Of a stretch of DNA of 33,660 bases, positions 1-33,660 are shown piece after piece. Source of the stretch: Chrysochromulina tobinii (Eukaryota > Haptophyta > Prymnesiales > Chrysochromulinaceae). A program made the position numbers and the translations under genes. Under the pieces are notes generated by a model. It searched no databases. It was not told where the DNA came from and saw only the letters and a list, made by a program, of their open reading frames with translations. The stretch is from the NCBI GenBank assembly GCA_001275005.1, contig JWZX01003164.1, positions 1 through 33,660 on the forward strand, written 5' to 3'. The first letter of the stretch is position 1. Each line of letters starts with the position of its first letter.

Positions 1-456
1 GGGACGGGCGTGGGGAAGGCGACGCTCGGCGCCGTGATCGAGCGCGTCGCCGTGCTCGTCGACGGTGGGCACGGACGTCGCACCGCTCAGGTCGCCCTAC
101 AAGCGCGTTGCCGTGCCGAGCGTGGGCACGTGCGTGGTATTGCAGACAGGCGACGCCGACGGCGTCTGAAACAGAAAAATCGAAACGGAAACATCAAATA
201 GGTTCCAAAAAAGGGCTCTATCGAATGAAATGCATGCGACTTTGGTAGAGGGGCTACCGGCACCAGCGTGTCCCCAGACGCTCATCTTCGGCCGACCGAA
301 GGCCACACACCGGCCCAAGGCAACGCACGCGTGAGCGCGTGTACTCACACACCCACCCCTTTCCGACGTATAGTTACGGGAGAAACGGCAAGCGGGAGAT
401 GTGTCGGTGATCGCGTTCGGATCGCCCCCCACCCTCGCTCCTCTCCCCGCACCGCC
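1..456. other. No recognisable gene; upstream region of the transaldolase gene
   Basis: I see no convincing coding region here. Short open frames exist on both strands between about 10 and 462, but none has a recognisable domain. Two imperfect direct repeats sit at roughly 46-77 and 105-132, each ending in GTGGGCACG. The region from about 210 to 456 probably holds the promoter and 5' UTR of the transaldolase gene. The frame of that gene is open back to 268, so an earlier start cannot be excluded. The first bases could be the edge of a gene lying outside the window. Confidence 0.4.
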
Positions 457-1209
457 ATGCAAGGAAGCCTGCTCCTCTGCCTCTGGGTACCCTTGGCATC
501 GGGCCTGGCGTCAGGCCTGTCGGCACCGATGCGCGGCAGCACTCGTTTTTTCCTCGATACGGCGGTGCGCGAAGAGCTCACACAGCTGCTGCCGCTGGGC
601 ATGTTCCACGGCGTCACGACCAATCCTACCATTCTTCAGCGCTCAGGGGTTCCCTGCACCGTCGAAGCGATACACGAGCTCGCCAAGGACGTGTACGAGC
701 TAGGCGCGCAGGAGTTCATGTGCCAGGCATGGGGGTCCACTGCCGACGAGATGTTTGTCAAGGGCATAGCGCTCGCCACACTGCCGGGCTTCCCTGCGCC
801 GGTCATCAAGGTGCCGGTGACGCCCGCGGGCGTGGAGGCGGCCGCGCAGCTACAAGCCAATGGCGTTCGCGTGTGCCTCACCGCATGCTACGCCTCGTCT
901 CAGGCCCTCGTGGCTGCTTCCCTTGGTTGCGAGTACCTGGCTCCTTACCTAGGAAGGATGACGGATGCTGGCAAGAACGGCTTCGGAGAGATTGCGAAGA
1001 TGCAGGAGATTGTCGACGGCTTGGGCGCCTCGACACGCATCTTCGTGGCGTCCATCCGCACCGTTGACTCCATGGCTGAGCTTGCCACACTTGGACTCAA
1101 CACATTCACCTTCTCGCCCGACATTGCCCGCGCGCTGTTCGTCGAGCCTCTGACCATAGAGGCCGCGCGCGCCTTTGAGGAGGCTGCAGCGAGCAATCAA
1201 GGCGAGTGA
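457..1209 (+). CDS. Transaldolase, short FSA/TalC-type, with N-terminal leader peptide
   Basis: This 250-residue protein is a small transaldolase of the FSA/TalC group. These enzymes move dihydroxyacetone units between sugar phosphates, or act as fructose-6-phosphate aldolases, through a Schiff-base lysine. Visible hallmarks are FFLDTA at residues 31-36, GVTTNPT at 52-58, the catalytic lysine K118 inside VIKVPVTPAG, and YLAPYLGRMTDAG at 160-172. The family is normally about 215-230 residues. The extra N-terminus (MQGSLLLCLWVPLASGLASG) is hydrophobic and looks like a signal peptide, with likely cleavage near residues 20-24. This fits secretion or, in a secondary-plastid alga, the first half of a bipartite plastid signal. 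I chose the ATG at 457 because it starts exactly at that leader; the upstream in-frame ATG at 268 would add 63 unrelated, low-hydrophobicity residues. The gene shows no introns. MCM5 follows on the same strand 129 bp downstream. Whether the enzyme is a true transaldolase or an F6P aldolase cannot be told from sequence. Confidence 0.88.
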   Translation: MQGSLLLCLWVPLASGLASGLSAPMRGSTRFFLDTAVREELTQLLPLGMFHGVTTNPTILQRSGVPCTVEAIHELAKDVYELGAQEFMCQAWGSTADEMFVKGIALATLPGFPAPVIKVPVTPAGVEAAAQLQANGVRVCLTACYASSQALVAASLGCEYLAPYLGRMTDAGKNGFGEIAKMQEIVDGLGASTRIFVASIRTVDSMAELATLGLNTFTFSPDIARALFVEPLTIEAARAFEEAAASNQGE

Positions 1210-1338
1210 TGTGGTTTCCGAGTACGGCCGCCCACGTGTGGAAGAGCTTGTGTGTAAAGCCTTGTTAACAGCCAATTCACACCTCCAAGTAGGCATTTAT
1301 CGCGCCAAGACGGACCGCGCCACCGAGTCACATTCGCC

Positions 1339-4195
1339 ATGGAGTTCGACGAGGGCTCCATCTTCTACTCCAATCAGGAGCGCGGCGACGGCGCGCGGGC
1401 GGACACAGAGTCACCGGCGTCGGCGCGGATCAAGTACTTTCAGTTCATCCGCACCTACCGTGAGGGCAACGTGTTCATCTACCGCGACAAGCTCCGGCAG
1501 GCGGTGAGCCTCGGCATCCCGGAGCTCGAGGTGGACCTCGACCACGTGATGGCATGGGACGATGTGCTCGCGGACGACCTGCAGGAGCGCCCGGCCTTCC
1601 ACTTGCCGCACTTTGAGCAGGCAGCGCTCGAGGCGGCCAAGTCGATGGACATCCTTGACCCGGAGGCGCTCGACATGCCCTCGTTCCAGATCACGCTGAT
1701 GTCGACGAAGAAGCGGATCACGATCCGCGAACTGGTCTCGTCGCAGGTGTCGCGCGTAGTCATCATCCCGGGTATCGTCATCTCGTCGTCCAAGGTCAAG
1801 GCCAAGGCCACGAAGATCTTCGCGCAGTGCAAGGGCTGCCAGACAACTACGCAGGTCCCAGTGCGCGCGGGCTTTGGCGGCGCCAACCTGCCGCGCAAGT
1901 GCGCCCAGGTGCGGCAGCCGGGCGAGGCGCCGTGCCCGCTCGACCCGTACGCGATCGTGCCCGAGAAATGCCAGTACGTCGACATGCAGACGTGGAAGCT
2001 GCAAGAGGCGCCCGAGATGGTGCCCACGGGAGAGATGCCGCGCTCAGTCATGCTGTCCGTCGACCGAAACCTTGTGGACAAGGCGATCCCGGGCAACCGC
2101 GTGACGGTGACGGGCATCATGTCGATCATGTCCAACGTGGGCAAGGGCGGGCCGGGGGGCGTCGCAATCCGAACACCCTACCTGCAGGTGCTCGGCGTGC
2201 GCCATGGCTTCGAGTCGCTCGACGTCACGGGCACGTCGCTCTCGGTCTTCACGGCGGCCGAGGAGGAGGCATTCCACGCCCTCGCGCGCGGCGAGGACAT
2301 CTTTACGCGGCTGAGCAACTCGATCGCGCCCTCGATTTACGGGTCGGAGGACGTCAAGAAAGCTCTCGCGTGCTTGCTCTTCGGCGGCGCGCGCAAGGAG
2401 CTCCGAACCTGAAGACGGCCTCTGAGTGCCACTGAGTTACCACTGAGTGCCACTGATTGCCTCCCTCATTGCATGCAGGTGCGCGCAAGGAGCTCTCCGA
2501 TGGCGCCCGCCTGCGAGGCGACATCAACGTGCTGCTGCTGGGCGACCCTTCGGTGGCCAAGTCGCAGTTCCTTAAGTTTGTCGAGAAGGCGGCGCCCATC
2601 TCGGTGTATACCTCGGGGAAAGGCTCCTCCGCCGCCGGCCTGACCGCCACCGTCACGCAAGACTCGGCCAGCCGCGAGTTCTATCTCGAGGGCGGCGCGA
2701 TGGTGCTCGCGGATGGTGGCGTGGTCTGCATCGATGAGTTCGACAAGATGCGCGAGCAAGACCGAGTTGCGATCCACGAGGCCATGGAGCAGCAGACGAT
2801 CTCGATCGCAAAGGCGGGCATCACCACCGTGCTCAACTCGCGCACCTCCGTCCTCGCGGCCGCTAACCCCACGTTCGGCCGGTACGATGCCGAGAAGAAC
2901 GCGGCGGAGCAGGTCGACTTCCAGTCAACGATCCTCTCGCGCTTCGACATGATCTTCATCCTGCGAGACGAGTATGACCTCGAAAAGGATCGGACGCAAC
3001 GGCTGCATGCAAGTGCTCACCACGGCGCCCTCTCCTCCCCACAGGTACGACCTCGAAAAGGATCGGACGCTCGCGGCGCACATCCTGAAGATCCACGTGC
3101 AAGGCACGTCGACGGTACGGGAGCCGGCGGAGGGGGAGCTCGACGTGCTCATCGCCACTGATGACCTCTGAGCGCCCTTGATGGCGTCCCTCATCAGGTA
3201 CGGGAGCCGGTGGAGGGGGAGCTCGACGTGCTGCAGCTCAAGCGCTACATTGCGTACGCGCGCGCCAAATGCTCGCCTCGCCTCAACGAGCAGGTGAGTG
3301 CCACTGAGTGCCACTGAGTACCACTGAGTGCCACTGAGTGCCACATATGGCCACTGATGGCCACTGATTGCATGCTTGCTGCTCGACCTCGCCAAATGCT
3401 CTCCTCGCCTCAACGCGCAGGCGCGCGAGGTGCTGCAAAACTACTACGTGGCGGTGCGCCAGGGGCTCGTCCAGGAAGATGCGGAGGCGGAGCGCCGCGG
3501 ACGCGCGCCACGCGCCGTGCCGATCACGGTGCGCCGGCTGAAGGCGATCGTGTCTGATGGCCTCTGATGACCTCTGATTGCCCTTGATGACGTCCCCTCA
3601 TCAGGTGCGCCAGCTCGAGGCGATCGTGCCTGATGGCCTCTGATGACCTCTGATTGCCCTTGATGACGTCCCCTCATCAGGTGCGCCAGCTCGAGGCGAT
3701 CGTGCCTGATGGCCTCTGATGACCTCTGATTGCCCTTGATGGCGTCCCCTCATCAGGTGCGCCAGCTCGAGGTGATCGTGCCTGATGGCCTCTGATGACC
3801 TCTGATTGCCCTTGATGGCGTCCCCTCATCAGGTGCGCCAGCTCGAGGCGATCGTGCGCATCGCCGAGTCAGTCGCCAAGATGCGCCTGTCGCCGGTGGC
3901 CACCGAGGACGATGTGCAGACGGCGATCCATATGTTCACCGTCTCGACGCTGCGCGCGGCCAAGATGGGCGACATCGAGATCGAGGGCGTGAGCGAAGGT
4001 GCAGAGCGGACAGCTGAAGAGCATATCCGGAAGCGTGTGCAGATCATGATGGCGGTCAACGTCTCCAAATTGCTCGGCGATCTCAACGATCAGGGCATCG
4101 ACCGCGCCGTGGCGCAGCGCGCGCTCAATGCGATGGTGCGACAGGGAGATTTCCAGGAGGTGGCGATGGGCAAGAAGGTCAAGCGCCTGCGGTGA
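1339..4195 (+). CDS. MCM5: DNA replication licensing factor MCM5 (six exons)
   Basis: This is MCM5, a subunit of the MCM2-7 replicative helicase. Deduced exons are 1339-2386, 2479-2971, 3045-3114, 3198-3293, 3421-3528 and 3833-4195. They join in frame into 725 residues, close to the usual length of about 735. The N-terminal domain carries a zinc-binding region (CKGCQ near residue 165, then PRKC and PCPLDPY), followed by HGEMPR-like PTGEMPR and the PGNRVT segment. The AAA+ core has Walker A GDPSVAKS (about 371-378), Walker [10 protein letters not shown], sensor-1 [11 protein letters not shown] and the arginine finger in LSRFDMIF. The C-terminal winged-helix part ends in KKVKRLR. The start at 1339 gives the family-like N-terminus ([11 protein letters not shown]). 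All five introns lie in the second half of the gene and carry duplicated exon sequence; see the intron entries. Intron 1 uses a GC donor. The splice sites are inferred from frame and MCM5 conservation. Confidence 0.95.
2387..2478 (+). other. MCM5 intron 1 (92 bp, GC-AG) with 17-nt duplicated exon start
   Basis: The intron begins GCGCGCGCAAGGAGCTC (2387-2403). The downstream exon begins GTGCGCGCAAGGAGCTC (2479-2495), so 16 of 17 bases match. The only difference turns the donor GT into GC. Joining G at 2386 to GT at 2479 restores the conserved [11 protein letters not shown] reading. The remaining 75 bp (2404-2478) carries repeats of TGAGTGCCAC and ends TTGCATGCAG. Reading straight through gives a stop at 2410-2412. 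Confidence 0.85.
2972..3044 (+). other. MCM5 intron 2 (73 bp, GT-AG) with 26-nt duplicated exon start
   Basis: Bases 2972-2997 repeat the first 26 bases of exon 3 (3045-3070) with one mismatch (GTATGACC against GTACGACC). The rest, 2998-3044, is a 47-bp element containing GCATGCAAGTGCTCACCACG and ending CTCCCCACAG. A close relative of that element lies inside the EF-hand gene at 25397-25507 on the other strand. Splicing gives the expected [16 protein letters not shown]. Confidence 0.9.
3115..3197 (+). other. MCM5 intron 3 (83 bp, GT-AG) with 35-nt duplicated exon start
   Basis: Bases 3115-3149 match the first 35 bases of exon 4 (3198-3232) with one mismatch (position 3128 C, exon T). The other 48 bp (3150-3197) include CTGATGACCTCTGA and end CCCTCATCAG. 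They are closely similar to the non-exonic part of the 76-bp unit in intron 5. Splicing is phase 0 between ACG and GTA. Confidence 0.9.
3294..3420 (+). other. MCM5 intron 4 (127 bp, GT-AG) with 31-nt duplicated exon end
   Basis: Here the duplication is on the other side. The last 31 bases of exon 4 (3263-3293) recur with two mismatches as the last 31 bases of the intron (3390-3420), both ending GCAG. The body starts GTGAGTGCCACTGAG and repeats the TGAGTGCCAC decamer several times, like the element in intron 1. Splicing joins RLNEQ to AREVLQ. Confidence 0.85.
3529..3832 (+). repeat. MCM5 intron 5: four tandem 76-bp units, each with GT start and AG end
   Basis: Units start at 3529, 3605, 3681 and 3757, and exon 6 starts at 3833, so the period is exactly 76 bp. 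Each unit opens with a 24-nt copy of the start of exon 6 (GTGCGCCAGCTCGAGG onward). It continues with 52 nt containing CTCTGATGACCTCTGATTG and ends CCCCTCATCAG. Unit 1 differs from exon 6 at four of 24 bases, while units 2-4 differ at none or one. Each unit could act as a complete GT-AG intron. Removing all four restores the conserved [18 protein letters not shown]. Confidence 0.93.
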
Positions 4196-4795
4196 GTGCG
4201 GGCGCCGTGGCGGGCGCCGGAGCGGCGGCGCGGCCGAGGCGGAACACGGAAGACACAGCCGGAATGGAGGAAGCGTATTTACGGAACGCGGTCTGGCGGG
4301 GCGCCCCCTGCGGTGTGGCCCACGCGGCGAGCGTCGCAGCGCCGGCGGGTTGACCATCTGGTTGACCACGAGGCTTGCCGTGTCCGGACTCCGGCGAGAC
4401 GTAACGCGAGCCCAGTACTGGGTCTCAGTCGGTGCCTCGCCGTCGTGGGGAGGTCGTGGACGATCGTGCGCGCCCGGCGTTGCGGCATCCGTCCACGGCA
4501 CGCCACCCGCCTCATGCCGCGGATACCACAACGATTACTCATGAGTGCATGGATATGTAATTAAACAGGAAAAAACCAAGGGGGCACACAATTTATCAGA
4601 TCATCATTGCGTCGAGAGTCGGAGAGTTCACAGCCGCCGCCGCCGCCGCCACCCTTCCGCATAATGCATTCGCACGGTCGCTTTCCGCTCTTCCGTTCCA
4701 CCACGGCCACCAACTCCTCCTCGTCCTCGTCGTCTACCAAGAGCGCTTCCGCCACCACCGCGCCGCCGCTGGCGCCTGCCCGCGCCGCCGGGCGC
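4196..4795. other. 3' regions between convergent MCM5 and NOP58; no gene seen
   Basis: The stretch separates the stop codons of two convergent genes and should hold both 3' UTRs. Open frames here are short and lack domains. A (GCC)n run lies near 4632-4653. An A-rich spot around 4556-4577 could serve polyadenylation of either gene, but no AATAAA signal is present there. Confidence 0.5.
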
Positions 4796-6313
4796 TCACG
4801 CCTCCTTGTCCTTCTTCTTCTTCTTCTTCTCCTTCTTGTCGTCGTCGCCGCCCTCGTCATCGTCGTCGCGCTTCTTCTTCTTCTCCTTCTTCTCCTTCTT
4901 CTCGCTGTCCGCGCCCTCCTCCTCCTTGGCCGCCTTCTTGGCCGCCTTCTTGGCCGCCTTGGCCGCTGCCTCCGCCGCCTCTGCTCCCATGCTCGAGTCC
5001 GCAGCCGTGCTGTACCCTCGTCCGCTGTCAGCCGCCGCGTACATCGTGACCATCGGCTGCTTGGGTCCGCCGTTGGGCACCGCCGCCGACGGGGCCGCCG
5101 GCATCCTGCCCTCGAGCATGCGCATCCGCTCCTCGACCTTGAGCCGGCCGTCGATGCCGATCGTGGCCGTGCTCGTCTCGCCGAGCGCGTCCACGCGGAT
5201 GGAGAGGGCACACTTGGCAGCGAGCACGCGCGAGATCTTGCCCTTGTGCTTGGGCTGCGCCTGGCCGACTAAGGAAGCATGGTAGATCAAGCCGTACTTG
5301 GGCGTGTCGTGCTTGGCCTTGAGGGCGCGGAAGAGCGCCTTCTCCGCGCCCAAGATCTGGACCGTCGAGGCCGGCTGCTTCGCCAAGTTCATCAGCGAGC
5401 CCGCATGGGCGATCAAGCGCGCACCGACGAGCTCGCCCACCATCACGGACAGGTTGGGTGCGATGGCGTTCATCCTATTTTTGAGGTATTCCCACAGCTG
5501 CGCGCGGTACTCGGAGAGCGAGATGACCTGCTCCGTGAGCATCAAGATGTTCTTGATGTCCTCGCCGCTCACCTCTGTTCCCATTGAGATCTCGGCCGCC
5601 TCCTTCATCTCGACCTCAATCTCCTCCGCCAAGATGCTCGAAAAGTCCATCGTCTTGCACTTGGTGCGCACGCCCATGTGCCGGATGACCTTGGCGTACA
5701 TCAGGTTGTCGGGCACAATCTTGCCCAGCTCGGGGAAGTGCCAGCCGTACCACTCCTTCAGGCGCATCGCGTACGTGTTGAGCTCCTTGTCGAGGTCGTC
5801 CAGGAGCCCGATGGCCTGGATGATCATCGTGTCCACCTTGTCCGGCGAGAACTTGAGCTTGTAGCGCGAGAGCGAGTGGGCCAGGCCGATCTGCATCGAG
5901 CGCAGCTCCGGGCCGGTCGTGCCCTCGAGCAGGCCCTCGATCTGCGACCGCAGGCCGCGCATCAGCTGCATGACACCCTCGTCCCACACGCACGGAATAT
6001 CGAGCTTCTCCTTGATCGCGTTGCCCAGCTTTGCGTCCGCGACCGCAAGCGTCTCCTGCACCTCACTCGACACGCAGTTCTTCTTCAGGAACTTTTTCAT
6101 CCCCGAAGACAGCTTGCCCTCGACGAGCGCGGTCGCTGACTGCAGCGCCTCGGCGGTGTCAAGGAATTTGCTGAAGGCCTTCAGCGAAACCAATTTGTGC
6201 GCCGAGTCGATATCCGAAAAGGACTTGTTGAGCGAGTCCGGGTCCTTGAGCTTCTCGGGCTTCTTCAGCGAGAAGAGCGCGTGCCCGGCCGGCGTGTCGA
6301 AGAGGACGAGCAT
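4796..6313 (-). CDS. NOP58: Nucleolar protein NOP58, box C/D snoRNP core protein
   Basis: NOP58 is a core protein of box C/D snoRNPs, which guide 2'-O-methylation of rRNA in the nucleolus. The 505-residue product has the NOP5 N-terminal domain (from [14 protein letters not shown]), the middle helical region ([20 protein letters not shown], then [12 protein letters not shown]) and the Nop domain. Within the Nop domain are [10 protein letters not shown] at about 240 and [19 protein letters not shown] at about 278. The segment [11 protein letters not shown] and the block [14 protein letters not shown] follow, then [14 protein letters not shown]. The tail (about residues 455-505) is a Lys/Glu/Asp-rich stretch typical of NOP58 and NOP56, encoded by the CTT/CTC-rich DNA at 4798-4945. 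MLVLF at 6313 is the family start; the frame stays open upstream, but that part looks like 5' UTR with an intron. I see no introns in the coding region. NOP58 rather than NOP56 is favoured by the MLVLF-type N-terminus. Confidence 0.95.
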
Positions 6314-6320
6314 GAGCCCG

Positions 6321-6370
6321 CTGAAAGAGAGAGAGGCACGTCTCCGGGCCGCGCGCCGAGATGAGCGTAC
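6321..6370 (-). other. Probable 5' UTR intron of NOP58 (50 bp)
   Basis: On the minus strand the bases just before the NOP58 ATG read CTCTCTCTTTCAG (acceptor ending at 6321), a strong polypyrimidine tract. A possible donor, GTACGCTCAT, begins at 6370. Removing these 50 bp would leave only CGGGCTC between the acceptor and the ATG. The site is predicted from motifs only. Confidence 0.5.
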
Positions 6371-6660
6371 CGGTAAACTTGAGGAAAGGCCTGTGAAACG
6401 TAGCAAGTTTTCTCGGTCCCTAGCCATCCAACGCGGATGTAACCCCTGTGCGTAGGGTCCATTCGGCGTACTAGAGTCGGCGTGCGCGTCGTCGTTTGTA
6501 CATCAAGAGCAGCGGCGAAGCCCACCCGGCCTCCGAAGTGGATGTGGCTCCTGTGCTTAGGGCTCTCGTACGGTACCCGGTATACGCGTCGCCTGTGTTG
6601 GTGGTTTATATGCATGGGAACTTCTCCGTATTTTCCGATTCCATCGAAGATTTTTGCACA
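6371..6660. promoter_or_regulatory. Divergent promoter region between NOP58 and the ABC1K kinase
   Basis: The two genes point away from each other, so both promoters should be here. A TATA-like TTTATAT at about 6606-6612 lies some 50 bp before the ABC1K ATG. No other clear motif was seen. An in-frame ATG at 6496 opens a longer version of the ABC1K frame but would bury its leader peptide. Confidence 0.45.
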
Positions 6661-9318
6661 ATGGCGGCCCTGTCGACGATCCTCGCCGCCGCCAGCTTGG
6701 GCTACCTGGCATCGTTCACGCCGTCGCACGGCGTCCAGCGCACGCCGTCCTACAGCGTCCAGCGCATGCCGATCGTGTCAATGCAGACGGGCGGCGGCGG
6801 CCTCAACGGCGCGGCCATCGCCGTAGCGGCCCAGGCTGCGACCGCCGTGATGGAGGAGGTGTCCAAGTCGGTTGCCGACAAGGGAATCGACGCGCCCGAG
6901 GCCAAGAGCTCCTTCGTCTCCATGGACACGGAGCGCGCGGGCCTTGTCGACGATGAGGGCCTACCGCTCATCTACGACAAGGACGCCATCCAAAAGTACT
7001 GGGCAGCCCAAAGCGGCGCGCTGCAGTCGCGGTGGCTCGAGTTCCTCGGCGTGACGGTGCCGTTCCTGACGCGTGTGGCGGGGCTGCTGATCTCTGGCGG
7101 CACGGACAAGCTGCAGAGCAACGCGCGCGACCTCGCGCGCGACGCGCGTGTCGGCATCGAGAAGCTCGGGCCGACGTACATCAAGATGGGACAGATGCTG
7201 TCGGTGCGACCGGATGTGCTGCCACAGGAGGCGCTCGACGAGCTGCAGATCCTGCAGGACGGCGTCGAGGGCTTCGAGCGCTCGGTGGCCGTCGCGATGG
7301 TCGAGAAGGAGCTCGGCCGACCCTTGATGGACGTCTTTGAGGAGTTTGGCGAGAATGCGGCCGCGGCGGCCTCGCTCGCTCAAGTGTACCGTGCCAAGCT
7401 ACGCTCGACGGGCGAGTGGGTGGCCGTCAAGGTGCAGCGGCCGGGCGTGCAGGCGCTCGTGTCCAAGGACCTGTACGTGCTCCGCCGCGCCGCCGAGATC
7501 TACCAGGGCCTGATCACGCGCTTCGCCCCACAGCAACGCACGAACTACGTCGCGCTACTAAACGAGTGGGCTGTGGGGTTTTACACGGAGCTCGATTTCG
7601 TCAACGAGGCGTCGAACATGAAGCGGATGGCCGAGGTGCTGCGCGAGGCGCAGGTGGTCGACGTGATCGTGCCGCGCGTGTACGACGAGTACACGACGCG
7701 CCGCGTCCTCGTGTCCCAATGGATCGATGGTAAGAAGCTCTCGGACTGCGAGCCGTCGGAGATCAAGGAGCTCATCGAGATTGGGCAGGAGTGCTTCCTG
7801 GTGCAGCTGCTGCAGGCCGGCTTCTTCCACAGCGACCCGCATCCTGGAAACCTGCTCCGGCCCCACGACCAGAGCGTGGGCCGGCTCGCTCTCATCGACT
7901 TCGGGCTCGTCGCGCGCATCCGACAGGAGGAGATGGACTCGATGGTCTCAGCTATCGTGCACCTCGCCAACAAGGACTACGCGGCGCTTGTGGATGACTT
8001 CATCAATCTCGAGATCTTGCCGAGCGACTGCAACCGTGGCAAGGTGATCCCGCTGATGGACAAGGCCCTCTCGCCCTACGTCAAGGGGGGTGGCGCCAAG
8101 CGCTACGAGGCCGAGCTCAAACAGATGTACGGCATGGACGGGACGATGGACGCAACTGTCGGGGGCTTCCAGGCCATGACGCAGGACCTGCTGACGGTGC
8201 TCAACGACATCCCCTTCTCAATCCCGCCCTACTTTGCGCTGCTCGCGCGCGCGGTCGTCACCCTCGAGGGCCTCGCCCTCTCCGTCGACCCCGATTACGG
8301 CCTCATCATCTCGGCATACCCCTTCGTCGCGCGCAAGCTGCTCTCGTCAGATCGACCTGAGCTCCAAAAGGCGCTCATGGAGGTGCTCTATGCCGGCAGC
8401 AGCTCGCTCGGCAGCGGGACGAGCCGCGGCGTCGTCACGCCGACTCGCCTCGCGTCCCTCCTCAACTCTGCCGCCGGCATCGTGGCGAAGAAGCAAGGCC
8501 AGGCCTTCGTCGACCTCGATGCGGTGCCGGAGACGGGCATCTCGCCCTCGGAGGCTCTCGCCTATGTCCTCTCCGAGGGAGCGGCGTCGCTGCGCACGCT
8601 GCTCGCGACGGAGGCCGAGACGGCGGCGGACCTGCTGCTGCGCCAGGCGCTGCGCAAATCCGTGCCCCTCATCGCCGCTGCCATCCCACAGCCACCTACG
8701 CTGCCATTCCTACCGGCGCCGCCTGAGCCTCTCTCGCTTCCGTTGCCGCTACTGCTGCCGACCCCCGATACGGGACTGGGCGGAGGCTTCAGACCGCTGC
8801 TGACGAGCGGCCAGCAGGTGCTCGACGCCCTCGCGCCGCCACTCAGCCGTGAGGAGGAGCTGTACGCGATCTCGCTCGTGGACCTCGCGCGCTCCTCCCT
8901 GGGCGAAGAGGCGGCCGCACTGCTGAACGGAGAGCTCGCTCAGTCGCCGCTCGCGGCGGTCCGCACCGCACTGCCACTGCTCGAGCTGCTCGTCGACGCT
9001 GCCGAGGCCGACGCCCGAGACGGCGTGTCCAACACGCCGCTGCTGCAGCTGGCCAAGCAGGCGATTAGCTTGCTGCGGGCTCTGCCTGCCAACCTACCCA
9101 CCCCTTTTGCCGGTACGCAACTCCCATTTGGGCGTGGCAGTGGCGCACCCACGCCCGCGGCCCCGGCGGCCACACGCACGCCCGATGCGACGGCGGAGCT
9201 CAGCGCGTCAGTGGCGGCGCTCGCACCGGCCCAGAAGGCGGCCATGCAGCACTTCCTTTCGCAGGTGGGCGGCGGGCTGCGCGGGAAGCTCGACGCACGG
9301 CTCGTCGCGTTGCGGTAA
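6661..9318 (+). CDS. ABC1K/UbiB-family atypical kinase, probably plastid
   Basis: This 885-residue protein belongs to the ABC1/UbiB/COQ8 family of atypical kinases, which support quinone and prenyl-lipid metabolism. Family motifs occur in order: IKMGQ at 174-178 (the KxGQ motif), the alanine-rich loop AAAASLAQVY at 234-243, and VAVK at 254-257 (ATP-binding lysine). FYTELDFVNEASN follows at 307-319, then HSDPHPGN at 390-397 and LIDFG at 411-415. The N-terminus MAALSTILAAASLGYLASFTP resembles a signal peptide with cleavage before SFTP. It is followed by a Ser/Arg-containing stretch, as in bipartite plastid signals of secondary algae. Plastid members such as Arabidopsis ABC1K1 and ABC1K3 sit in plastoglobules, so that is the likely location (inference). 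After about residue 560 comes a long Ala/Pro/Leu-rich extension that I do not recognise. The ATG at 6661 was chosen for its leader. The gene is intronless and convergent with the LRR gene; the 259 bp between them hold only 3' UTR-like sequence. Confidence 0.92.
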   Translation: MAALSTILAAASLGYLASFTPSHGVQRTPSYSVQRMPIVSMQTGGGGLNGAAIAVAAQAATAVMEEVSKSVADKGIDAPEAKSSFVSMDTERAGLVDDEGLPLIYDKDAIQKYWAAQSGALQSRWLEFLGVTVPFLTRVAGLLISGGTDKLQSNARDLARDARVGIEKLGPTYIKMGQMLSVRPDVLPQEALDELQILQDGVEGFERSVAVAMVEKELGRPLMDVFEEFGENAAAAASLAQVYRAKLRSTGEWVAVKVQRPGVQALVSKDLYVLRRAAEIYQGLITRFAPQQRTNYVALLNEWAVGFYTELDFVNEASNMKRMAEVLREAQVVDVIVPRVYDEYTTRRVLVSQWIDGKKLSDCEPSEIKELIEIGQECFLVQLLQAGFFHSDPHPGNLLRPHDQSVGRLALIDFGLVARIRQEEMDSMVSAIVHLANKDYAALVDDFINLEILPSDCNRGKVIPLMDKALSPYVKGGGAKRYEAELKQMYGMDGTMDATVGGFQAMTQDLLTVLNDIPFSIPPYFALLARAVVTLEGLALSVDPDYGLIISAYPFVARKLLSSDRPELQKALMEVLYAGSSSLGSGTSRGVVTPTRLASLLNSAAGIVAKKQGQAFVDLDAVPETGISPSEALAYVLSEGAASLRTLLATEAETAADLLLRQALRKSVPLIAAAIPQPPTLPFLPAPPEPLSLPLPLLLPTPDTGLGGGFRPLLTSGQQVLDALAPPLSREEELYAISLVDLARSSLGEEAAALLNGELAQSPLAAVRTALPLLELLVDAAEADARDGVSNTPLLQLAKQAISLLRALPANLPTPFAGTQLPFGRGSGAPTPAAPAATRTPDATAELSASVAALAPAQKAAMQHFLSQVGGGLRGKLDARLVALR

Positions 9319-9577
9319 TAGACGATTGCGCGTTACAGACGACGTCGGCATGTCACTTCATGGAAGCGCGGGCGCAGCGGTACTAATGGTAACTTGTCGT
9401 TCCCGGCGCCCGGCTCAGTCCAGCTTTTTACACGTACCTACGTTTAATAACAAATAAGTTTTTCAGTTTCACGCGCGCATCAACCGAACGCATTGTACCG
9501 TACGTTGATCTCTGCATCATCGGATTGTAGTGTACTGAGTACTCCGCTCAGAGCGACGAGAGTATCTAACTATATGA

Positions 9578-12500
9578 TTAAGTTGTCGAAATGCCATCCG
9601 CATCCCGCTCGGCCGTTAGCTCCTTCCGCTGCTTCTGCGCATCGACCATGCGCATATTTTGCTGCTCCACGATGGCTGGCTCCTCGTCTGCCGTCGCTTG
9701 CAACAATCGCTTCTCCGCCTGCAGCTTCTGCCTCTGGTAGTCTGCTTCAGCCTGGTGCTTTCGCACATTCGCCTGCACTCTCGTGGCGGCATCGTTCTCT
9801 ATTTTGCTATGGTCGGGGTGCACCCCAGCGTCCGTCTTCTCCTCCTGCACCACGGCGGCTGGCTCCTCGTCTGCCGTCGCTTGCAACAATCGCTTCTCCG
9901 CCTGCAGCTTCTGCCTCTGGTAGTCTGCTTCAGCCTGGTGCTTTCGCACATTCGCCTGCACCCCCTCGACGGCGTCGTTCTCCTTCTTGCTCGGGTCCGC
10001 CTTGACCTCTGTATGAGGGAGGGCGGCGGCCACGGAGGGCGAACGACTGGCCTCCAGGCGAACGAATCGCCACTTTGACTTATCCACGACACGCTCCCAG
10101 TATGCGTCGCCATCCCTAGCGATCTGCTCCAGCTGCTCGAGGCGGCCACTGTCCTGAGTCATGTGCTCATTATTGTAGAGCCTGAAAAACTCGAGCTTCG
10201 TACACTGCTTCTCAACAAGCCACGCCGGTGGCACCGTGCCGGTCAATTGGTTGTTGGTAAAATCCACTTTTTCGAGCGCCTGGCAGTTTGCGAGCGTGTC
10301 CGGAATTGCACCGCTCAGCTGATTGTTGTTGAGGAACAATTCCTTTAGCTTCATCAGGCCCGCGTCCTTGTGCAACCGCTTGAGCTCGTCAAGCCGTGCC
10401 TCATCCTCTTTGCCCATCTTGGAGCCGCTATTCTTTGCCTCTTCTTTCCGTTTCGTGAGATCTTTCATCTCCTCCTTCTCCCCGCCCGACAGGCCACCGA
10501 ACCTAGATGGGATGCTGCCCTTCAGCTTGTTGTTGTCCAGACAGAGGCGCTCAAGGTTTTTGAGCTCGCCGAGCTCTGCAGGCAGCTCGCCAGTGAGCTC
10601 GCAGTAGTTGAGGCTCAAGTTTTTGAGCTTCGTCATGAATTTGAAGGCCCTCGGGATCATACCTTTGAGGCTATTATAGCCCAGATGCAGGGTCTCCATT
10701 TCTATACAGGTCGCGAGCTTCTCTGGGAGCGTGCCGTGCAGTCCACGGCCCTTGAGGTTGAGCGTACGCAGCCGGTGGCAATGGAGCTGCTGGTCCCGCC
10801 GGGCGATGAGCAGGTCGTGCAGCGAGCAGTCCTTAAAGTCGTTCATCTTTGTCTGCCGCGTCAAATCCTTGATAGCAGGCCAATGTTTGCCCTTTTCCCC
10901 CTTCCACGTTTTCTGCCATGCAGCCGAATTGCCTGCCAGCGAAAGCTCAAGTAGCGGGCACTCGTCCTTCTGCAGCAGCTCTTGTAGCATTTTTTGCAGC
11001 TTCTCCCGAAGCCCATCGGCGAGCGTTGAGTTGGAGCACTTGAGGTGGAGCACAACGCCCTCACCCGCGCGACGAAGTGCTTGCTCAGTGAGCTTGCCCT
11101 GATGCTCAACCGTCACCGGCTCGAGAGCACCGAGGATGCGCGCTCCCTTGTACAGCACGTGAAGATCGTGCTTGAGGTCAAAGAGTGGCTTGACGTGCAG
11201 CTGCAGCTCGGCGATGATCCAATCCGAATCCTCGAGCTTGAGCCACAGGTTGAGAAGGATGTCGCGGTTCCCACCGGCTTTGATTGCGTCGTAGTCGGGA
11301 TTGATGCGATCCTTGGCGCGGCAGACAATTGCGCGAGACAATTGATCCGAGTCCCCTTGATAGCCATCGTGGTCATCGTCGGTCGAACGTTGCAGCTCGC
11401 CGTCGGCGCCGCTGGTGAGGAAGCTCAAGGCGACAGCCATCGCGTGCAGGGACGGAAAGACAAGGGTGCAACGCACGAGGTCGCAAAGCTTCCTGTAGTT
11501 GCCGGCATATTCTTCAGCAACCTTGGCGCAGCAGCGCGGTACGCCCTTGATTGAAGCCCCCCCCTCGTCTGTCACCTTGTCCTTCGCTTTTGGGCACGTT
11601 TTTTCAACATGCGTCTTAACCGCGTCCATAACCTTCTCGAGCACTGGAACGGCTTTCTTCGCCTTGTGGATCAACGCCAGCAGAGTGTTGAGAGCATCGT
11701 CGGCGCCGGCGCCACTGGGTTGCACCATATCCACCTTGAGCTTGTTCACCTCTTTGCAGCGCACCTTCATGTACTCGAGTGCGTCTTCCGTGATTGCCGG
11801 TGCGCCCTCCTCGATGCGCTGCTTCTCGTCTTTGCGCAGCTTTGCGTACGCTGCGTTGAAACGGAAGACCGACTGGTTGAGGAGCGGCCTGTACTGCGAG
11901 ATCGCGTTGTCACGCCGTTCAGGGTAGCTCTTCTCCATCTTCTCCAAGTCCTTCCTCTTCTCCGAAATTTTCTTCTCGAGCTCTGTGATGTCTTCGTTGT
12001 GATGAGTACGGTCTTGCTCGCGCATCAACTCCGTGCCCATTTCCTTCATCTCCTTGAGCTGATGCGCGAGTTCATTGATGGTGGTCCTCATCCGAGTCTG
12101 CGCGTTGAGCATCGCCGAGCATTCTTCCACGCACAATGCCACAGGCGCAACGGACTTGCTCAGGTTGGACGGATCGAAGTGTTTGAGCAGCGTGTCAGCA
12201 TTCAGAGGGTCGGGTTCCACTTCCTGCTGCTGCTCTTCCACCTTCGGCGGTTGATGTTCACCGTCTCGCGAGGAGGCGTCGGATCCTTTGACTGAGTGCA
12301 AGGCCACCCAAGTCTTGTCCTGAACCGAATGGTCGAAGAGGAACAGCTCGTCTCCTTCCTGGAGCTCCTTTTCGAATTCTTTGTGATGCGATCGGTCCAC
12401 TTGACCCGGAAGGACCTGCCCGTTCGCCGCGTCCGGGAACATGTTGTCAAACTCTTTGCGTACGAAGCCCGCGTTGACATCCCGCCCTGTTTCGAGCGCG

Positions 12501-13873
12501 CGCATGCGGCCTCGGCTGTACACCATCTCCCAGGGCGCAAAGCAGCCGCAGACAAAGACCTGGTAGTTGTGGCTCGTGCGCGCGCGACGCATCACTTCTC
12601 TCAGGAACTTGTGTGGATCTTTGCCCATTGTGTCGTAGACGACATGGTAGCCAGCGACGAACGCACGATCAACAAAGGCGTCCGTCATCTCCTTCTTTTT
12701 GAACGGCTGCCAGAGCATCTTCTTTCGCACGAGGAACTGCGAGCGCATGGTGGCGCTCGAGAGCGCCAGGTAGTGACCGTCGACAGAGAACCCGTCCTCT
12801 TGGAACTGGCCGTCGGGCGAAATCCACTTTGTAGGCTTCAGCCGGTCGCCATACTCCTCCTGCACCGACTTCAACTTCGCTGCGTGAGCCCCGGAGATGC
12901 ACAGGCGGTACTCGCGGCAATACATGCGGCAATCATCGGGGTCGAGGTGGACAAATTCCTCCGGCGACCATCGCTTGAGCCTGTATAGCTCCTTGAGCGC
13001 GTAGCTCTTGCCGCATCCAGGCGGGCCATACATTATGATCAGCCGCGGCCTGTCTTTCTGAGGAGCCTGTTTCCCCTTCGTGACGTCCGTGTAGTACTTC
13101 TCCGCATCCTCAAGATCTTCGACGATGTCGATCGCGCCGCCTAATTGAGTCGCGGCCTCGCTTAGGTCGACGATGGAGTAACGTGCGAGGTGCACCACAG
13201 CGTCCGTCTTCTCCTCCTGCACCACGACGGCTGGCTCCTTGTTTGCCGTCGCTTGCAACAATCGCTTCTCCTCCGTCTCCGCCTGCAGCTTCTGCTTCTG
13301 GTAGTCTGCTTCAGCCTGGTGCTTTCGCACATTCGCCTGCACTCTCGTGGCGGCATCGTTCTCCTTCTTGCTCGGGTCCGCCTTGACCTCTGTATGAGGG
13401 AGGGCGGCGGCCACCCTGGGCGGCTGCCCGCTTGCTGCCGCTGGCGACGCCCTGGTGATGCCCACGAGCTCAGTCAGCTGCCGGTTGGGTTGCTGCTGAT
13501 CGTCCAGCTTGCTGCGCAGCTCATCGAGCATGCTGCGCAGCTCACGCTTGCCACGTTCGGATTCGTCGAGCTGTCCCTGCAGCTCTCGATTCCGCCCCTC
13601 CAGCTCCTGCACCCGTGCCTGTAGAGCCTGAAACGGTCCTGAGGCATTTGCGACCCCGACGGTGAAGTCGTTGCCGTCAATTGACTCGCCTTCGATGCGG
13701 CGCAGCGCTCTCACCGGCTGGGATGGAAATAGATCGAATTTTGCAAAATCGACAACTTGCCGCACGCGATCGGGCAGTTTCCCAGTCCAACGCCTCAGGA
13801 ACGCTTCGTCGCGCGCGTATTCGCGCGCGCCGCCGCCGCGCTCATCGGTTGCTTGAGGCTCAATTGCGTCCAT
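9578..13873 (-). CDS. Multidomain protein: zeta-like P-loop kinase, RelA/SpoT-like domain, LRRs, IQ-like repeats
   Basis: This 1431-residue intronless protein combines several modules. Residues about 83-125 form a coiled coil. At about 155-225 lies a charged module with an IQ-like core (AATRVQANVRKHQAE). A P-loop domain follows at about 275-490, with GPPGCGKS near 281-288, HLDPDDCR and VVYDTMGKDPHKFL. This order matches zeta-toxin-type kinases, which phosphorylate small molecules in bacteria; the role in eukaryotes is unknown. A second coiled coil covers about 590-690. Residues about 770-905 (DLVRCTLVF, RAKDRINP, GGNRDILLNL, AELQLHVKPL, LHVLYKGAR) follow the motif order of RelA/SpoT-like nucleotidyltransferases; this is tentative. 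Plant-type LRRs (LxGxIP or LxGxLP) run from about 1030 to 1225. They are interrupted by a Lys/Glu-rich insert near 1120-1160. Two further IQ-like modules close the protein. The ATG at 13873 was used because the frame upstream continues only through a GTG. Function is unknown; a sensor or signalling role is only a guess. Confidence 0.82.
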   Translation of the reverse strand: MDAIEPQATDERGGGAREYARDEAFLRRWTGKLPDRVRQVVDFAKFDLFPSQPVRALRRIEGESIDGNDFTVGVANASGPFQALQARVQELEGRNRELQGQLDESERGKRELRSMLDELRSKLDDQQQPNRQLTELVGITRASPAAASGQPPRVAAALPHTEVKADPSKKENDAATRVQANVRKHQAEADYQKQKLQAETEEKRLLQATANKEPAVVVQEEKTDAVVHLARYSIVDLSEAATQLGGAIDIVEDLEDAEKYYTDVTKGKQAPQKDRPRLIIMYGPPGCGKSYALKELYRLKRWSPEEFVHLDPDDCRMYCREYRLCISGAHAAKLKSVQEEYGDRLKPTKWISPDGQFQEDGFSVDGHYLALSSATMRSQFLVRKKMLWQPFKKKEMTDAFVDRAFVAGYHVVYDTMGKDPHKFLREVMRRARTSHNYQVFVCGCFAPWEMVYSRGRMRALETGRDVNAGFVRKEFDNMFPDAANGQVLPGQVDRSHHKEFEKELQEGDELFLFDHSVQDKTWVALHSVKGSDASSRDGEHQPPKVEEQQQEVEPDPLNADTLLKHFDPSNLSKSVAPVALCVEECSAMLNAQTRMRTTINELAHQLKEMKEMGTELMREQDRTHHNEDITELEKKISEKRKDLEKMEKSYPERRDNAISQYRPLLNQSVFRFNAAYAKLRKDEKQRIEEGAPAITEDALEYMKVRCKEVNKLKVDMVQPSGAGADDALNTLLALIHKAKKAVPVLEKVMDAVKTHVEKTCPKAKDKVTDEGGASIKGVPRCCAKVAEEYAGNYRKLCDLVRCTLVFPSLHAMAVALSFLTSGADGELQRSTDDDHDGYQGDSDQLSRAIVCRAKDRINPDYDAIKAGGNRDILLNLWLKLEDSDWIIAELQLHVKPLFDLKHDLHVLYKGARILGALEPVTVEHQGKLTEQALRRAGEGVVLHLKCSNSTLADGLREKLQKMLQELLQKDECPLLELSLAGNSAAWQKTWKGEKGKHWPAIKDLTRQTKMNDFKDCSLHDLLIARRDQQLHCHRLRTLNLKGRGLHGTLPEKLATCIEMETLHLGYNSLKGMIPRAFKFMTKLKNLSLNYCELTGELPAELGELKNLERLCLDNNKLKGSIPSRFGGLSGGEKEEMKDLTKRKEEAKNSGSKMGKEDEARLDELKRLHKDAGLMKLKELFLNNNQLSGAIPDTLANCQALEKVDFTNNQLTGTVPPAWLVEKQCTKLEFFRLYNNEHMTQDSGRLEQLEQIARDGDAYWERVVDKSKWRFVRLEASRSPSVAAALPHTEVKADPSKKENDAVEGVQANVRKHQAEADYQRQKLQAEKRLLQATADEEPAAVVQEEKTDAGVHPDHSKIENDAATRVQANVRKHQAEADYQRQKLQAEKRLLQATADEEPAIVEQQNMRMVDAQKQRKELTAERDADGISTT
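9673..10034 (-). repeat. Two tandem copies of the IQ-like module (C-terminal end of the LRR protein)
   Basis: Two near-identical copies of about 170 bp encode DAATRVQANVRKHQAEADYQ (or DAVEGVQANV...), then a QKLQAEKRLLQATADEEPA-type helix. A third copy lies 3.2 kb away at 13191-13415 in the N-terminal part of the same gene. The copies are very similar at DNA level, including silent positions, which implies recent duplication or gene conversion. Confidence 0.85.
13191..13415 (-). repeat. Third copy of the IQ-like module (N-terminal part of the LRR protein)
   Basis: Same module as at 9673-10034, here with an added EE segment (QAETEEKRLLQ). It also shares the flank VAAALPHTEVKADPSKKEND with the first C-terminal copy. 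All three are in the same orientation and reading frame. Confidence 0.85.
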
Positions 13874-14200
13874 CCAACGAAAGATCACGGAAGGCGGTGT
13901 GAACGTTACCGGTACATGTATCGGTAGCGCGATACACGCGCTGTCTTCAATAGTACCGAGGGCGGGAAAAGCGGGGAGAAGTTCCTGGAAGACTCCTGGA
14001 AGTACATTTAAGGAACGGTCCGACGGTTACGTAAGATCTTCCGTCGTACCTACAGTTTGTGGCCTTTGCCCCCGGCATGCATGATTCGGATCCGCTTTCA
14101 ACACGTTTCGTGAGAATTGTCGGTTTCGTGCATTCGTGTGCGGCTCCGCCTCGGCGGGCTCCTTAGACTCCTTAGCAGCGTGTGACGGCCACTGCTTCAG
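13874..14200. promoter_or_regulatory. Divergent intergenic region, LRR gene and 14201 gene
   Basis: The 327 bp separate two divergent ATGs, so both 5' UTRs and promoters should be here. It is less GC-rich than the genes. I found no recognisable core-promoter motif and no gene. Confidence 0.45.
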
Positions 14201-16466
14201 ATGGCGGCGCCCGATCTGGCAAGGCACCCGACCAGCAAATTCTCCCATGGGAGAACGTTGATCACTCAGCTAGAGACCGAGCCGAGCGCCTACGTTCAAT
14301 CCTACCTCGCCGCCGCCGGGCCACCTACAGAGATGTACATGGATGCGCTACGATCTGGCGGCAGCCTCAACATATTGCCATACGGGCGCAAGGGCCATTG
14401 GCCGGAAAGGCGCTTTGAGCAGTCTCTGGCGAAGGTGATGGCTCCACAACCACTGATCAACCATCCTCAAACGGTGTCGGCACCATCTATCGGGAAGCAC
14501 GCCGCCAGACAGGTCTCGACTGAACCAGCTGTTGGCAGGCACAACGTGTCGAAGAAGACTGCCCTCGTACCATCGGCCTCCATGCCAGCTCACAAAGACC
14601 GTGACGGTGATGTTTCAGTCGTACTTTCGAAGAACGACCGACACTCGCACAGCCTCCTTGAGCGCATCGATGAGCTCCGTGTGCAGCGCGGAGGTGCTCC
14701 AAAGATGCTGACGGCACTCTCGCATGCGGGGGCGAAATGGCTCAAAGTCAAGCAGCAGGGGGTTGCTTCGATCGCAGCGCTGCGCGTGCTGCGGGACGAC
14801 ACCCTCCAAGGGGCGTCTCGAGGGGCGTCCAGGGATCGCATTCTACGTCCGCTACTGATGCGCAAGGAGCTGCTCAAGCTCAGCGCGAGCGCCCCCAATT
14901 GGTGGAAGATGCCAGAAACGTCCGTGGAGGCCGCCGAGCGCTTCGATACGAAGCACCGCGCAAGAAGTGCAAGGGCAGACCAGCTGTGCATACTCTCGCG
15001 CAAGGCGACAAGCCCTCGCGACGCGCTGGCTCTCAAGTTTGACGAAGCTTTATTCGCCGTGCGCACCAATCGCTACTTTGAGCTCCGGGCTGTTGCACCT
15101 GCCGAGAAGGTGATCCCTCGTGCGCGCAGACCCAAGGAAGGGAAAGTGATCGAGCCCAAGCCCTTTGATGTGTACAAGAGCATCTGGGAGCCGAGACGCA
15201 AAGACGCCGATTCGAGAGACGTGTACGACACGGACGAGGTGGAATTTAATCGCTTCAGCATCGATTGGGAGGAGCTCCTCAGACTCGGCATCACCAAGCT
15301 CATATTAATGCACGACGATGGCGGCGACGACGGGGTCGAGGATGAGGACGGTGATGGAATCCCGGACGAGGTGGAGGACGTGGGCATGGTGCTGTGGAAG
15401 ATCCACGATGTGCTGAGCAGCATCTACACGTACTACTCAATTCAGAGCGGCAGCATCTCCGATGGCATCGGCCTGAATGCATGGACGGACTTTACCGATG
15501 ATTTCAACTTGGTCTCCAAGACGAGCCAGTTTTGCCAGCGCAAAGACGTCGACTTGATCTTCATCGAGGTGAATGCGAAGTCCAAGTTGGCCGCGCGCGA
15601 GATTAAAAAGCAACCGTCCACGCGCGAGCTCGCAGTAGACGGTGGCGGCGAGCTCTCCCTTTCGCGCCTAGAGTTCTACCAGGCCCTGGTGCGCCTGGCG
15701 ATCTGCAAGTATGTGAAGGGCGGCGAAATCCCGGACGTTTCGGATGCGGTCGAGCGGCTGGTCTCCACCGACATCATGAATCGAGCTATCGCCCTTGAGT
15801 CAAGGAATCGAGAGCATCTCGTCGTCGACGCCAACCTCTTTCGAGCGCGCTATGCCTACACAAAGCCAGTCTGCACGGTGCTCGAGGCAAACTTGCCATC
15901 GCTCGAAACTCTGTACGACGCGCTCTGCAACAGAAGTTACGCCCGCATGAAGCCTCGAGGCTCGAAGGATCGACTCGCAGTGGGAGAGTGGTTGGGCTTT
16001 CTCGTACGAATCGAAGCTCATCGGCAAAGATATTTCGGAGCGCGATGCCATGTTGTGCTTTGCCTTTTCCAGAATGGTCGTTGTGGACACTAGAACAGAG
16101 ATTGGAAAGCGGCGCGACGCGATGATCCAGTTCCAAGGCTTTATGGAGGCTTTGTGCCGTGCCTCGACGCTGAAAGCCCTGCCGACGGCGGCCGAGCTCA
16201 AGGCAGCAGGTTGCGACAACGCGCCTCAGTGGATCGAGGAGAATCACGACAAGTACATGGCCATTCTGAGCACGCGGGGAACGCCATGGGGCATCGATCC
16301 CGTTCGGCCAGTTGAAGAATCGCTGCAGATGGTGCTTGATATTGTGCACCATGCGGTCGCGAAGACGACCTCAAGCGCCCAGGCTGGTGACATCTCAGTT
16401 CGCAGTCGCGTCGTCTCGACAGAGCAGGCCATGCGATTTGTGACGAAGCTCAAGGGAAGGGGTTAA
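14201..16466 (+). CDS. Unrecognised protein with an acidic EF-hand-like loop, split by a one-base frameshift
   Basis: The frame from ATG 14201 runs to 16093, but family-like sequence passes to another frame near 16004. Reading CTC (16001-16003), skipping G16004 and continuing TAC GAA TCG joins GEWLGFL to YESKLIGKDISERDAM. It then stays open to 16466, giving about 754 residues. The rest of the first frame after 16004 (VRIEAHRQRYFG...) looks unlike its surroundings. A single-base insertion, a sequencing error or an undetected splice could explain this; an intron with standard ends does not fit well. The N-terminal third is basic and Ser/Ala-rich. Residues near 378-392 contain DEDGDGIPDEVED, an EF-hand/calcium-loop-like sequence. 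The C-terminal half is helical, with blocks FYQALVRLAICKYVKGG, VVDANLFRARYAYTKP and FAFSRMVVVDTRTEIG, suggesting a conserved protist protein. I do not know its function. Its promoter is shared with the divergent LRR gene. Confidence 0.65.
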
Positions 16467-16666
16467 GGCTTGAACCAGCCGTGTGACAACCGCGGAACTG
16501 CTATCCGGGAAAACAGAGCTACAGCCATGGAACACTTCATGACACTTTCAACCGAGGGAGCGAGCATGCATTCCTCTTTTATCCTGTGAGCTGTGTTAGA
16601 AAAATACGATTTCGTTCATGTTCACTTTTCGTAGGGAAGTTGCTGGAGGCCGCCAGGTCAGACACG

Positions 16667-17698
16667 ATGCATCGGCTTCTTGTTGTATTACAAGCCATTG
16701 CACCAGCAATCGGGTACCATGAGTCATACTGGAAATCGTCAGATGGATCACCAAGGCCAGTGACAGTGCCGCAGAGAGAGATTTCGGAGGTGCGCAAGCA
16801 GTACATGCCAGATAGTCCTAAGTGGCGGCGTCTGCCCAAGTCATTTGTAATTGAGCCGAGCTCCTGCGCGAATGCAAGCGGCACGGCGGTGGGTGCATTT
16901 TCCGCTCGCTACAATTTTGGTTGGACAAAGGCCGAATCAAATGTCCACAACATAGCACATCAAGCAGCACAGTCTGCGGTCCGTTCGTTCAGTCCGCAGC
17001 ATTACTACCAGGACCCGCTGCACCGCGCGTCAGCGTCGGGGATGGGATCGGATCTGGGCGTGCACACAGAGGCCGACCGCACCTGGCTCATCGAAATCAT
17101 CCGACGATTTAATGTGACGACCATGATCGACGTGCCATGTGGCGATGTCAATTGGCAACTGGGTGCTTGGGAGACTGACTCGCTCACCGCGTACATTGGT
17201 CTCGACATTGTGCCGCATCTGATCGAGCTCAACGCTGCTCGCTTCGCGCACCATTCCAACAAGCAATTTGCGCCGTGGGATTTTGCGGCATGCGCACTGC
17301 CTCAGATTGTTTGGCCGAAGGAGAGCCCACAATCCCCCGACCTGGTACATGCTCGTCACGTGCTCAACCACATGCCAACTGCCCGTGCTGCCAAAGCCGC
17401 ATACCACCTGGTGACGAGCGGCGCGCGCCTGGTGGTTACAAGTGGCGCCTACACCGAGCAGAAGCAACGGCCAGCAGCGCAAAAGAATGTGCGAGAGGGC
17501 GAAATGTGGGAAAATAACATGGCAGCAGCACCGTTCTTTTTCCCTGCTCCGACTTCGTGCAACAATTTCGGCATGTGCGCTTGGGAATTTGATGACGAAT
17601 CCAGGGCCCTGTGGAAGGCTCGTTTCCGAAAGCTCTCTCGTGAGAAAGAAAATGGTGGTCAGCTCTCCCTGAAGAACAGCTCGAAGATCGCGCACTGA
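16667..17698 (+). CDS. Putative class I SAM-dependent methyltransferase with N-terminal signal-like segment
   Basis: The 343-residue product has a class I methyltransferase core. TMIDVPCGDVNW (residues 152-163) is the SAM-binding motif I, and YIGLDIVPHLIELN (176-189) supplies the acidic residue after strand 2. F-x-x-WDFAA is motif-III-like, and VHARHVLNHMP is motif-IV-like. The stretch RASASGMGSDLGVHTEADRTWLIEIIRRF before motif I matches the layout of small DLGCGDW-type methyltransferases that act on sugars or small metabolites, but the substrate cannot be told. The first residues (MHRLLVVLQAIAPAIG) are hydrophobic and may be a signal peptide or anchor. ATG 16667 is the first in-frame ATG; the frame is open upstream to about 16586 without one. 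TTTTCGTAG just upstream resembles a splice acceptor, so a short 5' exon is possible. The gene is on the same strand as the 14201 gene, 200 bp after its stop. Confidence 0.75.
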   Translation: MHRLLVVLQAIAPAIGYHESYWKSSDGSPRPVTVPQREISEVRKQYMPDSPKWRRLPKSFVIEPSSCANASGTAVGAFSARYNFGWTKAESNVHNIAHQAAQSAVRSFSPQHYYQDPLHRASASGMGSDLGVHTEADRTWLIEIIRRFNVTTMIDVPCGDVNWQLGAWETDSLTAYIGLDIVPHLIELNAARFAHHSNKQFAPWDFAACALPQIVWPKESPQSPDLVHARHVLNHMPTARAAKAAYHLVTSGARLVVTSGAYTEQKQRPAAQKNVREGEMWENNMAAAPFFFPAPTSCNNFGMCAWEFDDESRALWKARFRKLSREKENGGQLSLKNSSKIAH

Positions 17699-18064
17699 GC
17701 AACCATTCAGATCTACCGGATGCATGAGATGCACTGGAACCATGGCTGGACGACAGATTTGACATTCTTCGTGTACTAGACAGCGCCTAGGACCGCTGTT
17801 TGACGTCGTACTACTTAGTATGTAGTGGGAATCTAACAATAAATAATCGAGAAATACGACGACGGAACGCGCCGGCGTGCTGCGTGCGTGTGCTGTACCT
17901 GTAGTGCACTGAGATGCGTGCACACTGCGCGGCCGCGCAAACGAACAACAACCAGAGCGGTGGTGCTGCGCCGCCGACTGCGCGGGGCCCGGGACATTCG
18001 GCGTCGCGAGTCGCTTACCGGTCGCTTACCGGTTACTCCCCATTCGGTGTCGCGAGTCGGCCGA
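17699..18064. other. Convergent 3' regions of methyltransferase and XRN genes; no gene seen
   Basis: Short frames occur on both strands, but none has a recognisable domain. A small tandem repeat GTCGCTTACCG lies at about 18010-18032, flanked by two copies of TCGCGAGTCG. An AATAAATAA stretch near 17839-17847 is the only polyadenylation-like signal for the methyltransferase gene. Confidence 0.45.
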
Positions 18065-21000
18065 CTAGACCCACGTCGCACGCGGCGCCACATCCGCTGG
18101 TACCCATTCGCATACAAGCTCAACGCCTTCTGGCAGACGCACGGGCTTCATGGCCTTAGTCGGGGGCCTCGGAGGCAAGTGCGGGAGCGGCAGGGGTGTG
18201 AAGGCCGACGGGTGTGAAGGCAGGGCAGCGGCCGCCGAGGCGCTTGCCCGTTCACTTGCCCGTGCCGAGCCGTTGGAGCTGGCTCGCTTGAGCTCGCTTG
18301 AGCTCGCCTGAGCTCGCTTGAGACGTAACCACGCCGGCGCGCTCGCGAGGACGCGCGGGCGCTCGAAGGCGGCCCCTGGCAGCTCGGCGGCAGCGCTGAG
18401 GAGGGCGGGGTAGAGTGCCATCAGCTCGCCGCGTCGCGCTGCCTTGCGTGCCAGCATGGGGCCCTCGGCAGCCCTCGCCACACGCGCCATCCTCGCCGGT
18501 GCTGCCGTCACCGCCTGCCCCTCAGTCGCTGCCCCCTCCGGTGCTGGCATCGCCTCGCGGGCGACCACCTCGTCCTGCGCCAAAGCGTCCTCCTGGGCGC
18601 TCGCGTCCTCCTGGGCACTCGCGTCGTCCTGAGCACTCGCGTCGTCCTGAGCGTCCTCGTGCAGGAGCCGCCTCGCCAGCTCGATCGCGGGCCCAAGGCA
18701 TCCGCCAGGCGCCAAGTGCTCTGCCAGTGCCGCTGGAGCGAGCTCTGTAACTGCCGCGCTGGGCAGTACGAGCCCTGCGATGATCGGCGAGGGTAATGGA
18801 GAGGCACTTGAGCACGGTGCCCGGAGCACGCCTCGAGGTGCACTTGCCGCACTTGGCGCACTTGGCGCCGCTATGCTCAGGCGGACGGTGCCGTCGTCGG
18901 TGCCGACCGGCTGGAGCTGCGCGCTCAGGAAGGCGACAAGCTGGGAGGACCTCGGGGCATGCTCGAAGGGGTACTCCCATGTATAGTCAGGGCACGAGCC
19001 ATCGGCGTACCTGGGAAGTCATCAGAAGTCATCAGGAGTCATCAGGAGTCATCAATAGTCATCAGGAGCCATCAAGAGTCATCAGGAGTCATCAGGAGTC
19101 ATCAGGAGTCATCAGGAGTCATCAGGAGTCATAAAGAGTCATCAAGAGTCATCAGGAGTCATCAGGAGTCATCACGAGCCATCTGCGTACGTCTGCACCG
19201 TCCAAAGCACGCCCCGAAGGAACTCGGCGGCGGGCGCCAGGTCTTCGTCAGACGCGGGTGTGAAGGCAGACGTGGGTGTGAACCCACGCTCCTCCAACGG
19301 CCGCGGCACGGGCGGCTCACAGGCTTGTGCTCCGTGATCTGAGCCGTTGGATCGTTCGATCCGCTCCACCGCCTCCACCGCCTTCACCGCAAAGGCGCCC
19401 AACCGCTTTTGCTCAAGACCCACCCCCACAGAGGCGGCCCGTGCGGCTGATGGCGTCATCCCCTCAGCCGACACGAGCTGGCTAGCAGCTGCGGTCGCCA
19501 CCTTATGGATGTCTTTGAGCACCAGGACCAAGGCGAGTAGCAGCGCACACTCAAAGGTTTTACGGCTCGGCTCGAGCAAGGCGCTCGCTGCAAAGCGCCG
19601 TGAGCGCCGCACGGCGCGGTAGGCTGACCAGCATCGCTCAAAAGTCGCCTCACGCACTTTGGGCAGGTAATCATTGCCCATCAGGCACGAGAGCACGATG
19701 AGGTCGAGCGGTGGAATCGATGGACTCGGGTTCGTCAATGGGTTCGTCATCATCAGTGGACTCGATGGACTCGATGAACTCGATGGAGCGGCTGCATCCG
19801 CCGGGGCGGCGCCCAATACGGCGCTCGAGCCAGCTCTAGCGCCAGCGGCTCCAGCGGCGCGCGCACGGGACGGCCTGGCCGCCGCCCAGCGCGCGTCCGC
19901 GCTGCGGCCGTAAAAGTCCTCAAACTCTTGCTTCGTGTAGCTGCGCCCGTCGGAAGGATCGATGCGCTTCTCGACGCCCACGACGGCGCCAGTGCCCACG
20001 ACGGCGCCGGAGCCCACGATGGCGCCATGGCTGAGCCCGAGGCTCGCGCACAGCGCATCGAGGGAGATGAGCGACGTGGGCTCCGAACTGGAACGTGGTA
20101 GCTCACGTAGCACGGACACCTGCGAACCGTATTGGGCGAGCGCGTGAGAGGAGCCCGACGCAGAAGAGCGGAAGTGGAGCCCATCAGAGAGGCAATCAGA
20201 GGTAATCAGAGGTAATCAGAAGTGGAGCCCATCAGAGGCAATCAGAGGTAATCAGAAGAGGAGCCCATCGGAGGTAATCAGAGGTAATCAGAGGTAATCA
20301 GAAGAGGAGCCCATCAGAGAGGCACTCAATGGTCATCAGAGGCGCGAGATGTCGGCGGATTTGATGAGGGAGGCAATCAAAGGTCATCAGGGGAGAAGTG
20401 GAGCCCATCAGAGGCCGTCGGAGCGAATCCGAGTCCTCACCTGCCAGCTTGGAGAGAGGGTGAGCGCCTGAAGCACGAGGTCGCCGTCCTGGCCTACCAA
20501 CACGACGCTGCTCCTTCGCGCCGCGGACGGCGAGGCTTGCGTGCGCGAGGCGCCGCGCCCAGCCTCGCGAGCATCGCTCGCCCGGCCGCGCTGCTCGCGC
20601 TGTGCGCGCGCTTGCTCGATCTGACGAAGCGCGCCGAGCAACTTGATCTCACCCTCTCCCGCCACATCGGAGCCGGACATCCAAAACGTGAGGCCGCGCG
20701 CTCGGTAGGCCGCGAGCTCGGCACAACAAAAGTAGAGCATCGCGTTCTCGAAGTCGTCCATAAAGCGCGTGCCCGGCGTGATGGCCAGGCTCGAGACGGC
20801 TTGCGCGCCCTTTTTCTTCGACGATGCGGCCTCCTTGTTGAACGTCTTGCGGCGGCGTTTCAGCTGCGTGGCGAGCTTTGCCAGAGGCGCCGGGCCGTCG
20901 ACCGCGAGGAGGACGACCGAGCCCGGCACAACGCGGCGCAGCGTGGAGTGCAATTTCGAATAACACAGCTTGATTGCATCGTCCGAGCTCGTGGCGCGGC

Positions 21001-21208
21001 GGAGCGCCGTGTGCAGGATGGCATTCATGTCAAACGCGACCACCGACGCGGAGAAGCCATCGGGCACCTCGATGAGGCACTCGGGCGCGGTTTCCGTGAC
21101 CCACGTGCAAAAGCCAGGCACGCCCGCCGTGGGCACAGTCACACGTGGCGGGGCTCTCGGCGCAGCGAGCACGAGGTGCAGGACGCTCGTCGGCACGGGC
21201 CACAACAT
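18065..21208 (-). CDS. XRN-family 5'-3' exoribonuclease (three exons) with N-terminal leader
   Basis: Deduced exons are 20441-21208, 19191-20119 and 18065-19010 (minus strand), joining in frame to 880 residues. The XRN N-terminal nuclease domain is clear: GVPGFCTWV, then FDMNAILH (D60) and LLAVDGPAPLAKLATQLKRR (D104). ITPGTRFMDDFE, GSDVAGEGEIKLL and VVLVGQDGDLVLQAL follow, with LIVLSCLMGNDYLPKV in exon 2. Exon 3 opens with the conserved YADGSCPDYTWEYPFEHAP, matching the XRN hinge. These enzymes degrade 5'-monophosphate RNA processively using two metal ions. Canonical XRN proteins begin MGVPxF, whereas here about 28 residues (MLWPVPTSVLHLVLAAPRAP...) precede that point and look like a signal or organelle-targeting leader. 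The C-terminal part is low-complexity, with hexapeptide repeats, and is shorter than in XRN1 (about 1,700 residues); total size is nearer to XRN2-like or divergent protist forms. Both introns are repeat-rich. Confidence 0.88.
18585..18652 (-). repeat. 18-bp tandem repeat encoding (E/D)DASAQ in XRN
   Basis: Almost four units of 18 bp start at 18585, 18603, 18621 and 18639. On the coding strand they give AQDDASAQDDASAQEDASAQ. This is an acidic low-complexity linker after the nuclease domain, probably length-variable between strains. Confidence 0.85.
19011..19190 (-). repeat. XRN intron 2 (180 bp, GT-AG): 18-nt exon copy plus about 10-bp tandem repeats
   Basis: On the minus strand the intron begins GTACGCAGATGGCTCGTG (19190-19173). 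Exon 3 begins GTACGCCGATGGCTCGTG (19010-18993), so 17 of 18 bases match. The body is a run of the decamer ATGACTCCTG with variants and ends GACTTCCCAG. Splicing gives the conserved QTYADGSCPDYTW; reading through stops within the repeats. Confidence 0.9.
20120..20440 (-). repeat. XRN intron 1 (321 bp, GT-AG) made largely of TGATTACCTC-type repeats
   Basis: Donor CAG|GTGAGG follows the SPSWQ codons at 20441. The acceptor TTCGCAG precedes GTGTCCGTGCTACG at 20119. The body repeats CTCTGATTACCTCTGATT and GATGGGCTCCACTTCTG, and contains TGATTGCCTCCCTCAT, also found in MCM5 intron 1. Unlike the other introns, no exon-start duplication is seen. Confidence 0.8.
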
Positions 21209-21476
21209 ATCGGGAATCGTGGCGAGGGGTGTGAAATGGCGGGATCACGTCTATTTTGAATTCAAGGTACAGCTGTCGATCCGGATACATGTATATTCCC
21301 ACCCTACTCCCTCTTCGCCCTTGGGACATGGGTAAAGCACTCAGTTTGTGTTTGAATTCCCGTATCCGGTCGACTCTGAGCGCGCCCGATTGCCTCACCG
21401 AGGTGCCATGCCACCACACCCGCCCGAGCTATAGATCTGGCCTCCCTCCGGTTGCGCTTCATGCCCGAGAGCATGT
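21209..21476. promoter_or_regulatory. XRN upstream region and RBR 3' region
   Basis: Both flanking genes are on the minus strand, so this interval holds the RBR 3' end and the XRN promoter. It is somewhat more AT-rich than the genes. It contains two GAATTC-centred short repeats (TTTGAATTC near 21253 and 21351), but no motif I can assign. Confidence 0.4.
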
Positions 21477-23663
21477 CTACCGCCTACGACCCCCCGGGCC
21501 GTGTCCACCGCACCCGCAGCAGCGGCCACACATATGATGCTGGCAACGGAGCGAGCGCTGGTTTTGGCAGCGAACGCGCCCGTTCTCTAACAGTCCTCGA
21601 CAAAAGCTGGGATTCCGTGGTGGTAGCGCCGGACGGTCGTCCTCCGCACCCCGTGCGTTGCCAGGAGCGGGCTGGACGACGGCGGCAGCGTTCGCGTGTG
21701 CCACGATCCCCGTAAAGAGGCCGCACTCGCACCCTGGGGTCCCGTGCGTATTGTTAGCGGTCGGGGCGGTCGAGCGGTACGCCACGCCACAGGCGTAGCA
21801 GAAGGCGCAGCCACACCGGCACTCGACGAAGTTGCATTGGTCTTGGCCCTGTCGTTCGACAAGCTCACGGCAGCGCGGGCACGAGCGAAGGCCCTTGTCA
21901 CGCGCGTGTTGCAGCAGGGCGATATCCTCGGCCTGCCGCAGGTGAGCTGGCAGGTTCTGGAAGGTTACGCAGTCCAACGCCTCATGCCACGGCACCCCAC
22001 AACGAACGCAGAGCGGCTTGTGGCAGTGCGAGCATTGGGCGCGTGGCCAGCCATCGATCTCACCCTCCTCGGGGCGTTCGAAGACGGCGGAGCATTCGCG
22101 GCTTGGGCAGTAGATTCGCTTCTCGACCGGGATGATCGAGATGGCTTGCGCTTGGCGAAGCTTGCTGAGCGCGACGCTGTGAACACCGAGCAGCTCTTCA
22201 CACAGAGCGTTTGTCGCGCGGCCACCGCAGTCCGGGTGGACACACTTGACGAAGGCTGAGCGTTGATTGTCGGCTTCCTTCTCGCAGTATGTGGTCATGC
22301 ACGGCCGGCACACCCAGTGCTGACACTGGGCTGCGCCTAGCGCACCGCCGGAGCTGCTTGCACCGCCGCTGGGGCCGGCAGCGCTGCCACACGCGCCGCT
22401 GGCACCCGCGCCGCTGGCACCCGCGCCGCTGCTACTCGCGCCGCGGCCATCGGCTGCAGCCTTGCTTGCCAGCACTGCGTCGGGAAGCTCACAGCAGACG
22501 CACTCCTCCGGATCCTTAGTCTCCAGGCAAATGAGGCACGCCATCACGAGGACGGGCTGCTTGCGCTTTCGGGAGGCAACGCTCGCGACGACGCTCGTGG
22601 ACGGCGCCGGCATGCGGCGCAGCACTATGATGCGCGAAGGGTCGAAGACACAATCCTCCTCTAGACCGCTCGGCACCATCCCACAATGGGGAGGCACCCA
22701 CGCCGTGTCGTACCCGTGCTGAGACCACGTCCGCCGCATCGGATGGTCGGGTGCGTCAATCTTCTTCACCCGTCCCACGCGGACGAGGCACTTGAGGATG
22801 ACCCTACCCGTCGTGTCGCCACGTGGTACGTCGAGCGGGTAGCGCGCAGCCTTGTTGACGTCACGTGACATGTACACGCCGCGCCCCAGCATCCCATCGG
22901 CAGATGGCACGAACCCGTGCTTCTCAATTTGTTCAGCCGCCTCCGGGTGGGTGCCGTGGTACATAATGTAGCGACGACCGTCGGCGGGCTCCTCATTCGG
23001 CTCGAGCGCCGACTCGAGCGCCGACTCCTCGTCACCGCGCTGGGGAGGAGGCCGCGCAGCGTCCTGTCTGAGGGGCCCGTCGTCTGCGCGCCTCTTCCGC
23101 CCGCGCCCATCGGCACCCCCGTCGTCCATCTGAGCCGCGCGGGCGGCCTCTTCGGCCGCCTCTTTTGCGGCCGTCGCTCGCGCGGCGACGCGCACAGCAT
23201 CCGCGAGCATCCGGCGCAAGGGTCCGTCGCCACCGGCGTCCGGGTGCTCGATCAGGTCGCCTCTCTGTCGCCATTCATTCTCCGGGCAACTGTCGAGTCT
23301 CCGGGCGAGCTCCTTGTCCCGTTGTGCAATCTGATGCTGCAGATGGGCCGCTTGTTGGAGTTCCCCGGCCACGGCCGCATCGGCGGCAGCCACGTGACGG
23401 GCAGCATGAATGCGGCGAGCGACCACGGCGTCGCGCGCAGTGGCGACAGCGGCAATGCTTTCTGCTAGCGCACGCTGCTCTGCTAGGGCATCATGGTCCT
23501 CAATGCCTTCTTCGAGTCCCATAGCCACCTGTTGGGCATACGCCTCGTCGTGTGCGAGTATTTGCTGACGCAGGAGCTCCTCGTGCTGGAGCTCGAGGGC
23601 GTACTCATCGTGATACTCATCGGCGGTTAGGTCGACGACTCCGGGAACAGCGACTTGCATCAT
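21477..23663 (-). CDS. ADP-ribosyltransferase-like domain fused to an RBR E3 ubiquitin ligase
   Basis: The 728-residue intronless protein has three parts. Residues 1-190 are Ala/Glu/Gln-rich helices; DALAEQRALAESIAA may be a ubiquitin-interacting motif (weak). Residues about 232-350 form a PARP/ART-like domain: YHGT (H236), LGRGVYMS (Y264) and EDCVFDPSRIIVL (E336). E336 has the spacing of the catalytic Glu in EYIVYD of PARPs, so an H-Y-E triad appears intact. Residues about 374-650 are RING1-IBR-RING2. RING1 starts CLICLE and resumes CQHWVCRPCMTTYC, the IBR is CPSRECSAVFE with CSHCHKPLCVRCG, and RING2 is SCPRCRELV with QCNFVECRCGCAFCYACG. C610 in QCNF aligns with the RBR catalytic cysteine. 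RBR ligases pass ubiquitin through that cysteine, so the protein could couple ADP-ribosylation and ubiquitination (inference). A Ser/Gly/Ala-rich insert of about 45 residues splits RING1. The end is Cys/His/Gly-rich. Confidence 0.88.
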   Translation of the reverse strand: MMQVAVPGVVDLTADEYHDEYALELQHEELLRQQILAHDEAYAQQVAMGLEEGIEDHDALAEQRALAESIAAVATARDAVVARRIHAARHVAAADAAVAGELQQAAHLQHQIAQRDKELARRLDSCPENEWRQRGDLIEHPDAGGDGPLRRMLADAVRVAARATAAKEAAEEAARAAQMDDGGADGRGRKRRADDGPLRQDAARPPPQRGDEESALESALEPNEEPADGRRYIMYHGTHPEAAEQIEKHGFVPSADGMLGRGVYMSRDVNKAARYPLDVPRGDTTGRVILKCLVRVGRVKKIDAPDHPMRRTWSQHGYDTAWVPPHCGMVPSGLEEDCVFDPSRIIVLRRMPAPSTSVVASVASRKRKQPVLVMACLICLETKDPEECVCCELPDAVLASKAAADGRGASSSGAGASGAGASGACGSAAGPSGGASSSGGALGAAQCQHWVCRPCMTTYCEKEADNQRSAFVKCVHPDCGGRATNALCEELLGVHSVALSKLRQAQAISIIPVEKRIYCPSRECSAVFERPEEGEIDGWPRAQCSHCHKPLCVRCGVPWHEALDCVTFQNLPAHLRQAEDIALLQHARDKGLRSCPRCRELVERQGQDQCNFVECRCGCAFCYACGVAYRSTAPTANNTHGTPGCECGLFTGIVAHANAAAVVQPAPGNARGAEDDRPALPPRNPSFCRGLLENGRVRCQNQRSLRCQHHMCGRCCGCGGHGPGGRRR

Positions 23664-24013
23664 TAGGGATGGGCGACGCGACTTCTATGGGATGAACAAG
23701 GGCTGAGAGAATCGCAGTGTGCCTGGCACGCGTGCTGTGAATTAGAAAAAAAGGGTTCACAGCCCCCAATGTTATAGCTCGAAACCCAAGACACCGGACC
23801 GGCGTACATACACGAGTCAAGCTCCCAGCCAGCTCCTTCTGTCCTAGCAAGCAAGCAAGGTACTTGTGTTGTTTCGACTTATTTAGCTTGCTTGCTTGCA
23901 GTCAGTCAGTTTCGTCGCGGTCCCCCCACGCTAGACGCTTCTGTCCTTCATGTCCGTCTACTCGAACTCTCTAACACACACGCAGGCCGAGGCGTGTGCG
24001 GTGTGGGCCTTAC
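23664..24013. promoter_or_regulatory. Region upstream of the RBR gene with an inverted repeat
   Basis: Both neighbours are on the minus strand, so this holds the EF-hand gene 3' UTR and the RBR promoter. A perfect 13-bp inverted repeat, GCAAGCAAGCAAG at 23847-23859 and CTTGCTTGCTTGC at 23887-23899, encloses a 27-nt loop. It could form a hairpin in either strand. An A-run at 23744-23750 lies nearby. No gene is seen. Confidence 0.55.
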
Positions 24014-27000
24014 TCACTTGGTCTTAACGGGTGTGGCGGACGCCGGTACCCCAGCGCTCTTCTTGGCCTTGACCGGTGTGGCGGCCGCGGGAGTGCCAGC
24101 GGCTGCACGCCCCCCCCGCGACACGGTCTGCTCGAGCTCACCCACGCGTGCGACCACGCGCGTGAGCTTCAGGTGCAGGCTGCGGTACGTCTCCCACGCG
24201 CGCTTGACAATGGCCTCGTCCATCTCCGCAAAGGGCGCCGGGCCCTTTTTGACGTCGGCGGCGGGCTTGGCGTCCGAGAGCTCTGTGGGGAGTATTTCTC
24301 GCAGCCGGTGCACCGCTGCGTCGACGTCGTCTACCTCCGCGAGGAGCGTGGTGCGCTCCTGCATACAGCCCGCGAGCAGTGCGCCCCTCGGCATGGCAGA
24401 GAGCCCCGAGAGCAGCGCCGAGTCGGGCGCCGAGAGGAGCGCCTTCGTCGCCTCGAGGCAGCTCGTCACGTGCACTTCGGCCTCTTGCCATTCACACTGG
24501 AGCAAGTCGCGCCGCAGCACCTTGCTCGCGTCGTATCGGGCGAGAGCGGGCGGGGGGAGCGAGGGACTCAAGAAGCCCACGGCAGCGCCCCTATTAGGGC
24601 CCATAGAGCGACCCTGCTGCCCCGCGCCCGACACGGCGCTCGAGGACGCGGCGGTGGGAAGCGTGACGCCGAGGAGTCCATGGACCTCCATCACCGTCAC
24701 GAAGAGAGCCGCCGTGATGCCAGGGTCGGCGGGCGTGGACATGCCGGCGGGAGCCGACGACGATGCGTAGGCTGCCGCGAGGGCATCTGCGCTCGCCGCG
24801 GCGCCTGCGCCGCTGCCCTCACGAGCGCCGTCTCGAGCGCGCGTCTCCGCGCTCAGGTCGATGCATTCTCGGAAGGCATGGAAGATGCTTTCCTCGGAGG
24901 CAGTCGGGTGGAGGAGGAGGACAAGTTGAGTGAACTCGTCGAGCGAGATGTGGCCATCGTTGTTCACATCGGTGGCGCCGAAGAGGGTGCTCGCGGCCTC
25001 GCGCAGAGACTCCCGCGCCGCCTCCCAATGATCAATCGTGAGCGCCACGAGCGCATCCACGTCCACGACCAACTTGCCCCTGCGATTGACCGCGAGCGCC
25101 TCGGCCGCCGACACGATGCCCTCGAGCGTCTCGGGATGCACGCTGGTAGTTGGCGCGAAGAGAGTCTTGAGGACCTTGACGGCGGTGGTGCGCAAGCAGA
25201 GCATCTGCATGCCGCCCTCGCCCGAGCCGTCGCCGATGGGCAGCTTCAGCTCCGCCTGCGCCGACGCCGGCATGTGACTGAAGGCCGCGTTGTACTCGGC
25301 GATCGCGGCGTGCATCTCGGCGTACAGGCAGCAGACCACCTCGGCGGTCGCCTCTCGCACGCGGTCGCTCTGAGGGGTGCTGAGCAGCCCGCAGACCTGT
25401 GGGGGAAGGGGTGCAGGCGCCGTGGTGAGCGCGTGCATGCTGGGAGGGGCGCTGAGCCGGCCCACAGGCGCCGTGGTGAGCGCTTGCATGCTGGGAGGGG
25501 CGCAGACCTTGGCAAACGTAGCGCACCGCTGCGCGACCGACGCGTCGTGACGAGCGGACCCGACGCGCGCGTCTCCGCTCGACTGCGGCGGTGTCGACCA
25601 TTCAATCGACGACTGGATGAGAGCGATCAGATTGCGCTCCGCAATCGACCGAAGGCCGTAGGTCTGGAGGCAAAAATCATACGTGAACGAGCTGAGCGGC
25701 TCGGCGGGTGCGCTGCCCTGCTTCTCGAGGTAGATCTGCAGGATGGTGCGCGCGGTGACCCGGGGCGGCCAACGGCCCGCGCGCTGCCCAGAGCGACTCA
25801 GAGCTAACATTCGCTCCATCGGCGAGTCGGCGTGACCCACGGCGCCGGCACGGACGGCGAGCCGCTGCCGACGCTCCTCGATCGCCCGCTCGAGCTCGCC
25901 CGTGCCGTCCGTTTGGGTCGTCGCTTCGCTCAGTTCGGGCCGAACAATGGTCATGTACCCGGAGGGGCCGGCGACGCCATAATTCTCGACCTCCCCCCAT
26001 AAATGGATCAAGCGATGGCAGTTGGTCGCGTTGACCTCGGTGAGCTCCGCGCCCTCCATCGCCTCCTTGAGGAAGACCTCGATGTCGCGCACGCGCTCGC
26101 TCACGCCCGAGGTCGCGTCATCGATCATCTCCTTCCTTCGTTCTCCTTCCTTCTTCTTCTTCGTCGAAGGCGGCGCGGGCGCCGGCGCGCTCCCTTCGGC
26201 GCTCGCTACGGCGCTGCCTTCGGCGCTCGCTACGGCGCTACTAAAGAGTGTCTTTGCCAAAGCGGAGCGGGCTAACGCTCCGCCCCGGCCGCTGCTCAAG
26301 CCGCCGCCGCCACCGCCGCCACCTTCTCCCCCTCTTCCTCCTCCTCCTCCTCCTCCGCTGCCACCACCACCGCTTCCAGCGCCTTCGCCGCGGCCGTTGC
26401 GACCGCCGCTCATCATCTCCAACGTCTGCTGCAGCTGCTGGCGGTAGCGGCGGGCGTCGTCAGCGGAGGCCTGCGCCTTCTTCTCGACATCCCGTAGCAG
26501 CCGGTCGCGCTCATCAAGTCGGCTGTTCAGCAGTGCTACCTGCTTCTCCGCGGCCTCGCGCTGCTGCTGGTGGAATCTCGCCTCGCTATCTGCAAGGTCG
26601 GCTCCATTTTTGGTCGCGGCGTGCGCCTCGCGCTCGCGCGCGAGACGCGCCTCCTGATGCTGTACCGAACGCTTGAAGAGCTGGACGAAGCCCTGAAAGA
26701 GCTGTCCGCACAGTTCCGAGAGCGCCGGCGAGTGCACCGTAAGCTGCACGGCGAGCTCCTGCATGCACAACGTGTATAGCTGGCTCTCCTCAATGAAGCC
26801 CGCGTCGCTGATGCTGCCGCGGGCGCCGTGCTGACGGGAGGCGCGAGCGGTGAGCAAGGCCACCATCTGCCTCAGCTGCTGCACGTCGTGCGAGTGGCCC
26901 GCAAAGAGCCGCTGCCGGCCCTCCGGGCCCTGCTTGCGAGAGAGCGTATCTGAGAGGGCGTGCAGCTTATCGCTCACCGTGAGAGGAAGGATGGGCGTGC

Positions 27001-27130
27001 TTGCCGTCCGTTTGATGCCAGTGAGCAGGCCCAGCGAGAAGGTGGCAGGTTGCATGGACGCGGAGCCAGGGCTCGCAGGCGTCGCGGCGCCGCCCGAAAC
27101 CTCATGATGGCGCTGCTGCGAGGCGGCCAT
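24014..27130 (-). CDS. Large coiled-coil protein with one EF-hand; function unknown
   Basis: Unspliced, the frame gives 1038 residues; removing the likely intron at 25397-25507 gives 1001. Residues about 90-160 are helical (ESQLYTLCMQELAVQLTVHS, then LCGQLFQGFVQLFKRSV). About 160-245 form a coiled coil (HQQQREAAEKQVALLNSRLD). A Gly-rich run from GGN repeats at about 26290-26400 follows. Conserved-looking blocks later are TARTILQIYLEKQG with FTYDFCLQTYGLRSIAERNL. A canonical EF-hand loop DVNNDGHISLDEF sits near residue 720, and a second, poorer helix-loop-helix (SAETRARDG) may follow. The C-terminus is basic and Ala/Thr/Pro-rich with KKSAGVPASATPVKTK-type repeats. The layout resembles cytoskeletal or ciliary coiled-coil proteins, but I cannot name a family. 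ATG 27130 was chosen; upstream the frame continues only through GTG. The start lies back to back with the GT29 gene, so a promoter is probably shared. Confidence 0.7.
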   Translation of the reverse strand: MAASQQRHHEVSGGAATPASPGSASMQPATFSLGLLTGIKRTASTPILPLTVSDKLHALSDTLSRKQGPEGRQRLFAGHSHDVQQLRQMVALLTARASRQHGARGSISDAGFIEESQLYTLCMQELAVQLTVHSPALSELCGQLFQGFVQLFKRSVQHQEARLAREREAHAATKNGADLADSEARFHQQQREAAEKQVALLNSRLDERDRLLRDVEKKAQASADDARRYRQQLQQTLEMMSGGRNGRGEGAGSGGGGSGGGGGGGRGGEGGGGGGGGLSSGRGGALARSALAKTLFSSAVASAEGSAVASAEGSAPAPAPPSTKKKKEGERRKEMIDDATSGVSERVRDIEVFLKEAMEGAELTEVNATNCHRLIHLWGEVENYGVAGPSGYMTIVRPELSEATTQTDGTGELERAIEERRQRLAVRAGAVGHADSPMERMLALSRSGQRAGRWPPRVTARTILQIYLEKQGSAPAEPLSSFTYDFCLQTYGLRSIAERNLIALIQSSIEWSTPPQSSGDARVGSARHDASVAQRCATFAKVCAPPSMQALTTAPVGRLSAPPSMHALTTAPAPLPPQVCGLLSTPQSDRVREATAEVVCCLYAEMHAAIAEYNAAFSHMPASAQAELKLPIGDGSGEGGMQMLCLRTTAVKVLKTLFAPTTSVHPETLEGIVSAAEALAVNRRGKLVVDVDALVALTIDHWEAARESLREAASTLFGATDVNNDGHISLDEFTQLVLLLHPTASEESIFHAFRECIDLSAETRARDGAREGSGAGAAASADALAAAYASSSAPAGMSTPADPGITAALFVTVMEVHGLLGVTLPTAASSSAVSGAGQQGRSMGPNRGAAVGFLSPSLPPPALARYDASKVLRRDLLQCEWQEAEVHVTSCLEATKALLSAPDSALLSGLSAMPRGALLAGCMQERTTLLAEVDDVDAAVHRLREILPTELSDAKPAADVKKGPAPFAEMDEAIVKRAWETYRSLHLKLTRVVARVGELEQTVSRGGRAAAGTPAAATPVKAKKSAGVPASATPVKTK
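25397..25507 (-). other. Probable in-frame intron (111 bp) related to MCM5 intron 2
   Basis: On the minus strand GCCAAG is followed by GTCTGCGCCCCTCCC, and the segment ends CCTTCCCCCACAG before GTCTGCGGGCTG. The flanks share GTCTGCG. Inside are two tandem copies of a unit containing GCATGCA(A/C)GCGCTCACCACG, almost identical to the element in MCM5 intron 2, where it is spliced. Its length is 37 codons without a stop, so it reads as protein (APPSMQALTTAP twice) if not removed. Splicing joins ATFAK to VCGLLSTPQSD. Confidence 0.75.
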
Positions 27131-27362
27131 GTCCCGTGAAACCGATGTAAACCCGCGTGTCGCTTTGTTTTTCACCGCGAAAGGTTACATGTACATGTAC
27201 TGTGGACACCCAGGACACCGCCCGGCGTGGAAAAAATTGCTCTCAGTCAAATTTGTTCCGTTTTTGGGTCTAAACTTGGGCGACACAGTTCTCTGTTTCG
27301 CGGAGCTTGCGGCGAGGCAAAGCTCGCGGCCTTTGCCGCCTCTCGAGCGCCCCTCCCGAAGC

Positions 27363-28508
27363 ATGCTACGGAGAGTAGCGGCCCACGCCGAGGAGGGGCG
27401 TGGGGCGAGTCGAGGGGCGAGCCCCTCGGACGCCGCCTTTTTCGACTCCGCCGACGACATGGATTTGCTCAGCCTCCTCGCAAACTCGCCGACGGCCAAA
27501 GCGCTCGGCATGGGCTTCGATCCAAAGAGCGTGAGCTCCGGATCGATGATGCGGCAGTTTGTCGACCAGCTGGCGCGCCTCGACGGCACCGACTCACCCT
27601 CGCCCGTGCCGTCCGGTGCCCCCCCGCGGTCGCCGTCGCCCAAGTTACCCTCTAAGTTGACCAAGCTGCCACACGGTGCAGTGCGGCCGACGCCCGGGCG
27701 CAGCATGTTCCGCAGCGCGTCGCCGTCGCCGACGGCTGGGCGCAGCATGCTCGGCAGCACGTCGCCGTCGCCCACGCACGGGCACAAGGCGACGGCGTCT
27801 AAGACGCCCCCAACCGCGTTGACATACGAGAACCTTAGCAACAGGCGTGCCCAGTTCCTTGACGCCTGCGCGCAGCTCGAGGCTTTCAGGGACCGGTTTG
27901 CGCAGGGCGCGTGCATCATAGGGAATGGCCGGAGCGTCCTCGGCGTGGGCGCGGGGCCGCTCATCGATCGGTTCGCGACGGTGGTGCGCTTCAACGATTA
28001 TGTGACCGTCGCGGAGCCCGTCGGCCCCAACGCGCCCCGACCTGACTACCGGTCCGACGTGGGGGAGAAGGTGGACCTTTGGGTCGTCTCCGATTGGACC
28101 TGCGTCAAGCTGATCAACAAGTATCCGGAGCGCACGATGCCGGTGCTGATCGCGACCCCGTACTACTTTATGGGAAAGCCGTACTACAAGAAGAGGCGCG
28201 CCGAGCTCGAGCAAGACCTGACCGAGGAGCAGCTCGCTCGGTGCACCTTCATCCCAATCGAGGTGGTCAAAAACCTCGTCGAGGCCAACCACTTTGGCGA
28301 CCGTTGGCCGTCGTCCGGCCTGATCACAATCGCTTTCTTTGTGAGCCAGGGCATACGGCCAGTGCTGCACGGGTTCGACTTTTTTAAGGCGATCGACGGC
28401 AAGATCCACTACATGGAGGATACGCACACGGCCAACCACCATGCGGATGAGGAGGAGCGGATCTGCCGTGAGCTTGTCAGGGCTGGGAGCGTGAGCTTTC
28501 TCGTCTGA
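27363..28508 (+). CDS. GT29 sialyltransferase-like glycosyltransferase
   Basis: The C-terminal 210 residues carry the sialylmotifs of GT29 enzymes, which transfer sialic acid or a related sugar from CMP-donors in the Golgi. CIIGNGRSVLG followed by IDRFATVVRFND is motif L. PSSGLITIAFFVSQGIRPVLHGFDFF is split around the S motif (PSSG...HGFDF). HYMEDTHTANHHADEE corresponds to the III/VS region with its His and Glu. A Ser/Pro-rich stem precedes it, including the repeat GRSMFRSASPSPTAGRSMLG, as is common in Golgi stems. The start is uncertain. ATG 27363 gives 381 residues and leaves 232 bp to the divergent EF-hand gene. The same frame is open back to ATG 27129 (459 residues), which would overlap that gene's start but would include a mildly hydrophobic stretch (FVPFLGLNLGDTVLCFAELA) that might be the membrane anchor. 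Substrate is unknown. Confidence 0.82.
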   Translation: MLRRVAAHAEEGRGASRGASPSDAAFFDSADDMDLLSLLANSPTAKALGMGFDPKSVSSGSMMRQFVDQLARLDGTDSPSPVPSGAPPRSPSPKLPSKLTKLPHGAVRPTPGRSMFRSASPSPTAGRSMLGSTSPSPTHGHKATASKTPPTALTYENLSNRRAQFLDACAQLEAFRDRFAQGACIIGNGRSVLGVGAGPLIDRFATVVRFNDYVTVAEPVGPNAPRPDYRSDVGEKVDLWVVSDWTCVKLINKYPERTMPVLIATPYYFMGKPYYKKRRAELEQDLTEEQLARCTFIPIEVVKNLVEANHFGDRWPSSGLITIAFFVSQGIRPVLHGFDFFKAIDGKIHYMEDTHTANHHADEEERICRELVRAGSVSFLV

Positions 28509-28645
28509 GAGGCGCCGTCCCGAGCGCCGGGGTCCCGAGCGCCGACCGCGGCTTGAAGAGCGGTAACCACCGCGCGAGCCCGCGCGACATCTCCTTGCCC
28601 AGTGGCAGCGGTGAGCGCGCCCTATTGTCCCACCCGCCGAACCTT

Positions 28646-28725
28646 CTCCTCATGGAGCCGCGGATCTCCTCATTTGAGATATGGATCTCCTCATTTGAGA
28701 TAGGGATCTCCTCATGGAGCCGCGG
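28646..28725. repeat. Nested direct repeat: two 21-bp units between 18-bp repeats
   Basis: CTCCTCATGGAGCCGCGG occurs at 28646-28663 and 28708-28725. Between them are two units of ATCTCCTCATTTGAGATATG with small changes, at 28664-28684 and 28685-28705. The unit contains the palindromic pair ATCTC and GAGAT. Confidence 0.85.
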
Positions 28726-28735
28726 AGACCTGAGC

Positions 28736-28841
28736 GACACTTACGTGTCAATTGTGCCGTGAGACGGGGCCCTGCACGCCCTGACACTTACGTGTCCTTT
28801 GCAGATCTATTGTGCCGTGAGACGGGGCCCTGCACGCCCTG
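28736..28841. repeat. Tandem duplication with an intron-like GTGAG...TTTGCAG segment
   Basis: GACACTTACGTGTC occurs at 28736-28749 and 28783-28796. A 33-bp identical segment starting ATTGTGCCGTGAGACGGG occurs at 28751-28783 and 28809-28841. The second unit has an extra CTTTGCAGATCT between the two parts. The stretch 28759-28804 begins GTGAGACGG and ends TTTGCAG, resembling the duplicated-exon introns of MCM5, but no coding exon is evident. Confidence 0.8.
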
Positions 28842-29604
28842 CTCGTCGGCACGCATGTTATGAGCATGTTATGAGCGCGGCCTTCGAGGCGCGCGCGCGT
28901 GGGCGGGCGAGACGGATAGAGACCATACAGTGCGAGCGGGCGGGCGGGTGCGAGGCCCGGCGAGAGAGTGTGCTGCCCGGGTGTCTAGACGGTGGCTCGG
29001 AGGGGTGAGCGGCGCCACCAGCCAACAACCAGTGACTGGGGTTCGAGAAAAAATCAGCGCGGGGGGTGGAGCGTACACTCCCGGTGGCGAAAAGCTTGAT
29101 CTTGAAGATCGGACGTCGGGAAGATCAAGATGATCTTGCTAATAATTTGCAATTTTTTCCTTCGCTATCGATTGACGTTAAGTCTTAGGATTCTGGATTG
29201 TAGATTGACGATTCGTTCGCCCCTCGCCCATGTTTTACTTCGCTTACTTACTTAACTTACTCGTTCGCCCCTCGCCCCTTCGCCGCTTCGGGCATTTTTG
29301 ATATTTTCGGGGGCGGCCACTCCTGTCCGTTCGTTTCGAGTGATGGGGATGCGGCGCGTGAGTGTCAGAGTCAATCAGTTACACTGGGGGAGGTTCGAGG
29401 AGTGATTCACTTGGGCAGGCACTGTGGAATCTCATTTCCCCACAGCATGCAAGCCAGCCCGTCCAAGTGCTCACTTATAGATTCCCCAGGATCCGTTGAG
29501 GCTTTCGCAATGTCGAACACGCTCTCAATCGATTGACGCTCGGCTCGCTCGGACGCGACCAACCTTCGGTCTTCCTTCACTGAGTGTTGGATATTCGCAA
29601 CGAG

Positions 29605-31695
29605 ATGGCCTCTACGTTCCTCGCCCACGGCACTATCGCCCAGCTCTCCAAGTCCAACGCCCACGCCAAGACGACCGTCGACCAATGGGCCGTCTGCATT
29701 CTTGACAAGGACGGGGCGCAGCCCACCCTCGAGGGCACCTTCGCCGTCTTCAACGAGAAGCTGGAAGCCGAAGCCTTCCTCGCCGCGCACGACGCGTGGG
29801 CCGACAACCCCACCGTCCCGCCGTCCGCTGCCCCATCCGCCCACACTTTCAATGGCTTCGTCGTCACTTTGGCTCGCAAGAAAGCGGATCTTCACCATCT
29901 TTCCGCCAACTGGACAGACTGGTGCACCCCGGGCGCGGCGCCAGCGCCCGCGCTCGACCCCTTCCTCGGCCGCCTCGTCAAGATCCTCGTCAAAGACCCG
30001 GCCGGCGCCTTCGTTCACGTCGTCGCCACAGTCGCATCCAAGGACATCGCCTCCGACGTCTACACGCTGTCGTACAACCTGAACGGAGTGAACTCCGACT
30101 GCGAGTACACCGCAGCGCAACTCAAGGATTGGTGCAAGCGTTTTCCCGACGCGCTGCAGAGCGGCAAGGCCCCTGCCGCATCGCCGCCCGCACCAGGCGC
30201 ATCCGGAGCCGGCTACTCGATCGTGTTGAACCCCACCTTCGACCCCCTTCTTGGCCTCATCAAGAAGCTCACCGTCTCGACTAAGTTCGGTGACCCTCAC
30301 ACGATCGACGCCAGAGAGGCTCTGACGACGCTCATCGGCCGGCACGGGGACAGCTCCCCCTTCGCGAAGCTCACCCTCACCGTCCAGGGCGCCGCCGTCG
30401 ACGACGCTCCCGGCGGCCCCATCCACTCCATCGTCCACGGCCTCCACGCTCTGAACGCCGAGCTATCCTCGTTCGTGCCCCTCCACCCCAACCGTTTTCT
30501 CTGGCCCTCTGACTCGGCCAAGAAACTCGGAGAGGCGTTCGCATCGGTCTTCAACCGCGGCAACCCCTCTTCGCCTCAGCACCCCCTCGCGGAGGTGCTT
30601 AAGACCAAGGCGATCGACTCTAGCGAATGGGACAAGCTCCTCGCCGATCACTGGATGATCACCGTCGATCCCGCCCGTCACGTCTTCGCCCAGTCCAAAC
30701 GGCAAGACACCTACATCATGACCGGCATGCTCGAGCACTTCCTCCGGCGCACCACCTCCGCCGCCGCTCTCGCCGCCCTTGATGCCAATCAGGACAGCGG
30801 CTCGCTCCTCCTCCTCGTCAGCGAGTTGGCAGCACCCAAGTCCCAACCATTTCCGGCCCCTCAGACCCCTGTCAACATTCAGAACCCGTTTCAGATTCAA
30901 CCCGCTCAGAACCAAGCTCAGCTCTCGGCCTTCCAGCTCCAGTTGCTCCAAGGGCATCAGGCTGGAGTCCAAGTTGTCCTCAACGACAAGAAAACAGCTG
31001 ACACGTCGAGGGACGTGCTCCAGCTGCGCTCGGATGCACAGGCGTTGGCTCACGACCCCCTCGCCTCGGCCGAGCTCGAGACCCTCATCAAGATCAGGGC
31101 TGGCGGCGACGGCAAGCTGCTCGAGGACGCCGTCAAGGCGGTCACGAGCCCGAAGCTCAAGCGCCTTCTCGCCTCCGAGGGCGACGAACTCACGAAACAC
31201 TTGCAAGGTGCGCTCCCCCAACTCGCCATGCACATCGATTCAATCCGCTGCAAGCTCGAAGAGCGAATGCAGGCCGCGATCACGGGCGGGGCGACGGCCT
31301 CGCTCACATCGCGGCAAAAGCTGGCCATCAGGGCCGCTCGCTGCGGGCACCTTCGGCGCCTGCACCTTTTCCATCTCATCGACGAAGACGACTGCGGCAC
31401 CAAGGAGGCGCCGCTTGCACAACTCGGCAAGTGGAACAAGGACAAGCAGAAGGCAAGCCTGGCTCTGGCCTTTCGCCAGCTGGAAATGATCCTCCAGTTT
31501 AGCAACCCCTCCATGGTCGGCGAAGTTATGTCCTTCTTCAGCCGCCTGCAAACCCGCCTCGCGGCCCTCGTGGACTCCGGAGGCCGCTGCCGTCTTCGCC
31601 TGGGCTATCTTGACCTCGAGGGGGCTGATCGCCTCGAGTTGGCCCTGGTGTGCGCCCTGAGCTTGGTGTTTGAAACACTTGTCGCCTGCGGTTGA
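29605..31695 (+). CDS. Unrecognised 696-residue protein, possibly gag-like
   Basis: The frame starts at ATG 29605 (MASTFLAHGTIAQLSKSN); upstream it continues only through GTG at 29584. Codon use is strongly C-ending, even compared with neighbours. There is no signal peptide and I recognise no domain. Visible parts are two similar segments beginning LDPFLGRLVKILV and FDPLLGLIKKLTV. A Pro/Gln-rich linker NPFQIQPAQNQAQLSAFQLQ follows at about residue 430, then a long helical C-terminal half (SAELETLIKIRAGGDGKLLE, then LTKHLQGALPQLAMHIDSIR). It ends within a second long frame shifted by -1, overlapping by 22 nt. Size, helical capsid-like second half and the overlapping downstream frame suggest a gag protein of a retroelement. 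This is inference, as no polymerase is inside the window. A host gene with an unseen intron at 31650-31745 is the alternative. Confidence 0.6.
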   Translation: MASTFLAHGTIAQLSKSNAHAKTTVDQWAVCILDKDGAQPTLEGTFAVFNEKLEAEAFLAAHDAWADNPTVPPSAAPSAHTFNGFVVTLARKKADLHHLSANWTDWCTPGAAPAPALDPFLGRLVKILVKDPAGAFVHVVATVASKDIASDVYTLSYNLNGVNSDCEYTAAQLKDWCKRFPDALQSGKAPAASPPAPGASGAGYSIVLNPTFDPLLGLIKKLTVSTKFGDPHTIDAREALTTLIGRHGDSSPFAKLTLTVQGAAVDDAPGGPIHSIVHGLHALNAELSSFVPLHPNRFLWPSDSAKKLGEAFASVFNRGNPSSPQHPLAEVLKTKAIDSSEWDKLLADHWMITVDPARHVFAQSKRQDTYIMTGMLEHFLRRTTSAAALAALDANQDSGSLLLLVSELAAPKSQPFPAPQTPVNIQNPFQIQPAQNQAQLSAFQLQLLQGHQAGVQVVLNDKKTADTSRDVLQLRSDAQALAHDPLASAELETLIKIRAGGDGKLLEDAVKAVTSPKLKRLLASEGDELTKHLQGALPQLAMHIDSIRCKLEERMQAAITGGATASLTSRQKLAIRAARCGHLRRLHLFHLIDEDDCGTKEAPLAQLGKWNKDKQKASLALAFRQLEMILQFSNPSMVGEVMSFFSRLQTRLAALVDSGGRCRLRLGYLDLEGADRLELALVCALSLVFETLVACG

Positions 31696-33660
31696 GAAAG
31701 TGCGGGCGGTTGTGGTGCTCATCTCCACTGGTGTTTCGAGCATGGCGCTGCGACGACGATGACGACTACGACCTCGACGGCTCCCCTGACCTCTGCGATC
31801 CCTGTGATGTAGAGCTCGGACAGCAGCTCAAGTCCGTCAAGGCCAAGGACTTTGGCGACATCTGCTACTCGCAGATGGGAGGAAAGGACGAGCTCAGGAA
31901 CATCCCCGTCCTCGACATGCGCCGCCCATCGATCCTCTCCAACCCCTTTGGCATGGGCAAGGACGAGTCCAAGCGCAACCTCGTCTGCGACGCCTACCAA
32001 GAATGGTGGCGCCGCCGGACGGTCACCGTCGACGAGATCTGCGTGCAGTTTGGTATCGTGCGTGCCAACTCCTGGGACGGCCTCGAGATCGCCGCCTCCG
32101 AGCTCCGCGTTCGAGGCCTCAACCAGCTGGCCCAGATCGTCTCCAAAGGACATCGGATCGCCGCCGGCTGCGCCTGCCCGGCAGACAAGAGATGCCACAC
32201 AGAGCACATCAGAAGCATGGTCGCCGACCAGGCTCGGCTCCTACGGTCCAAGAGCGACAGCACGCAGCTCGTCGAACCACCGGCGAACGACAAGTACCTG
32301 ATCCTCTTCGCCGGCGACAAGCTCGCCGCAGGCCGGCTCGCCGACCAGATTCGCCTCAAGGATGACGAGGCGTCGGTCGAGGAGTACGACATTCGAAACG
32401 ACACGCATCAAGATCTTTGCGACGTCGAGCTGCAGCTCAACATCCTTAGCCGCATCCTCGACGGAGAATTCAAAGCAGTTCACATCGCCGTGCCCGAAGG
32501 CTCGTACGCCGTCGTGCGCGGGGTGCAGATCCGCTCAAAGGCGCAAGCTCGTGGCGTGCTCGGCGAAGCAGGCCCCGGCGATAAGCTCAGCAAGTACCTG
32601 CGCAAGCACAACGACCTCGCCGACTTTGCCGCCCGCGTTGCGGCGGCCGCTGACAAGAACGGCACGTTGTGGAGCATGGTGAACCCGGCCGAGCACGGCG
32701 ATCCCGGATCGCCGGCCTTCGACCCCGAGCACGCCGATTGGGGCCAGCTCTGGCAACAGCCCGCGATCATCGAGCTCGTCAAGGGCGGAGCCAAGAAGAC
32801 CTTGGTCCCACTGTGCAAGTGTGGCTCCCCCTTTGGCGTCTACGTCGACGTGCTCACCTCCGCCAAGATGCCCAACCTCTTTCTTACCAGCGAACTTCTC
32901 TGCGACCATGTGATCCACGAAGAGTTTCCAATTCTCGAGGACCACCGCGGCGAAGACAGGCCGCCAAGGACCGCCTACCTCCCGATCGGCTTCAACGTCC
33001 TTTTGGCGCGTGCGATGGTCGGCGAGCACCGACGCAGCTCATCGAAAAAGTCCTCCAAGACCCCATCCTCGTCCAAGGGCAACATGCACGTCGGCTCGAC
33101 TCGACCGCATGCGATCGACGGCGGCCACGCCGACCAACTCCCGACCCCGCGCATTCACAAGCTCGGCAGTCTGCGCTGCTTGGAGCCCGAGCTCGACAGC
33201 GTGCTCCTCGTGGAAGCACTGCCGCGCTCGAACATTCCGAGAAGAACTGAGCCCGACCTCGCCCCGGTGCGGCCTGAGCCGCCGGGCCCGTTCACCACAG
33301 CTCAGCTCATTCCGCTCGCAGTGCAACAGCAAGTGCTACAGTTTGCCAGCGAGGTCACCGAGGTGCTCAGAAGGGCAGATGGCGGCGCCAACGGCTGGCG
33401 CGTAGCTCGCAAGCTCCGCCCAACCCCGATGGCTTTCTCCGAGGCCGAGGCCCTCAACGAGTGCGGCTGGGGCTTTGCCTGGAGGCGCCGCGACGCCCAA
33501 GCCCCTCTCACTCAGGAGTCGCTCTGGGATGCCATCCGGCCCTCGTCGTACCCCGATGACCACCCCTGCGCCGGGCAGCCTAATCTGATCAGCGCCGAGC
33601 GCTTCTCAGAGCTCGCCGCGGCCGAAGATTTCCCCGACAAGCAGGTCACCTCGTGGATCC
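31674..33660 (+). CDS. Long open frame continuing past the window end; possible pol-like second ORF
   Basis: This frame is open from 31674 (after TGA 31671-31673) to the last base, about 660 codons, without a stop. Coding likely begins around 31740-31760 (DDDDDYDLDGSPDLCDPCD); the first in-frame ATG is at 31875, so it may be expressed by frameshift, splicing or an unseen exon. Codon use matches the preceding frame. Cys/His groups suggest zinc binding: CACPADKRCHTEH near 32170-32205, and LCKCGSPFG with LLCDHVIH near 32812-32920. A Ser/Lys-rich stretch (RRSSSKKSSKTPSSSKG) at about 33030-33080 may be a linker. The last part (ISAERFSELAAAEDFPDKQV) is globular. No reverse transcriptase or integrase motif is visible before the window ends, so identity stays open. 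Confidence 0.55.

What the first reader, a model, noticed from the sequence alone, without database searches (positions are those of the whole stretch)
2387..3832. MCM5 introns carry duplicated exon sequence: introner-like elements with long target duplications
Seen in sequence: introns 1, 2, 3 and 5 begin with 17, 26, 35 and 24 nt matching the start of the next exon, with one mismatch in the first three. Intron 4 ends with 31 nt matching the end of the previous exon (two mismatches). The remaining 47-75 bp is not exon-derived, so simple exon duplication does not explain it. An insertion flanked by a target duplication does: the donor comes from the duplicated exon and the acceptor from the element. 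Introners are known from Micromonas, Aureococcus and other algae, usually with short target duplications. Duplications of 17-35 nt in nearly every intron of one gene seem unusual. Long, variable duplications suggest staggered-break repair or template switching rather than a classical transposase (inference).
Basis: partly seen in the sequence, partly recalled or inferred. Interest (0 to 1): 0.92.

Follow-up and report, generated by a model that had tools for sequence, protein, structure and literature searches.

The report
Introns flanked by long exon duplications
In this marine haptophyte alga, small repeated intron pieces that seem to carry only one splice signal have apparently entered genes together with a copied stretch of neighbouring exon that supplies the other signal, which would be an unusual way for new introns to be born.

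Summary
MCM5 (725 aa, six exons) has five introns, each with a 17-35 nt copy of adjacent exon. In introns 1, 2, 3 and 5 the copy supplies the donor; in intron 4 the acceptor. The bodies are not private to MCM5: introns 1, 3, 4 and 5 are of a 10-bp-repeat kind (TGATGACCTC/CCACTGAGTG), intron 2 is a second, non-repetitive cassette (branch-point-like word, pyrimidines, CACAG). Diagnostic pieces have 2,219 and 1,981 genome matches against 0 for reversed-pattern controls. Long flanking exon repeats occur in 24 of 36 sampled family-2 loci (swapped-flank control 7 of 1,260) and 25 of 40 family-1 loci (63 of 1,560). Copy plus body reaches 67 nt in 36 of 37 strict cases. Four relatives' MCM5 frames run through all five sites; two others break at site 2. 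Best reading: introner-like insertion of one-sided intron fragments with re-copying of target exon, filtered by splicing. The chemistry (staggered-break repair, template switching, reverse transcription) is unresolved, and there are no RNA data. New variant of a known kind.

The parts
1339..4195 (+). MCM5 gene, six exons: 1339-2386, 2479-2971, 3045-3114, 3198-3293, 3421-3528, 3833-4195
   Evidence: 725-aa translation; gap-free alignment to P0001 and P0002
2387..2478 (+). intron 1, GC-AG, 92 nt: exon copy 2387-2403 (17 nt) + minisatellite body 2404-2478
2479..2495 (+). exonic counterpart of the intron 1 copy
2972..3044 (+). intron 2, GT-AG, 73 nt: exon copy 2972-2997 (26 nt) + 47-nt family-2 body 2998-3044 (core GCATGCAAGTGCTCACCACGGCGCC, ends CCCCACAG)
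3045..3070 (+). exonic counterpart of the intron 2 copy
3115..3197 (+). intron 3, GT-AG, 83 nt: exon copy 3115-3149 (35 nt) + 48-nt family-1 body 3150-3197 ending CTCATCAG
3198..3232 (+). exonic counterpart of the intron 3 copy
3294..3420 (+). intron 4, GT-AG, 127 nt, mirror type: body 3294-3389 starting GTGAGTG, then exon copy 3390-3420 (31 nt) that supplies the acceptor
3263..3293 (+). exonic counterpart of the intron 4 copy (end of the previous exon)
3529..3832 (+). intron 5, GT-AG, 304 nt: four tandem 76-nt units starting 3529, 3605, 3681, 3757, each 24-nt exon copy + 52-nt family-1 body; AG|GT at each joint
3833..3856 (+). exonic counterpart of the intron 5 copies

Best explanation
SHOWN: the genome holds at least two large families of intron bodies, and about two thirds of the sampled members sit between two copies of an exon stretch (12-44 nt in 36 of 37 strict cases), one copy in the exon and the other in the intron, mostly with the edge of the duplication at AG|G(T). 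A body carries one end of an intron (type a: branch-point-like word, pyrimidines and ...AG; type b: a GT... start), and the exon copy supplies the missing splice site and the missing length. INFERRED: new introns arise when a fragment of an existing intron, truncated at one end, is inserted into an exon by a process that copies some 12-45 nt of the target twice (template switching during replication or break repair, or fill-in of a staggered break). Splicing then filters the products: only a duplication, never a deletion, leaves the mRNA intact; its edge must abut the body's own splice end; and copy plus body must reach about 67-75 nt. Once made, the repeat-body-repeat unit can grow by unequal exchange into arrays, as in MCM5 intron 5, and could also collapse back to the exact empty site.
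For: Families: body motif 10,364 matches, reversed control 1; family-1 3' end 2,219, control 0; family-2 core 1,981, control 0. Duplications beyond swapped-flank controls in both unrelated families, so they go with insertion rather than with minisatellite slippage. Mirror type b: clear in MCM5 intron 4 and three introns of L021. Strict type-a set, n=37: copy 12-62 nt, median 23; total 51-145 nt, 1 below 67 against 7.1 expected when copies and bodies are re-paired, P=1e-4. Family 2: Spearman copy vs rest -0.78, P=2e-4; the filler between copy and core is not decayed exon (33% vs 29% identity, P=0.18). CTCAC 20-31 nt before AG in 33 of 36. Flanks called coding in the element's sense in 62 of 74 (classifier 73% right on pieces of its own training frames). 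After C[CT]TCATCAG the next bases are GT in 16 of 24 sample sites against 5.3% after CAG in general. P0005, P0006, P0007 and P0025 read through all five MCM5 sites. The 17-mer shared by introns 3 and 5 has no other exact match in the assembly, suggesting copying within the gene.
Against: No RNA evidence. No repeat at score >=13 in 12 of 36 family-2 and 15 of 40 family-1 loci, although both samples are exact matches to the diagnostic motif and so lean towards young copies. The length statistics rest on 37 of 76 loci, those whose copy starts at the acceptor boundary; family 1 alone shows no significant copy/body correlation (-0.23, P=0.34). Seven of the 37 lack a GT donor at the expected place (3 GC, 3 GA, 1 GG). 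The automatic count of mirror types (25 tags against 8 on reversed sequence) contains at least three type-b tags on the strand opposite to the element and one locus counted twice. Site 2 of MCM5 is also interrupted in P0016 and P0019, although its copies here differ at only 1 of 26 positions; P0092 leaves homology near site 3. No empty allele of the same species was seen; the one pair of overlapping contigs differs by a 72-nt minisatellite gap and two single-base gaps.
Confidence: 0.6

Rival explanations
1. Retroposition: excised intron RNA is reverse-transcribed into nicked DNA by a LINE-type enzyme (target-primed reverse transcription), giving variable target duplications and 5'-truncated copies.
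For: Type-a bodies have a fixed 3' end and a variable 5' end, with duplications of variable length; elements lie mostly in coding sense; the genome has 26 reverse-transcriptase domain matches, 22 over the cut-off.
Against: Type-b insertions have a fixed 5' end and a truncated 3' end, which 3'-primed copying does not predict; I saw no tail in the loci read by eye; copies reach 30-44 nt, longer than LINE duplications as I recall them (7-20 nt).
Confidence: 0.2
2. A DNA transposon (MITE-like introner) with an unusually long, variable target duplication.
For: Known introners use this splice-site sharing with the target duplication (PMC9860276, passages).
Against: Duplication length varies 12-62 nt; family-2 ends show no inverted repeat (3 of 13 matches); 5' ends are variable; one family is a minisatellite of variable length.
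Confidence: 0.08
3. The introns are older; later tandem duplication of [body+exon edge] put exon copies inside them, and most arrays then lost the first body.
For: Arrays exist: MCM5 intron 5, L014, L023, and 9 of 40 family-2 loci with a second core within 281 bp. Site 2 is shared with relatives.
Against: Four of the five MCM5 introns and 31 of 40 family-2 loci show one body only; the loss step would have to hit exactly the outer body each time; four relatives read through all five MCM5 sites.
Confidence: 0.12

Closest known systems
Introners of Gozashti et al. 2022 (PMC9860276; abstract, sections 15 and 17 and passages read, no supplement)
   Same: Repeated intron families in unrelated genes of marine protists; the target duplication supplies one splice site; type a resembles their Symbiodinium case, type b their Chrysochromulina case
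   Different: The paper gives 3-9 bp target duplications for earlier families and 4 and 8 bp in its examples (4 bp in Chrysochromulina); here 12-44 nt and variable. Their search required similarity to start near both intron ends and dropped low-complexity families, so both families here would probably be missed (inference)
Daphnia introns from staggered break repair (PMC4202315, passages read)
   Different: Daphnia repeats of this kind are 4-12 bp; here the inserts belong to families of about 2,000 or more matches
Tandem genomic duplication of AGGT-containing exon (PMC3443670, passages read)
   Same: Exon duplication with AG|GT at the edge makes a precise intron
   Different: There the intron is duplicated exon; here most of it is not
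Amoebophrya introner elements (PMC7789003, passages read)
   Same: Direct repeats at the borders of invading introns, non-GT donors
   Different: Amoebophrya direct repeats are 3-5 nt, with 8-20 nt inverted repeats; no inverted repeat at the family-2 ends here
Direct repeats near intron borders, Rogers and Bendich 2025 (PMC11782384, abstract and part 1 of Results read)
   Same: Direct repeats near spliceosomal intron borders read as insertion scars
   Different: Their repeats average 11.4 bp at 71-100% similarity; family-1 copies here average 96.6%

Membership tests
Introners | similar introns dispersed in many genes | tested here: met
   matches spread over many contigs
Introners | similarity reaches both intron-exon borders | tested here: not met
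   family 2 reaches only the 3' border; the 5' side is local exon in most loci
Introners | insertion sites empty in relatives | tested here: inconclusive
   all five sites uninterrupted in P0005, P0006, P0007, P0025; site 2 interrupted in P0016 and P0019, P0092 unclear near site 3; that these proteins are unspliced calls is inferred
Introners | removed by splicing | not testable with these tools
   only protein continuity across five junctions
DNA-transposon introners | short target duplication of fixed length | tested here: not met
   12-62 nt, n=37
DNA-transposon introners | terminal inverted repeats | tested here: not met
   family-2 consensus ends match at 3 of 13 positions; family 1 not tested
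LINE/SINE-type retroposition | variable target duplication, fixed 3' end, variable 5' truncation | tested here: inconclusive
   type a fits, type b is the mirror image
Tandem exon duplication introns | intron made of duplicated exon only | tested here: not met
   bodies match genome-wide families, not the exon
Daphnia-type break-repair introns | exon repeats of 4-12 bp at the ends of the insert | tested here: not met
   repeats median 23 nt in the strict set; only one of 37 is as short as 12; repeats shorter than about 12 were below detection

The most novel reading that the evidence does not exclude
A transposase-free way of making introns: mobile 'half-introns' that carry a single splice site spread by re-copying target exon on either side, and splicing itself selects the side, the edge and the minimum length of the duplication because a duplicated exon is the only scar it can erase. 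The same repeats would make each new intron reversible (exact loss) and expandable into arrays with AG|GT dual-use joints.
Probability: 0.4. Interest if true: 0.88.

Novelty: new variant of a known kind. Interest (0 to 1): 0.76.

Why it matters
How new spliceosomal introns are physically made is a long-standing question. Here a genome appears to keep a large number of young introns in which both the inserted piece and the re-copied exon can still be read, so insertion models make different countable predictions: side of the copy, length floor, fixed or truncated end. It also suggests that an introner survey that demands similarity at both borders and drops low-complexity families would overlook a productive class.

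Tried and rejected
Whole-exon or tandem exon duplication was rejected because bodies match genome families, not exon. Filler as decayed exon copy was rejected. An unselective scan for repeat pairs was swamped by protein repeats: 13 tags among 128 pairs against about 5% by chance; it was replaced, which still has 8 control tags against 25. Local copying as a general rule: same-contig bodies slightly more alike, P=0.014, kept as weak; introns 3 and 5 of MCM5 are the only strong case, and a piece of intron 4 (1 exact match, its own, 103 with up to one mismatch) gave no sign of copying with intron 1. Viral contigs: one contig with the family-2 core (L131), which looks like a join of bacterial or phage genes with an algal end (by eye), and none with the family-1 end. 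Script failures: one search stopped part-way, one search stopped by an error and was redone; one search saw only part of the contig overlap and was redone. The ten paper searches listed no paper whose title or shown abstract describes this pattern; most subscription papers are not held. Huff et al. 2016, the branch-point consensus and LINE duplication lengths are recalled, not read.
Full report
What was given. The window is contig C2005 of a 53.15-Mb assembly in 2,253 contigs. The finding claims that the MCM5 introns carry copies of exon sequence and are introner-like with long target duplications.

Gene model. Splicing out 2387-2478, 2972-3044, 3115-3197, 3294-3420 and 3529-3832 gives a complete 725-aa MCM5. 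Introns 1, 3, 4 and 5 contain in-frame stops if read through; intron 2 (73 nt) shifts the frame. P0001 and P0002, from unnamed public sources, align over all 725 residues without a gap. The best named relative is Prymnesium parvum at 67%. Which copy is exonic: at site 5 the downstream copy encodes VRQLEA as in nearly all relatives shown, the upstream copy VRRLKA. At site 4 residues do not decide (RLNE upstream, RLNA downstream; relatives have both E and A there); the upstream copy is taken as exon because GTGAGTG follows it and no AG precedes the downstream copy.

The duplications. Two additions: intron 4 is the mirror image of the others, its body starting GTGAGTG and the exon copy supplying the acceptor; intron 5 is an array of four 76-nt units with AG|GT at each joint.

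The bodies. Introns 3 and 5 end in CTCATCAG after repeats of TGATGACCTC type; introns 1 and 4 hold the CCACTGAGTG variant. The pattern CTGATGACCTCTGATNGCC has 10,364 matches at up to two mismatches in the assembly (several per intron), against 1 for the pattern read backwards; the 3' end GATTGCCTCCCTCATCAGG has 2,219 against 0 at up to one mismatch. Intron 2 belongs to a second, non-repetitive family: GCATGCNNGTGCTCACCACGGCGCC, 1,981 matches against 0 at up to two mismatches, followed by pyrimidines and CCCCACAG. Its CTCAC looks like a branch point (consensus recalled) and lies 20-31 nt before AG in 33 of 36 loci. The family-1 unit, too, repeats CTGAT/CTGAC, a branch-point-like word (recalled), so both bodies look like 3'-splice-site cassettes.

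Genome-wide test of the duplications. (i) In a sample of 20 contigs, first 10 kb of each, 33 minisatellite tracts lay in 10 of 20 loci; 15 of 33 had a flank repeat of score >=13 against 1 of 208 swapped-flank pairs. In 20 loci chosen by body motif it was 11 of 23 tracts against 11 of 174. (ii) Family 2: 40 loci out of the first 55 places listed (others on the same contigs left out); three had no recognisable acceptor and one was a duplicate; of the remaining 36, 24 scored >=13 against 7 of 1,260. (iii) Family 1: 40 loci out of the first 75 places listed (left out: neighbours, loci already held, one contig end, and a few contigs for no recorded reason): 25 of 40 against 63 of 1,560. The places listed were exact matches to the motif, so both samples lean towards well-preserved copies. 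The copy starts within three bases of the acceptor boundary in 17 of 24 family-2 and 20 of 29 family-1 loci that have a repeat at the thresholds used (11 and 12); the rest start elsewhere, some because of arrays or mismatches, some perhaps by chance.

Length rule. In these 37 strict cases the copy is 12-62 nt (median 23; 36 of 37 are 12-44) and copy plus body 51-145 nt; only 1 is below 67, whereas re-pairing copies and bodies at random gives 7.1 (P=1e-4). In family 2 the copy and the remainder are strongly anticorrelated (-0.78, P=2e-4); in family 1 alone the correlation is weak (-0.23, P=0.34). The filler between the copy and the family-2 core is not decayed exon (82 of 248 identical, 33%, against 29% for swapped exons, P=0.18). 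I read this as a minimum intron length: the shorter the body, the longer the exon copy must be.

Both sides. A scan for type a (copy starts at AG|GT, body ends in AG) and type b (copy ends at AG|GT, body starts with GT) on the window, the 20 x 10 kb, the 20 motif loci and one 6.6-kb contig piece gave 25 tagged pairs (11 a, 14 b) against 8 on reversed sequence. At least three of the type-b tags (two at window 20171-20400, one in L043) lie on the strand opposite to the element and are chance, and L047 is tagged twice. Clear type-b cases by eye are MCM5 intron 4, three in one gene of L021, one in L016, one in L047 and two in L129. Fixed donor end with truncated acceptor end therefore exists beside the reverse; their true ratio is not known. 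This is why I do not commit to 3'-primed reverse transcription, although 26 reverse-transcriptase domain matches are present.

Orientation. Sixty-six bases after the acceptor were called coding in the element's own direction in 62 of 74 loci, with a classifier right in 73% of pieces of the long reading frames it was trained on. This fits copies that are mostly or all sense introns.

Age. Family-1 copies are on average 96.6% identical, 8 of 20 exact. Of 21 relatives examined, P0005, P0006, P0007 and P0025 (78-86% identical) run through all five MCM5 sites, and each has a non-homologous end that looks like read-through of an intron elsewhere; if they are unspliced frame calls, which I infer, the five sites are empty there. 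P0016 (88%) passes site 1 but leaves homology exactly at site 2. P0019 leaves it there or a few residues later and resumes with what reads like the next exon in another frame (tail, by eye), as expected of an unspliced intron at site 2. Site 2 is therefore shared, old or hit twice, although its copies here differ at only 1 of 26 positions: unexplained. P0092 (68%) leaves homology near residue 533-539, close to site 3 (residue 537), but also has a frame disturbance before it; its meaning is unclear. Several other relatives end at places where this gene has no intron (for example P0022, P0029, P0048), which may be introns of their own.

Local copying. GCCCTTGATGRCGTCCC occurs exactly only in MCM5 introns 3 and 5 (5 of 5 exact matches; 18 matches with up to one mismatch). 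One body was probably copied from the other. As a general tendency, same-contig bodies are slightly more alike (14.8 against 12.9 of 30, 16 pairs, P=0.014).

Arrays and instability. Nine of 40 family-2 loci have a second core within 281 bp. L014 holds a gene, dehydrogenase-like by my reading of its frames and not searched, with 12 exact copies of a 14-nt exon piece alternating with CTGATTGG repeats. Two overlapping contigs (C101, C235) agree over about 6.6 kb except for a 72-nt gap inside a minisatellite and two single-base gaps in homopolymers, either allelic or an assembly effect.

Mechanism. Shown: copy-body-copy structure, two families, two mirror types, a length floor in the strict set, in-frame removal in MCM5 as a gene model. 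Inferred: insertion of truncated intron fragments with re-copying of target exon, followed by a splicing filter. A deletion at the joint would cost exon sequence; a duplication lies inside the intron and is removed. The filter explains side, edge and length without any enzyme that measures 12-45 nt. What makes the double copy is open.

Comparison. Gozashti et al. 2022 (PMC9860276) mention 3-9 bp target duplications for earlier families and show 4 bp in Symbiodinium and Chrysochromulina (there with the element carrying the donor) and 8 bp in Aureococcus (passages). Their pipeline required similarity beginning within a 15-base region at both borders (section 15) and removed low-complexity families (section 17); the present introns would probably fail one or both. 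Daphnia repeats of this kind are 4-12 bp (PMC4202315, passages). Tandem duplication makes introns of duplicated exon (PMC3443670, passages). Amoebophrya introners have 3-5 nt direct and 8-20 nt inverted repeats (PMC7789003, passages). Hence: works like an introner, not a member of the transposon-type class as tested, a new variant.

Noticed in passing
window 25414-25503 (sense on the minus strand): Two family-2 cores in tandem inside a 1053-aa minus-strand frame: an intron array that an open-frame caller reads through.
   Followed up: partly
window 19017-19163 and 20171-20410 (sense on the minus strand): Two more minisatellite introns with flank repeats in neighbouring genes, while several long frames of the window show none; introns seem clustered in some genes.
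   Followed up: partly
window 9674-9961 (minus-strand 1436-aa frame): An exact 105-bp direct repeat 183 bp apart inside a long reading frame.
   Followed up: no
L014 minus strand, about 2940-2200: Twelve exact copies of a 14-nt exon piece alternating with CTGATTGG repeats, the largest array seen.
   Followed up: partly
MCM5 introns 1, 2 and 4; both families: The palindrome GCATGC recurs in both otherwise unrelated body families; its role is unknown.
   Followed up: no
L102, L104, L108, L096, L087: Some copies would need GC, GG or GA donors, or an in-frame duplication in the mRNA; non-canonical splicing or codon gain is possible.
   Followed up: no
L131 (IMG/VR contig), 4340-4554: A contig filed as viral ends with a family-2 intron, a 10-bp CTGACGAACC repeat and an exon duplication after phage- or bacteria-like genes: probably a chimeric assembly with haptophyte DNA.
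   Followed up: partly
P0017 and P0023 (MCM5 relatives): About 60 gap positions in their alignment to this MCM5, possibly introns of length divisible by three read as protein.
   Followed up: no
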